From Thioalbus denitrificans (GTDB lineage Bacteria > Pseudomonadota > Gammaproteobacteria > DSM-26407), in assembly GCF_003337735.1 (NCBI RefSeq), contig NZ_QPJY01000001.1:722175-786174 (forward strand): a stretch of DNA of 64,000 bases, in the 5' to 3' direction. The translations under genes and the position numbers were made by a program. Shown one piece after another: positions 1 to 64,000 of this stretch. The first letter of the stretch is position 1. Each line of letters begins with the position of its first letter. The notes beneath the pieces are model-generated. The model was not told the DNA's origin. It ran no database searches and saw only the letters and a program-made list of their open reading frames with translations.

Positions 1-43
1 CATCGTCTGTCCCGTGCAACGAAACCACGCTCAGCTTCAGATC

Positions 44-77
44 CTTCTTCGTGTCCTTCGTGCCTTCGTGGTGAAAG
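44..77 (+). repeat. Palindromic repeat family A, right arm only (copy A1)
   Basis: Three tandem near-copies of the TTCGTG unit (ending CCTTCGTGGTGAAAG) form the right arm of the same element seen complete near 2.1, 3.4, 9.0, 12.0 and 51.8 kb. The matching left arm would lie outside the window. It sits just past the livG stop codon. Confidence 0.75.
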
Positions 78-92
78 CAATGTTCCATATTA

Positions 93-857
93 TCAAGCCT
101 CTCCGAGGTAGGCCTTGATAACCCGGGGATCGGACTGGATCTCGGCGGGGGTGCCGGTGGCCAGGGGGCGGCCCTGGTCGAGTACGACGATCTTGTGGGA
201 GATGTCCATCACCATGCGCATGTCGTGCTCGATGAGGAGGATGCCGACCCCGTGTCCGTGGTGCAGCTCCAGCAGCAGGTCATCGAGAGCCCGGGTCTCC
301 TGCGGGTTGAGGCCGGCGGCCGGTTCGTCCAGGAGCAGGAGCTTCGGGGCGGTGACCATGCAGCGGGCGATCTCCAGGCGCCGCTGCTGTCCGTAGGAGA
401 GGGTGCCGGCGGGCTGGTTGGCCACCTCCAGCAGGCGGACCCGGCGCAGCCATTCCACGGCCCGATCCAGCGCCTCCTCCTCGCTGCGGCGGTAGGCGCG
501 GCTGTTGAGCAGACCGTGCAGCAGGTTGGTCTTCACCCGCGTGTGTTGCGCCACGAGCAGATTTTCCACCACGGTCATCTTGCGGAACAGGCGGATATTC
601 TGGAATGTCCGCACCAGGCCGAGGCGGGCGATCCGGTGCCCCGGCAGGCGCTGAATCGGCCGGTTGTTGAAGCTTACGCTTCCGCCCGTGGGATGGTAGA
701 AGCCGCTGACGCAGTTGAACACGGTGGTCTTGCCGGCCCCGTTGGGGCCGATGACCGCGACAATCTCGTCGCTGGTGACGCTGAAGGAGACGTTGTCCAC
801 CGCCAGCAGTCCGCCGAAGCGCATGCTGAGGCTGTCCACCTCCAGCAGGGCGCTCAT
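93..857 (-). CDS. livG: Branched-chain amino-acid ABC transporter, ATP-binding protein LivG
   Basis: One of the two cytoplasmic ATPases of the Liv/Bra high-affinity importer for leucine, isoleucine and valine (or related amino acids or amides). The 254-residue protein has a Walker A GPNGAGKT at 37-44, Q-loop Gln86, ABC signature LSYGQQ at 153-158, Walker B LLLLDEP at 173-179 and H-loop His211, so it should be active. The length is normal for LivG. Its start overlaps the livM stop by 4 bp (ATGA), which indicates translational coupling. The partner ATPase livF is not seen and would be expected beyond the left edge. Substrate range cannot be fixed from sequence. Confidence 0.95.
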
Positions 858-2122
858 GAGGGGATCTCCATGTGCGGGCGGCTGCTGGGCATCAGGCCCT
901 GGGGGCGCCAGACCATCATCAGGACCATCACCAGGCCGAAGATCAGCATCCGGTACTCGTTGAATTCGCGTGCGATTTCCGGCAGCACCGTCAGGGCGAC
1001 GGCGGCGAGGATGACGCCCAACTGCGATCCCATGCCGCCCAGCACCACGATGGCCAGCACGATGGCCGATTCGATGAAGGTGAAGGACTCGGGATTGATG
1101 AAACCCTGGCGGGCCGAGAAGAAGGCGCCGGCGAATCCGGCGAAGGAGGCCCCCAGGGTGAAGGCGGAGAGCTTGATGGTGGTGGGATTGAGGCCCAGGG
1201 AGCGGCAGGCGATCTCATCCTCCCGCAGGGCCTCCCAGGCGCGGCCCACCGGCATCCGCAGCAGGCGGTTGATGACATAGAGGGTGAACATCACCAGCAA
1301 CAGGGCCAGCAGGTAGAGGAAGATCACCTTCTGGCCGCCGTCGTAGGCGATGCCGAAGAACTCATGGAAGGGGACGTTGCCCTCGCTGGCGCGGCGGGAG
1401 AATTCCAGTCCGAACAGGGTGGGCTTGGGAATGCCGCCGATGCCGTCGGGCCCGCCGGTGAGGTCGTCCCAGTTGTTGAGCACCAGGCGGATGATCTCGC
1501 CGAAGCCCAGGGTGACGATGGCCAGGTAGTCGCCGCGCAGCCGCAGTACCGGGAAGCCGAGCAGGCAGCCGAAGGTGGCGGCCAGGAGCACGGCGATGGG
1601 CAGGCAGGTCCAGAAGCCGAGGCCGTAGTACTGGTTCAGCAGGGCGTAGGTATAGGCGCCCACGGCGTAGAAGGCCACGTAGCCGAGGTCGAGCAGGCCG
1701 GCGAAGCCCACCACGATGTTCAGTCCCAGCCCCAGCATGATGTAGATGAGGGCGAGGGTGGCCACGTCCACCGGGCCGCGGGCGGCGAAGAAGGGCCACA
1801 GGGTGGCCAGCACGATGACCAGCCCGATGGCCAGCCGCCGGAAGGTGGCGTTGTCGCGCAGGGGGTGCCCCAGGTCGGGCAGGCGCGGCCGGGGCAGTCG
1901 CGCGAGCACCGGTCCGCGCAACAGCCGGCCGAAGAATACCACGGCGATGGCGATGGCCACCGGCCATGGCTCCCAGGCGAGATCGATGCGGGGACCGTCC
2001 ACGGTGATCTGGATCCCCATGATGGGAATGCTCAGCAGGGCGGCCAGCCCGGCGGCCAGCAGTGCGTCAGTCAGCTTGTGTCTCAGCATGTTGTTGGCTT
2101 GCTCGTTGAGCGCAAAAACCAT
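854..2122 (-). CDS. livM: Branched-chain amino-acid ABC transporter permease LivM
   Basis: Inner-membrane permease subunit of the Liv importer, 422 residues and strongly hydrophobic. It has the family's long N-terminal extension with extra membrane segments before the core ([20 protein letters not shown]). The EAA-like coupling loop region ([20 protein letters not shown]) is present. It pairs with LivH. The ATG at 2122 directly abuts the arm of repeat copy A2, so its upstream 30 nt are repeat sequence and no normal Shine-Dalgarno is visible. A later ATG at 2089 (MLRHKLTD) is an alternative start. It is coupled to livG downstream by a 4-bp overlap. Confidence 0.93.
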
Positions 2123-2393
2123 TTCACCACGAAGGCACGAAGGACACGAAGAAAGGACATGAAGACTTTAACCGCAGATTACGTTGATTTACGCAGATTT
2201 TCCGTCGATTGCCGGGTTGAATGGAGGCCAGCCGGAAGCATGTGTCCAACTGGCTGAGGCCCCGACATATCAAGCAGGAACCACCACTGGACTTTCCATG
2301 AAATTCAACCTGCATCAATCAGCGTCAATCAACGTAATCTGCGGTTAAGAAATCTTTTGCCCTTTCTTCGTGATCTTCGTGCCTTCGTGGTGG
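2123..2393. repeat. Palindromic repeat family A, complete copy A2
   Basis: Left arm 2123-2152 (CACGAAGGCACGAAGGACAC core) and inner arm 2168-2200 (AACCGCAGATTACG...) are mirrored by 2317-2348 and 2364-2393. The centre is about 115 bp of unique sequence. It fills the livH-livM gap almost exactly and touches the livM start codon. A transcript across it could fold into a long interrupted hairpin. Confidence 0.9.
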
Positions 2394-2408
2394 ATCTGAA
2401 AAAACATC

Positions 2409-3335
2409 TCAGACCTTTTCCACCTCGGGCTTGCCCAGCAGGCCGGTGGGGCGGAACAGCAGCACCAGCACCAGCAGGCTGAAGGAGACCACGTCCTTGT
2501 ACTCGGTGGTGAGGTAGGCGGAGGCGAAGCTTTCCGAGAGCCCGAGGACAACGCCGCCGAGCATGGCCCCGGGGATGCTGCCGATACCGCCCAGCACGGC
2601 GGCGGTGAAGGCCTTCAGGCCGACGATGAAGCCCATGAAGGGGTTGACCACGCCGTAGTAGAGGCCCACCAGGACGCCCGCCACGGCGGCCAGGGCCGCG
2701 CCGATGACGAAGGTCAGCGAGATGACCCGATCGGTGTTGATGCCGAGCAGGTTGGCCATGTTCCGGTCCTCGGAGGTGGCGCGACAGGCGCGGCCGAGGC
2801 GGGAGCGGCCGATGAACAGGGTGAGCGCCGCCATGGACGCCACGGTGGCGACGGCAATGATGATCTGCATGTAGGAGAGGTAGACCTGGAATCCGGCCTC
2901 GTCACCGAAGCGCCAGCCGCCCGTGATCAGGGGCTGCATCGCCACGTCGCGGGCGCCCTGGGAGAGCTGCATGTAGTTCTGCAGGAAGATGGACATGCCG
3001 ATGGCGGAGATGAGCGCCACCAGGCGCTCGCTGCCGCGCAGGGGGCGGTAGGCCAGCCGCTCGACGGTCCAGCCGTAGGCGCTGGTGACGATGATGCTGA
3101 TGAACAATGCAATCAGCAGCACCAGCGGGATCGGGGTGATGCCGAGCATCCCCAGCGCGGTGATCACGATGAGCCCCACGTAGGCAGAGATCATGTAGAT
3201 CTCGCCGTGGGCGAAGTTGATCATCCCGATGATGCCGTAGACCATCGTGTAGCCGATGGCGATGAGGGCGTAGATGCTGCCCAGCGTCAGGCCGTTGATG
3301 ATCTGCTGGGAGAATTGGAGCAGGGAGTCGCTCAT
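2409..3335 (-). CDS. livH: Branched-chain amino-acid ABC transporter permease LivH
   Basis: Second inner-membrane permease of the Liv importer. The 308-residue protein starts MSDSLLQFSQQIINGLTLG, a typical LivH N-terminus. It contains the conserved ALIAIGYTMVYGIIGMINFA segment and the EDRNMANLLGIN coupling region. I chose the ATG at 3335 because upstream in-frame codons read through repeat DNA and do not resemble LivH. It is separated from livM by repeat copy A2 and from livK by copy A3, so the operon is probably transcribed through hairpin-forming spacers. Confidence 0.93.
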   Translation of the reverse strand: MSDSLLQFSQQIINGLTLGSIYALIAIGYTMVYGIIGMINFAHGEIYMISAYVGLIVITALGMLGITPIPLVLLIALFISIIVTSAYGWTVERLAYRPLRGSERLVALISAIGMSIFLQNYMQLSQGARDVAMQPLITGGWRFGDEAGFQVYLSYMQIIIAVATVASMAALTLFIGRSRLGRACRATSEDRNMANLLGINTDRVISLTFVIGAALAAVAGVLVGLYYGVVNPFMGFIVGLKAFTAAVLGGIGSIPGAMLGGVVLGLSESFASAYLTTEYKDVVSFSLLVLVLLFRPTGLLGKPEVEKV

Positions 3336-3372
3336 CTGTACCGGTCTGTCATGTTGGGCGAAGACTGCATTT

Positions 3373-3649
3373 TTACCACGAAGGCACGAAGGACACGAAA
3401 AAAAGGCGAAAAACATTTGACCGCAGATTACGCTGATTAACGCAGATTGAACGGCACAAGAAGATCGGTTGCACGGCTGAACCAGGCCGGGATGGGCGAG
3501 AACCGGTGGGGTGTTGGTCCCTCAACCATGCACAGTCCCCCGTATTGTCGCTTGGGGATTCAGTAATCGACGGAAAAATCTGCGCAAATCTGCGTAATCT
3601 GCGGTCAAACAGTCTTTATTCTTCGTGTCCTCCGTGCCTTCGTGGCGAA
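3373..3649. repeat. Palindromic repeat family A, complete copy A3
   Basis: Outer arms 3373-3399 and 3619-3649, inner arms 3417-3450 and 3576-3609, with a central segment of about 125 bp. It occupies most of the 370-bp livK-livH gap (3336-3704). The rest of that gap is the livK terminator and about 35 bp before livH. Confidence 0.9.
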
Positions 3650-3652
3650 CAC

Positions 3653-3688
3653 AAAAAGACGCCCCGCTCCGGCCGGGAACGGGGCGTC
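3653..3688 (-). terminator. Rho-independent terminator after livK
   Basis: On the minus strand a GC-rich stem GACGCCCCG...CGGGGCGTC (arms 3658-3670 and 3675-3688, 4-nt loop) is followed by TTTTTG. It lies 17 bp after the livK stop and before livH, so it would reduce or uncouple livHMG expression relative to the abundant binding protein, a common arrangement in binding-protein operons. Confidence 0.85.
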
Positions 3689-3704
3689 GTGGGTGGTGGC
3701 GGCG

Positions 3705-4820
3705 TTACTGGACTTCGGTCTTGGTGGCGTCGGCGTGCCACTCGTAGATGACGAAGTTGAACTCCTTCAGATCGCCCTTGTCGTCGAAGGCCACCTTGCC
3801 GATGGGGGTGTCGTAGGTGGTCTCGCGCATGGCCGCGGCAATGGTCCCGGGATCGGTGGAGCCGGTGGCCGCAATGGTGTCGGTGATGATCTGGACCGCC
3901 GCGTAGGAGGGCATGACGAACGGGCCGCTGGGGTCCTCGCCCTTGGCTTCGAAGGCCGCCACCAGGTCGGCGTTGGCCGGATCCTTGGTGAAGTCGGCGG
4001 GCAGGGTCACGTAGAGCCCCTCCGAGGCGGGGCCGGCGATGGCGGAGATATCCTTGTTGCCCACGCCCTCGGGGCCCATGTAGCGGGCATCGAAGCCCTG
4101 CTCCCGGGACTGGCGCAGGATGAGGCCCAGTTCCGGGTGGTAGCCGCCGTAGTAGACGAAGTCCACGCCCAGGCTCTTCATCTTGGTAATGAGGGCGGAG
4201 AAGTCGTTCTGGCCCTTGTTCACGCCCTCGAACAGCACCGGCGTGATGCCCGCGGCCTCCACGGTCTTCTTGACCTCCTCGGCGATACCCTGCCCGTACT
4301 GCTGCTTGTCATGCAGGATGGCCAGCGCCTTGGGCTTGATCCTGTCGGCGATGAAGTGGCCGGCCACCGGTCCCTGCTGGCTGTCCAGGCCGATGGTGCG
4401 GAAAATCATCTTGAAGCCGCGCAGGGTGATGTCGGGGTTGGTGGAGGCCGGGGAGATCATGAGGATGCCCTCGTCCTCGTAGATGTCCGAGGCGGGCTGG
4501 GTGGACCCGGAGCAGAGGTGCCCCACCACGAACTTGATGCCCTGGTTGACCACCTGGTTGGCCACGGCCACGGCCTGCTTGGGCTCGCAGACGTCGTCCA
4601 TGAGCACGGCGTCGATCTGCATGCCGTTGACTCCGCCGGCGGCATTGATGCGCTCCACCGCCATCTTCGCGCCGATCATCTGCATGTCACCATACTGGGC
4701 GACCGGTCCGGTGATGGGACCGACCACGGCGATCCTGAGATCCTCCGCCTGGGCCGCGGTGGCGCCCAGCAGCGCCGTCCCCAGTGCCAGTGCGGTCAGC
4801 GTATTCTGCAACGGTTTCAT
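3705..4820 (-). CDS. livK: Branched-chain amino-acid ABC transporter periplasmic binding protein
   Basis: Periplasmic receptor of the Liv importer (LivK/LivJ/BraC type), 371 residues. The signal peptide MKPLQNTLTALALGTALLGA ends at a TAAQA-EDL cleavage site near residue 25. The mature protein starts LRIAVVGPITGPVAQYGDMQ, the typical type I periplasmic-binding fold opening, and contains the C-E-P-K-Q-A ligand-pocket region shared with LivK. The ATG at 4820 has a clear GGGAGGA ribosome site. Followed by a strong terminator, it is probably the most highly expressed gene of the cluster. The exact amino-acid ligand is unknown. Confidence 0.93.
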   Translation of the reverse strand: MKPLQNTLTALALGTALLGATAAQAEDLRIAVVGPITGPVAQYGDMQMIGAKMAVERINAAGGVNGMQIDAVLMDDVCEPKQAVAVANQVVNQGIKFVVGHLCSGSTQPASDIYEDEGILMISPASTNPDITLRGFKMIFRTIGLDSQQGPVAGHFIADRIKPKALAILHDKQQYGQGIAEEVKKTVEAAGITPVLFEGVNKGQNDFSALITKMKSLGVDFVYYGGYHPELGLILRQSREQGFDARYMGPEGVGNKDISAIAGPASEGLYVTLPADFTKDPANADLVAAFEAKGEDPSGPFVMPSYAAVQIITDTIAATGSTDPGTIAAAMRETTYDTPIGKVAFDDKGDLKEFNFVIYEWHADATKTEVQ

Positions 4821-5261
4821 GGTTATTGTTCCTCCCGGAGGATGGTTGGCGAATCCGTGGTGGCAGTCCCGGCGGCCGTAAGCCGGTCCGCCGTGCAATG
4901 AAAATTGAAGTTATAACAACGCCAAAGGGGGCGCAAGGGTACGCCGTGCCCCGCTCCCGCCCCGCACCCTGCAGGCGTGGACCCGGGGGCGATTTCCCGC
5001 CCCGCGAGTATGGAGGGGGCGAAGAAAAGACAACAGCGTCCTATCCGCCCGATTTGTCATGCCATGCCCAATGGGCTACAAGAAAGGGCTGGAACCCAGT
5101 GCCAGTGTTCCTGACCCGCCGGGACGGAGCCCGTGGTGACCGTTCGTGCGAATGCCCGGTGTTGCCCGTATCGGCCCCCGGGCATCCCCACCGATCGTCG
5201 CATGGGTCCTTTCCGGCGCTGCAATGACCACCAACAAGGTCAACGGACCAGGAGGAGATTC
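4821..5261. other. Divergent intergenic region between livK and the TAXI-TRAP gene
   Basis: About 440 bp separating two divergent transport operons. It must hold both promoters. On the minus strand a TTATAAC stretch around 4911 is the only plausible -10-like site for livK. A short GCCCA-TGGGC palindrome lies at about 5066-5076. I see no gene, RNA or repeat-family copy here. Confidence 0.4.
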
Positions 5262-6233
5262 ATGAACAAAGCCCTGAAGCTGCTCTCCGCGGCTGCTCTC
5301 AGCCTTGGACTCGCGGTGCCTGCCACCCAGGCCCAGGCGGAAACCTTCATCACCATCGGCACCGGTGGCGTGACCGGCGTCTACTATCCCACCGGCGGCG
5401 CCATCTGCCGGCTGGTGAACAAGGGCCGCAAGGAGCACGGCATCCGCTGCTCGGTGGAGAGCACCGGCGGTTCGGTCTACAACATCAATACCATCCGTGC
5501 CGGTGAGCTCGATTTCGGCGTGGCCCAGTCCGACTGGCAGTACCATGCCTATCACGGCACCAGCAAGTTCGAGGAGCAGGGTCCGTTCAAGGAGCTGCGG
5601 GCGGTCTTCTCGGTTCACCCCGAGCCGTTCACCGTGGTGGCCCGCGCCGACTCGGGCATCACCAACTTCACCGATCTGAAGGGCAAGCGGGTCAACGTGG
5701 GCAATCCCGGCTCCGGCCAGCGCGGCACCATGGAGGTGGTGATGGAGGCCATGGGCTGGACCATGGATGACTTCACGCTGGCCTCCGAGCTGAAGGCGGC
5801 CGAGCAGTCCAAGGCCCTGTGCGACAACAAGATCGACGCCATGGTCTACACTGTGGGTCACCCCAGCGGTTCCATCCAGGAGGCCACCACCGCCTGTGAC
5901 AGCGTGCTGGTCACGGTGGACGGCCCGGTGATCGACAAGCTGGTGGCCGACAACGCCTACTATCGCAAGGCCGTCATCCCGGGCGGCATGTACCGCGGCA
6001 ATGACCAGGACACCGTCACCTTCGGTGTCGGCGCCACCTTCGTCACCTCCACCAAGGTTGCGGATGACGTGGTCTACAACCTGGTCAAGGCGGTGTTCGA
6101 GAACTTCGACGACTTCCGCCGTCTCCATCCCGCCTTCGAGCATCTGAAGAAGGAGCAGATGATCAAGGACGGTCTGTCCGCTCCCCTGCACCCCGGCGCC
6201 GAGAAGTACTACAAGGAAGTCGGGCTGCTCTGA
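5262..6233 (+). CDS. TAXI family TRAP transporter solute-binding protein
   Basis: Periplasmic receptor of a tripartite ATP-independent periplasmic transporter of the TAXI class, 323 residues. It has a signal peptide ([20 protein letters not shown], cleavage near AQA-ETF at residue 26) followed by the TAXI hallmark [20 protein letters not shown] at about 30-49. The start at 5262 has an excellent AGGAGGAG site. The gene for the matching fused permease follows after 180 bp. TAXI proteins bind small carboxylates such as glutamate or 2-oxoacids, but the ligand here cannot be inferred. Uptake is driven by an ion gradient. Confidence 0.93.
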
Positions 6234-6413
6234 CCCGGCATGGGGAACCCGGCCGGCGGGCCCTGTTCCGCCGGCCGGTCCTGATCGCCTGCGGGGTCGG
6301 GTTGCGGGGCGCTGTTCCTCTCCCTGCCGACTCCGCCCCATTGATCGCATGGCGGCAAGCCGGTCGCCATGCCCGCCCGGCCGCTGTCGAAACCGGCCTT
6401 GGGGAGACTGCCA

Positions 6414-9014
6414 ATGAGCGCGGAGAATACCCGCAAGCCCATTGTCGATGAGGATTCGCTCCAGGATCTCGTCGCCCAGGCCGATACCGGCGCACGTCAG
6501 CCGGGCGGCTTCGCCGGACGGCTCCTGGTCGCCGTTCCGCTGACCTGGTCCCTGTTCCAGCTATGGTATGCCTCGCCGCTGCCGTTCATCTTCAGGTTCG
6601 GCGTCCTCAACGACACCGAGGCACGGGCCATTCACCTGGCCTTCGCCCTGTTCCTGGCGTTCACCGCCTATCCGGCATTGAAGCGCTCACCGCGCGACCG
6701 GATCCCGATCCAGGACTGGGTGTTCGCGCTGGCGGGCGCATTCAGCGCCGGCTACATATTCCTGTTCTACAGCGAACTGGCGGACCGGGCCGGCGCCCCC
6801 ACCGGCTTCGACCTGGTGGTGGCGGTGAGCGGCATGATCCTGCTGCTGGAGGCCACCCGCAGGGCCCTGGGGCCGCCGTTGATGGTGGTGGCCGGCGTGT
6901 TCCTGCTCTATACCTTCGGCGGTCCCTACATGCCGGACGTGATCGCCCACAAGGGCGCGAGCCTGACGAAGGCCATGTCCCACCAGTGGCTGACCACCGA
7001 GGGTGTGTTCGGCGTCGCGCTGGGCGTCTCCACCAGCTTCGTGTTCCTGTTCGTCCTGTTCGGCGCCCTGCTGGAGAAGGCCGGCGCCGGCAACTACTTC
7101 ATCAAGGTGGCCTTCTCCCTGCTGGGCCACCTGCGCGGCGGGCCGGCGAAGGCGGCGGTGGTCTCCTCGGCCATGACCGGCCTCATCTCCGGTTCCTCCA
7201 TCGCCAACGTGGTCACCACCGGCACCTTCACCATCCCACTGATGAAGCGGGTGGGATTCCCGGCCTACAAGGCCGGCGCCGTCGAGGTGGCCTCCAGCAC
7301 CAATGGCCAGTTGACGCCGCCCATCATGGGCGCGGCGGCGTTCCTGATGGTGGAGTACGTGGGCATCTCCTACCTGGAGGTGATCAAGCACGCCTTCCTG
7401 CCGGCGATCATCTCCTACATCGCCCTGGTCTACATCGTCCATCTCGAGTCGCTCAAGGCGGGCATGGAAGGATTGCCGCGCCGCCACCGGCGCACCCTGG
7501 TCCAGAGCCTGCTCGGTTTCCTCACCGTGTTCATCGGCCTGATGGCCCTCACCGCGGTGGTCTACTACGGCATCGGCTGGCTCAAGGATGTCTTCGGCGA
7601 AGCCTCCATCTGGATCATCTCGGTGCTGGCCCTGGCCGCCTACGTGGGGCTGGTGTGGCATGCCGCGAAGTACCCGGAGCTGGAGGTGGACGATCCCAAT
7701 GCCGAGATCCTGGAACTGCCCGACCCCGGACCCACGGTGAAGTCGGGGCTCTACTTCCTGCTGCCCGTGGTGGTGCTGGTCTGGTGCCTGACCGTGGAGC
7801 GCTTCTCGCCGGGGCTGTCGGCCTTCTACGCGACCCTGTTCATGATCCTGATCGTGGCCACCCACCGGCCCCTGCAGTCCTTCTTCCGTGGCCGCGGCCG
7901 GCTGGCGGCCGCGGCCCGGCAGGGTTTCGACGACCTGGTGCAGGGGCTCATCATCGGCGCCCGCAACATGATCGGCATCGGCGTGGCGACCGCGGCGGCG
8001 GGCATCGTGGTGGGTACGGTCACCCTGACCGGCATCGGGCTGGTGATGACCGAGTTCGTGGAGTTCATCTCCGGCGGCAACATCATGCTGATGCTGCTCT
8101 TCACGGCGGTGATCAGCCTGCTGCTGGGCATGGGGCTGCCCACCACCGCCAACTACATCGTGGTCTCCACCCTGATGGCTCCGGTCATCGTGACCCTGGG
8201 CGCGGAAAACGGGCTGCTGGTGCCGCTCATCGCCGTGCACATGTTCGTGTTCTACTTCGGCATCCTGGCCGACGACACCCCGCCGGTGGGGCTGGCGGCC
8301 TTCGCCGCCTCGGCCATCGCCCAGAGCGATCCCATCCGCACCGGCCTGCAGGGCTTCAGCTACGACATCCGCACCGCCATCCTGCCGTTCCTGTTCATCT
8401 TCAACACCGAGCTGCTGCTCATCGGCATCGAGGGCTGGTTCCACCTGCTGCTGACCATCGCCAGCGCGGTGGTGGCCATGCTGGTGTTCGCCGCCGCCAC
8501 CCAGCGCTTCATGCTGGTGAAAAACCGGCTGTGGGAGACCCTGGCGCTGCTGCTCATCTCCTTCACCCTGTTCCGCCCCGGGTTCTGGTGGGACATGATC
8601 TACCCACCGATGATCGAGGTCGAACCCACGCGCATCGAGGCCGTCGCCGCGTCGATGCCGGCCGGCGGCAAGCTGTATCTGAGCGTGGCCGGCGAGACCA
8701 TCGACGGGGATTTCGTCAGCAAGCTGGTCCAGCTGCCGCTGGGGCCCGCGGGTCCCGGGGCCGAGCGGCTCGCCCGCGCCGGGATCGAGGTCCGCATCGA
8801 GGGCGACCAGGTGTTCGTGGACAATGTCGTCTTCGGCAGTCCCGCCGCCGAGGCGCGGGTGGACTTCGACTGGGAGGTGCTGGGGCTGCAGGAGCCCGCC
8901 GACATTCCGCCCAAGCAGATCATGTACCTGCCGGCGATCATCCTGCTGGGGCTGGTCGTCGTCAGCCAGCGCAGCCGCCGCGCCCGCCTGCAGCCGGTGC
9001 CGGCGGCGGAGTGA
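6414..9014 (+). CDS. TRAP transporter fused permease (DctQM type, DUF3394 C-terminus)
   Basis: Fused small and large membrane subunits of a TAXI-TRAP importer, 866 residues with many membrane helices. The DctM part has the signature SAMTGLISGSSIANVVTTGT and a second repeat with LLLGMGLPTTANYIVVSTL and ILADDTPPVGLAAFAA. After about residue 720 comes a DUF3394-type tail (LFRPGFWWDMIYPP...) with soluble sequence and a final membrane segment. The ATG at 6414 has GGGGAG seven bases upstream; an earlier in-frame ATG at 6369 lacks this. It works with the binding protein at 5262. Confidence 0.93.
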   Translation: MSAENTRKPIVDEDSLQDLVAQADTGARQPGGFAGRLLVAVPLTWSLFQLWYASPLPFIFRFGVLNDTEARAIHLAFALFLAFTAYPALKRSPRDRIPIQDWVFALAGAFSAGYIFLFYSELADRAGAPTGFDLVVAVSGMILLLEATRRALGPPLMVVAGVFLLYTFGGPYMPDVIAHKGASLTKAMSHQWLTTEGVFGVALGVSTSFVFLFVLFGALLEKAGAGNYFIKVAFSLLGHLRGGPAKAAVVSSAMTGLISGSSIANVVTTGTFTIPLMKRVGFPAYKAGAVEVASSTNGQLTPPIMGAAAFLMVEYVGISYLEVIKHAFLPAIISYIALVYIVHLESLKAGMEGLPRRHRRTLVQSLLGFLTVFIGLMALTAVVYYGIGWLKDVFGEASIWIISVLALAAYVGLVWHAAKYPELEVDDPNAEILELPDPGPTVKSGLYFLLPVVVLVWCLTVERFSPGLSAFYATLFMILIVATHRPLQSFFRGRGRLAAAARQGFDDLVQGLIIGARNMIGIGVATAAAGIVVGTVTLTGIGLVMTEFVEFISGGNIMLMLLFTAVISLLLGMGLPTTANYIVVSTLMAPVIVTLGAENGLLVPLIAVHMFVFYFGILADDTPPVGLAAFAASAIAQSDPIRTGLQGFSYDIRTAILPFLFIFNTELLLIGIEGWFHLLLTIASAVVAMLVFAAATQRFMLVKNRLWETLALLLISFTLFRPGFWWDMIYPPMIEVEPTRIEAVAASMPAGGKLYLSVAGETIDGDFVSKLVQLPLGPAGPGAERLARAGIEVRIEGDQVFVDNVVFGSPAAEARVDFDWEVLGLQEPADIPPKQIMYLPAIILLGLVVVSQRSRRARLQPVPAAE

Positions 9015-9037
9015 AGTGCGCGGCCGATCGGAAAGCG

Positions 9038-9309
9038 CTCACCACGAAGGCACGGAGGACACGAAGAAAAAACCATTTAACCGCAGATTTACGTTGATTG
9101 ACGCTGATTTTTATTTCCGGATGAGGGTTGCGCTGTCGTTCCCTGGTTGCCCGCTTGCGGCCGATGGCACGCTGCATTCTAAACACCGCAACCGGGATTG
9201 TCGGTAAGCAATCCCGTAATCGACCACAGGAATCAACGTCAATCAGCGTAAATCTGCGCTAATCTCATTTTTGTCTTTTCTTCGTGCCCTTCGTGCCTTC
9301 GTGGTGGAA
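9038..9309. repeat. Palindromic repeat family A, complete copy A4
   Basis: Outer arms 9038-9066 and 9278-9309, inner arms 9076-9110 and 9231-9265. The centre contains GGATTGTCGGTAAGCAATCC (about 9194-9214), itself a small hairpin, which recurs in modified form in copy A5. The element fills the gap between the TRAP permease and the first Usp gene; nothing else is visible there. Confidence 0.9.
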
Positions 9310-9343
9310 TTTTTTCTTACGCAACAGTCCAGAGGCGGAAATC

Positions 9344-9772
9344 ATGTACCGGGATATCCTGTTGTGCGTGGACCTGGAGGATGAGAGCAGCTGGCGCAAG
9401 GCCCTGCCCACGGCGGTCGAGTATTGCCGGGCCTTCGGCTCGAGGCTGCACGTGCTCACGGTGATCCCGGACTTCGGGTTGAGCATGGTGTCCCAGTACT
9501 TCCCCGAGGACTACGAGGCGAAACTCCTGGAGCAGGCCGGCGCGCGGCTGCACGAGCTGGTGCGTGAGCAGGTGCCGGAGGAGGTGAAGGTGCAGCACAT
9601 CGTCGCCCAGGGCACCATCTACCACGAGATCATCCAGGCGGCGGAGCAGGTCGATGCGGATCTCATCGTCATGGCCTCCCACCGTCCCGAGCTGGAGGAC
9701 TATCTCATCGGCCCCAATGCCACCCGGGTGGTGCGCCACTGCAGCCGTTCGGTGCTGGTGGTGCGCAACTGA
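9344..9772 (+). CDS. Universal stress protein, UspA family (first of pair)
   Basis: Small cytoplasmic UspA-fold protein of 142 residues. It opens with YRDILLCVDLEDES and ends VVRHCSRSVLVVRN, as in the family. The nucleotide-binding loop reads SHRPELEDYLIGPNATRVV, so the canonical Gly-Ser pair is altered to Gly-Pro and ATP binding is doubtful. The start at 9344 has an AGAGGCGG site. TRAP importers are often linked to a Usp protein; TeaD in Halomonas modulates the TeaABC TRAP system. A regulatory role for the upstream transporter is therefore plausible but inferred. Confidence 0.88.
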   Translation: MYRDILLCVDLEDESSWRKALPTAVEYCRAFGSRLHVLTVIPDFGLSMVSQYFPEDYEAKLLEQAGARLHELVREQVPEEVKVQHIVAQGTIYHEIIQAAEQVDADLIVMASHRPELEDYLIGPNATRVVRHCSRSVLVVRN

Positions 9773-9878
9773 GTCATGTGACCATGCGGCCCGGCCGGCT
9801 GGTTGCCCTCCACGGCGGGCGGATGGCCGGGATTGCGCCGGGTCGCTACGGACTCCAGAGCAAGGAAGAATCATCGCC

Positions 9879-10310
9879 ATGTTCAAGACCATACTCGTCC
9901 CGGTGGATCTGAAGGACACCCCGCTGGCCCGCAAGGCCATGGCCATCGCGGTTGACCAGGCACGCCAGGAGAACACCGGCCTGCACCTGATCTCGGTGCT
10001 GCCCGGCTTCGGGATGCCCATCGTGGCCTCCTACTTCCCCACCGCGGCGATGCGCGAGGCGAAGAAGGAGATACGCGCCAAGCTCAAGGCCTATGCCGAG
10101 CAGCATGTCCCGGAGGATGTCCAGGTGGCGGTAGCCGTGGCCGAGGGCAACCCCTACGAGCAGATCCTGAAGCAGGCGAAAAAGATCGGGGCGGATCTGA
10201 TCGTCATGCCCAGCTATGCCAGGCGGGGTGGCGATGAGGTTCTGCTCGGCTCCTGCGCGTCGAAGGTCGTGCGTCATGCCCACTGCTCGGTGGCCGTGGT
10301 CCGGGTCTGA
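9879..10310 (+). CDS. Universal stress protein, UspA family (second of pair)
   Basis: UspA-fold protein of 143 residues (MFKTILVPVDLKDTPLARKA...), similar to the gene 106 bp upstream, so the pair probably arose by duplication. Its loop ARRGGDEVLLGSCASKVVRH keeps the Gly-x9-Gly-Ser pattern of ATP-binding Usp proteins, unlike its partner. The ATG at 9879 has an AAGGAAGA site. If the first copy has lost nucleotide binding, the two could form a heterodimer in which only one subunit binds ATP. That is a hypothesis. Repeat element D1 starts 13 bp after the stop. Confidence 0.9.
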   Translation: MFKTILVPVDLKDTPLARKAMAIAVDQARQENTGLHLISVLPGFGMPIVASYFPTAAMREAKKEIRAKLKAYAEQHVPEDVQVAVAVAEGNPYEQILKQAKKIGADLIVMPSYARRGGDEVLLGSCASKVVRHAHCSVAVVRV

Positions 10311-10324
10311 ACGGGGCCGGGGAA

Positions 10325-10596
10325 CTAGTGTACTGCGTCACTCTTGGAGGCACATTCAGCGAGTCGTTGGCCGGTCAGATGCAAGGCGCGCTTGCGCAGG
10401 AATGGCAGGCCCCCTTTCAAGCAAGCGCAACGCCGCAGATGGCCGGCCAACGGCTCGCCCGCAGGGAGCCCCCCGAAAGCGCCATGACTGCGTTGCAGCG
10501 CTTGACAAGGGAACAGCCATTGCCTGCGCACTGCGCCTTGTCCTGGCACTTTCGGGGGGCTCTGAAAGTACCTCCAAGAGTGACGCAGTACACTAG
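10325..10596. repeat. Element D1: 272-bp MITE-like element with perfect terminal inverted repeats
   Basis: The terminal 26 bp at 10325-10350 (CTAGTGTACTGCGTCACTCT...) are repeated exactly in inverted orientation at 10571-10596. The first four bases, CTAG, could be a target duplication or part of the terminus. A core module at 10353-10457 is shared with element D2 in opposite orientation. An inner inverted pair GAGCCCCCCGAAAG / CTTTCGGGGGGCTC lies nearer the right end. There is no coding potential. It fills the 370-bp gap before the aminotransferase. Confidence 0.85.
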
Positions 10597-10641
10597 GTAA
10601 CGGATGAAGGATAAATGGACCGCATCCTTCGAAAGCCGGGG

Positions 10642-10664
10642 TAGGGTGCGCCGTGCGCACCGAT
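10642..10664 (+). repeat. Single REP-like unit (GTAGGGTGCGCCGTGCGCACC)
   Basis: A self-complementary unit GGGTAGGGTGCGCCGTGCGC between D1 and the aminotransferase start. The same sequence occurs as an inverted pair at 56810-56882. Confidence 0.6.
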
Positions 10665-10683
10665 CTGCTGAATCGAGGCTTCC

Positions 10684-12021
10684 ATGAGCCACGTCTTCTA
10701 TCGCAATCCGTACAAGAAGTACCCGGTGGTCGCCCGCGGCAAGGGCGTCTACCTCTACGACAGGCAGGGCAAGCGCTACCTGGACGGCTGCGGCGGGGCG
10801 GTGGTCTCCGCCATCGGCCACCATGTTCCGGAGGTGGTGGAGGCCATCAAGGCCCAACTCGACTCGGTGGAGTTCGCCCACACCAGCCAGTTCACCAACG
10901 ATCCCCAGGAGGAGCTGGCGGAGCTGCTGGCCGAACGGGCGCCGGGCGGGCTCGACTTCACCTACTTCGTCTCCGGCGGTTCCGAGGCGGTGGAGTCGGC
11001 GCTGAAGATGGCCCGCGCCTACTGGGTGCAGATGGGGCGGCCAGAGAAGTGGATGGTCATCGGCCGCGAGCAGAGCTACCACGGCAACACCCTGGGGGCG
11101 CTGGCGGTCGGCGGCAACCTGTGGCGCCGGGCCATCTATGAACCCATGCTCTACCCGCGGCCGCGGGTGGCCCCCTGTTACTGTTACCGCTGTCCCTTCG
11201 GCAGGCACCCGGAGAGCTGCTCGCTCGAGTGCGCCGACGATCTGGAGCGGGCCATCCAGGAGGTGGGGCCGGAAAAGGTCTCGGCGTTCATCGCCGAGCC
11301 CATCGTGGGGGCGACCGCGGGGGCGCTGACGCCGCCGGCGGGCTACTTCCAGCGCATCCGTGAAATCTGCGATCGCCACGATGTGCTGTTCATCGCCGAC
11401 GAGGTGATGACCGGGCTCGGCCGCACCGGGGCCTGGTTCGCCATGAAGCACTGGGGCGTGGTGCCCGATCTCATGTGCCTGGCCAAGGGCCTGGCGGCGG
11501 GTTACGTGCCCGTGGGCGCCACCATGGTCCACCACCGCATCAACGACACCTTCCACAACCGGCGCAACGTCTTCCAGCACGGCCACACCTACATGGGGCA
11601 CCCGCTGGCGGCGGCCGCCGGGGTGGCGGTCATCCGCTACATGAGCGAGCACAAGCTCGTGGATCGCAGCCGCAAGCTGGGCAAGTACCTGCGCGAGCAG
11701 CTCCAGGCCGCCTGCGGGGATCATCCCCACGTGGGGGAGATCCGCGGCCGCGGACTGTTCGTCGGCATGGAGTTCGTCAAGGATCGCGAGAGCCGGACGC
11801 CCTTCGAGCCGGAGACCGGCTTCCACAACCTGGTGGGCGACGCGGCCTTCGAGCTGGGCCTGATTCTCTACCCCACCGGCGGCACCATCGACGGCCGCCG
11901 CGGCGATCACGTCCTCATCGCCCCGCCGTTCATCATCACCCGCAGCCAGATCGACCGCCTGGTGGAGATCCTGGGCCGGGCCCTGGAGCGGGCGACGAAA
12001 CAGGTGGCGGGCAGGGGTTAG
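10684..12021 (+). CDS. Class III PLP-dependent aminotransferase
   Basis: Fold-type I, class III (omega/beta-amino acid type) aminotransferase, 445 residues. The PLP lysine is Lys268 in CLAKGLAAGYVPVGA, the pyridine-N Asp lies in LFIADEVMTGLGRTG, and the phosphate-binding SGGSEAVESALKMAR is intact. A Cys-rich insert CYCYRCPFGRHPESCSLEC near residues 161-180 resembles that of several omega-aminotransferases. Amino donor and acceptor are not predictable. It precedes a BKACE-type enzyme and a molybdopterin oxidoreductase, so it may convert an amino acid into the keto acid used downstream. Repeat A5 separates it from the next gene. Confidence 0.92.
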   Translation: MSHVFYRNPYKKYPVVARGKGVYLYDRQGKRYLDGCGGAVVSAIGHHVPEVVEAIKAQLDSVEFAHTSQFTNDPQEELAELLAERAPGGLDFTYFVSGGSEAVESALKMARAYWVQMGRPEKWMVIGREQSYHGNTLGALAVGGNLWRRAIYEPMLYPRPRVAPCYCYRCPFGRHPESCSLECADDLERAIQEVGPEKVSAFIAEPIVGATAGALTPPAGYFQRIREICDRHDVLFIADEVMTGLGRTGAWFAMKHWGVVPDLMCLAKGLAAGYVPVGATMVHHRINDTFHNRRNVFQHGHTYMGHPLAAAAGVAVIRYMSEHKLVDRSRKLGKYLREQLQAACGDHPHVGEIRGRGLFVGMEFVKDRESRTPFEPETGFHNLVGDAAFELGLILYPTGGTIDGRRGDHVLIAPPFIITRSQIDRLVEILGRALERATKQVAGRG

Positions 12022-12036
12022 TCGGGAAAATACATT

Positions 12037-12307
12037 TTCACCACGAAGGCACGAAGGACACGAAGAGAGGATGTATGAACCGCAGATTTGCGTTGATTGA
12101 CGCAGATTCTTTTGCGCGAATGATGGTCTTGCGGCAGTTCTCCGGCAGCCGGATTTTACCCGATGGCTTTGGCGCTCAAACACCGTGGCCTGGATTTTCG
12201 GTGTGCAATCCAGTCATTCGCTGTACGAATCAACGCCAATCAACGCAAATCTGCGGTTAACTTCTTTTCTTGTTTTTTCTTCGTGTCCTTCGTGCCTTCG
12301 TGGTGAA
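12037..12307. repeat. Palindromic repeat family A, complete copy A5
   Basis: Outer arms 12037-12065 and 12277-12307, inner arms 12075-12109 and 12228-12260. The centre contains GGATTTTCGGTGTGCAATCC, a diverged form of the central hairpin in copy A4. It fills the gap between the aminotransferase and the BKACE gene; nothing else is visible there. Confidence 0.9.
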
Positions 12308-12324
12308 CCAGGAGTTCTATCAAT

Positions 12325-13161
12325 ATGACGGCCATCGAGACGGGCGGGGAGGTGGTGATCACCGTGGCGCCGAACGGGGCGCGGCGGGGGCGGGTTGACC
12401 ACGCCGCGATTCCCCTGACGCCGGAGGCGATCGCCGCCGAGGCGAGTGCCTGCGAGGCGGCGGGGGCGGCCATCCTGCACCTGCACGTACGCGACGGGGA
12501 CGGGGCCCATTCCCTCGATCCGGGGCGTTACCGCGAGGCCATGGCGGCGGTGGCCGGGGTCTGCGATCTCGTGGTGCAGCCCACCACCGAGCGCGCGGGC
12601 CGGTTCGGGCCGGCGGAGATGATGGCGGTCCAGCGGGCGCTCGCCCCGGAGATGATCTCGCTGAACCTGCAGGAGCTGCTGGGCGGGGACAGCGAACCGG
12701 AACAGGCCGCGGCGCGGGATTTCCTGGTGGAGATCCATGCCGCCGGCACGATACCCCAGTACATCGCCTACGCGCCGGAACAGCTTCAGCGACTGCGCGC
12801 CTGGTGGGACCAGGGCTGGATTCCCCAGCAGAATCCCTACGTGCTGCTGGTCGTCGGCCGCTACGCCGGTCCCCCCGGCAGCCGCGCCGACCTGCTGGCC
12901 TGGCTGCCCCTGCTGCCCGCGGCATGGACCTGGGGCGTATGCGCCTTCGGTCCGGAGGAGCTGGCGATCAATACCCTGGCGGCGCTCGCGGGCGGTCACT
13001 GCCGGGTGGGATTCGAGAACAACCTGGAGCGCCGCCCCGGGGAGCTCCTGGCCAGCAACAGTGCCCAGGTGGAGCGCCTCGGCGGCGTGCTCGCCGAGCT
13101 CGGCCTCGCGCCGGCCACCGCCGCCCGGGTCCGCGCCCGCTTCGGGATCGAAAGACCATGA
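12325..13161 (+). CDS. DUF849 / BKACE-family beta-keto acid cleavage enzyme
   Basis: Member of the 3-keto-5-aminohexanoate cleavage (BKACE) family, which condenses a beta-keto acid with acetyl-CoA and releases acetoacetate plus a new acyl-CoA. The 278-residue protein has the zinc motif HLHVRD (His52, His54) and the third metal ligand Glu231 in RVGFENN. The residue after that Glu is Asn232, where characterised Kce has the catalytic Asp. The usual glycine-rich segment is replaced by SLNLQELLGGD, so this is a divergent subgroup. The start has an AGGAG site. The stop overlaps the next start by 4 bp (ATGA). Substrate unknown. Confidence 0.85.
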   Translation: MTAIETGGEVVITVAPNGARRGRVDHAAIPLTPEAIAAEASACEAAGAAILHLHVRDGDGAHSLDPGRYREAMAAVAGVCDLVVQPTTERAGRFGPAEMMAVQRALAPEMISLNLQELLGGDSEPEQAAARDFLVEIHAAGTIPQYIAYAPEQLQRLRAWWDQGWIPQQNPYVLLVVGRYAGPPGSRADLLAWLPLLPAAWTWGVCAFGPEELAINTLAALAGGHCRVGFENNLERRPGELLASNSAQVERLGGVLAELGLAPATAARVRARFGIERP

Positions 13162-15182
13162 CAACGCACTACAGCACCTGTCCCCTGGACTGCCCCGGTG
13201 CCTGCGCCCTCGCGGTGGAGGTTGAGAACGGGCGCCTGGCCCATATCGGCGGCTGGAAGACGCACCCCTTCACCCGCGGGGTCATCTGCGGGAAGGTGAA
13301 CCGCTACCGCGAGGTCCAGGAGGGGGCGCGCATCCTCAGACCCCTGCTGCGGGACGGGCCGAAGGGGAGCGGCCGGTTCCGCGAGGCGGACTGGGACGAG
13401 GCCCTGGAGGTTGCGGCAGGGCGCCTGCGGGCGGCCATGGCGCGCCACGGGCCGCAGACGGTGCTGCCTTATTACTATGGCGGCACCATGGGCGTGGTGC
13501 AGCAGAAGGCCGTGGAGCGCCTGGCCCATCATGCGGGATTCTCGCGCCTGGGGCGGACTATCTGCTTCCCCATCGCGGAGTCGGGCTGGCTGGCCGGGGT
13601 GGGCGCCACCATCGGTCCTGCGCCCGAGGAGGCGGCGGAGAGCGACCTGGTGGTGCTGTGGGGCATCAACGCCGTCTCCACCCACGTCAACTTCATGACG
13701 CTGGTAAAGGCGGCGCGCCGCAGGGGAGCGCGGCTGGTGGTGGTGGACCCCTATCGCACCCGCACGGCCAGGCTTGCCGATCTCCATCTCAATCCCCGTC
13801 CCGGCACCGACGCCGCGCTCGCCTGCGCGATGATGCAGGTGCTGCTCGAGGAGGGGTTCGCCGACCGGGACTACCTGGCGCGCCAGACCGATTTCGATGC
13901 CGGGGTGGAGGCCCATCTCGCCACCCGGACGCCGGAGTGGGCCGCGCCCGTCACCGGACTGGACGCGGAGACGATCCGGGCGTTCGCCCGTGCCTACGGG
14001 CGTGCCGCGCGGCCCTTCATCCGCATCGGCCTGGGGATGAGCCGGCAGCGCAACGGTGCGGTCAACGTCCATGCCGTCTCCTGCCTGCCGTCGGTGACCG
14101 GGGCCTGGCCCAGGCGCGGCGCTGGGGCCCTGTTCGCCACCGGCGCCGCGTTCCGGGTGGATGACGGGCCGGTGCGGCGCACCGACCTTGCCGACCCCGC
14201 GGTGCGGGAGCTGGACATGAGCCGGCTGGGCCGCTGGCTCACCGACCCGGGGCTGGAACCGCCGGTGACGGCCCTGCTGGTCTTCAACGCCAATCCGGCC
14301 GGTTCCTGCCCGGAGCTGGGGCGGGTCCATGCCGGGCTGGCGCGGGAGGATCTGTTCACCCTGGTGCACGAGCAGGTGATGAGCGATACCGCCCGGTTTG
14401 CCGACGTGGTTCTCCCGGCCACCACCTTCCTGGAGCATCCGGATCTCTACAAGTCCTACGGCCAGTACACCCTGCAGTTGGCGGAGGCGGTGCTGCCCCC
14501 GACCGGCGCGGCGCGCTGCAACCACGAGGTGGTCAACGCCCTGGCGCGGCGCCTGGGGCTCGACGGGCCGGATTTCAGCGGTGACAGCGAGGCGATGATC
14601 GACCGGGTGCTGACGGCGTCGGGACTGCCGCCGCGCGCGGAGCTGGCCCGGCGGCACTGGATCGATTGTGCGCCCCCGGAGGCGGATACCCACTTCCGCG
14701 CGGGATTCCCCCAGCCCGGCGGCCGCTTCAGGTTCCGGCCGGCGTGGTCCGATCCGGCCATGCCGGCGCTGCCAGATCACTGGCCGGTCAACCGCCGCGA
14801 CCTGCCGGAAGCGGCGCGCTATCCCCTCGATTTCATGACACCGCCGGCCCACGAGGTGCTCAACACCACCTTCAGCGCCACCCCTTCGGCCGCCCGGCGG
14901 CTGCCGCCGCGGCTCTGGATTCACCCGGAGGACGCCGTTGCGCGCGGGATCGCCGATGGCGACCGGGTGGCCGTCTACAATGACCTGGGGCGGCTGCACC
15001 TGGTCGCCCGGGTGACCACGGATGTGCGCCCCGGGCTCACCTTGTGCGAGTCCAATTTCCGCAGCGGGGATTTTCCGGGCCCGGGGAATCTGAACCACCT
15101 CGCCCATGGGGATCCGGTGGCGCCACGGGGCGGGCCGGCCTTTCACGACAACCGGGTGGAGGTGGCCCGGATGGTATCCTGA
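13158..15182 (+). CDS. Molybdopterin-dependent oxidoreductase with N-terminal [4Fe-4S] site
   Basis: DMSO-reductase-superfamily catalytic subunit, 674 residues. Cys8, Cys12, Cys16 and Cys44 form a Cx3Cx3Cx27C iron-sulfur motif. Cys136 in RTICFPIAESGW lies where formate dehydrogenases carry the molybdenum-ligating (seleno)Cys, and the C-terminal molydopterin-dinucleotide domain (LDFMTPPAHEVLNTTFSA) is present. There is no Tat signal, so it is predicted cytoplasmic. No electron-transfer or membrane subunit lies beside it. The ATG overlaps the BKACE stop, which implies coupled translation and a shared pathway. Substrate unknown; formate dehydrogenase or biotin-sulfoxide-reductase labels would be guesses. 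Confidence 0.88.
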   Translation: MTTHYSTCPLDCPGACALAVEVENGRLAHIGGWKTHPFTRGVICGKVNRYREVQEGARILRPLLRDGPKGSGRFREADWDEALEVAAGRLRAAMARHGPQTVLPYYYGGTMGVVQQKAVERLAHHAGFSRLGRTICFPIAESGWLAGVGATIGPAPEEAAESDLVVLWGINAVSTHVNFMTLVKAARRRGARLVVVDPYRTRTARLADLHLNPRPGTDAALACAMMQVLLEEGFADRDYLARQTDFDAGVEAHLATRTPEWAAPVTGLDAETIRAFARAYGRAARPFIRIGLGMSRQRNGAVNVHAVSCLPSVTGAWPRRGAGALFATGAAFRVDDGPVRRTDLADPAVRELDMSRLGRWLTDPGLEPPVTALLVFNANPAGSCPELGRVHAGLAREDLFTLVHEQVMSDTARFADVVLPATTFLEHPDLYKSYGQYTLQLAEAVLPPTGAARCNHEVVNALARRLGLDGPDFSGDSEAMIDRVLTASGLPPRAELARRHWIDCAPPEADTHFRAGFPQPGGRFRFRPAWSDPAMPALPDHWPVNRRDLPEAARYPLDFMTPPAHEVLNTTFSATPSAARRLPPRLWIHPEDAVARGIADGDRVAVYNDLGRLHLVARVTTDVRPGLTLCESNFRSGDFPGPGNLNHLAHGDPVAPRGGPAFHDNRVEVARMVS

Positions 15183-15658
15183 GCCCGGCCTCCCGACGCG
15201 CGCCGCGGGCGCATCGTAAGCAGCATGACGGCCGTGCGGAAGGCCTGCCCGCAGGGCGGTTGCACGAGGACCCGGGGGTTGAGCCTGCCTGGATGGGCGA
15301 CTCCCGCGCCACCTTCCGAACGCGACCGGCGACGGGGATGCGGCTGCGTATAACCCTGCGATAAGCAGGTCAATATGGCTCCCGATTGACGAAGCGCAAG
15401 GAATCCGGCCTTTGGTTGGCGTAAGGTGAGGCGCTCTCAGGAGGCTATTAATGTTATTAATATCATTGGGTTGTGAAATTAATATGCCTTAAGTGCAGGC
15501 TGCCGACTGAGAATTGTCAGAAACTGTATTGAAGTCTTTCGGGTTGTCAGTGCCGACCCGTTTCACTACCATATTGCAGGTTTTTATCTATTAGAAAGTG
15601 GTGAACTGTTAATCGCTTGGGCGCAGTCCTCAAGTGCACACATCGGAGACCTGGGGTA
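15183..15658. other. Intergenic region upstream of petA
   Basis: The first about 240 bp are GC-rich with no recognisable gene. The second half is notably AT-rich, including ATTAATGTTATTAATATCAT at about 15448-15467, and holds the petA promoter candidate. No repeat-family copy is seen. Confidence 0.5.
15544..15572 (+). promoter_or_regulatory. Sigma-70-like promoter candidate for petABC
   Basis: TTGTCA at 15544-15549, 17-bp spacer, TACCAT at 15567-15572, about 87 bp upstream of the petA start and within the AT-rich part of the gap. Sequence match only. Confidence 0.5.
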
Positions 15659-16252
15659 ATGAGTAACGAGGGTGTAGATAAAGGCCGGCGCCGCCTCCTC
15701 ATCGGGGCGACCACGGCCATGGGCGCGGTGGGCGCCGCCTACGTGGCGGTACCGTTCATCAAATCCATGTCGCCCAGTGCCAAGGCACGGGCGGCGGGTG
15801 CTCCGGTGGAGGCGGACATCAGCAAGCTGGAACCGGGCCAGCGCATCACCGTGGAGTGGCGCGGCAAACCGATCTGGCTCGTCCACCGTACCGAGCAGAA
15901 CCTGAGCGATCTGGAGACGCTGCGCGATGTGCTCGCGGATCCCGATTCCGAGATGCCGCAGCAGCCCGATTACTGCAAGAACGCCACCCGTTCCATCAAG
16001 CCGGAAATCCTGGTGGCCATCGGCATCTGCACCCATCTGGGCTGTTCCCCCACCTACCGGCCGGACGTGGCGCCCGAGGACCTGGGCGCGGAGTGGAAGG
16101 GCGGCTTCTTCTGCCCCTGCCACGGTTCCAAGTTCGATCTGGCCGCGCGGGTCTACAAGGGCGTGCCCGCACCCACCAACCTGGTGATTCCGCCGCACAA
16201 GTATCTGTCCGACACGCTGATTGTGGTCGGTGAAGATGGGGAGGCCGCCTGA
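15659..16252 (+). CDS. petA: Ubiquinol-cytochrome c reductase Rieske iron-sulfur subunit
   Basis: Rieske [2Fe-2S] protein of the cytochrome bc1 complex, 197 residues. The N-terminus has a Tat-like GRRRLLIGATT followed by a membrane anchor. Cluster motifs are CTHLGC at 124-129 and CPCHGS at 152-157 (ligands Cys124, His126, Cys152, His155; disulfide Cys129-Cys154). It oxidises quinol and passes an electron to cytochrome c1. The start at 15659 follows GGAGACCTGGGG. Its stop shares one base with the petB start, so the three genes form a tight operon. Confidence 0.96.
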   Translation: MSNEGVDKGRRRLLIGATTAMGAVGAAYVAVPFIKSMSPSAKARAAGAPVEADISKLEPGQRITVEWRGKPIWLVHRTEQNLSDLETLRDVLADPDSEMPQQPDYCKNATRSIKPEILVAIGICTHLGCSPTYRPDVAPEDLGAEWKGGFFCPCHGSKFDLAARVYKGVPAPTNLVIPPHKYLSDTLIVVGEDGEAA

Positions 16253-17484
16253 TGAGCAGTCTGATGACCTGGATTGACGAGCGGTTCCCGCTCACCAAGG
16301 TGTGGAAGGAACACCTGTCCGAGTACTATGCGCCGAAGAACTTCAACTCCTGGTACTTCTTCGGCTCCCTGGCCCTGCTGGTACTGGTGCTCCAGATCCT
16401 GACCGGCATCTGGCTCGCCATGAGCTACAAGCCCGACGCGAAGCTCGCCTTCGACTCCGTCGAGTACATCATGCGCGACGTGGAGTGGGGCTGGCTCATC
16501 CGCTACATGCACTCCACCGGGGCCTCCGCCTTCTTCCTGGTGGTCTACCTGCACATGTTCCGCGGCCTTCTCTACGGCTCCTACCGCAAGCCGCGCGAAC
16601 TCATCTGGATCTTCGGCGTCGTCATCTACCTGGCGATGATGGCCACCGCGTTTTTCGGCTATCTGCTGCCCTGGGGCCAGATGTCCTACTGGGGTGCGCA
16701 GGTGATCGTGAACCTGTTCGCGGCGGTGCCCTACGTCGGCCCCGACCTGGCGGTCTGGGTCCGCGGTGACTTCGTCATCTCCGATGTCACCCTGAACCGT
16801 TTCTTCGCCTTCCACTTCCTGCTGCCCTTCATCCTGGTGGCCCTCGTGTTCCTGCACATCGTGGCGCTGCACAAGGTGGGTTCCAACAACCCCGACGGCG
16901 TGGAGATCAAGAAGGGGCCCAAGGGCAACCGCTGGAGCGATACCGCCCCGGCCGACGGCATTCCCTTCCACCCCTACTACACGGTGAAGGATATCTTCGG
17001 CGTGGGCGTGTTCCTCATCCTGTTCTCGGCGGTGCTGTTCTTCGCCCCGGAGATGGGTGGCCTGTTCCTCGAGCACCCCAACTTCACCCCGGCCGATCCG
17101 CTGACCACGCCGCCGCACATCGCGCCGGTCTGGTACTTCACCCCCTACTACGCCATGCTGCGTGCCGTTCCGCCCATGTTCGGCTCCCAGTTCCCCGGCG
17201 TGGTGGTGATGTTCGCGGCGATTGCGGTGTTCTTCTTCCTGCCGTGGCTGGATCGCAGCCCGGTGAAGTCCATCCGCTACAAGGGGCCGCTGTTCAAGTT
17301 CTGGATCGTGGTGTTCGCGATCTCCTTCGTGATCCTGGCCTGGCTCGGCATGCAGCCGGCGACCGGTTTGCTGACCAACCTGGCGCGGCTGTTCACCGTG
17401 GTGTACTTCCTGTTCTTCCTGCTGATGCCGTGGTACAGCAAGATCGACAAGACCAAGCCGGTTCCGGAGCGGGTGACCGATTAA
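16252..17484 (+). CDS. petB: Cytochrome b subunit of the bc1 complex
   Basis: Membrane subunit carrying two b hemes and both quinone sites, 410 residues. Heme-ligand helices include RYMHSTGASAFFLVVYLHMFRG and FAFHFLLPFILVALVFLHIVALH. The Qo motif PVWYF, the equivalent of the canonical PEWY loop with Val in place of Glu, is followed by TPYYAMLRAVP. That replacement is at a residue normally used for proton release and is worth checking against relatives. It starts at TGATG, overlapping the petA stop by one base. Confidence 0.95.
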   Translation: MSSLMTWIDERFPLTKVWKEHLSEYYAPKNFNSWYFFGSLALLVLVLQILTGIWLAMSYKPDAKLAFDSVEYIMRDVEWGWLIRYMHSTGASAFFLVVYLHMFRGLLYGSYRKPRELIWIFGVVIYLAMMATAFFGYLLPWGQMSYWGAQVIVNLFAAVPYVGPDLAVWVRGDFVISDVTLNRFFAFHFLLPFILVALVFLHIVALHKVGSNNPDGVEIKKGPKGNRWSDTAPADGIPFHPYYTVKDIFGVGVFLILFSAVLFFAPEMGGLFLEHPNFTPADPLTTPPHIAPVWYFTPYYAMLRAVPPMFGSQFPGVVVMFAAIAVFFFLPWLDRSPVKSIRYKGPLFKFWIVVFAISFVILAWLGMQPATGLLTNLARLFTVVYFLFFLLMPWYSKIDKTKPVPERVTD

Positions 17485-17499
17485 AGGGGTTCGTGAACG

Positions 17500-18240
17500 A
17501 TGAAAAAGATCATTCTTGCAAGTCTGCTGGCCCTCGCCCCGCTGGTCTCCCTGGCCGCCGGTGAAGGTCCGCAGTTGGATAAGGCCGGGATCGACCTCGA
17601 GGACAAGGCGTCCCTGCAGCGGGGTGCCGGCCACTTCTTCAACTACTGCGTCGGCTGCCATTCCCTGAAGTTCATGCGCTACAACCGCATGGGCCAGGAT
17701 CTGGGCATCTCCGACGAGGTGCTGAAGAGCACCATTCTGCCCTCCTACAAGAAGGCGGGTGACACGATCACCGTCTCCATGCCCGAGGATCTGGGCAAGA
17801 AGTGGTTCGGCAAGGCGCCGCCGGATCTCTCCGTGACCGCCCGCTATCGTGGCACGGACTGGATCTACACCTATCTGCGCTCCTTCTACCTGGATGACAA
17901 GCGTCCCTACGGCGTGAACAATCTCGTCTTCCCCGACGTGGGCATGCCCCATGTGCTGTGGGAACTGGAGGGCGCGAAGAAGGCGGTCTACAAGACCGAG
18001 ACCAATGCCGAGGGCAACGAGCACCAGGTGTTCGAGGGCTTCGAGCAGGTCAAGCCCGGCAAGCTTACCCCGGCCGAGTACGACCGTTTCGCCCGGGACC
18101 TCACCAACTTCCTCACCTATGTGGCCGAGCCGGTGCGGGTGGAGCGCGAAAAGTTGGGAATCTGGGTTATCCTATTCCTGCTCGTCTTCACTGGAGTGGC
18201 CTATCTGCTCAAGAAGGAGTACTGGAAGGACGTGCACTGA
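17500..18240 (+). CDS. petC: Cytochrome c1 of the bc1 complex
   Basis: Periplasmic c-type heme subunit, 246 residues. It has a signal peptide (MKKIILASLLALAPLVSLAA), the heme-attachment motif CVGCH at 50-54, the likely axial Met149 in VGMPHVLW, and a C-terminal membrane anchor near 222-240 ending KKEYWKDVH. It accepts electrons from the Rieske protein and reduces a soluble cytochrome c. It starts 15 bp after petB. A GC-rich hairpin downstream probably ends the operon. Confidence 0.95.
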   Translation: MKKIILASLLALAPLVSLAAGEGPQLDKAGIDLEDKASLQRGAGHFFNYCVGCHSLKFMRYNRMGQDLGISDEVLKSTILPSYKKAGDTITVSMPEDLGKKWFGKAPPDLSVTARYRGTDWIYTYLRSFYLDDKRPYGVNNLVFPDVGMPHVLWELEGAKKAVYKTETNAEGNEHQVFEGFEQVKPGKLTPAEYDRFARDLTNFLTYVAEPVRVEREKLGIWVILFLLVFTGVAYLLKKEYWKDVH

Positions 18241-18300
18241 CCGCTTGCCGGCCGGGGCGGGCTGCGTGCCCCGGGTGCAATTCTTCCTGGCTGTACTGAA

Positions 18301-18336
18301 CCGGGGGGGGGCGGGGCATACCCCGACCCCCCTCGG
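18301..18336 (+). terminator. Strong GC hairpin between petC and sspA
   Basis: Arms 18301-18316 and 18321-18336 form a near-perfect 16-bp stem with a CATA loop, followed by TCGTTTGTGTT. The T-tract is weak, so it is a probable rather than certain intrinsic terminator or attenuator. Confidence 0.5.
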
Positions 18337-18368
18337 TCGTTTGTGTTCAACCTGATTGGAGGACCGTG

Positions 18369-18995
18369 ATGGCGGTCGTGGCCAACAAGCGCTCGGTAAT
18401 GCATCTCTATTCTGACCCCGTGGATCCCTTCAGCCACCGTGTGCGCGTGGTGCTGGCGGAGAAGGGGGTCAGCGTCGAGATCGTGGATGTTGATCCGGAC
18501 AACAAGCCTGAAGATCTGCATGACCTGAATCCCTACGACACGGTGCCCGTGCTGGTGGACCGTGACCTGGTGGTCTACCAGTCGCGCATCATCATGGAGT
18601 ATCTGGACGAGCGCTTTCCTCATCCGCCCCTGATGCCGGTCTATCCCGTGGCCCGCGCCCAGAGCCGGTTGATGATCTACCGGATCGACCGGGACTGGTA
18701 TGCCCAGATGAAGCAGATCCAGGCCGGGCCCGAGAAGGCGGCCCAGCAGGCCCGCAAGGTGCTCCGCGACAGCCTGACCACCCTGGCGCCGCTGTTCGAG
18801 AAGCAGCCCTTCTTCCTTGGCGAGGAGTTCTCGCTGCTGGATTGCGCCCTGCTGCCGGTGCTGTGGCGGTTGCCCGCGCTGGGGGTGGAACTGCCGCCCC
18901 AGGCGCGGGATCTCGAGGCCTATGCCAAGCGCATGTTCCAGCGCGAGAGCTTCCGCGCCAGCCTGAGCGGGCGGGAGAAGGAGATGCGCAACTAG
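18369..18995 (+). CDS. sspA: Stringent starvation protein A
   Basis: GST-fold protein that binds RNA polymerase and alters transcription under starvation and acid stress, 208 residues. The N-terminal thioredoxin-like domain opens VMHLYSDPVDPFSHRVRVVL. The PHP surface motif essential in E. coli SspA is present in FPHPPLMP. The ATG at 18369 is preferred over the adjacent GTG at 18366 because of the GGAGGA site at 18358. The TAG stop codon is formed by the CTAG end of repeat element D2, which separates this gene from sspB, its usual immediate partner. Confidence 0.93.
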   Translation: MAVVANKRSVMHLYSDPVDPFSHRVRVVLAEKGVSVEIVDVDPDNKPEDLHDLNPYDTVPVLVDRDLVVYQSRIIMEYLDERFPHPPLMPVYPVARAQSRLMIYRIDRDWYAQMKQIQAGPEKAAQQARKVLRDSLTTLAPLFEKQPFFLGEEFSLLDCALLPVLWRLPALGVELPPQARDLEAYAKRMFQRESFRASLSGREKEMRN

Positions 18996-19503
18996 TGTGC
19001 TGTTTCGCCCTTGCAGGCGCATTCAGCGCGCCGTTGCAGGGCCATCCGCGGTGTTGCGCTTGCTTGAAAGGGGGCCTGCCCTTCCTGCGCAAGCGCGCCT
19101 TGCATCTGACCGGTCAGCGACTCGCTGGATGTATCGAAATCTGGCTCGTCCGCAGAATCCGTGGATGGATGTTTCGCTCGCAGCGAGCGCCAAGTGTATG
19201 ATGCGCACGGACAAATGGTGGCAGCGAGCCGAATTATTCGGGTTGGTTTTTTCCGCAACGGAATTTCTTGCTCTCGCCAAGACGCCAAGAACGCCAAGGG
19301 ATTGGGAGAATGACGGAAGACGCGATGGGGAAGCCGATCGTTGACACTGCGGTGCAGAAGCTCGGGATCACCCCCATCGTCAATCGCCTGGAAGAGAATT
19401 GCTGTTCCCTTGGCGTTCCTGGCGTCTTGGCGAGAGGAAAGCTCTTCTCTCTGCGCCCATGAATTCTGCTGACGAGCCCGAAATCTATGGGCCACAGTAC
19501 TAG
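18992..19503. repeat. Nested palindromic element D2 between sspA and sspB
   Basis: A 0.5-kb composite. The left end CTAGTGTGCTG resembles the D1 terminus and the right end is CAGTACTAG. Bases 19021-19131 are the D1 core in inverted orientation. Then comes an outer inverted pair (GCTCGTC-x-GCAGAAT near 19144 and its mirror near 19465-19480), enclosing the family C arms at 19271-19300 and 19407-19436. No coding potential. It contributes the sspA stop codon and ends about 4 bp before the sspB start. Confidence 0.8.
19271..19436. repeat. Palindromic repeat family C (CGCCAAG), copy C1
   Basis: Left arm CTCGCCAAGACGCCAAGAAC at 19271-19300 is three near-copies of CGCCAAGA. The mirrored arm at 19407-19436 pairs with it across a centre of about 106 bp. 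It is nested in D2. Confidence 0.85.
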
Positions 19504-19507
19504 TACC

Positions 19508-19897
19508 ATGACATCAAGCCGACCCTACCTTGTCCGCGCCCTCTACGAGTGGATCGTCGACAACGGGATGACCCCCCACCTGCTGGTGAATGCCGGCTAT
19601 CCCGGCGCCGACGTGCCGGAGCGATTCGTGGAGGAGGGGCGCATCGTCCTGAACGTGGCGCCACAGGCGGTCCGCGCACTGGATCTGGGCAATGACGCCA
19701 TACGCTTCAATGCCCGCTTCGGCGGTACGCCGACGGATGTCTACGTGCCCGCTGGTGCCGTGCTCGCCATCTATGCCCGCGAGAACGGCCAGGGCATGGC
19801 CTTCCCCGAGGAAGAGCCCCCACCCGAACCGCCCACGCCGCCGGAGGACGAGCCCCAGGACAAGCCCCGACGTCCCCACCTCAAGCTGGTGGACTGA
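19508..19897 (+). CDS. sspB: ClpXP protease specificity-enhancing factor SspB
   Basis: Adaptor that delivers ssrA-tagged proteins to ClpXP, 129 residues. The folded domain (about 5-100) begins SRPYLVRALYEWIVDNGMTP. It is followed by a Pro/Glu-rich linker and a C-terminal ClpX-binding tail RRPHLKLVD. In most relatives it directly follows sspA in one operon; here 512 bp of repeat DNA intervene and no Shine-Dalgarno is visible upstream of the ATG. Its expression probably depends on read-through across D2 or on a promoter within it. Confidence 0.92.
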   Translation: MTSSRPYLVRALYEWIVDNGMTPHLLVNAGYPGADVPERFVEEGRIVLNVAPQAVRALDLGNDAIRFNARFGGTPTDVYVPAGAVLAIYARENGQGMAFPEEEPPPEPPTPPEDEPQDKPRRPHLKLVD

Positions 19898-19934
19898 CTG
19901 CTCGAGCGTGTGCGGGTATCGGGACGACTGTCCA

Positions 19935-20071
19935 TCCACGGATTGGCGCGGATCTACGCGAATTCTTCCTGCTTTCAGGCCGGACCTGTAGCCCTGTTCC
20001 ACGGCAGTTTCCACGTTCAGGCCTGCGAGCCGGGGACCCGGTTGCAACATAATCAACGCCGATCAACGGTT
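19935..20071. repeat. Degenerate palindromic repeat remnant
   Basis: CCACGGATTGGCGCGGATC at about 19935-19954 and AATCAACGCCGATCAACGG at about 20050-20068 are diverged relatives of the inner arms of family A, in the expected inverted arrangement, without the outer arms. Confidence 0.45.
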
Positions 20072-20116
20072 GAATACCTGTGTCGGCGGGTTCGATGGGT
20101 TCCGGGAAGCTGCAGT

Positions 20117-20518
20117 TCAGCGCTGGGGGCGGCGGAAGGGCACGACCACGTTGCCGGGCTGCTTGTAGTCGGGGATATCCAGCTGCGGCGGCTCGCAGGG
20201 AGCCGGATCGGGCTCGGGCAGCCGCAGGTGCAGCACCCGCACTCCCCGCATGGCCAGTTCCCCCTCCTGCCGGGTGACGCCGTTGTCACTGAAGGCGAAG
20301 TCGTAGATGCGCACCAGCGCCGGCATCCTCCGCCCCGGTTCCCGTTCCAGGCGCATCCGCTTCAGCGCCACCGTCTGATCCAGCAGCTGCAGCCGCCGCA
20401 GCCGGCAGGCCTGGTCGGCAAAGCGCACCGCCGCCTCCCGTGCCTGCAGGCCCGTATGCCATGCCCGCCCCGCCAGGGCCGCGAGGACGAAGAACCAGAA
20501 CCAGTTCAGACTGTTCAT
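20117..20518 (-). CDS. DUF3301 family membrane-anchored protein
   Basis: Small protein of 133 residues with one N-terminal membrane segment ([18 protein letters not shown]) and a charged cytoplasmic remainder containing [15 protein letters not shown] and [20 protein letters not shown], typical of DUF3301. Its function is unknown. It is convergent with sspB and divergent from the macro-domain gene. The C-terminus is Pro-rich and poorly conserved. Confidence 0.75.
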
Positions 20519-20548
20519 GGGGTCAGTTTACCGTCGGGCATCTGCCGG

Positions 20549-20569
20549 TTCACCACGAAGGCGCGAAGG
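20549..20569 (+). repeat. Family A left-arm fragment
   Basis: TTCACCACGAAGGCGCGAAG at the left-arm position of family A, with no inner arm and no right partner nearby. It is a solitary or decayed arm between two divergent genes. Confidence 0.6.
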
Positions 20570-20726
20570 TGTTGAACAAAGGTGCCGGGCCGTATCCCGA
20601 GACTGGCCAATCGGATCCCGGCCCGCTGTTGCCCGCAGCGCGTTTCTGCGTGGGGGTGGGGCTATTCTACATCCTGTGATGGCCGCAGCGTCCGCGGACG
20701 GCGGTCCTGGTGGTGGAGGGAGTGCG

Positions 20727-21227
20727 ATGATTGCCGCGGTCTGTGCCGACATTACCACCCTGAGGGTGGACGCCATCGTCAACGCCGCCAACCGCTGGCT
20801 CCGGCCCGGCGGCGGGGTGGATGGCGCCATTCACCGGGCCGCAGGGCCGGAGCTGGAGGCCGCCTGCGGGGCCATCGGCGGCTGCCCCACCGGCGAGGCA
20901 AGGGTCACCCCGGGGTTCGGGTTGCCGGCGCGCTGGGTCATCCACACGGCGGGCCCCGTGTGGCGCGGGGGCGGAGAAGGGGAGGAAAGGCTGCTGGCCC
21001 GCTGCTACGCCAGCAGCCTGGAGGCGGCCATGGGCTGCGCTGCCCGCAGTATCGCCTTCCCGGCCATCAGCACCGGAATCTACGGGTTTCCCCGCGAGCG
21101 GGCCGCGGCCATCGCCCTCTCGGTCATGCGGGCGTACGAGTCCCGGTTCGCGCTGCTGGTGGCCTGCTGCTTCAGCGTGCCGGATGCGCTGCTCTACCGG
21201 CGGCTGCTGGCGCAGCCGCCGGCCTGA
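20727..21227 (+). CDS. Macro domain protein (ADP-ribose / O-acetyl-ADP-ribose hydrolase-like)
   Basis: Single macro domain of 166 residues. It contains the catalytic and ligand loop [22 protein letters not shown] and the phosphate loop [13 protein letters not shown], both matching the MacroD/YmdB deacylase group that hydrolyses O-acetyl-ADP-ribose or removes ADP-ribose from proteins. The ATG at 20727 has GGAGGGAG upstream; an earlier in-frame ATG at 20679 would add a low-complexity leader. No partner ADP-ribosyltransferase is seen nearby, so a toxin-antitoxin role is not supported. Confidence 0.88.
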
Positions 21228-21254
21228 GCCGGAACCGCCTCATGGGCGCGAACG

Positions 21255-22492
<1,238 letters not shown>

Positions 22493-22543
22493 CTACCTGT
22501 GGCCGGCCTGATCGGAGGTCGCCGGCAGCCGCTGATGTGCGCC

Positions 22544-22930
22544 TCAGTCGGTACCGAAGGCATCGCGAATCCAGTCGATGCCGCCGTTGCCGTCGCCAGG
22601 CCCGATGGCGACGACGTCGAAACGGCAGGGCCGATCGGCGGCCCCGGGGTGAAGCTGCAGGTAGTGCCGGGCGGCCGCCAGGATGCGGGACATCTTGCGC
22701 CTGTCGACGCTCTCCGCCCCGCTGCCGAAGCGGTCGCTGCGGCGGTAGCGGACTTCGACGAAGACCAGCGTGGCGCCCTCGCGCATGACGAGATCGATCT
22801 CGCCGCGACGACTGTTGAAGTTGCGCTCCAGCAGGCGTAATCCGGCGGCCGTGAGATGCCGGCAGGCACGCTCCTCGGCCTCGCGCCCCCGGTCCGTCGG
22901 GCGGGTTCCGGAGCCGGGCGGGGTGTTCAA
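22544..22930 (-). CDS. yraN: UPF0102 family endonuclease-like protein YraN
   Basis: Restriction-endonuclease-like fold, 128 residues. It has the family core RGREAEERACRHLTAAGLRL, the acidic motif GEIDLV, and FVEVRYRRSDRFG, corresponding to the PD-(D/E)xK active site. The cellular role is not established. The likely start is TTG at 22930, overlapping the lpoA TGA stop as TTGA, which points to coupled translation. No ATG in a suitable position precedes the conserved domain. Confidence 0.85.
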   Translation of the reverse strand: MNTPPGSGTRPTDRGREAEERACRHLTAAGLRLLERNFNSRRGEIDLVMREGATLVFVEVRYRRSDRFGSGAESVDRRKMSRILAAARHYLQLHPGAADRPCRFDVVAIGPGDGNGGIDWIRDAFGTD

Positions 22931-24798
22931 GGGTTGACCGTGAATCCGGGCTCGACGTCGGGTGTCGCAATGCCCTGCTCGAAGTGGGCCCAGACCAGCG
23001 ACCGGTGCACCCGTCCATCGGGTGCCAGGCTGAGCAGGCCTGTGCGGCCGGGAATGCTCAGGCTGGGATCCTGCGCCAGGGCCTGTAGGCGGGGAACCAG
23101 CGTGTAGGCGTCGAGTCCCAGGGCGAACAGGCGCGAGAAGCGTTCGGCCGAATCGGGCCACAGTGCGGCGAAGTGCTCCTTGAGCGCGAGATCCTCGGCG
23201 CCGGGATCGATGATCCAGGGCAGATCGGCGAAGTGGATGCCGTCCATGTCCTGGTCCGCGGAGGGGTTGTGGCCGCCGCTGTAGACATGGGAGGTGGCGT
23301 ACACCGGCAGGTCGCTGGCGTAGTAGAAGTCCAGCAGGGGCCGGATCTGCCGGGCATCGCGCGGGAAGGCGGCCAGGAACACGGCATCGGCGTCCTGGCG
23401 GCGCTGGGGCTGGAACTTCAGCTGCCGACCCAGCTGGCCGGACAGCTGGCTGCGGCGCTGCTCGCTCTCGGTGATGTTGAGCAGGTCCTTCACCGAGTCG
23501 GCCAGGCTGTCGCCGCTGTAGTACTGCGTCTCCGCCACGCTGCCGCCGGCAGCGTACCAGGCCTCCAGGAAGGCCTGGGCCACCCGTTCGCCCCACTCGC
23601 CGGCGGGTACGAGGACGAGCACGCGCCGGTGGCCGTCATCCCAGGCGCGGCGGGCGGCTTCCCGGGCATCGTCCTCCGGGGCGAGACCGAACTGGTACAG
23701 CCCAGCGGGCGGGGGCGATACATCCACCCGGTTGAGGGCCAGGATCGGAACCGTGAGCTCGCCGCCCGTGACCAGGTCCGCCAGCTCCTCCTTGGTCAGC
23801 GGCCCCACCACCATGCCGGCCCCGGTGGCAACCGCGGCCTCGTAGGCGGCGCGGGCGCCGCCCGCCCTGGTATCGTGGACCTGCACCCGGGGTGCGTTGC
23901 TGCCGTGGCGGTCGGAGTAGTAGGCCGCCATGAAGCCCTCGCGAACGGCCTGCCCGATGGGGGCCAGCTCACCGCTCAGCGGCAGCAGCAGTGCCAGCCG
24001 ATCGGGGTACCGGGCCGGTGCGGCCGGGGTTTCCGGGCTGGCCAGGAGATAGCGCTGGGCCGGGTGGTCCGGGTAGCGGGCGCGCCAGTTGTCGAGCTCC
24101 CGCGCCTGCTGCTCGGGGTTGCGGGCGAACAGCCGCTGTACCATGACCAGTTCCAGCCAGCCGCTGTAGGTGTCCGGTGCGGGCCGGGTGCGCTGTGCCG
24201 AGAGCTGCTCCGGAGACAGGCGGTTGAGATCGGCCCAGGTGCTGCGCTGGTTGGCGAGGATGGCCTCGGGGTTGGAGAGCAGGAAATCCAGGGCGATCCG
24301 CTCCCGGGCGGCATCCGCGAAGCGCCCGCTCCGCTCCAGGGCCTCGGCGCGGATACGGTGGTAGCGGCTCTCGCTGCGCGCGTCGAGGGGCGTTTCCTCC
24401 AGTCCGCGGAGGCTTGCCAGCGCCGCCTCGGGGTCGTTGTCACGCAGCTGCAGCCCGCCCGTCACGATCGCCCGGCGGGCAGCGAGCGCGGGCGGCAGGG
24501 CGCCGCTTCCCAGCGCCTCCAGCGTGGCGCGCGCGGCGGCGCCGTCGTCCGCTTCCAGCCAGGCCTCGGCGGCGCTCAGCAACAGTGCCTCGCGGCGCGG
24601 CGGGGACGCGGCGTCGGCCAGTCGTCTATACTCTCGGGCCGCCTGCGCGGGCTGTCCCGAGCGCAGCAGGGATTCCGCCTGCGCTTCTCCGCCCGTCGGG
24701 GCGGTGGTGGCCACGGGAGCCATCCCGGTACAGCCGGACAGTACCAGGACCAGGCTCAGCAGGGCCGCTTGCAGAAGGTGACGAGTCATGGCGCTCAT
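22927..24798 (-). CDS. lpoA: Penicillin-binding protein activator LpoA
   Basis: Outer-membrane lipoprotein that reaches through the periplasm to stimulate PBP1A, 623 residues. The signal peptide ends in lipobox LSGC. The N-terminal half is helical and TPR-like (LLRSGQPAQAAREYRRLADAA). The C-terminal half is a periplasmic-binding-like fold (LALLLPLSGELAPIGQAVREG). The start at 24798 has an alternative ATG at 24789; neither has a clear Shine-Dalgarno. It is divergent from rsmI with a 51-bp gap, as is common in the phylum. Confidence 0.92.
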   Translation of the reverse strand: MSAMTRHLLQAALLSLVLVLSGCTGMAPVATTAPTGGEAQAESLLRSGQPAQAAREYRRLADAASPPRREALLLSAAEAWLEADDGAAARATLEALGSGALPPALAARRAIVTGGLQLRDNDPEAALASLRGLEETPLDARSESRYHRIRAEALERSGRFADAARERIALDFLLSNPEAILANQRSTWADLNRLSPEQLSAQRTRPAPDTYSGWLELVMVQRLFARNPEQQARELDNWRARYPDHPAQRYLLASPETPAAPARYPDRLALLLPLSGELAPIGQAVREGFMAAYYSDRHGSNAPRVQVHDTRAGGARAAYEAAVATGAGMVVGPLTKEELADLVTGGELTVPILALNRVDVSPPPAGLYQFGLAPEDDAREAARRAWDDGHRRVLVLVPAGEWGERVAQAFLEAWYAAGGSVAETQYYSGDSLADSVKDLLNITESEQRRSQLSGQLGRQLKFQPQRRQDADAVFLAAFPRDARQIRPLLDFYYASDLPVYATSHVYSGGHNPSADQDMDGIHFADLPWIIDPGAEDLALKEHFAALWPDSAERFSRLFALGLDAYTLVPRLQALAQDPSLSIPGRTGLLSLAPDGRVHRSLVWAHFEQGIATPDVEPGFTVNP

Positions 24799-24849
24799 GG
24801 CGCGACAGTATCTAACAGCAACGGCGTATTGCAAAGATCGGGAGGGGAC

Positions 24850-25704
24850 GTGGCGACCGGTTCCGGGATTCTGTACATAGTGGCGACGCCCCTCGGCAAC
24901 CTGGGGGACATGACCCCGCGGGCCGTCGCGGTGCTCAGGGAGGTGGACCTGATCGCGGCGGAGGATACCCGCCACAGCACGCCCCTGCTGCGCCACTTCG
25001 CCATTGCCACGCCCATCACCTCCCTGCACGAGCACAACGAGGCCCAGCGCGCCGCGACGCTGCTCGATCGCGTCGAGGCGGGGCAGTCCCTGGCCCTGAT
25101 CTCCGATGCCGGTACCCCCCTGCTGAGCGATCCGGGCTTTCTCCTGGTGCGGGAGGCGCGCTCCCGCGGCCTGCGGGTCTCCCCGGTGCCCGGCCCCAGC
25201 GCACTGGTGGCGGCGCTGTCGGTGGCCGGGTTGCCGGTGGAGCGATTCGTGTTCGAGGGCTTCCTCCCGGCCCGCTCCGGTCCACGCCGCACCCGGCTGG
25301 AGGCGCTGGCCGGCGAGGCCCGCACCCTGGCCTTCTACGAGTCCCCCCACCGCATCCGCGAGACCCTGGCGGACATGGCCGCGGTCCTGGGCGGAGAGCG
25401 CGAGGCGGTCCTGGCCCGGGAGCTGACCAAGATTCACGAGACCGTGCGCGGGGGCAGCCTGGCGGAGCTGGTGGAGTTGCTGGAGCGGGATCCCGACCAG
25501 CGCCGCGGCGAGTTCGTGATCCTGGTCCACGGGGCTCCCGAACGGGCCGGAGAGGATGAGCGCGACGGGGAGCTGGTGCGGCAGCTTGCGGTCCTGCTCG
25601 GGGAGCTGCCCTTGAAGCAGGCGGTGCAGCTGGCCGTGAAGCTCACCGGCCGGCGCCGCAACGAGGTCTACCGGCTGGCAATGCGGTTGAGCGAAGGTGA
25701 TTGA
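24850..25704 (+). CDS. rsmI: 16S rRNA 2'-O-methyltransferase RsmI (C1402)
   Basis: SAM-dependent methyltransferase of the tetrapyrrole-methylase fold that modifies 16S rRNA C1402, 284 residues. Motifs: ILYIVATPLGNLGDMTPRAV, AAEDTRHS, SDAGTPLLSDPG and PGPSALVAALSVAG. I chose GTG at 24850 because GGGAGGGG precedes it and the homologous N-terminus begins here. The tandem 8-mer array E1 starts 4 bp after its stop codon. Confidence 0.94.
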   Translation: MATGSGILYIVATPLGNLGDMTPRAVAVLREVDLIAAEDTRHSTPLLRHFAIATPITSLHEHNEAQRAATLLDRVEAGQSLALISDAGTPLLSDPGFLLVREARSRGLRVSPVPGPSALVAALSVAGLPVERFVFEGFLPARSGPRRTRLEALAGEARTLAFYESPHRIRETLADMAAVLGGEREAVLARELTKIHETVRGGSLAELVELLERDPDQRRGEFVILVHGAPERAGEDERDGELVRQLAVLLGELPLKQAVQLAVKLTGRRRNEVYRLAMRLSEGD

Positions 25705-25708
25705 GGGC

Positions 25709-25777
25709 GTGAGTGCGTGAGTGCGTGAATGCGTGAATGCGTGAATGCGTGAATGGTCGGGCCGGATTCATCCGGCC
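25709..25777 (+). repeat. Six-unit 8-bp tandem array E1 plus palindrome, after rsmI
   Basis: GTGAGTGC x2 then GTGAATGC x3 and a final GTGAATGG at 25709-25756, starting 4 bp after the rsmI stop. A perfect small palindrome GGCCGGATTCATCCGGCC follows at 25760-25777. The same unit and order recur after secA and zapD. Confidence 0.9.
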
Positions 25778-25867
25778 AGGCGGTGCCCATTCCCCATCCG
25801 GCCGGCCGGCGCTTCGCAATGAATGAATATCGCCCCCCTGGCGGCCGGCCGCTGGTATAATGCTTGC

Positions 25868-26217
25868 GGGAGTCGGCCGGACAGCCGCGCCGCCTGCGGG
25901 CGGGGAGGAAAGTCCGGGCTCCACAGGGCAGGGTGCCAGGTAACGCCTGGGCGGCGCGAGCCGACGGAAAGTGCCACAGAAAACAGACCGCCAAAGCGCC
26001 CTCCGGGGCGCCGGCAAGGGTGAAAAGGTGCGGTAAGAGCGCACCGCGCCGGTGGCAACACTCGGCGGCACGGTAAACCCCACCCGGAGCAAGACCAAAT
26101 AGGGGAGCAATGGCGCGGCCCGCGCCGCTCCCGGGTAGGTCGCTCGAGGCGCACGGCGACGTGCGCCCCAGATGAATGGCTGTCCACGACAGAACCCGGC
26201 TTACAGGCCGACTCCCC
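25868..26217 (+). ncRNA. rnpB: RNase P RNA, bacterial class A
   Basis: Catalytic RNA of ribonuclease P, which removes 5' leaders from tRNA precursors. Diagnostic blocks are GAGGAAAGTCCGGGCTCC near 25904, GCCACAGAAAACAG near 25973, AAGGGTGAAAAGGTGCGGTAAGAG, and the 3' block CACGACAGAACCCGGCTTA. The 5' GGGAGTCGGCC pairs with the terminal GGCCGACTCCC, which fixes both ends at about 350 nt. Downstream to about 26460 I see no gene and no convincing terminator. Confidence 0.95.
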
Positions 26218-26564
26218 CATTTCTCCTCGCCTGCTTCCCGGCCCTTCCGGGAGGCGGCCTCCGTTTGATCGAGGCTGGTGCGCGGGTGGTCGCGGAAGGA
26301 CCGCTCCCGGTGGTGATCGGCCGTTTTTTCCGTCGGCTGCCGGGGGGTCCAGGCGCCCCGTGAAGCCTGGAACCGGTCGGGAGAGGTGAAACGATCGCCC
26401 GGAAACGACGGTTTCCGCCTCATGGTGAGATTCTACTTGAACTTCCCGGACTAACCCCATGTGCCTGTGCCCAATGCTTTCGCGGGCGCAACTCCCACCT
26501 TGTCTCTCGAGCGTAAGTTACTGTGTTAAAAGCAGTAAATTCCCCGTTTTGGGGACCGATTCCC

Positions 26565-26594
26565 TTGACATTGATCTTGGCCGATACCTATAGT
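26565..26594 (+). promoter_or_regulatory. Sigma-70 promoter of the mra/division cluster
   Basis: Consensus TTGACA at 26565-26570, 18-bp spacer, TATAGT at 26589-26594. It lies just upstream of the TGGR boxes and mraZ, the position of the E. coli Pmra promoter. The rest of the 26218-26651 gap shows only a small CCCCGTTTTGGGG hairpin at about 26543. Confidence 0.75.
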
Positions 26595-26602
26595 GTCGAA
26601 AA

Positions 26603-26628
26603 GTGGAATTAAGTGGGAAAAAATGGGC
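26603..26628 (+). promoter_or_regulatory. Triple MraZ-binding box array
   Basis: GTGGAATTAA, GTGGGAAAAA and ATGGGCC place three TGGR cores exactly 10 bp apart, immediately after the promoter. MraZ is known to bind direct TGGG-type repeats with a 10-bp period upstream of its own gene and repress the cluster, so autoregulation is likely. Confidence 0.75.
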
Positions 26629-26651
26629 CGTCAGGCTCCGGGGGGTCGGGG

Positions 26652-27110
26652 TTGTTCCGAGGGATCACCAATCTCAATCTGGACGCCAAGGGGCGGATGG
26701 CCATGCCCACCCGCTACCGCGACCTGATCCTGGAGCGTTGCGACGGCCGCCTGGTGGTGACCATCGACACTGACGAGCGCTGCCTCCTTATCTATCCCAT
26801 GCCCGACTGGGAGCTCATCGAGGGCCAGATCAACGCCATGGCCAACGTGAATCCCAGGGCCCGCCGTTTCCAGCGACTCCTGGTGGGTTATGCCACGGAA
26901 ACGGACATGGATACCAACGGACGACTGCTGCTGACCACGCCGCTGCGCCAGTACGCCGGACTGGACAAGCGTACGGTGTTGATCGGCCAGGGCAAGAAGC
27001 TGGAACTCTGGGACGAGGAGAACTGGAACATCCGCCGCGATACCTGGCTTGAAGAGACCACGCTCGGGGGCGAGGACCTGCCTCCCGAGCTGGCGACCCT
27101 GTCGTTGTAG
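26652..27110 (+). CDS. mraZ: Transcriptional regulator MraZ
   Basis: AbrB/SpoVT-fold DNA-binding protein that represses the division and cell-wall cluster, 152 residues, the same length as E. coli MraZ. The likely start is a TTG at 26652 (then [20 protein letters not shown]). Upstream in-frame GTG at 26613 would put 13 extra residues on top of the MraZ boxes. Two repeat domains (about 2-75 and 76-150) carry the RGxxxLNLDxKGR and [15 protein letters not shown] motifs. Confidence 0.92.
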
Positions 27111-27114
27111 GCGG

Positions 27115-28050
27115 ATGGCGGAAGTGGCGGTACATCATCCAGTCCTGTTCGGGGAGGTGCTGGAGGGGCTGGCCATACGCCCCGGGGGCATCTACGTGGA
27201 CGGCACCTTCGGCCGCGGCGGACATGCGCGGGCGATTCTGGAGCGGCTGGGACCCGAGGGACGGCTGCTGGCCTTCGACAAGGACCCGGAGGCCGTGGCG
27301 GTGGCGCAGGCTGACCTGGCCAACGATGAACGCTTCGCGATCGTGCGGGGATCATTCGCGATGCTTGAGGCAGAGGTGGACAGCCGGGGCTGGACGGGCA
27401 GGGTGGATGGCATCCTCCTGGACCTGGGGGTCTCCTCGCCCCAGCTGGACGATGCCCGGCGCGGCTTCAGCTTCCTTCGCGATGGTCCGCTGGACATGCG
27501 CATGGACCCCGACAGCGGGATCGGCGCGGCCGACTGGCTGGCGCAGGCGGAGGAGGGGGAGATCGCGCAGGTGCTGCGCGGCTACGGCGAGGAGCGTCAT
27601 GCCCGGCGCATCGCCCGGGCCATCGTCCGTGCCCGCGAGGAGGAGCCCATCAGAACGACCGCCCGGCTGGCGGCGGTGGTGGCCGCGGCGAATCCTTCCC
27701 GTGAAAAGGGCAAGCACCCGGCCACGCGTGTCTTCCAGGCCATCCGCATCCATGTGAACCGTGAGCTCGAAGAGCTGGACGCGACCCTGGCGCAGGCACT
27801 GGAAGTGCTCGCCCCGGGCGGGCGGCTCTGTGTCATCAGCTTCCACTCCCTCGAGGATCGCCGGGTGAAGCGTTTCATCCGCTCCCACGAGCGGGATACC
27901 CGCTACCCGGACGACCTGCCGGTGCCGGCCAGCGAGCTCCAGCCGCGGATGCGGGCGGTGGGGCGTTCGGTGCGCGCCGGGCCCGGGGAGGTGGAGCGCA
28001 ATCCACGCGCCCGCAGCGCGGTGCTGCGCGTGGCGGAGAAGCTGGCATGA
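27115..28050 (+). CDS. rsmH: 16S rRNA m4C1402 methyltransferase RsmH
   Basis: SAM-dependent N4-methyltransferase acting on the same 16S residue as RsmI, 311 residues. Motifs: [13 protein letters not shown], the SAM loop [35 protein letters not shown] and the C-terminal [15 protein letters not shown]. It starts 4 bp after mraZ and overlaps ftsL by 4 bp. Finding rsmI and rsmH in one 3-kb stretch is common in this lineage. Confidence 0.95.
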
Positions 28051-28385
28051 GTGGCCGGGGCGATACGCCGCCGCATGTCCGGGGCGCGCCGCGCGCCGCA
28101 CGCGGCATCGGCCTCACCCGGGCGGAAGCGATCGGCGTCACGGTGCTGCTGGCACTGCTGCTGGTTTCGGCATTGGGCGTCGCCTACAGCAAGCATGTCA
28201 GCCGGCGGCTGTTCGTCGAGCTGCAGGGGTTGCAGCGGGTGCATGACCAGTTGAGCGAGGACTGGGGGCGGCTGCTGCTGGAGCAGAGTACCTGGGGGAC
28301 CCACGGACGGGTGGAGTCCGAGGCGCGGGAGCGGCTGGGCATGGTTCTGCCCAGTCCCGATGCGGTGGTGATGGTGAGGCCATGA
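28047..28385 (+). CDS. ftsL: Cell division protein FtsL
   Basis: Bitopic divisome protein of 112 residues. A short cytoplasmic tail is followed by one membrane helix (about 27-50, [20 protein letters not shown]) and a periplasmic coiled-coil ([25 protein letters not shown]). FtsL forms a trimer with FtsB and FtsQ that activates FtsW-FtsI. It is identified by size, topology and position; sequence conservation is low as usual. It overlaps rsmH and ftsI by 4 bp each. Confidence 0.9.
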
Positions 28386-30106
28386 GCGGCGCGGAGCGGG
28401 AATACGCAGACTATCGCGGACGGCGCGTTTTCGTGCTGATCGGGCTGGCGCTCGCCCTCGGAACGCTGGGCTGGCGGCTCCTGGATCTGCAGGTGCTCGA
28501 CCGGGATTTCTACCGCCATCAGGGTGACGCCCGCATGCTGCGCACGGTCACCATGCCCGCCCACCGCGGCATGATTACCGACCGCAACGGCGAGCCGCTG
28601 GCGGTGAGCACGCCGGTGGCCACGGTCTGGGGCAACCCGCGCGAGCTGGCCGCGGCCCGCGCGAGCTGGCCCGGGCTGGCGCGGACCCTGGGCCTGAGCC
28701 TGGAGAGCCTGGAGCGCACCCTGGCCGCCTATGCCGATCGGGAATTCTTCTATATAAAGCGCCAGGTGCCCCCGGATGTGGCCGAGCGGGTCGAAGCGCT
28801 GGAGGTGCCGGGGGTCTACCTGCTCAAGGAGTATCGCCGCTACTACCCGGCGGGAGAGGTGACCTCCCACGTGTTGGGTTTCACCGATGTGGATGACAGT
28901 GGCCAGGAGGGGATCGAGCTGGCCTATGAGCAGTGGCTGCGCGGCGTGCCGGGCAGCAAGCGGGTGCTCAAGGACGGGCGCCGGCAGACGGTCCAGGACG
29001 TGGAGCTGATCAATGCCCCGCGCCCGGGTCGCGACCTGGCGCTGAGCCTCGACCTCAGGCTCCAGTACCTCGCCTACCGTGAGCTCAAGGCGGCCATCCA
29101 GGAGTACGAGGCCCGTTCCGGCTCCATCGTGATCCTGGACGCCCGCTCCGGCGAAGTGCTGGCCATGGTCAACCAGCCGTCCTTCAACCCCAACAACCGG
29201 TCCGGACTGACCGGGGGGCGCTACCGCAACCGGGCCGTGACCGATCCCTTCGAGCCCGGCTCCACCATGAAGCCCTTCGCCGTCGCCGCGGCCCTCGAGA
29301 GCGGGCAGTACACCCCGGAGACGCCGGTGGAGACCAGCCCGGGCTGGATGCGCGTGGGCCGCGACACGGTCCGCGATGTGCACAACTACGGCCTGCTGGA
29401 CGTGGCCGGGGTGATCCGCAAGTCGAGCAACGTGGGCGTCAGCAAAATCGCCCTGTCCCTCCCGCCCGACCGCCTCTGGGGGCTCTACTCGCGGGTGGGG
29501 TTCGGCATGGTCTCGGCCAGCGGATTCCCGGGCGAGACCAGCGGGCTGCTGGGGGATTTCAGTCGCTGGCGTCCCATCGAGCAGGCCACCTTCGCCTTCG
29601 GCTACGGTCTGTCGGTCACCTCCCTGCAACTGGCCCACGCCTACGCGGTCTTCGCCGCCGATGGTGTGCGCAACCCGGTCACGTTCCTCCGCCGGGATGA
29701 GCCGATCGAGGGTGAGCGCGTCATCGACCATCGGATCGTTGCGCAGATTCTGCCCATGCTGGAGTCGGTGGTGCAGACGGGCGGTACCGCCACCAAGGCC
29801 GCGGTGCCCGGCTACCGGGTGGGCGGCAAGACCGGCACGGTGCGCAAGGCCATCGCCGGCGGTTATTCGGAAGACCGCTACATCGCGGTGTTCAGCGGCC
29901 TGGCGCCCATCAGCCAGCCGCGGCTGGCGGCGGTGGTGATGATCAACGAACCCGGCGGCAAGGCCTACTACGGCGGCCAGGTGGCCGCCCCGGTCTTTTC
30001 CCGGGTCATGGCCGGCGCGTTGCGGCTGCTCAACATCGCTCCGGACGCGCCGCCGGAGCCTGGCGATGCCGTGCGCATGGCCAGCGTCGACAAGGTGAAG
30101 CCATGA
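28382..30106 (+). CDS. ftsI: Septal peptidoglycan transpeptidase FtsI (PBP3)
   Basis: Class B penicillin-binding protein, 574 residues. It has a cytoplasmic stub, one membrane helix near 18-38, a pedestal domain and a transpeptidase domain. Catalytic motifs are intact: STMK at 294-297 (nucleophile Ser294), SSN at 348-350 and KTGT at 483-486. It crosslinks septal peptidoglycan in complex with FtsW. It overlaps ftsL and murE by 4 bp. Confidence 0.96.
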   Translation: MSGAEREYADYRGRRVFVLIGLALALGTLGWRLLDLQVLDRDFYRHQGDARMLRTVTMPAHRGMITDRNGEPLAVSTPVATVWGNPRELAAARASWPGLARTLGLSLESLERTLAAYADREFFYIKRQVPPDVAERVEALEVPGVYLLKEYRRYYPAGEVTSHVLGFTDVDDSGQEGIELAYEQWLRGVPGSKRVLKDGRRQTVQDVELINAPRPGRDLALSLDLRLQYLAYRELKAAIQEYEARSGSIVILDARSGEVLAMVNQPSFNPNNRSGLTGGRYRNRAVTDPFEPGSTMKPFAVAAALESGQYTPETPVETSPGWMRVGRDTVRDVHNYGLLDVAGVIRKSSNVGVSKIALSLPPDRLWGLYSRVGFGMVSASGFPGETSGLLGDFSRWRPIEQATFAFGYGLSVTSLQLAHAYAVFAADGVRNPVTFLRRDEPIEGERVIDHRIVAQILPMLESVVQTGGTATKAAVPGYRVGGKTGTVRKAIAGGYSEDRYIAVFSGLAPISQPRLAAVVMINEPGGKAYYGGQVAAPVFSRVMAGALRLLNIAPDAPPEPGDAVRMASVDKVKP

Positions 30107-31653
30107 TGGCGGCCGAACGGATTCCCGCGGGTGTACCCCTCGGCCGGCTCCTGGAGGGCATGGCGCTGCTGCTCCCGGGCCAGGACCGCGAGGTGACGGG
30201 GCTGGCGCTGGACAGCCGTGCAGTGATGCCGGGGGACCTGTTCCTCGCCGTCGCGGGGGAGACCCGGCACGGTGGCGAATACGCGGCCCAGGCGGTGAGA
30301 GCCGGTGCCGTCGCGGTGGTCTGGGAGCAGGGCGAGGGACTGCCCGCGGTCCCCACTGCGCTGAGCGTTGCCGGTCATCCGGATGTGCCCGTAATCGGCG
30401 TGGATCGTCTCGCCCTGCGGGCCGGGGTGATCGCCGACCGGTTCTACGGCGCACCATCCGCGGCGGTGACGGTGGTGGGCATCACCGGCACCAACGGGAA
30501 GACCTCCTGCAGCCATTTCCTGGCCCAGGCCCTGGAGGGTGCCGGGCGCCCCTGCGGGATCATGGGTACGGTGGGCTATGGGCGTCCGGGGCAGCTGGAA
30601 GCCGCCAGCCACACCACTCCGGACGCGCTGGCCGTACAGCGCTGGCTGGCGCGGTTCCGGGACAGCGGGACGGAAACCGCGGTGATGGAAGTCTCCTCCC
30701 ACGGCCTGCACCAGGGTCGCGTTGCGGGCGTACGCTTCCACGCCGCGCTGTTCACCAACCTGAGCCGCGATCATCTCGACTACCACGGCGACATGGCGAG
30801 CTACGGCGAGATCAAGCGCCGGCTGTTCCACTGGCCCGGGCTGGAGTGCGCGGTGGTGAATGCCGACGACGCCTTCGGGCGCGAGATCCTGGCCACCCTG
30901 CCGGCGGACCTGGAGGTGATCGCCTACAGCCTGGAAGAGGAGCGGCAGCTGCCCGAGTATCCCGAGGGCCTGGCCTGGGTGCGGGGCCACGATCTGCGCC
31001 TGGATCCGGCCGGGGTCGAGCTCCGGGTGGAGACGCCATGGGGTGACGGGTTGCTGCGCAGCCCGGTGCTGGGCCGCTACAACGCGGCCAACCTTCTCGG
31101 CGTGCTCGGTGTGCTCGGCGCCCTGGGCGTACCCCTCGGGACCGCGCTCGAACAGCTGGGCCGGGTGCGGACGCCGCCCGGCCGGATGGAACGCTTCGGC
31201 GGCAACGGCCGGCCGCTGGTGGTGGTGGACTACGCCCACACCCCGGATGCCCTGGAGCAGACCCTCGGGGCGCTGCGCGAGCACTGCCGCGGCCGGTTGT
31301 GGTGCGTGTTCGGCGCCGGCGGGGATCGCGACCGCGGCAAGCGGCCGGAGATGGGCGAGGTGGCCGAGCGGCTCGCCGACCGGCTGGTGGTGACCGACGA
31401 CAACCCCCGCGGCGAATCACCGGCGGCCATCGTCGCGGAGATCATGGCGGGCCTGGGTGCGCCGGGGCAGGCGCAGGTGGAGCATGACCGGGCCCGTGCC
31501 ATCGCCCTGGCGGTGTCCGGCGCCCGGGCCGGGGACGTGGTGCTGGTGGCCGGCAAGGGGCACGAGGACTACCAGCAGGTGGGCGATATCCGCCACCCCT
31601 TCAGCGACCGCGACGAGGTGCTGCGCCTGCTGCAGCCGGGAGGCCCGGCATGA
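30103..31653 (+). CDS. murE: UDP-MurNAc-tripeptide synthetase MurE (meso-DAP adding)
   Basis: Cytoplasmic ATP-dependent ligase adding the third stem residue, 516 residues. The ATP loop is TGTNGKT at 128-134. The substrate-selecting motif DNPR at 433-436 is the one that recognises meso-diaminopimelate rather than lysine, as expected for a Gram-negative cell. Product goes to MurF, encoded next with a 4-bp overlap. Confidence 0.96.
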   Translation: MMAAERIPAGVPLGRLLEGMALLLPGQDREVTGLALDSRAVMPGDLFLAVAGETRHGGEYAAQAVRAGAVAVVWEQGEGLPAVPTALSVAGHPDVPVIGVDRLALRAGVIADRFYGAPSAAVTVVGITGTNGKTSCSHFLAQALEGAGRPCGIMGTVGYGRPGQLEAASHTTPDALAVQRWLARFRDSGTETAVMEVSSHGLHQGRVAGVRFHAALFTNLSRDHLDYHGDMASYGEIKRRLFHWPGLECAVVNADDAFGREILATLPADLEVIAYSLEEERQLPEYPEGLAWVRGHDLRLDPAGVELRVETPWGDGLLRSPVLGRYNAANLLGVLGVLGALGVPLGTALEQLGRVRTPPGRMERFGGNGRPLVVVDYAHTPDALEQTLGALREHCRGRLWCVFGAGGDRDRGKRPEMGEVAERLADRLVVTDDNPRGESPAAIVAEIMAGLGAPGQAQVEHDRARAIALAVSGARAGDVVLVAGKGHEDYQQVGDIRHPFSDRDEVLRLLQPGGPA

Positions 31654-33032
31654 ATGCTTCCGCCGGCAACGTTTCCATGGGCTACAGCCTGCACTTCAGC
31701 GAGGCCGCGGCGCTGCTCGCCGGTACGCACCACGGCGGCGATGGCCTGTTCGGAGCGGTCAGCACCGATACCCGGACCCTGGCGCCGGGGGACCTGTTCG
31801 TGGCCCTGACCGGCCCCAACTTCGATGGCCACGACTACGTGGCCACGGCCCGGGAGCGGGGCGCCTGCGCGGCACTGGTCTCCCGGCCGGTGGACGATCC
31901 CCTGCCCCAGATCCGGGTGGCGGACACCCGCCTGGCGCTGGGGGAGCTGGCGGCCTGGTGGCGCACCCGGGCCGATCTGCCGGTCGTGGCGGTGACCGGC
32001 AGCTCCGGCAAGACCACGGTCAAGGAGATGATCGCCGCGATTCTCGCCCGGCGCGGTCCGGTGCTGGCCACCCGGGGCAACCTCAACAACGATATCGGGG
32101 TGCCTCTGACCCTGCTCCGCCTGCGGCCGGAACACCGCTACGCGGTGGTGGAGCTGGGCGCCAACCACCCCGGCGAGATCAGCTACACGACCGCCATCGC
32201 CCGTCCCGACGTGGCGCTGGTCACCAACGCCGGTCCGGCCCACCTGGAGGGCTTCGGCTCCCTGGAGGGTGTGGCGCGGGCCAAGGGCGAAATCTATGCC
32301 GGCCTGGCCGAAAACGGCATCGGGGTGGTGAACGCCGAGGATCCCTTCGCCGCCTACTGGACCGGCCTGCTGGCCGGGAGACGCTGCCTCACCTTCGGGC
32401 TGGGCGACCGGGCCGAGGTGCGCGCGCTGCCGCTGGCCGAGGACGCCGATGGCCAGCGCTTCCGGCTCGAGAGCCCGTGGGGCGCGGCGGAGGGGCGGTT
32501 GCCGCTGCCCGGCCGTCACAACCTGCTCAACGCCGCCGCCGCGGCGGCCGCGGCGCTAGCCGTCGATGCCCTGCCCGGGGAAGTGGTGGCGGGGCTGGCG
32601 GGGCTGGGGATCATCCGCGGGCGGCTGCAGGTGCAGGCGGGTCGCGGCGGCTGCCGCCTCATCGATGACAGCTACAACGCCAATCCCGGCTCGGTGCGGG
32701 CGGCCATCGACGTGCTGGCCGGCTGCGGTGGCGAGCGGGTGCTGGTGCTCGGCGACATGGCCGAGCTGGGGCCCGAGGCCCCGGCGCTGCACGCCGGCAT
32801 CGGGCGCGCGGCCCGCGCCGCCGGCCTGGAACGGCTCTACGCGCTGGGTCCCCTGTGCCGCGAGGCGGCGGCGGCCTTCGGGCCCGGCGCCCAGCAATTC
32901 GACTCCCATGCGGCGCTGGCGGCCGCGCTGGAACAGGTGGTGCATCCCGAGATGACGGTGCTGGTGAAGGGCTCCCGCAGCATGCGCATGGAGCGGGTGG
33001 TGGACGCGCTGCGCGCGCCGGCGGAGGACTGA
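31650..33032 (+). CDS. murF: UDP-MurNAc-tripeptide:D-Ala-D-Ala ligase MurF
   Basis: Completes the cytoplasmic pentapeptide precursor, 460 residues. The ATP loop [15 protein letters not shown] and [17 protein letters not shown] are typical of MurF, followed by [11 protein letters not shown] and the C-terminal [17 protein letters not shown] later ATG at 31677 (MGYSLHFS) is possible, but 31650 preserves the 4-bp overlap with murE. It uses D-Ala-D-Ala made by DdlB, encoded 7 kb downstream in the same cluster. Confidence 0.95.
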
Positions 33033-33036
33033 GACG

Positions 33037-34119
33037 ATGCTGCTCTGGCTCACCGAATGGCTGGCCCAGGTGCACACGGGATTCAACGTGTTCCAGTACC
33101 TGACGCTGCGGGCGATCCTGGGGGTGCTGACGGCACTGGTGATCTCCCTGGTGGTGGGGCCGCGGATGATCCAGCGCCTGACCCTGCACCAGGTGGGCCA
33201 GGTGGTGCGCAACGACGGACCGCAGAGCCACCTGAGCAAGGCGGGTACGCCCACCATGGGCGGGGCGCTGATCCTGGTGGCCATCGGGGTGGCGACCCTG
33301 CTGTGGTCGGATCTCTCCAACCGCTTCGTCTGGGTGGTGCTGCTGGTGACCCTGCTGTTCGGCGTCATCGGCTGGGTGGATGACTATCGCAAGTTGGCCA
33401 GGAAGGATTCGCGCGGCCTCCCGGCGCGCTGGAAGTACCTGTGGCAGTCGGTGTTCGCCCTGGGGGTGGCGGTGTTCCTCTACAGCACCGCCCAGCAGCC
33501 CGTGGAGACCCAGCTCATCGTGCCCTTCTTCAAGACCGTGGCGCTGAACCTGGGCTGGCTCTACATCCCGCTGGTCTACTTCGTGGTGGTGGGCTCCAGC
33601 AACGCGGTGAACCTGACCGACGGCCTCGACGGCCTGGCCATCCTGCCGGCGGTGATGGTGGGCGGGGCGCTGGGCGTGTTCGCCTACGCCACCGGTCATG
33701 TCAACTTCTCCCAGTACCTGTCCATCCCCTACATCCCGGGCGTGGGCGAGGTGGTGGTGTTCTGCGGCGCCCTGGTGGGAGCCGGCCTCGGTTTCCTCTG
33801 GTTCAACACCTATCCCGCCCAGGTGTTCATGGGCGACGTCGGCGCGCTCGCCCTGGGGGCGGCGCTGGGGATCCTGGCGGTGCTGGTGCGCCAGGAGCTG
33901 GTGCTGCTGGTGATGGGCGGGGTGTTCGTGATGGAGACGGTGTCGGTGATCCTGCAGGTGGCCTCCTTCAAGCTCACCGGGCGGCGCATCTTCCGCATGG
34001 CGCCCCTGCATCACCACTTCGAGCTGAAGGGGTGGCCGGAGCCGCGGGTGATCGTGCGCTTCTGGATCATCACCGTGATCCTGGTGCTGGTGGGTCTGGC
34101 GACCCTGAAGATTCGCTAA
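33037..34119 (+). CDS. mraY: Phospho-MurNAc-pentapeptide translocase MraY
   Basis: Integral-membrane enzyme that transfers phospho-MurNAc-pentapeptide to undecaprenyl phosphate, giving lipid I. 360 residues with about ten membrane helices. Conserved active-site loops: [19 protein letters not shown] with the catalytic acidic pair, [13 protein letters not shown], and [15 protein letters not shown]. Length and ends match E. coli MraY closely. It starts 4 bp after murF. Confidence 0.97.
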
Positions 34120-34126
34120 GGAAACG

Positions 34127-35508
<1,382 letters not shown>

Positions 35509-35512
<4 letters not shown>

Positions 35513-36702
35513 GCGCCCAGGCCCTGCCTCTTGGCGCCGGCACCCGGCCGCTCCCGGTCTGGGACCTGTGGCTGCTCGGCACCGCCGCGCTGCTGCTGCT
35601 GATCGGCCTGGTGATGGTGGGATCGGCCTCCATGGCCATCGCCGACCGCGCCAGCGGCGGGCCGCTGTTCTACCTCTACCGCCAGCTGGCCTACTGCGGG
35701 GTCGGCATCGGCCTGGGCGTCGCGGTGCTGCGGGTGCCGATGGCCCTGTGGGAGCGGCTGGGACCCTACCTGCTGGTGCTGGGGGTGATGCTGATCGGAC
35801 TGGTGCTGGTGCCGGGGGTGGGGCGCGAGGTGAACGGCAGCGTGCGCTGGCTGGCCTTCGGCCCGGTCAACCTCCAGCCCTCGGAGCTGATGAAGCTGTT
35901 CATGGTCATCTACCTGGCTGGCTACCTGGTCCGCCGGGAGGAGGAGGTGCGCACCCGCTTCTCCGGCTTCCTCAAGCCGGGCCTGCTGCTGGGCCTGGTG
36001 GGCGTGCTGCTGCTGCTGGAGCCCGACTTCGGCGCCGTGGCCGTGCTCTCCGCCACCGTCCTGGGCATGCTGTTCCTGGGCGGGGTGCGGCTGTGGCAGT
36101 TCGCCCTGGTGGTGCTCCTGGCCCTGGGCGCCCTGGCCGCCGTGGCCATCTCCTCGCCCTACCGGCTGGAACGCCTGACCACCTTCCTGGATCCCTGGGC
36201 GGACCCGTTCAACAGCGGCTTCCAGCTCACCCAGGCGCTCATCGCCTTCGGCCGCGGCGAGTGGCTCGGCGTGGGGCTTGGCGCCGGGGTGCAGAAGCTC
36301 TTCTACCTGCCGGAGGCGCACACCGACTTCCTGTTCGCGGTGCTGGCCGAGGAGCTCGGCCTGCTGGGCGCGCTGGGAGTGCTGGGCCTGTTCACCCTGC
36401 TGGTCTGGCGCGCCTTCGCCATCGGTTCGCGGGCGCTGCGCGCGGGGCGCCGCTATCCCGCCTACCTCGCCCTCGGGCTGGGCCTGTGGATTGCGCTGCA
36501 GGTCATCATCAGCGTCGGCGTCAACACCGGGTTGCTGCCCACCAAGGGCCTGACCCTGCCGCTGATGAGCTACGGCGGCAGCAGCCTGGTGACCAACTGC
36601 ATCGCCATCGCCCTGCTGCTGCGGGCGGATTACGAGCTGCGCACCGCGCCGCCGGAGACCCTTCCGGCCCGGCGCGGCAAGACGCGGGAGGAGGAGGCAT
36701 GA
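35509..36702 (+). CDS. ftsW: Septal peptidoglycan glycosyltransferase FtsW
   Basis: SEDS-family polymerase with about ten membrane helices, 397 residues. Key loops: NGSVRWLAFGPVNLQPSELM, LLEPDFGAVAVL (containing the catalytic Asp), FNSGFQLTQALIAFGRG and LPEAHTDFLFAVLAEELG. It works with FtsI as a polymerase-crosslinker pair. The start at 35509 gives an ATGA overlap with murD, and its own stop overlaps murG in the same way. Confidence 0.95.
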
Positions 36703-37790
36703 ACGCGCCCGGCGTGCAGCGCCTCGACCGTCCGGTGCTGATCATGGCCGGCGGTACCGGCGGCCATGTCTTCCCAGCCCTGGCCGTGGCCCGCGAGCTG
36801 CAGGCCCGGGGCCGCGAGGTGGCCTGGCTCGGCACGCTCCGCGGACTCGAGGCCCGGGTGGTGCCCGAGGCCGGCCTGGCGCTGCACACCATCGACGTGA
36901 CCGGCCTGCGGGGCAAGGGCGCGACCGGCTGGCTGCTGGCGCCCCTGCGCCTGGTCCGCGCCCTGTGGCAGGCACAGCAAGTGGTGCGGCGCCTGCGCCC
37001 GGGCGCGGCGCTGGGCATGGGCGGCTTCGCCTCCGGCCCCGGCGGGCTGGCGGCCCGCCTGCTGGGGGTGCCGCTGGTGGTCCACGAGCAGAATGCGGTA
37101 GCCGGGCTCACCAACCGGGTGCTGGCCCGCATCGCCACCCGCGTGCTCGAGGCGTTTCCGGGCAGCCTGCCCGGCGCCCGGACCGTGGGCAACCCGGTGC
37201 GCGCGGAGATCGCCGCGCTGCCCGCGCCCGCGGAACGCTTTGCCGGGCGCGCCGGTGCGCTGCGCCTGCTGGTGGTGGGCGGCAGCCAGGGTGCGCGGGC
37301 GCTGAACACGACGCTCCCCGAGGCAATCGGCCGGCTGGCGCCGGAGCGGCGTCCCGAGGTGCTGCACCAGGCCGGCGCCGCCGATGTCGAGGGGGTGCGC
37401 GCGGCCTATGCCGGGGCGGGTGTCGCGGCGCGGGTGGAGTCCTTCATCGCCGACATGGCGGGGGCCTATGGCTGGGCGGACCTGGTGGTGTGCCGCTCCG
37501 GCGCGCTGACGGTCAGCGAGCTGGCCGCCGCCGGGGTGGGTTCGGTGCTGGTGCCGTTCCCCCACGCGGTGGACGACCACCAGACCCACAACGCCGCCTG
37601 GCTGGTGGAGGCCGGCGCGGCGGAATTGCTGCCCCAGTCGGTGCTGACGCCCGCGCGGCTGGCGGAGACCCTGCAGCGACTGGGCGATCGCCCGCGGCTG
37701 CTGGCCATGGCCACGGCCGCGCGCAGCCGGGCGACTCCGGCGGCCGCCGCGGCGGTGGCCGACGACATCGTGGAGATTGGGCATGGCTGA
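36699..37790 (+). CDS. murG: Lipid II synthase MurG
   Basis: Peripheral inner-membrane GT28 glycosyltransferase adding GlcNAc to lipid I, 363 residues. Signatures: [16 protein letters not shown] at the N-terminus, [27 protein letters not shown] and [15 protein letters not shown] with [14 protein letters not shown] near the UDP-GlcNAc site. Preceding GGGAGGAGGAGGC is a strong ribosome site. It overlaps ftsW by 4 bp and murC by 8 bp. Confidence 0.96.
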
Positions 37791-39215
37791 AACGGACCGC
37801 AACCCGCTTCCCGCACCGGGCATGGGCCGTACCCGCCGCATCCACTTCGTGGGCATCGGCGGTGCGGGCATGGGCGGCATCGCCGAGGTGCTCGCCAACC
37901 TCGGCTACGAGGTGAGCGGCTCCGATCTGCAGGAGGGCGCCATGACCCGGCGCCTGCGCGGGCTCGGGGTGCGGGTGGACCTTGGGCATGCCGCCGGTCA
38001 CGTGGCGGGGGCGGACGTGGTGGTCACCTCGAGCGCCGTGCACGGCGACAACCCGGAAGTGCTGGCGGCGCGCGAGGCGCGCATTCCCGTGGTGCCGCGG
38101 GCCGAGATGCTGGCGGAGCTGATGCGCTTCCGCTACGGCATCGCGGTGGCCGGCACCCACGGCAAGACCACCACCACCAGCCTCATCGCCAGCGTCCTGG
38201 CCGAGGGCGGGCTCGATCCCACCTTCGTCATCGGCGGCCGACTGAACAGCGCCGGCACCAACGCCCGCCTCGGCACCGGGCGCTACCTGGTGGCGGAGGC
38301 GGACGAGTCGGATGCCTCGTTCCTCTACCTGCAGCCGATGCTGGCGGTGGTCACCAACATCGATGCCGATCACATGAGCACCTACGGCGGCGACTTCGGC
38401 CGGCTGCGCGGCACCTTCGTGGAGTTCCTCCACCACCTGCCCTTCTACGGGCTGGCGGTGATGTGCCTGGACGACCCGGTGGTGCGGGAGGTGCTGACGG
38501 AGGTGACCCGGCCGGTGATGACCTACGGCTTCGAGGCCGGGGCCGACGTGCGGGTTCGCGACCTCAGCCAGAAGGTGGCCCGCACCGAGTTCACGGTGGA
38601 GCGGGCCGGGCGCGAGCCGCTGCGGCTGCGGCTCAACCTGCCGGGTCGCCACAACGTGCTGAACGCCACCGCCGCGGTGGCCATCGCCACCGAGCTGGGG
38701 GTGGAGGACGGGGCCATCGCCCGGGCGCTGGACGGCTTCCAGGGCATCGGCCGGCGATTCCAGATGTACGGCGAGCTGCAGACCGCCGCCGGTCGGGTGG
38801 AGCTGGTGGACGACTACGGCCACCACCCGCGGGAGGTGGCGGCCACCATCCGCGCGGTGCGCGACAGCTGGCCGGAACGGCGCCTGGTCATGGTGTTCCA
38901 GCCCCACCGCTACAGCCGTACCCGTGATCTGTTCGAGGATTTCGCCGAGGTGCTCTCGGAGGTGGACGTGCTGCTCATGCTGGAGGTTTACCCCGCCGGT
39001 GAGGAACCGGTACCGGGCGCGGACGCCCGCAGCCTGTGCCGGGCCATCCGCAGCCGCGGGCGGGTGGAGCCGATCCTGGTGACCGACAACGGCGAGCTGC
39101 CCCGAACCCTGCTCGGGGTGCTGGAGGCGGGGGACGTGATGGTGACCCAGGGCGCCGGCGACATCGGGCGCCTGGCGGCCCTGCTGGCGGGCGGGGCACT
39201 CAAGGGGGAGGGCTC

Positions 39216-39219
<4 letters not shown>
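37783..39219 (+). CDS. murC: UDP-MurNAc:L-alanine ligase MurC
   Basis: First Mur ligase, 478 residues. N-terminal [17 protein letters not shown] binds the nucleotide, ATP loop is [12 protein letters not shown], and [12 protein letters not shown] and [15 protein letters not shown] are family-typical. The ATG at 37783 lies inside the end of murG; an ATG at 37822 just before [10 protein letters not shown] is an alternative that would remove a poorly conserved leader. The stop overlaps the GTG start chosen for murB. Confidence 0.95.
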
Positions 39220-41914
<2,695 letters not shown>

Positions 41915-41978
41915 ACGGTGGAGGGAGGTCGATGCGGTCTGTGCGCGTCCTCTGCGCAACGGGGAGAGAGTGCGGGGC

Positions 41979-43214
41979 ATGGTGAAAAAACCGGAGAAGA
42001 GCCTGATCGTGGGGCTGGATATCGGCACCTCCAAGGTGGTGGCCATCGTGGGCGAGGTCACCGCCGAGGACAAGCTCGACATCGTGGGCATCGGCTCCCA
42101 CCCCTCGCGCGGACTGAAGAAGGGCGTGGTGGTGAACATCGAGTCCACCGTCCAGTCCATCCAGCGCGCGGTGGAGGAGGCTGAGCTGATGGCCGGCTGC
42201 CAGATTCACTCGGTGTTCGCCGGGATCGCGGGCAGCCACATCCGCAGCCTCAACTCCCACGGCATCGTGGCCATCCGCGATCACGAGGTGACCCAGGCGG
42301 ACGTGGACCGGGTCATCGACGCGGCCCGCGCGGTGGCCATCCCGGCCGACCAGAAGATCCTCCACGTGCTGCCGCAGGAATTCATCATCGACAACCAGGA
42401 GGGCATCCGCGAGCCCATCGGCATGTCCGGGGTGCGCCTGGAGGCGAAGGTCCACCTGGTGACCGGCGCGGTGAGCGCGGCCCAGAACATCATCAAGTGC
42501 GTGCGCCGCTGCGGGCTGGAGGTGGACGACGTCATCCTCGAGCAGCTCGCCTCCAGCCACTCGGTGCTCACCGACGACGAGAAGGAGCTGGGGGTGTGCA
42601 TCGTGGACATCGGCGGCGGGACCACCGACATCGCCGTGTTCACCGAGGGGGCCATCCGCCACACCGCGGTGATCCCCATCGCCGGCGACCAGGTGACCAA
42701 CGACATCGCCGTGGCCCTGCGCACGCCGACCCAGTTCGCCGAGGAGATCAAGATCAAGTACGCCTGCGCGCTGACCCAGCTCGCCAACATCGAGGACCAC
42801 ATCGAGGTCCCCGGGGTCGGCGATCGGCCGCCGCGCAGGCTGAGCCGCCAGACCCTGGCCGAGGTGGTGGAGCCCCGCTACGAGGAGCTCTTCCAGCTGG
42901 TGCAGGACGAGCTGAGGCGCAGCGGGTTCGAGGACATCGTCGCCGCCGGCATCGTGCTCACCGGCGGCAGCGCCAAGATGGAAGGGGTCATCGAACTGGC
43001 GGAAGAAGTGTTTCACATGCCGGTGCGGCTGGGCCTGCCCCAGCACGTCACCGGCCTGGTGGACGTGGTGCGCAACCCCATCTACGCCACCGGCGTGGGG
43101 CTGCTGATCCACGGCCACCGGCAGCAGATGCAGAGACTCCCGGAGATGAAGATGGGCGGGGGCATGCGAGGGATCTGGGAACGGATGAAAGGCTGGTTCC
43201 AGGGTAATTTCTGA
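41979..43214 (+). CDS. ftsA: Cell division protein FtsA
   Basis: Actin-like ATPase tethering FtsZ to the inner membrane, 411 residues. N-terminal phosphate loop [19 protein letters not shown], second phosphate loop [17 protein letters not shown], adenosine motif [14 protein letters not shown], and the amphipathic membrane-binding C-terminus [14 protein letters not shown]. Starts: ATG 41979, with GTG 41970 as a less well-spaced option. Unlike the preceding junctions, a 64-bp gap separates it from ftsQ. Confidence 0.95.
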
Positions 43215-43303
43215 ACCGATGGTGGCGACTGCCCGCCGCTGCGGCGGTGGTGCTCGAAGCGCTCCCGGGGCGCGACGACAAGCGGAGACAGGAGGCGATA
43301 ACA

Positions 43304-44458
43304 ATGGTCTTTGAACTGATGGATACCTACCCGCAGAATGCGGTCATCAAGGTGATCGGCGTGGGGGGCGGCGGCGGCAACGCGGTCCAGCACATGGTCC
43401 AGGCGAACATCGAGGGCGTGGATTTCATTTGCGCCAACACCGACGCCCAGGCGCTGAAGAACGCCGCGGCGCGCACGGTGCTGCAGCTGGGTGGCAACAT
43501 CACCAAGGGGCTCGGCGCCGGCGCCAACCCGTCGGTGGGCAAGCAGGCGGCCATCGAGGACCGTGAGCGCATCGCCGAGGTGCTGGAGGGGGCCGACATG
43601 GTCTTCATCACCGCCGGCATGGGCGGCGGCACCGGTACCGGCGGTGCGCCGGTGGTGGCGGAGGTGGCCAAGGAGATGGGCGCCCTGACGGTGGCGGTGG
43701 TCACCAAGCCGTTCCCGTTCGAGGGCAAGCGGCGCCTGCTGGTGGCCGAGGAGGGCATCCGCGAGCTGACCGGGCACGTGGACTCGCTCATCACCATCCC
43801 CAACGAGAAACTGCTGAGCGTGCTGGGCAAGAACATCTCGCTGCTGGACGCCTTCAAGGCGGCCAACGACGTGCTGCTCGGCGCGGTGCAGGGCATCGCC
43901 GAGCTCATCACCCGGCCCGGGCTCATCAACGTGGACTTCGCCGACGTGCGCACGGTGATGTCGGAAATGGGCATGGCGATGATGGGCACCGGCGCGGCCA
44001 CCGGCGAGGAGCGTGCGCGCCGCGCCGCCGAGGCGGCCATCTCCAGCCCGCTGCTGGAAGATGTCAACCTGGCCGGTGCCCGCGGCATCCTGGTCAACAT
44101 CACCGCCGGCCTGGACATGTCCATCGGCGAATTCGACGAGGTGGGCAGCACGGTCAAGGAGTTCGCCTCCGAGGACGCCACGGTGGTGGTGGGCACGGTC
44201 ATCGACCCGGACATGACCGACGAGCTGCGGGTGACGGTGGTGGCCACCGGCCTGGGGACCCGGGCCGCGGAGATCCAGAAACCGGTACGTCCGGTGGCGG
44301 TGGCGAAGAAGGCCGACGGCAGCACCAACTTCGACGAGCTGGAGCGTCCGGCGGTGATGCGCAAGAAGGCCGTGGGCCAGCAGTTCGGCGCCGAGCCGGA
44401 GGGCGGGAACATGGATTACCTGGATATTCCCGCCTTCCTGCGCCGGCAGGCCGACTGA
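43304..44458 (+). CDS. ftsZ: Cell division GTPase FtsZ
   Basis: Tubulin-like GTPase that forms the division ring, 384 residues. [16 protein letters not shown] and the tubulin signature [16 protein letters not shown] bind GTP. The T7 loop [13 protein letters not shown] completes the active site of the next subunit. The C-terminal peptide [14 protein letters not shown] is the FtsA/ZipA/ZapD landing site; zapD is also in this window. The start has ACAGGAGGCG upstream. Nearly 90 bp separate it from ftsA, room for a ribosome site or internal promoter. Confidence 0.97.
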
Positions 44459-44563
44459 CCGGAGGCGGAGGCAGCGCGCCGCGGCAGGTGCGTTGCCGGA
44501 TGGGTGCGGCCGGGCGGAAGGAAGGTTGCCCGCCCGGGCGGAATGGCGGCGGGGGGTGGCGCC

Positions 44564-44617
44564 GGTTGTGTGAACCGGTGCACAGGTTGTGTGCGGCTGC
44601 ACAACCTGTGCTACTAT
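44564..44617 (+). promoter_or_regulatory. Palindrome overlapping the likely lpxC promoter
   Basis: CACAGGTTGTG (44581-44591) and CACAACCTGTG (44600-44610) form a perfect 11-bp inverted repeat with an 8-nt loop. GGTTGTGTG also occurs as a direct repeat 21 bp apart (44564, 44585). A -10-like TACTAT at 44612-44617 follows, with TTGTGT at 44587 as a possible, widely spaced -35. Operator or attenuator are both possible. Confidence 0.6.
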
Positions 44618-44669
44618 GTCCACCAATTTTTTGGTGTTGCCGCACGGCGACAGGCAATCTGGGGCGCGC

Positions 44670-45584
44670 ATGATCAGACAGCGGACTCTCAAGAACGTGA
44701 TCCGGGCGACGGGCGTTGGCCTGCATACCGGAGACAAGGTCTACATGACCCTGCGGCCGGCGCCGGCGAACACCGGCATCGTCTTCCGCCGGGTGGACCT
44801 GGCCGAGCCGGTGGAAGTGCCGGCGCGGCCGGAGTTCGTGGGTGACACGACCCTGTCCACCACCCTGGTGCGGGACGGGGTGCGCATCGCCACCGTGGAA
44901 CACCTCCTCTCGGCCTTCGCCGGCCTGGGAATCGACAACGCCTACGTGGACCTGAGCGCGCCGGAAGTGCCGATCATGGACGGCAGCGCAGGGCCCTTCG
45001 TCTTCCTCATCCAGTCCGCCGGGGTGGAGGAGCAGACCGCGGCCAAGCGCTTCATCCGCATCAAGCGGGTGGTGCAGGTGGAGGACGGCGACAAGTGGGC
45101 CCGCTTCGAGCCCTTCGACGGCTTCAAGGTGGACTTCGCCATCGAATTCGATCACCCGCTGTTCAAGCGGGCGGCCAAGCGCGCCGAGGTGGACTTTTCC
45201 ACCACCTCGTTCGTGCGCGAGGTGAGCCGCGCGCGCACCTTCGGCTTCATGCGTGATATCGAGATGCTGCGGGAGCGCAACCTGGCCCTGGGCGGCAGCC
45301 TGGACAACGCCATCGTGGTGGACGAGTACCGGGTGCTGAACGAGGACGGTCTGCGCTACGAGGACGAATTCGTGAAGCACAAGATCCTCGACGCCATCGG
45401 CGATCTCTACCTGCTCGGGCGCAGCCTGGTGGGGGCATTCCGCGGACACAAGTCGGGCCATGCACTGAACAACCGCCTGCTGCAGGAACTGCTGGCGGAT
45501 GTGGACGCGTGGGAAGAGGTGACCTTCGAGGATCCCGCCGAGGCGCCCATCTCCTTCATGCAGCCCGCGTTCGGCGGCAGCTGA
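44670..45584 (+). CDS. lpxC: UDP-3-O-acyl-GlcNAc deacetylase LpxC
   Basis: Zinc enzyme for the committed step of lipid A synthesis, 304 residues. Zn and catalytic residues sit in [47 protein letters not shown] and [14 protein letters not shown]. In E. coli LpxC is controlled by FtsH proteolysis through the C-terminal tail; the tail here ends [10 protein letters not shown], which differs, so that route is uncertain. It lies 211 bp after ftsZ with its own promoter-like region. Confidence 0.96.
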
Positions 45585-45617
45585 CGGGGCAGGGGGCCCG
45601 TCCCGCGCGGCGGGCAG

Positions 45618-46088
45618 TCACGATTCCGGCCGCCCGCGCCGCCGTGCCAGGCGCAGCAGGGCCGACCGCAGCGCCTCATCCCCGACCGCCTCGGCGGTCT
45701 CGCGCAGGTTGCGCGCCGTCTCCTCTCCCAGCGGCCGGGCTCGACGCGACGCCGGTTCACGGGCTATGCTGGCCCGCCCGACGCGGACCTGTATCTCCCG
45801 CACCGGGATGTCGCCCTCGCCTTCGAGTCTCTCCAGCAGCGCGGGCACCGCGTAGCGGATGCGGGTGGCCCAGACGGGGGAGTCGGCCAGCAGCACCAGC
45901 CGTCCGCCGGTGAGGCCGCCGGCCCGGCAGTGGGCGCCCAAATCGACTCCCAGGGTCTCCCTCAGCAGATGCTCGGCCCGCTGCAGCAGCCGGACCCGCT
46001 CGAGCAGCGGCGTCAGGCGGCCGCTGCGGGATTCGAGTAACCTTGCGAAGCGTATTGGAAATCGGCTGCGGTTCAAGTTAATCTTCAC
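45618..46088 (-). CDS. DUF721 (DciA-like) family protein
   Basis: 156-residue basic protein with an N-terminal DUF721 domain (LLERVRLLQRAEHLLRETLGVDLGAHCRAG) and VLLADSPVWATRIRYAVPAL, matching the KH-like fold of DciA, the replicative helicase loader in bacteria lacking DnaC. The C-terminal half is Arg-rich and likely disordered. The apparent GTG start at 46088 lacks a clear Shine-Dalgarno. It faces lpxC tail-to-tail and is divergent from the M23 peptidase, the usual gammaproteobacterial arrangement. Helicase loading is inferred from family only. Confidence 0.8.
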   Translation of the reverse strand: MKINLNRSRFPIRFARLLESRSGRLTPLLERVRLLQRAEHLLRETLGVDLGAHCRAGGLTGGRLVLLADSPVWATRIRYAVPALLERLEGEGDIPVREIQVRVGRASIAREPASRRARPLGEETARNLRETAEAVGDEALRSALLRLARRRGRPES

Positions 46089-46114
46089 CAGTTGGATATC
46101 AGAGCGGCGACGCC

Positions 46115-47065
46115 ATGCATATCATTCTCTTTCGGAATCGCGACGGCAAGTCCGGCGCCACGCGGCTGGGGCGGGGTCAGATGCTCTCGGTCCTGCTGCT
46201 GGCGATCAGCCTGCCCTTGGCCACAGCCTATCTCGGCTATCACCTGGGTTCCGCCGGCAGGTCCGCCCCGGGTGATGGCCAGGATTGGCTCCCTCTGCCC
46301 CAGGCCGAGCTGCAGACCTGGCGCCAGGAACTGCAGTTCCAGCGCTTCGCCCTGGACGCCCTGCGGGACGATCAGCAGGCGCGTACGGAAACCCTCGCCG
46401 CCCGCGTGGCCCAGCTCCAGGCACAGATGATGCGCCTGGACGCATTGGGCGAACGGCTGACCAAGCTGGGCGGGCTCGAGGAAGGGGAGTTCGATTTCAG
46501 CCAGCCGCCGCCCCAGGGTGGTCCCGAGGTGATGGACAACCTGGAGCCGGACGGGCTTAAGAGTCTCGAGTCGGCCATCGACGAGCTGTCGCTCCAGGTC
46601 GACAGCCGTGAGCGCCAGCTCGGACTGCTCTCGGACCTGTTGCTGGACCGCAGTCTCGCCGCCGAGACCCGGCCCACCGGCCGCCCGGTTGAAAGCGGCT
46701 GGATATCATCCAGTTACGGCCGGCGCACCGATCCCATCACCGGCAAGCGAACCCTGCACGAGGGGGTCGATTTCGCCGGGAAATCGGGCTCGGACATCCT
46801 CGCGGTCGCCTCGGGCGTCGTGGTCTTCGCCGGCAGGAAGGACGGCTACGGGCTGCTGGTGGAGATCGATCACGGCAATGGCCTCAGCACCCGTTACGGC
46901 CACAACAGCAAGCTCCTGGTGCAGGAGGGCGAGGTGGTGAAGCAGGGCCAGACCATCGCGCTCCTGGGGTCCACCGGCCGTTCCACCGGTCCCCACGTGC
47001 ACTTCGAGGTGCTCCGGGACGGCCGCCACGTGAACCCCGCACGCTATCTGCGATCGAAGGGATAG
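46115..47065 (+). CDS. M23 family peptidoglycan endopeptidase
   Basis: LytM-domain metallopeptidase of 316 residues. An N-terminal membrane helix (about 24-46), a periplasmic coiled-coil (about 70-170) and a LytM domain with GWISSSYGRRTDPITGKRTL, Zn-site HEGVDFAG, and HVHFEVLRDGRHVNPARYL. The key metal His and Asp are present, so it should be an active crosslink hydrolase rather than an EnvC-like activator. Such genes precede secA in many relatives. The cleaved bond is presumed D-Ala-mDAP. Confidence 0.9.
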   Translation: MHIILFRNRDGKSGATRLGRGQMLSVLLLAISLPLATAYLGYHLGSAGRSAPGDGQDWLPLPQAELQTWRQELQFQRFALDALRDDQQARTETLAARVAQLQAQMMRLDALGERLTKLGGLEEGEFDFSQPPPQGGPEVMDNLEPDGLKSLESAIDELSLQVDSRERQLGLLSDLLLDRSLAAETRPTGRPVESGWISSSYGRRTDPITGKRTLHEGVDFAGKSGSDILAVASGVVVFAGRKDGYGLLVEIDHGNGLSTRYGHNSKLLVQEGEVVKQGQTIALLGSTGRSTGPHVHFEVLRDGRHVNPARYLRSKG

Positions 47066-47141
47066 TCACCAGTTACCAGTTTCGAGGTAGACAATCCCTT
47101 CCCGCGACCTCGCTCGCTGCTAGTAACTCGACTGAAAAGCC

Positions 47142-47308
47142 TTTAACCACGAAGGACACGAAGAACACGGAGGATATGCAGCAATCGAGATTGTCAGCAT
47201 CCAGCGGGCGGCCGGTGATCGTCGAGTGGTGAATGCTGAGAGAAAGCGGGATCCCACCAAGCCTCATCTTGCTCTTCTTCGTGCCCTTCGTGTCCTTCGT
47301 GGTGAAAT
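47142..47308. repeat. Palindromic repeat family A, short copy A6 (outer arms only)
   Basis: Arms 47142-47172 (ACCACGAAGGACACGAAGAAC) and 47274-47308 are inverted copies, but the inner CGCAGATT arms are missing. It takes up nearly half of the 395-bp gap before secA. A TACAAT at about 47383 is the only promoter-like site I see. No SecM-like leader peptide is visible. Confidence 0.8.
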
Positions 47309-47460
47309 CTTGGCCTGTTTACGCCCGTTGTCGACCCTTGAAGATAACTATCCCGTAGCAAGCAATTTCCCCTTTCAGGCGGTACAATCAGCGCTTTATT
47401 CTCGTGGCCGGTTCCCCCATGCAGGGATGCCCGTCCAAACCCGATCTCCGGAAGAGACCC

Positions 47461-50256
<2,796 letters not shown>

Positions 50257-50259
50257 CGG

Positions 50260-50331
50260 GTGAGTGCGTGAATGCGTGAGTGCGTGAGTGCGTGAATGCG
50301 CGAGCGCCTGTAGGGCCGGATTTATCCGGCC
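50260..50331 (+). repeat. Six-unit 8-bp tandem array E2 plus palindrome, after secA
   Basis: GTGAGTGC, GTGAATGC, GTGAGTGC, GTGAGTGC, GTGAATGC and a degenerate sixth unit, starting 4 bp after the secA stop. They are followed by the palindrome GGCCGGATTTATCCGGCC at 50314-50331, as after rsmI. Confidence 0.9.
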
Positions 50332-50405
50332 GGGCAGGGCGTGTGGCTGTTGTCCCCCTGTTCCCGGCGCGCTTGGAGTCTCTGCGCGGGGCCGTATTCT
50401 GATTT

Positions 50406-50510
50406 CTCTCGCCAAGCCGCAAAGAAAAGCCGCGAAGGCCGGCGCGGGAGGGGGTACGGCCCCCAGCCATTGGTTGGGTCATCCTTTGCGTGCTCTGCGC
50501 CTTGGCGAGA
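50406..50510. repeat. Palindromic repeat family C (CGCCAAG), copy C2
   Basis: Left arm CTCTCGCCAAGCCGCAAAGA at 50406-50438 and inverted right arm at 50482-50510 (CTCTGCGCCTTGGCGAGAG). With E2 it accounts for most of the 304-bp secA-argJ gap. Confidence 0.8.
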
Positions 50511-50560
50511 GCAGCCGCGGTCTCGGGTTCAATCTCAATTTTCACAGAGGTGAGTGCATC

Positions 50561-51787
50561 ATGGCGGTGGGTCTGACGGGCTTGCCGGAGCTCTATCCGG
50601 TGGCGGGCATTTCTCTCGGCACGGCGGCGGCCGGTATCCGCTACCGGGGCCGCGATGACCTGGTGTTGATGGAGATGGCGCCCGGCGGAACGGCCGCGGC
50701 GGTCTTCACCCGCAATGCCTTCTGCGCCGCCCCGGTCAGCGTGGCGCGCGAGCACCTGGAACTGTTCAGCCCCCGCTTCCTGCTCATCAACGCCGGCAAT
50801 GCCAATGCGGGCACCGGGAAGCAGGGGTTGGCCGATGCCCGACAGAGCTGCAAGTCGCTGGCCGAGGCGGGCGGCTGCCGGCCGGCCGAGGTGCTGCCCT
50901 TCTCCACCGGGGTCATCGGCGAGCCGCTGCCGCTGGCGCGCCTGCAGGCGGGCATCCCCGCGGTGCTGGCCGACCGCGCCGGCGATGCCGCCGCCTGGGA
51001 GCGGGCGGCGCGCGCCATCATGACCACCGACACGGTGCCGAAGGGCGCCTCGCGGCGCTTCGAGCAGGCTGGCCGGACGGTGACGGTGACCGGCATCGCC
51101 AAGGGCTCGGGGATGATTCACCCGGACATGGCAACCATGCTCGCCTACGTGGCCACCGATGCCGCGGTGGAGCGCGATCTGCTGGCCGACTGCCTGAAGC
51201 GGGCGGTGGAACGCTCCTTCAACCGCATCAGCGTGGACGGCGACACCTCCACCAACGACGCCTGCGTCCTGCTGGCCAGCGGCGCCGCGGGGCTGCCGGC
51301 CATCGACAACGAGGGCGATCCCGCGCTGGCCCTCTTCCAGGAAGCACTGGACGGCGTATGCCTCGAACTGGCCCAGGCCATCATCCGCGACGGCGAGGGC
51401 GCCACCAAGTTCATCACCGTCCGGGTGGAGGACGGCGCCACCCCCGAAGAGTGCGCGGCCGTGGCCTTCACCATTGCCCACTCCCCCCTGGTCAAGACCG
51501 CCTGTTTCGCCTCCGATCCCAACTGGGGCCGCATACTCGCCGCCGTCGGCCGGGCCGGGCTCGAGGCGCTCGACATCGCCCGGGTGACCATCCACCTGGA
51601 CGATGTCTCCATCGTGATGAACGGCGGACGCCATCCCGACTACCGCGAGGAGATGGGCGCGGCGGTCATGAAGCTGCCCGAGTTCACCATCCGCGTCAAC
51701 CTCGGCCGCGGCAACCACACCACCGAGGTGTGGACCACCGATCTCTCCTACGACTACGTCAAGATCAACGCCGAGTACCGTTCCTGA
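50561..51787 (+). CDS. argJ: Bifunctional ornithine acetyltransferase / N-acetylglutamate synthase ArgJ
   Basis: Recycles the acetyl group in arginine synthesis, 408 residues. The precursor self-cleaves before the Thr in [20 protein letters not shown], giving alpha and beta chains; the motif is intact. Other family blocks: [40 protein letters not shown] and the terminal [11 protein letters not shown]. The bifunctional or monofunctional state cannot be told from sequence. The start has CAGAGGTGA upstream. Confidence 0.95.
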
Positions 51788-51790
51788 GTG

Positions 51791-52062
51791 CTCACCACGA
51801 AGGCACGAAGAACAAGAAGAAAATCGTTTTAACCGCAGATTACGCAGATTTTCACAGATTATTGTTAGTGTTCTAACGGCATGGCACATGCTGTGCGCGT
51901 GAGTGCGTTCGGGGCTGCTCGTCCGGTAAACTCGCTCTGAACCGCGTCAGCCTGGTTCCACTGACGATAGTTCCGGGTTTCACATTCCAATCAACGTCAA
52001 TCAGCGGAATCTGCGGTTAGCTGCTTTTTCATTCTTCGTGTTTTTCGTGCCTTCGTGGTGAA
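51791..52062. repeat. Palindromic repeat family A, complete copy A7
   Basis: Outer arms 51791-51819 and 52031-52062, inner arms 51827-51861 and 51989-52020. It begins 4 bp after the argJ stop and ends 6 bp before the next start codon, so the gap is almost pure repeat and the ribosome-binding region of the next gene lies in it. Confidence 0.9.
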
Positions 52063-52068
52063 TGTTCC

Positions 52069-53037
52069 ATGACCGATGCAACGGACTGGCTGCGGGTGGT
52101 CGCGGCGGCGGTGTTCGACGACGCGGGCCGGGTGCTGCTGGCGCGGCGCCCGGCGCACCTGCACCAGGGCGGGCTGTGGGAGTTTCCCGGGGGCAAGGTG
52201 GAGCCGGGCGAATCCCTGGAGCAGGCGCTGGCGCGGGAGCTGGAGGAGGAACTCGGCATCCTGCCCCGGCGCAGCCGGCCGCTCATCCGCATCCGCCACG
52301 CCTATCCCGATCGCCGGGTGGAGCTGGATGTCTGGCGGGTGGATGCCTTCAGCGGCGAGCCCCACGGGCGGGAAGGTCAGCCGGTGGAATGGGTCGCACC
52401 GGAGGAGCTGCCGGAACGCGAGTTTCCGGCGGCCAACCGGCCCATCGTCAACGCCGTCCGTCTCCCGGACCGCTATCTCGTCACCGGCGAGCCGGCAGGT
52501 GATCCACGCCGGTTTCTGGCCCGGCTGGACCAGGCACTAACCGGCGGCGTGCGTCTCGTGCAACTGCGGGCCAAGGGGCTGCCGGAGGCGGAGTACCTGC
52601 GGCTCGCCGGGCAGGCGATCGAGTGCTGCCGGCAGCATGGTGCACGGCTGCTGCTGAACGGGCCGCCTGGGTGGGTGGAGCGGGTGGGCGCCGACGGGGT
52701 GCACCTGGACAGCCGCCGCCTCGCCTCGCTCGGCCAGCGGCCCCTCGACTCCCGCTACTGGGTGGCCGCCTCCTGCCACGATGCCCGGGAACTGGCCCGG
52801 GCCGAGGCCATCGGCTGCGACTTCGCCGTCCTCTCGCCGGTGCTGCCCACCGCCAGCCACCCCGGCGCGCCGACCCTCGGCTGGGGGGGCTTCGCCGAAC
52901 TGGCCGATGCCGCCCGCATCCCAGTCTACGCGCTGGGCGGCGTCGGCCCGGCCGACATTCCCCGCGCCCACGGCCACTACGCCCAGGGCATTGCCGCCAT
53001 CCGCGCCCTCTGGGAGCCGGTATCGGCCAGGAGTTGA
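52069..53037 (+). CDS. Nudix hydrolase (MutT) - thiamine-phosphate synthase (ThiE)-like fusion
   Basis: Two-domain protein of 322 residues. Residues about 8-130 are a MutT-type Nudix domain with box GGKVEPGESLEQALARELEE running to Gly63, expected to clean oxidised dGTP. Residues about 133-322 have a TIM-barrel ThiE/TenI fold (LVQLRAKGL, GADGVHLDS, YWVAASCHDARELARA, ALGGVGPADI). The TenI-like part has HLDSRRL and LSPVLPT motifs but shortened phosphate loops, so thiamine-phosphate synthase activity is doubtful. This fusion is common in gammaproteobacteria. It has no good Shine-Dalgarno because repeat A7 abuts it. Confidence 0.92.
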   Translation: MTDATDWLRVVAAAVFDDAGRVLLARRPAHLHQGGLWEFPGGKVEPGESLEQALARELEEELGILPRRSRPLIRIRHAYPDRRVELDVWRVDAFSGEPHGREGQPVEWVAPEELPEREFPAANRPIVNAVRLPDRYLVTGEPAGDPRRFLARLDQALTGGVRLVQLRAKGLPEAEYLRLAGQAIECCRQHGARLLLNGPPGWVERVGADGVHLDSRRLASLGQRPLDSRYWVAASCHDARELARAEAIGCDFAVLSPVLPTASHPGAPTLGWGGFAELADAARIPVYALGGVGPADIPRAHGHYAQGIAAIRALWEPVSARS

Positions 53038-53047
53038 AAACCCTTTT

Positions 53048-53210
53048 ATCCACAGATTACGCCGATTACACGGATTTCCACCGATCAAACCTGTTACCAG
53101 AAACGGCGAGCAGGAAACATCTTCGGGCGGGAGGTTCCCGCTCCATTGCCTGGCGCTGAAGCCGGTTGATGACAGGCTGGAAATCGGTGTAATCGGCGTA
53201 CTCTGTGGAT
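53048..53210. repeat. Palindromic repeat, CAGATTACGCCGATT variant
   Basis: Left arm 53048-53085 (ATCCACAGATTACGCCGATT...) and inverted arm 53179-53210. The arm is four near-copies of an (A/C)GATTAC-like unit, related to but distinct from the inner arm of family A. It lies between the convergent mutT-thiE fusion and yacG. Confidence 0.8.
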
Positions 53211-53256
53211 GGATCAGGAAGCTTTTTCCACGTTCCGGTCGCGGTGGCTGACGCGC

Positions 53257-53472
53257 TCAGTGTTGCGGTTCGTCGTCGGAGGGGGTGCCGGCGTCGCCGT
53301 TGCTGCCGGGTACCTGGTACTCCTCCGAGGCCCAGGCGCCAAGGTCGATGAGGCGGCAGCGCTCGCTGCAGAAGGGCCGCCATTTCGATGCCTCGGTCCA
53401 CTCCACGGATTTGCCGCAGGTGGGACACTGCACCACGGTGGGGCGGTCACGCTTGGGGCGGGATTCGGTCAT
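53257..53472 (-). CDS. yacG: DNA gyrase inhibitor / zinc-binding protein YacG
   Basis: Small treble-clef zinc protein, 71 residues. Four Cys (16, 19, 35, 39) in [10 protein letters not shown] and [12 protein letters not shown] bind one Zn. YacG inhibits gyrase by binding GyrB in E. coli. ATG at 53472 gives the family's usual short leader; GTG at 53505 would add 11 residues. It is the last gene of the pilB-to-yacG series on this strand. Confidence 0.92.
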
Positions 53473-53620
53473 GGGGCTCGGGCTCGGTTCGCGTTCCGTG
53501 TTCACATGCTCGCACGCGGGGATGTAGGTGCAGATTCATCTGCACGCCTGTGCCGGGTGGAGAGGCCGCGTCCCCTCCCCCCAACCCCCTCCCGCGAGGG
53601 GAGGGGAAGCAGGCCGTGCC

Positions 53621-53688
53621 GCATTCACGCATTCACGCACTCACGCACTCACGCACTCACGCACTCACCCATCACCCATCACCCATAA
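53621..53688 (-). repeat. Six-unit 8-bp tandem array E3, after zapD
   Basis: On the minus strand, GGGTGAT repeats and then GTGAGTGC x4 followed by GTGAATGC x2 (53621-53668). It starts within about 30 bp of the zapD stop, in the same orientation relative to the gene as E1 and E2. A short GC-rich hairpin CCCCTCCCGCGAGGGGAGGGG at 53585-53605 follows. Confidence 0.88.
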
Positions 53689-53694
53689 CACCCG

Positions 53695-54471
53695 TCATAT
53701 CGGGCAGGAGGTCAGCTGGAAGTCCACGTCCTCCTCGGTCTGGGTGGGCCGCTGATCGCGGCTGGCGACGAGAAAGCGGACGGTGAAGCGGTGCTTGCCG
53801 GCGCTGATCTCGGGATAGAGGACGGAGGTTGCGGGCAGGCTGACACGGAGCATCTGGTAGGGTATGCCCGGGTCGAGGGAGCGCTGGAAGAAGCCGGCTG
53901 CGGCCAGGACCGGCGTCGGGGCGGCGCTCGAGCGTACCAGCCGCAGGATCAGGTTGATGGCGAGGCGTATCGGCTCGAAGTCCGTGAGCCAGCGCTCCAG
54001 ATCGCGGATGCGCTCCTCCGGCGAGCGTTCCAGCCAGTGGTGATAGAGGGGCAGGTCGAAATCGCAGGTGCCGCCGGGGATGGCGCTGCGCTGGCGGATG
54101 GTGCTGAGAAACTCGTTCTCGCGCAGCGCCTGGCCAATGCGCCCACTGTAGTTGTAGAGGCCTTCCAGCAGCACCTCAATTTCGTCCAGTACCCGGTTCA
54201 GCTTGTCCCAGTCCACCCCGGGGGATTGTTCCAGGCGGGCGAGGCTGGCGGTATGGCGCTCCAGTTCCTTGAGCACCTCGGTCTTCAGGTCGGTGCGATC
54301 GAAGACGTTGAGGATATCGATGAGGGTCTCGAGCGTCTGGCGGCTGTCCCAGACCGAAGCGCCGCGGAGGTTGTACAGGGCCTGGCTGAACAGGTGCTCG
54401 AGGCGCATGAAGATTCGCATACGCTCATTCAGAGGCTGTTCGTAGATCACCAGTTCGCCGGGCACGGTCAC
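53695..54471 (-). CDS. zapD: Z-ring-associated protein ZapD
   Basis: FtsZ-crosslinking protein (YacF), 258 residues. N-terminal YEQPLNERMRIFMRLEHLFSQ helical domain and a C-terminal beta domain with LPLYHHWLERSPEERIRDLERWL and MLRVSLP. It stabilises FtsZ bundles by binding the FtsZ C-terminal peptide, which is conserved in this genome's FtsZ. A GTG start at 54471 fits the family N-terminus. It sits between coaE and yacG as usual. Confidence 0.93.
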   Translation of the reverse strand: MTVPGELVIYEQPLNERMRIFMRLEHLFSQALYNLRGASVWDSRQTLETLIDILNVFDRTDLKTEVLKELERHTASLARLEQSPGVDWDKLNRVLDEIEVLLEGLYNYSGRIGQALRENEFLSTIRQRSAIPGGTCDFDLPLYHHWLERSPEERIRDLERWLTDFEPIRLAINLILRLVRSSAAPTPVLAAAGFFQRSLDPGIPYQMLRVSLPATSVLYPEISAGKHRFTVRFLVASRDQRPTQTEEDVDFQLTSCPI

Positions 54472-54557
54472 TCGCTGTCGATGTCAGGGGTTCATCGTGA
54501 TGTGTTGGCGATTGTCACCCACAAGGCGCGTCCGTGGCAATCGGGACCGGGGCGGCG

Positions 54558-55211
54558 TCAGTCGCCGCGATCGCGGCGGTTTGCGGCCAGTTCAAGGTAA
54601 TAGCGGTGCAATCGACGAATATCGGCTTCAAGATCGGTCAGTTCACGATCATTGACGATGATGTCGTCGGCCCGCGCCAGGCGTTCATCACGGGGCAGCT
54701 GGGCGGACAGGATGGCGCGGACCCGCTCGGTTGTGTCGCCGTCCCGCTGCCGCACGCGCTCCACCTGGAGCGCCTCGGGAACATCCACCACGAGGATCCG
54801 TTGCACCAGGTCGGACTGCCCGCCCTCCAGCAGCAGCGGAACCACCAGCAGGCAGTAGGGTGCGGCGCAGGCCGCGATTCGGCGCCGCATCTCCGCGCGG
54901 ATGAGCGGATGCAGGAGCGCCTCCAGGCGGCGGCGTTCGGCCGGCTCCGCGAACACCCGCTCGCGGAGCCGTTTCCGGTCCAGCCGGCCATCCGCGCCGA
55001 TTATCTCCGCGCCGAAAGCCCGCGCCACGGCGGCCAGTCCCGGCTGGCCCGGTTCCACCACCTCGCGGGCGATGAGATCGGCGTCGATGACCGGGACGCC
55101 CAGCCTGGCGAAACCTTCGGCCACGGTGGACTTCCCGCTCCCGATGCCGCCGGTGAGGCCGATCACCAGGGTGCGCGGGGTATTCGATTTATCGGTGGAC
55201 ACTGGCTGCAT
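54558..55211 (-). CDS. coaE: Dephospho-CoA kinase CoaE
   Basis: Last step of coenzyme A synthesis, 217 residues. P-loop GLTGGIGSGKST at about 18-29, the DADLIAREVVEPG substrate motif, and FAEPAERRRLEALLHPLIRAEM with VPLLLEGGQSDLVQRILVVDVP. ATG at 55211 leaves a 17-residue leader before the P-loop domain. The gene is normally next to pilD in this group, but here 636 bp of repeats separate it. Confidence 0.93.
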   Translation of the reverse strand: MQPVSTDKSNTPRTLVIGLTGGIGSGKSTVAEGFARLGVPVIDADLIAREVVEPGQPGLAAVARAFGAEIIGADGRLDRKRLRERVFAEPAERRRLEALLHPLIRAEMRRRIAACAAPYCLLVVPLLLEGGQSDLVQRILVVDVPEALQVERVRQRDGDTTERVRAILSAQLPRDERLARADDIIVNDRELTDLEADIRRLHRYYLELAANRRDRGD

Positions 55212-55270
55212 GGGGACAAGTATATGGCCGGTGGCCTCAATATGAGGGGTCAGGTTACGAACCCGGATTT

Positions 55271-55419
55271 TTCTCGCCAAGACGCCAGGAACGCCAAGGT
55301 AAAAAAATTAACAGGACCATTATGAATGGAGCGTCGGGCATCGTCTCGTACGAGTGCCACAGCAGGACAAGACCGTCAGTCCCGTGTTCTCCTGGCGTTC
55401 TTCGCGTCCTTGCGGGAGA
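55271..55419. repeat. Palindromic repeat family C (CGCCAAG), copy C3
   Basis: Left arm TCTCGCCAAGACGCCAGGAA at 55271-55299 and inverted right arm at 55389-55419 (TCCTGGCGTTCTTCGCGTCC). It is the first of three repeats filling the coaE-pilD gap (55212-55847), which has no gene. Confidence 0.8.
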
Positions 55420-55503
55420 TTTGTGAAATGTTGGGGCCAGGGGGTGGCTTTGCCCAGGTGTGGAGCTCCCGCCTGGCCGACAGGGTGTTGGCCGGAGCCG
55501 TTA

Positions 55504-55766
55504 TCGCCGCGGGGGCGCGCCTCCCACAAGGTCTCCCGGTCCCGGTGGCCAGGCCGAAGCCTGTGGGAGGCCCGCCCTCGGGGCGAATGAGTCCTGGCCG
55601 GACCCTTTGGCTCACCATGGCCCGGGGTGCCCCTGATGAGTTGGAAAATCCTGTCAGTCCCCCCCCATTCGAAGAAGAAGTGATTACTGCGGGGTCGCAC
55701 CTCCCACGAGGTCTCCCGGTCCTGGTGGTCAGGCCGAAGCTTGTGGGAGGCCCGCCCTCGGGGCGA
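55504..55766. repeat. Two direct copies of a REP-like palindrome
   Basis: Units at 55504-55586 and 55688-55766 are direct near-copies. Each is a palindrome with CCTCCCACAAGG...CCTGTGGGAGG arms and the tail CCCGCCCTCGGGGCGA, as in proteobacterial REP sequences. They sit between coaE and pilD and could stabilise or end the mRNA. Confidence 0.8.
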
Positions 55767-55847
55767 TAGGGCCCTGGCCGCAACTCGGGGTGTGTAGTGC
55801 GCCAGGCCGGCATGAATGCCACCGGCCTGCCTGTTCCCCGCTCCCCT

Positions 55848-56726
55848 TTATCCGATACCCGCGAAATGCAGGTAGGCGCCGGTAATCTGCTCGCCCCAGA
55901 GCAGGGCGATCCAGCCGGCGCCGGCGAGATAGGGGCCGAAGGGGATGGGCTTGCCGCCCTCGTGACGCTTGAGGGCGATGAGGCTGACCCCGACCACGGC
56001 GCCCACCAGGGCGGACAGGAGGATGGTGAGCGGCAGCATCTGCCAGCCCAGCCAGGCGCCCAGGAGGGCCAGCAGCTTGAAGTCGCCGTAGCCCATGCCC
56101 TCCTTGCCCGTGAAGAGCTTGAACAGCCAGTAGACGGTCCACAGGCTCAGGTATCCGGCCAGTGCGCCCGCGATGCTGCTGCGGGGATCCACGAAGACGC
56201 CGAACAGGCTGAGGCCCAGGCCCAGCCACAGGAACGGCTGGGTGATGCCGTCGGGCAGCAGCTGGTGGTCCAGGTCGATGACCGTCAGCGCCATGAGGGC
56301 CCAGGTGAGCAGCAGCGCCGCGGGCAGGGCGGCGCCCCAGCCGAAGCGCCAGGCCACCACCACCGACAGCAGGGCGGTGACCGCCTCCACGACGGGATAG
56401 CGCAGCGAGATGGCGGCGCCACAGTGTCGGCAGCGCCCACGCAGCCACAGGTAGCTGAGGATGGGTATGTTTTCCAGGGCGCCGATCTCATGACCGCAGT
56501 GGGGGCAGTGGGAGCCGGGCAGCACCAGGTTGAAGCGTTCCGGTGCCGTGGCGGAGGATGTTTCCCGGCCCAGCAGCTCCCGGCACTGCTCGGCCCACTC
56601 CCGCTCCAGCATCAGGGGCAGGCGGTGGATGACCACGTTGAGAAAGCTGCCGATGACCAGTCCGAATACGGCGACAATCGTCAGCAGTGCGGACGGGTTG
56701 TCACGCAGCAGGGCGATCAGTTCCAT
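55848..56726 (-). CDS. pilD: Type IV prepilin peptidase / N-methyltransferase PilD
   Basis: Polytopic aspartyl protease that cleaves and N-methylates type IV prepilins and type II secretion pseudopilins, 292 residues. It keeps the N-terminal zinc motif Cys74, Cys77, Cys99, Cys102 of the methylating form. Catalytic aspartates lie in DLDHQLLPD (about 151-159) and GYGD (Asp215). The ATG at 56726 begins MELIALLRDN. It is normally in an operon with pilB and pilC; here a REP-like hairpin lies between it and pilC. Confidence 0.94.
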   Translation of the reverse strand: MELIALLRDNPSALLTIVAVFGLVIGSFLNVVIHRLPLMLEREWAEQCRELLGRETSSATAPERFNLVLPGSHCPHCGHEIGALENIPILSYLWLRGRCRHCGAAISLRYPVVEAVTALLSVVVAWRFGWGAALPAALLLTWALMALTVIDLDHQLLPDGITQPFLWLGLGLSLFGVFVDPRSSIAGALAGYLSLWTVYWLFKLFTGKEGMGYGDFKLLALLGAWLGWQMLPLTILLSALVGAVVGVSLIALKRHEGGKPIPFGPYLAGAGWIALLWGEQITGAYLHFAGIG

Positions 56727-56809
56727 GGGAAGGATCGGGGGACGGAGAACGGATGAAGGATGTAAGAATTTATCGCCACGAAACGTGTCGCTTGAAATTC
56801 GCCGCCCTG

Positions 56810-56882
56810 CCGTAGGGTGCGCCGCGCGCACCACACCGGTTTTCAGTGGCCCATTGGTCGGTGCGCATGGCGCACCCTACGG
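56810..56882. repeat. Inverted REP pair between pilC and pilD
   Basis: CCGTAGGGTGCGCCGCGCGC at 56810-56832 and its inverted copy at 56860-56882 (23-bp arms, 27-bp centre). It matches the single unit at 10642. It starts 18 bp after the pilC stop and could form a strong hairpin in the pil transcript. Confidence 0.85.
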
Positions 56883-56900
56883 CACTGCCCAGACTGTCTG

Positions 56901-58121
56901 TCAGATGACCGCGGCCAGCTTGAAGATGGGCAGGTACATGGCCACGACCATGCCGCCGATGAGTACGCCCAGGATGACGATGATGAGCGGCTCCAGCAGG
57001 CTGCTCAGGGCGTCCACGGCGTTGTCCACCTCCTCCTCGTAGAACTCGGCCACCTTGGCGAGCATGTCGTCCAGGGAGCCGGATTCCTCGCCGATGGCCA
57101 CCATCTGGATGTCCATGTTCGGCCACAGGTTGGTCATGCGCATGGCGAGCTGCAGCTGCTGGCCGGTGGCCACGTCCTCGCGGATCCGGTAGACGGCGTT
57201 TTCGTAGATGATGTTGCCGGTGGAGCCGGCCACCGAGTTGAGCGCCTCCACCAGCGGCACGCCGGCGGCGAAGGTGGTGGAGAGGGTGCGGGCGTAGCGG
57301 GCCAGGGCGGACTTGCGCAGGATGTCGCCCACCACCGGTATCTTCAGCGACATGCGGTCGAGGAAATGGGCGAACTTCCGCGAGCGCTTCTTGGCCTGCA
57401 CGAAGCCCCAGGCCGCCAGGATGATGACGCCGAAAATCGCCCACCAGTACTCGCGGAAGAACTGCGAGAAATCGATGACCCCACGGGTGAAGGCGGGCAG
57501 GTCGGCGCCGAAGCCCTTGAACAGGGACTCGAAGGTGGGGATGACGAACAGCAGCAGGATCGATGTCACCAGGCCCGCCACCACGAGGACCGCGGCGGGA
57601 TAGAACAGGGCCTTCTTGATCTTGCCCTTCAGGGACTCGGTCTTTTCCTTGTAGGTGGCGATGCGGTCCAGCAGTGTCTCCAGGGCGCCCGACTGCTCGC
57701 CGGCCTGGACCAGGTTGCAGTAGAGATCGTCGAAGTAGAGGGGGTGCTTGCGCAGGGACTCGGTCAGCGAGGTGCCCCCCTCGATGTCGTTCTTGATGGA
57801 GAGGATGAGCTCCTGGAAGGTGGGGTTCTCAAGGCCGCGGGCGATGATGTCGAAGGACTGCACCAGCGGCACGCCGGCGTTCATCATGGTGGCCAGCTGG
57901 CGGGTGAAGAAGGCGATGTCCTTGGGCCGGATACGGCGGCGGCTGCTGAAGATCTCCAGCGGCTTCTTCTTCACCTTCAGCGGCGTGACGCCGAGCCGGC
58001 GCAGCTCGGCCTTGACCTTGCCGATGTTCTCGCCCCGGCTCTCGCCCTTGAGGCGGACTCCGCGCTTGTCCGTTCCTTCCCAGACGAAGACCTGGGACTT
58101 CACCGCTGCTGCTTTGGCCAT
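56901..58121 (-). CDS. pilC: Type IV pilus inner-membrane platform protein PilC
   Basis: Platform subunit of the type IV pilus motor, 406 residues. Two T2SF/GspF domains, each with membrane helices; FVWEGTDKRGVRLKGE at the N-terminus is typical. Motifs: FTRQLATMMNAGVPLVQSFDIIARG and ARTLSTTFAAGVPLVEALNSVAG, then SGSLDDMLAKVAEFYEEEVD. It couples PilB ATP hydrolysis to pilin insertion. It lies 3 bp after pilB. Confidence 0.96.
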   Translation of the reverse strand: MAKAAAVKSQVFVWEGTDKRGVRLKGESRGENIGKVKAELRRLGVTPLKVKKKPLEIFSSRRRIRPKDIAFFTRQLATMMNAGVPLVQSFDIIARGLENPTFQELILSIKNDIEGGTSLTESLRKHPLYFDDLYCNLVQAGEQSGALETLLDRIATYKEKTESLKGKIKKALFYPAAVLVVAGLVTSILLLFVIPTFESLFKGFGADLPAFTRGVIDFSQFFREYWWAIFGVIILAAWGFVQAKKRSRKFAHFLDRMSLKIPVVGDILRKSALARYARTLSTTFAAGVPLVEALNSVAGSTGNIIYENAVYRIREDVATGQQLQLAMRMTNLWPNMDIQMVAIGEESGSLDDMLAKVAEFYEEEVDNAVDALSSLLEPLIIVILGVLIGGMVVAMYLPIFKLAAVI

Positions 58122-58124
58122 AGC

Positions 58125-59840
58125 TTAGTCCTTGGTGACGCGGTTGATTTCCTCGAGGCTCGTGAGGCCGTCACGAACCTTGTTCAGTCCGGCGCGGCGC
58201 AGATCCACCATGCCCTGCTGCCGGGCCAGGTCGGCGATCTCCATCGAGTTGCCCCCTTCCATGATGAGGCGCCCGATCTCGTCGGTCACGGGCATCACCT
58301 CGTAGAGGCCCACGCGGCCCTTGTAACCCGCCGTGCAGCGATCACACCCCACTGGACCAAATATAGTAATGTCCTGCAGCTCCGTTTCCGTGAACCCTTC
58401 CGCAAGGAGGGCTTCCGGCGGCACCTCCTCCTCCCGCCGGCAATGGGGGCAGAGCCGCCGGGCCAGGCGCTGGGCGATGATGAGGGTCACGGTGCTGGCG
58501 ATGTTGAAGGGCGCCACGCCCATGTTGGCCAGGCGGGTCAGGGTTTCCGGGGCGCTGTTGGTGTGCAGGGTGGAGAGCACCATGTGACCGGTCTGGGCCG
58601 CCTTGATGCCGATTTCGGCGGTCTCCAGGTCGCGGATCTCGCCCACCATGATGATGTCCGGATCCTGGCGCAGGAAGGCGCGCAGGGCGGAGGCGAAGGT
58701 GAGTCCGGCCTTGGGGTGGATGTTGACCTGGTTGATGCCCGGCAGGTTGATTTCCACCGGATCCTCGACCGTGGAGATGTTCTTGTCCGGAGTGTTGAGG
58801 ATGCTCAGGGCGGTGTAGAGGGTCACGGTCTTGCCGCTGCCGGTGGGTCCGGTGACCAGCACCATGCCCTGGGGCTTGTGGATTACCCGCTGGAAGAGAT
58901 CCTTCTGGGCCTCCTCGAAGCCGAGCGCATCGACGCCCAGGCGGGCGCTGGCGGGGTCGAGGATACGCATCACCACCTTCTCCCCGTACAGGGTCGGGCA
59001 GGTGCTGACGCGGAAGTCGATGGCCCGGTTCTTGGACAGGGTCATCTTGATGCGCCCATCCTGGGGGATGCGGCGCTCGGAAATGTCCAGGCGGGACATC
59101 ACCTTGAGGCGGGCGGCGATGCGCGAGCCCAGCGTCACCGGGGGGCTGGCCATCTCGTGCAGGATTCCATCCTGGCGGAAACGCACCCGGTAGTTACGCT
59201 CGTAGGGCTCGAAATGGATGTCCGAGGCGCCCTTGTTGATGGCGTCGAGCATCACCTTGTTGACGAAGCGCACGATGGGCGCGTCGTCCACATCGGTGTC
59301 CCGGACCTCGTCCTGCGGCAGTTCATCGCCGCCGCTGATATCGAGCCCATCGAGATCGGAGTCGGAGAGGTCGCCCAGGTTGGTGGCTTCCTGGGCTTCC
59401 ACCACCCGGTCGATGAACCGGCTGAGCTTGGACTCCTCGACCACGACGGCATCGGTGTTGATGCCGGTATGGAACTTGATCTCGTCCAGGGCCTGCAGGT
59501 TGGTGGGATCGGCCAGCCCAACGTAGAGCCGGCTGCCGCGCTTGAACAGGGGGATGGCGCGGTGCTTGCGGATCAGCTTCTCGCTGACCAGATCCTTGGG
59601 GAGGAGACCGATGTCCAGGGAATCGATGTCCAGCACCGGCGCGCCGAACTCCTCGGAGGCGGCCACGGCGATCCGGCCGTCCTCCACCAGGCCGTTCTGC
59701 ACCAGGTAGGTGACCAGCGGGATCTTTTCCTTGAGCGACTGATCAAATGCCGCCTGAGCATCGGTCTCCGTGAGAAGACCATCAATGACCAGGCGACGTG
59801 CGAGACCGCTCAATCTGACGGGGGTGCTTTGGGTCGCCAT
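58125..59840 (-). CDS. pilB: Type IV pilus assembly ATPase PilB
   Basis: Hexameric extension ATPase, 571 residues. It has an N-terminal MshEN-like domain, Walker A GPTGSGKT at 331-338, the Asp box DPDIIMVGEIRDLETAEIG, and a zinc motif CPHC...CDRC near 460-500 as in PilB/GspE. The ATG at 59840 is preferred over a TTG two codons upstream. No pilA, pilM-Q or pilT lies in the window, so the pilin genes must be elsewhere. Confidence 0.96.
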   Translation of the reverse strand: MATQSTPVRLSGLARRLVIDGLLTETDAQAAFDQSLKEKIPLVTYLVQNGLVEDGRIAVAASEEFGAPVLDIDSLDIGLLPKDLVSEKLIRKHRAIPLFKRGSRLYVGLADPTNLQALDEIKFHTGINTDAVVVEESKLSRFIDRVVEAQEATNLGDLSDSDLDGLDISGGDELPQDEVRDTDVDDAPIVRFVNKVMLDAINKGASDIHFEPYERNYRVRFRQDGILHEMASPPVTLGSRIAARLKVMSRLDISERRIPQDGRIKMTLSKNRAIDFRVSTCPTLYGEKVVMRILDPASARLGVDALGFEEAQKDLFQRVIHKPQGMVLVTGPTGSGKTVTLYTALSILNTPDKNISTVEDPVEINLPGINQVNIHPKAGLTFASALRAFLRQDPDIIMVGEIRDLETAEIGIKAAQTGHMVLSTLHTNSAPETLTRLANMGVAPFNIASTVTLIIAQRLARRLCPHCRREEEVPPEALLAEGFTETELQDITIFGPVGCDRCTAGYKGRVGLYEVMPVTDEIGRLIMEGGNSMEIADLARQQGMVDLRRAGLNKVRDGLTSLEEINRVTKD

Positions 59841-59879
59841 GCGCAATGGGTACCACTCGTTTTCTTAACTATTGGCACA

Positions 59880-59907
59880 ATCATAGCACCGGCTCGAACG
59901 ATTTGAA
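59880..59907 (-). promoter_or_regulatory. Sigma-70-like promoter candidate for pilBCD
   Basis: On the minus strand TTCAAA (59902-59907), 16-bp spacer, TATGAT (59880-59885), 40 bp upstream of the pilB start. Sequence match only. Confidence 0.45.
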
Positions 59908-60147
59908 CTAACCGGCTGAATTGAAAGCGGGAAGGGAGGATCCGGGGATACGGATAAGCCTCCAATCCGTAGGAGCGCCTTCCAGGCGCGATAGTTACAG
60001 CCCCGCGCAGGTATTCGATGCTGATGCTCATGCGTTGTAGAACTATTTATCCATCCCATGATGGCCCGTTCGATCCCCAGGATCCAGGAAACCAGGATAC
60101 AGACTGTTGAAATTTGTGACGCATCACCCGTTCGCCTCACTATCCTG

Positions 60148-60190
60148 TTGACTTCATTCGGTAGAAGTCTACTTTGTTCTATAAAGTAGA
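60148..60190 (+). promoter_or_regulatory. Palindromic operator candidate upstream of the winged-helix regulator
   Basis: TCTACTTT (60168-60175) and AAAGTAGA (60183-60190) form a perfect 8-bp inverted repeat with a 7-nt loop. A third half-site GTAGA at 60161 makes GTAGA-AG-TCTAC a second palindrome sharing the middle arm. TTGACT at 60148 is a possible -35. It lies 26 bp before the regulator's start, the expected place for an autoregulatory operator. Confidence 0.55.
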
Positions 60191-60215
60191 ACGTAATGTG
60201 AGATCCTGAATAGTA

Positions 60216-60791
60216 ATGACCAGCCTCCTCAGCTCACTCATCACCTCCAAGACCCGGGTCCGCATCCTCATGCGCCTGTTCCTGAACCCGGACGGGCAGG
60301 CCTACCTGCGTGAACTCGCGGAGGAGTTCGCAATCTCCCCAAGCCAGGTCAAGGATGAACTGGACCAGCTCAGCCAGGCTGGGCTGCTTGTGAGCGCCAA
60401 ACAGGGCCGTCAGGTCAACTTTCGGGCCAATCGAGCGCACCCCCTCTTCCCTGAGCTTCACTCCATGGTGCAGAAGGCGCTGGGAATGGATCGCATCCTC
60501 GAGAGTATCGTCCAGCGCCTCGGTCGATTGGAGCGTGCCTTCCTGTTGGACGACTACGCTGTGGGCAGGGACTCCGGAATCATCGACCTGGGACTGGTGG
60601 GCGAGATCGACCACGCCAACCTGGCCGACCTGACCGCCAAGACCGAGCGTTACATCGGCAGGAAGATCCGCACCCTGGTGCTGAGCGGTGAGGACTTCGA
60701 GCGGTTGCAGCCGGTGCTGGAGAGGCGGCCGATGTTGAACTTGTGGGAAAGCCCTCACAAAGACGTCATGAGAAACGTTGGCGATGACTAG
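60216..60791 (+). CDS. Winged-helix regulator with nucleotidyltransferase-like C-terminal domain
   Basis: 191 residues. An ArsR/MarR-like winged helix spans about 12-72 (LYLRELAEEFAISPSQVKDEL is the helix-turn-helix region, in variant form). The C-terminal part (about 105-165) resembles a minimal nucleotidyltransferase fold (VGRDSGIIDLGLVGEID ... ERYIGRKIRTLVLSGEDF), but the usual Gly-Ser and Ser-Asp-x-Asp catalytic signature is degraded, so catalysis is unlikely. Proteins of this build often open polysaccharide clusters. A palindrome lies just upstream. The true ligand is unknown. Confidence 0.75.
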   Translation: MTSLLSSLITSKTRVRILMRLFLNPDGQAYLRELAEEFAISPSQVKDELDQLSQAGLLVSAKQGRQVNFRANRAHPLFPELHSMVQKALGMDRILESIVQRLGRLERAFLLDDYAVGRDSGIIDLGLVGEIDHANLADLTAKTERYIGRKIRTLVLSGEDFERLQPVLERRPMLNLWESPHKDVMRNVGDD

Positions 60792-60856
60792 ATGTGAATT
60801 GTCATCAGTTGCCACTCAGCCTATGGCGAGGCGCCCGCACTGACCACGGTCCACCC

Positions 60857-61966
60857 ATGAAAAATCCGATCTACGTCACCCAGCCCAATCTGCCCCCGCT
60901 GGAGGAGTTCATCCCCTATTTGGAGCAGATCTGGGACAACAAGATTCTCACCAACAATGGCCCGTTCCACCGGCAACTGGAGCAGGCACTCTGTGAATAC
61001 CTCGGCGTTGACCACCTCGCGCTCTTCACCAACGGCACAATTGCGCTGGTCACCGCCCTGCAGGCGCTGCGCATCAGCGGCGAGGTCATCACCACACCAT
61101 ACTCCTTCGCAGCGACTGCACATTCACTGCTCTGGAACAACATCAAGCCGGTCTTTGTAGACATCGATCCCGACACTTGTAACCTCGACCCGGCACGCAT
61201 CGAGGAGGCCATCACACCGAAAACCACGGCGATCCTGCCTGTGCACTGCTACGGCAACCCCTGTGCAGTAGAACACATCCAGCAGATTGCCGACATCTAT
61301 GGGCTCAAAGTTATCTACGACGCGGCCCATGCCTTCGGCGTCCGCTACAAGGGCAAAACCGTACTGCGCCACGGGGATCTCTCGGTGCTCAGCTTCCACG
61401 CCACCAAGGTTTTCACCACGTTCGAAGGTGGCGCCATCATCTGCCCCGACGCCAAGACCAAGCAGCGCATCGACTACCTGAAGAACTTCGGCTTTGCCGA
61501 CGAAGTAACAGTCACTGCCTCTGGCATCAACGGCAAAATGAGCGAGTTCAATGCGGCGCTAGGGCTGTTGCAGCTCAAATACATCGATGACGCGCTGCAG
61601 CGTCGCAGGCAGATCGAGGCTCGGTATCGACAGGCCCTTGCTGAGGTTCCAGGGATTTCGGTACTCCCGGTGCCCCCTGAGACCAAGGGCAACGCCTCCT
61701 ATTTCCCTATCCTTGTCGGAGCTGACTACCCGCTCAGCCGCGATGGGCTCTACCAAAGGATGAAAGATGCGGGAATCAATGGGCGGCGCTACTTCTATCC
61801 GTTGATCAGCGACATGCCGATGTACCGCGGGCTTTCAAGCGCAAAGGCGGAAAACCTTCAGCACTCCCACCAGTTATCTGGCCACGTCATCTGCCTGCCG
61901 ATTTATCCGGGACTGCCAGAGGAGCAGGTGGATGTTATCACGGGGTTGATCGCGAAGCCGAAATGA
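60857..61966 (+). CDS. DegT/DnrJ/EryC1 sugar aminotransferase (VioA-like)
   Basis: PLP-dependent aminotransferase of nucleotide-sugar biosynthesis, 369 residues. PLP lysine is Lys184 in LSFHATKVF, the pyridine-N Asp is in VIYDAAHAFG, and TNGTIALVTALQALRI lies at the phosphate site. It resembles enzymes that aminate dTDP-4-keto-6-deoxyglucose to a 4-amino sugar (VioA type), but dTDP- versus UDP-sugar specificity cannot be settled. The product would be used for an O-antigen or exopolysaccharide. It overlaps the WbqC gene by 4 bp. Confidence 0.88.
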   Translation: MKNPIYVTQPNLPPLEEFIPYLEQIWDNKILTNNGPFHRQLEQALCEYLGVDHLALFTNGTIALVTALQALRISGEVITTPYSFAATAHSLLWNNIKPVFVDIDPDTCNLDPARIEEAITPKTTAILPVHCYGNPCAVEHIQQIADIYGLKVIYDAAHAFGVRYKGKTVLRHGDLSVLSFHATKVFTTFEGGAIICPDAKTKQRIDYLKNFGFADEVTVTASGINGKMSEFNAALGLLQLKYIDDALQRRRQIEARYRQALAEVPGISVLPVPPETKGNASYFPILVGADYPLSRDGLYQRMKDAGINGRRYFYPLISDMPMYRGLSSAKAENLQHSHQLSGHVICLPIYPGLPEEQVDVITGLIAKPK

Positions 61967-62652
61967 AACTCGCTATCATGCAGCCCTACTTGTTTCCCTA
62001 TCTGGGCTACTTTCAGCTCATACGGGCGGTGGATGCTTTCGTGGTTTACGATGATGTCAATTACATAAAGGGTGGATGGATAAACAGAAACTTTATTCTT
62101 GGTCCGCGTGGCAAGCAGCTTATCACCTTGCAATTGCAGGGTGCGAGCCCAAATAAATTAATTAACACCATACTGATAGGCGGGAGGAATACGAAACTAT
62201 TGCGGACTATAAAGCAGACCTATTGTAAAGCGCCATACTTCACCGAAGTATACCCAGTTATTGAAAAAATACTCAACCACAGAGAAATAAATCTGTCCCG
62301 CTTCCTTGTTTATCAGTTGCTAACCATATGCGACTATCTAAACATTCAACCAAATTGGTATATCTCATCGTCGTTGAAAAAAAATAGTGTGTTACGCGGC
62401 GAGGACAAAGTCCTTGCTATTTGTGCAGAGCTAGGCGCGACGCATTACATCAATCTCCCAGGCGGACAATCACTCTACAAAAAGGACGCGTTCGCCAGTC
62501 GCCAGATCCAGCTTTCATTTATAGAACCTAGAGTCTACGCGTATCGGCAATTCGGTGACGAATTTATATCCGGTCTATCTATGGTCGATGTGATGATGTT
62601 CAATGATAAAACACAATGCAGGGCCTTGCTCCAGGAGTACGAACTTGTCTGA
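61963..62652 (+). CDS. WbqC family protein
   Basis: 229-residue WbqC-like protein starting MKLAIMQPYLFPYLGYFQLI, the family signature. Other conserved blocks: FVVYDDVNYIKGGWINRN, PYFTEVYPVIEKIL and DKVLAICAELGATHYINLPGG. WbqC proteins occur in O-antigen clusters and are thought to act late in amino-sugar modification, but the reaction is not established. Codon use is AT-rich here, unlike the genes to the left. It overlaps the preceding aminotransferase by 4 bp and the next gene by 8 bp. Confidence 0.88.
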   Translation: MKLAIMQPYLFPYLGYFQLIRAVDAFVVYDDVNYIKGGWINRNFILGPRGKQLITLQLQGASPNKLINTILIGGRNTKLLRTIKQTYCKAPYFTEVYPVIEKILNHREINLSRFLVYQLLTICDYLNIQPNWYISSSLKKNSVLRGEDKVLAICAELGATHYINLPGGQSLYKKDAFASRQIQLSFIEPRVYAYRQFGDEFISGLSMVDVMMFNDKTQCRALLQEYELV

Positions 62653-63625
62653 GCGCAAGGCCGACCCGATCGGTGGCTATTTTGAGCTTGAGCTACCAGA
62701 TGATAAAGGCCTTCCCCACCACGGTGCAATGAGATTTCAGTCTGCCAGGGCGGCGTTCTTAGCCCTACTGCGCACCGGAACGCCAAAGAAGGTCTGGATG
62801 CCGAGATACATCTGCGACGCCATGTTGGCTCCCTTGAGAAATGCGCAAGTCGAGTACCGATGGTATGACCTGACCGAGCAACTGGAAGTCGCTCCAAACG
62901 TAAGCATTGATAGCCACGACTGGCTGCTCTATGTGGACTATTTTGGCATTTGCCATAGGAACGTGCGCGAACTGCTTGCGCGCTTTGATCCTGACCAAGT
63001 GGTATTAGATTATTCGCAATCGTTTTTTTCGCCGCTGGTACAGGATGCTTTGGCAACAATATTTTCACCGAGAAAATTTTTCGGAGTGCCTGATGGGGGG
63101 TTATTGCTAGGGCGGTTGCGGGTCCCGTTGCCGGCAATGCGGGATACCGGTTCCTTATCCCGCGCTTCGCATCTCCTCCGACGGCTGGCAGTTTCTCCTG
63201 AGGCAGGGTATCCAGGATTTCTTCGCGCAGAACAAAGCCTAGAAGATTGTGAGCCAAGGCAAATGTCAAAACTTACGGACCGTATTCTTTCCTCCATCAA
63301 TTATCATCGTGTCTCGAATAGGCGGCGAGAGAACTTTTTTTTCCTCCATGAACAGTTGGGCGTGCACAATCACCTGCTATTTGATGCTTCGAATATTGTG
63401 GCGCCCATGTGTTATCCATTCGTGACCCGTGATGCCGGTCTGAGGGAGAGGCTTAGACGAAATAGAATTTTTGTGCCGACCTACTGGCCCGAGGCGGTTG
63501 ACCGGATGGAGGAGCGATCAATAGGAGAAATCATAAAGAATCTAGTCCCTCTGCCCATAGATCAGAGGTACGGAAGAACACAGATGAAAAGACTGGTATC
63601 CGTCGTCCTTGGTGCAAAGACATGA
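62645..63625 (+). CDS. Divergent DegT-like PLP-fold protein of a polysaccharide locus
   Basis: 326 residues from a TTG start at 62645, which has AGGAG seven bases upstream; no ATG fits. The sequence has the layout of a type I aminotransferase: VWMPRYICDAMLAPL near 50, LDYSQSFF (Asp122, pyridine-N position) and FSPRKFFGVPDGG (Lys144, PLP-lysine position). It is shorter and much diverged from the VioA-like enzyme encoded just upstream. Function unknown; it may bind PLP without transaminating. AT-rich. Confidence 0.6.
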   Translation: MSERKADPIGGYFELELPDDKGLPHHGAMRFQSARAAFLALLRTGTPKKVWMPRYICDAMLAPLRNAQVEYRWYDLTEQLEVAPNVSIDSHDWLLYVDYFGICHRNVRELLARFDPDQVVLDYSQSFFSPLVQDALATIFSPRKFFGVPDGGLLLGRLRVPLPAMRDTGSLSRASHLLRRLAVSPEAGYPGFLRAEQSLEDCEPRQMSKLTDRILSSINYHRVSNRRRENFFFLHEQLGVHNHLLFDASNIVAPMCYPFVTRDAGLRERLRRNRIFVPTYWPEAVDRMEERSIGEIIKNLVPLPIDQRYGRTQMKRLVSVVLGAKT

Positions 63626-64000
63626 ATACAATGCGCGACTCCGCCCTAGGGAGAACAGCAAATTTCGCTCGAAATATGCAATTGGAAACTCTCTTGAAGG
63701 ATATCAATTCATTGCTCTGGGAGAGCGAAAAGACTCTTCTGCGAAATCACAAGCCAGCAAAATGGCCGGTAGTTTTGATAATGGGATCGGCGCGGAGCGG
63801 GACTACTTTGTTACTACAGTGGCTCGCGAACACTGGAGTCATCGCATATCCAACCAATCTTCTATCACGTTTCTACCATGCGCCGATTATTGGCGCAAAG
63901 ATCCAGCTGCTGCTAACAGATGACCGCTACAACTTCAGGGATGAACTGAATGATTTGGGTCAAAAGTGCAACTATGTTTCGGAAAACGGCAAAACAAAAG
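63622..64000 (+). CDS. Sulfotransferase-like P-loop protein (5' part, truncated by window edge)
   Basis: The frame opening at ATG 63622 (overlapping the previous stop by 4 bp) stays open for 126 codons to the window end. The product has VVLIMGSARSGTTLLLQWLA at 50-69, the PAPS 5'-phosphosulfate-binding loop (GSARSGTT at 55-62) of sulfotransferase-fold proteins, then a typical YPTNLLSRFYHAP segment. The 3'-phosphate motif would lie outside the window. In this setting a sulfated glycan is a reasonable guess, not shown. Confidence 0.7.
   Translation, partial: MNTMRDSALGRTANFARNMQLETLLKDINSLLWESEKTLLRNHKPAKWPVVLIMGSARSGTTLLLQWLANTGVIAYPTNLLSRFYHAPIIGAKIQLLLTDDRYNFRDELNDLGQKCNYVSENGKTK

Follow-up and report, generated by a model that had tools for sequence, protein, structure and literature searches.

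The region studied lies in a 64-kb stretch of DNA, the whole of which is called here the window. It contains lpxC, separated by an intergenic region of 211 nt from an upstream gene that we take, by its sequence and not by a family search, to be ftsZ. Residues 2-304 of the predicted LpxC match solved LpxC structures with E values down to 5.6e-150. LpxC performs the committed step of lipid A synthesis, serving the outer membrane, and is a drug target. The features of the locus are given below; promoter positions take the first base of the hexamer TACTAT as -12.

43305..44458, + strand: ftsZ (assumed name), upstream neighbour of lpxC, from the ORF list, with a start codon picked within the listed ORF 43247-44458
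44564..44572, + strand: direct repeat, copy 1, GGTTGTGTG, decayed in the congener
44569..44584, + strand: Crp-like dyad TGTGA-ACCGGT-GCACA, centre about -47.5, 9/10 consensus positions (congener 7/10)
44580..44591, + strand: inverted repeat, left arm GCACAGGTTGTG; the congener differs at 44581 and 44582 and is the same at 44580 and over the inner nine bases 44583-44591
44585..44593, + strand: direct repeat, copy 2, GGTTGTGTG, within the left arm and the first two spacer bases
44588..44603, + strand: core dyad TGTGT-GCGGCT-GCACA, centre about -28.5, Crp/Fnr-type spacing, 8/10 Crp positions; congener identical
44600..44611, + strand: inverted repeat, right arm CACAACCTGTGC, overlapping the extended -10; congener identical
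44607..44617, + strand: predicted extended -10 TGTGCTACTAT of the lpxC promoter, 8/8 match to TGTGnTAnnAT
44618..44624, + strand: putative discriminator GTCCACC, G+C-rich, as is common after the -10 in relatives
44621..44636, + strand: predicted leader hairpin CACCAA-TTTT-TTGGTG; congener identical
44625..44632, + strand: probable transcript start AATTTTTT, predicted from the spacing to the -10 and from relatives being T-rich 8-11 bases past the -10
44637..44650, + strand: second predicted leader hairpin TTGCC-GCAC-GGCGA; congener with one change, at loop position 44642
44670..45584, + strand: lpxC, 304 aa, ATG at 44670, stop ending at 45584

An inverted repeat upstream of lpxC

A preliminary description of this DNA had reported a perfect 11-bp palindrome upstream of lpxC, which is exact (CACAGGTTGTG at 44581-44591, with its reverse complement at 44600-44610) and extends by one outer pair to arms of 12 bp, GCACAGGTTGTG at 44580-44591 and CACAACCTGTGC at 44600-44611, separated by the 8-nt spacer TGCGGCTG. 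The direct repeat reported with it is equally exact, GGTTGTGTG standing at 44564-44572 and at 44585-44593, 21 bp from start to start. When the 211-nt intergenic region was shuffled 4000 times with its dinucleotides preserved, perfect arms of at least 12 bp with a spacer of 3-20 arose in 2 of the shuffles. Across the 64-kb window two perfect repeats of that length are seen against 0.45 expected from 20 shuffles, and what sets the palindrome apart is thus its place more than its length; the other is an inverted repeat at 35393-35439 with 17-bp arms and a 13-base spacer. The arm CACAGGTTGTG itself, with at most one mismatch, occurs twice in the window (1.07 expected), which is background.

Sequences compared

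The class draw comprises 172 lpxC upstream regions (30 and 23 loci together with 119 short stretches) and includes this genome and its congener; it is weighted towards lpxC matches of higher score. An lpxC match was present in 346 of 369 genomes, of which only a part was listed and, of those, only a part taken. The named set comprises 80 genome contigs, the closest of 584. Upstream regions shorter than 200 bases were kept (L003, L088, L231), as were the 8 of the 119 short stretches lacking a start codon at the expected place. The two sets are not independent, and identical sequence suggests the same genome for L043/L187, L100/L263 and L107/L211. Promoters that could be aligned on the -10 element, called anchored, number 159, of which 98 belong to the class draw and 61 to the named set. 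Within the order two genomes were compared, both of one genus, giving a single congener.

Core promoter of lpxC

The motif TGTGnTAnnAT, first noticed in 82 of 110 loci, is found at a minimum of 7/8 positions in 101 of the 172 class-draw loci and 62 of the 80 named loci, single-base shuffles of the former giving 9.0 and shuffles of the latter 4.4. Over the 159 anchored promoters the column frequencies are 0.95 for T-17, 0.87 for G-16, 0.98 for T-15, 0.95 for G-14, 0.97 for T-12, 1.0 for A-11, 0.89 for A-8 and 0.99 for T-7, a strength that is partly by construction because these same columns, T-17 to T-7, anchored the alignment. Preferences at -36 to -31 are weak in the same 159 promoters. Two further features do not arise by construction: in 97 class-draw promoters the six bases past the hexamer have a G+C content of 0.66-0.78 by position against 0.52 upstream, and the A+T-rich start that follows has a G+C content of 0.23-0.33 at offsets 8-10. 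Promoters under stringent control typically have a G+C-rich discriminator. As shown by this comparison of sequences, the predicted core promoter of lpxC consists of a widely shared extended -10, here TGTGCTACTAT, and a G+C-rich discriminator, the -35 being weak or absent.

In the window the -10 hexamer is TACTAT at 44612-44617, and TGn directly before TAnnnT, the hallmark of a sigma-70 extended -10, is present as TGCTACTAT within TGTGCTACTAT (44607-44617). No good -35 was found, there being 0 sigma-70-type sites predicted in 44300-44800 and TTGTGT demanding a 19-bp spacer. The palindrome had been assigned to the lpxC promoter region, a placement that the shared extended -10 supports, the transcript start being a predicted one. 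Its position between the -35 and the -10, as first described, does not hold: the 32-bp element spans about -44 to -13, with the left arm over the -35 region and the TGTGC of the extended -10 forming its right end. This widely shared predicted -10 element accounts for part of the right arm. The two arms give the promoter core the two-fold symmetry that is expected of a palindromic operator.

Seven loci (L012, L018, L069, L079, L092, L100, L109) carry, as judged by eye, the sequence CTAGGCA before the lpxC -10, roughly at the spacing of a -35, and this looks like a lineage -35 element. The predicted start AATTTTTT resembles those with UTP-dependent slippage, as at pyrBI and codBA, and many other loci are likewise T-rich just past the lpxC -10. 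Runs of four or more T starting 5-13 bases past the -10 occur in 18 of 97 class-draw promoters against 3-10 of 97 in nine other 9-base windows, an excess too weak to claim UTP-sensitive slippage at the AATTTTTT start; the literature that was searched held no paper combining 'reiterative transcription' and 'lpxC'.

Conservation of the inverted repeat

The lpxC genes of the two species differ at 33 of 912 bases, 27 of these being among the 303 third codon positions. Directly downstream of ftsZ divergence is high (17 differences in 90 and 15 gap columns over 44459-44558), and it falls to 3 differences in 21 over 44559-44579, which holds the upstream copy of the direct repeat; this repeat is lost in the congener, where GGTTGTGTG has become GGCGGTGTG. 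The 32-base palindrome shows two differences, at 44581 and 44582, retaining 10 of the 12 pairs, and its core 44583-44609 shows none in 27. The leader 44618-44672 has one difference in 55, and the block 44583-44672 has two in 90, so that conservation reaches the start codon and the arms are not distinct from the remaining promoter and leader. For the 17 bases 44583-44599, all unchanged, the probability of this by chance is 0.20 if they changed as fast as third positions and 0.03 if they changed as fast as the sequence just upstream.

Pairing at the position of the palindrome, with shifts of up to 2 bases, was counted in the 159 anchored promoters: 12 of 12 pairs form here and 10 in the congener, and among the other 157 one reaches 8, seven reach 7 and the rest 6 at most. 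Conservation in relatives, which the preliminary description had named as a check, is seen as 10 of 12 pairs in the congener; the palindrome was not found at lpxC outside the genus. With one congener, such sequence conservation is suggestive only.

Search for further copies

The form GGTTGTG-N8-CACAACC occurs at zero mismatch in 6 of 369 genomes of the class. Two of these are the genomes of this genus, each with its site at lpxC, and the four others (G033, G052, G184, G192) have it in 3-kb loci without lpxC. With up to 3 mismatches AGGTTGTG-N8-CACAACCT gives 3 sites here and 7 in the congener, against 0 and 1 for the reversed control; in neither genome was a second site with fewer than 3 mismatches found, all the others having exactly 3 (the congener assembly is 87% complete). 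With only this one good copy found, the proposed regulator would be dedicated to lpxC or tolerant of very degenerate sites. A regulon was rejected for CACAGGTTGTG with at most one mismatch (32 forward and 20 reverse matches in the genome, reversed control 30 and 24, i.e. background) and for TTGTG-N8-CACAA at the same threshold (17 forward, 16 in the reversed control).

A different dyad, TGTTGY-N6-RCRACA, stands about 72 bases before lpxC at a near-fixed position in a group of loci of which most carry Lysobacterales or one of its families in the title (L037, L040, L042, L050, L054, L055, L059, L060, L061, L080, L107, L211; in L040 the variant is TGTCGC). A copy is also present in the lpxC leader of the window, as TGTTGC-CGCACG-GCGACA at 44635-44652, within which the second leader hairpin sits; we take it as a coincidence. 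As a regulon this dyad was dismissed, with 74 matches on both strands of 8 genomes against 70 for the reversed control, and of the sites in the 9 of 23 loci that were examined, eight fall within long stop-to-stop frames and one, in a single genome, is the site at lpxC.

Crp/Vfr-like sites in relatives

Matches to TGTGA-N6-TCACA were sought upstream of the anchored lpxC promoters. At 8/10 positions or better the 98 anchored class-draw promoters contain 30 matches, in 28 promoters, against 4, 9 and 3 for three control dyads, and at 9/10 or better 14 against 0, 0 and 0; the 61 anchored named loci contain 13 (controls 1, 1 and 3) and 7 (controls 0, 0 and 0) at the same thresholds. For the variant TGTGA-N6-TCACT, which was chosen after the first matches had been seen, 13 matches of at least 8/10 lie 22 bases and 6 lie 23 bases before the -10 hexamer, every other gap from 10 to 59 having one at most. 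The variant thus takes up the position of a class II activator site in 19 of the 98 anchored class-draw promoters, from 13 families (L010, L013, L184, L201, L225, L246, L252, L263 and 11 further). A match of E <= 1e-40 to the Crp/Vfr-like protein of this genome is encoded in 19 of 19 genomes with such a site and for 60 of 79 promoters without (one-sided Fisher p = 0.010), a value to be read knowing that genomes of one family are not independent and that 74 of the 172 loci, having no anchor, are not in the table; of these, 52 have the protein. Dyads matching at 8-9/10 were also noted at about -61.5, the class I position, in L015, L063, L083, L085 and L092. In the literature that was searched, no report of lpxC being controlled by Crp or Vfr came up.

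The window promoter has no Crp-like site at about -41.5, and hence is not a member of this class II group. Its dyads share the half-site spacing of the class II Crp/Vfr sites that some relatives carry at lpxC, as TGTGA-N6-TCACT 22-23 bases before the -10, but their centres differ: that at about -47.5 matches at 9/10 (7/10 in the congener) and that at about -28.5 at 8/10 in both species. The genome gives 17 HTH_Crp_2 matches above the family cut-off. One of them, an ORF of locus L135, is Crp/Vfr-like, having the helix SREMVGR, which is presumably of the Crp/Vfr type; this protein is present in both species, with 100% and 99% identity in G000 and G001.

Discussion

In the present study we tentatively propose, at somewhat less than an even chance, that the palindrome is a genus-specific, single-target, repressor-type operator placed over a conserved promoter. 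The symmetric element, in its conserved form CAGGTTGTG-N8-CACAACCTG within the 32-bp repeat, appears to lie over the shared core promoter, and the shared extended -10 fixes the position of the dyad over this core. We infer that a dimeric transcription factor would contact the TTGTG half-sites, which are 13 bp apart centre to centre, and that the bound protein, reaching from the -35 region across the spacer to the TG of the extended -10, would compete with RNA polymerase and repress lpxC. The rarity of such arms in shuffles (2/4000), the unchanged 27-base core, the 12 of 12 and 10 of 12 pairs in the two species and the single site per genome are counted in favour of this mechanism. Against it count the presence of the element in only two genomes, the loss of two left-arm bases and of the upstream repeat, the lack of a second site, which is unusual for a regulator, and a Crp match without the A/T pair at the fifth half-site position. 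Since the core has the spacing of the Crp/Fnr family and the genome gives the 17 HTH_Crp_2 matches, a protein of this family is the most concrete candidate for the binder.

The same facts could come from constraint on the promoter combined with chance, the right arm ending in the conserved extended -10, the left arm mirroring it by accident and nothing binding there. The right arm does end in the shared TGTG, the window as a whole is expected to hold 0.45 perfect repeats as long as this one, the dyad was found at lpxC in this genus only, and the conserved block runs evenly up to the start codon. However, 12-bp arms appear in just those two intergenic shuffles, and the inner nine bases of the left arm, lying where there is no good -35, are unchanged in the congener although the sequence just upstream has diverged. 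We consider this explanation rather unlikely.

The palindrome might also act in RNA and not as an operator, transcripts reading through from ftsZ forming, shortly before the lpxC start, a 12-bp stem that would protect or define the 3' end of the division-gene mRNA or insulate lpxC. The calculated stability of the stem is -22.1 kcal/mol here and -18.3 kcal/mol in the congener, whose stem has one pair replaced by G-U and another missing, and repeats are common upstream of lpxC in relatives, 9-base arms with 8-9 pairs being present in 20 of 79 promoters against 3.8 expected; one locus, L042, has 20-bp arms and a 4-nt loop. These long repeats of other loci nevertheless lie at scattered positions, and the whole stem of the window precedes the predicted lpxC start and falls on elements of the promoter. 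No U tract follows it, the sequence after the stem being TACTATGTCC, and 0 intrinsic terminators were predicted in 44300-44800, by which an intrinsic terminator is rejected. A role in RNA, whether for the division-gene mRNA or for lpxC, is thus distinctly unlikely to our judgement, and a known RNA family was likewise dropped with 0 Rfam matches at gathering score in 43000-47000, which takes in the lpxC leader and its surroundings.

A more specific version of the operator proposal names the genome's own Crp/Vfr-like protein, the core dyad at about -28.5 being a site moved from the class II activating position found in relatives to a repressing one over the promoter core. The class II sites of 19/98 class-draw promoters, all 19 accompanied by a close Crp/Vfr homologue (p = 0.010), the two Crp-like dyads of the window promoter (9/10 and 8/10) and the homologue in both species are in line with it. 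Yet the better dyad, at about -47.5, drops to 7/10 in the congener and is at no canonical position, and in the dyad that is kept the inner half-site positions, contacted by Crp, carry T and G where a Crp site has A and T. The palindrome is moreover longer than a Crp site, and we regard this version as improbable. The wider history that it implies receives equally little credence from us: lpxC would be an old and widespread Crp/Vfr target in the class, and the genus would have swapped the class II site for symmetric elements in the core, passing from activation to repression. A MerR-type operator is dismissed, as it requires a dyad centred in a 19-20-bp spacer: the only 19-bp spacer, whose -35 would be the poor TTGTGT, has its centre about 6 bp downstream of that of the dyad (44595.5).

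Regulation of lpxC by transcription factors has known parallels, to which the palindrome adds a new, local case. In E. coli the promoters lpxCP1 and lpxCP2 resemble the window in lying upstream of lpxC as its own promoters with a factor site overlapping core elements, and a class II marbox there serves MarA in activating lpxCP2, the effect over the whole region being 2-fold (PMC12052159, which also mentions a link of RamA to lpxC in Klebsiella). That marbox is non-palindromic and activating (PMC12052159), whereas the element of the window has perfectly matching arms and, to judge by its place, would repress. In Pseudomonas syringae an OmpR-like factor binds the lpxC promoter, so that direct binding of a factor at this promoter outside the enterics, as proposed here, has a precedent; the case differs in the factor family and in being an activation, and the excerpt of that paper used here mentions no palindrome (PMC9602974).

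The amount of LpxC in E. coli is adjusted by FtsH proteolysis through the degron LAXXXXXAVLA (PMC6339880, in excerpt), and this degron is absent from the LpxC tail here, in agreement with the difference pointed out in the preliminary description. Control of lpxC transcription through the palindrome may be one way in which its expression is adjusted. Bacteria without the FtsH-type tail must balance lipid A otherwise, and control at the promoter is an obvious candidate. In the improbable case that lpxC is an old Crp/Vfr target of the class, activation from class II sites would link lipid A synthesis to cAMP in many lineages, possibly ones without the FtsH tail of E. coli. The shared anatomy of the lpxC promoter makes such control directly testable, and the palindrome of this genus would be one local solution.
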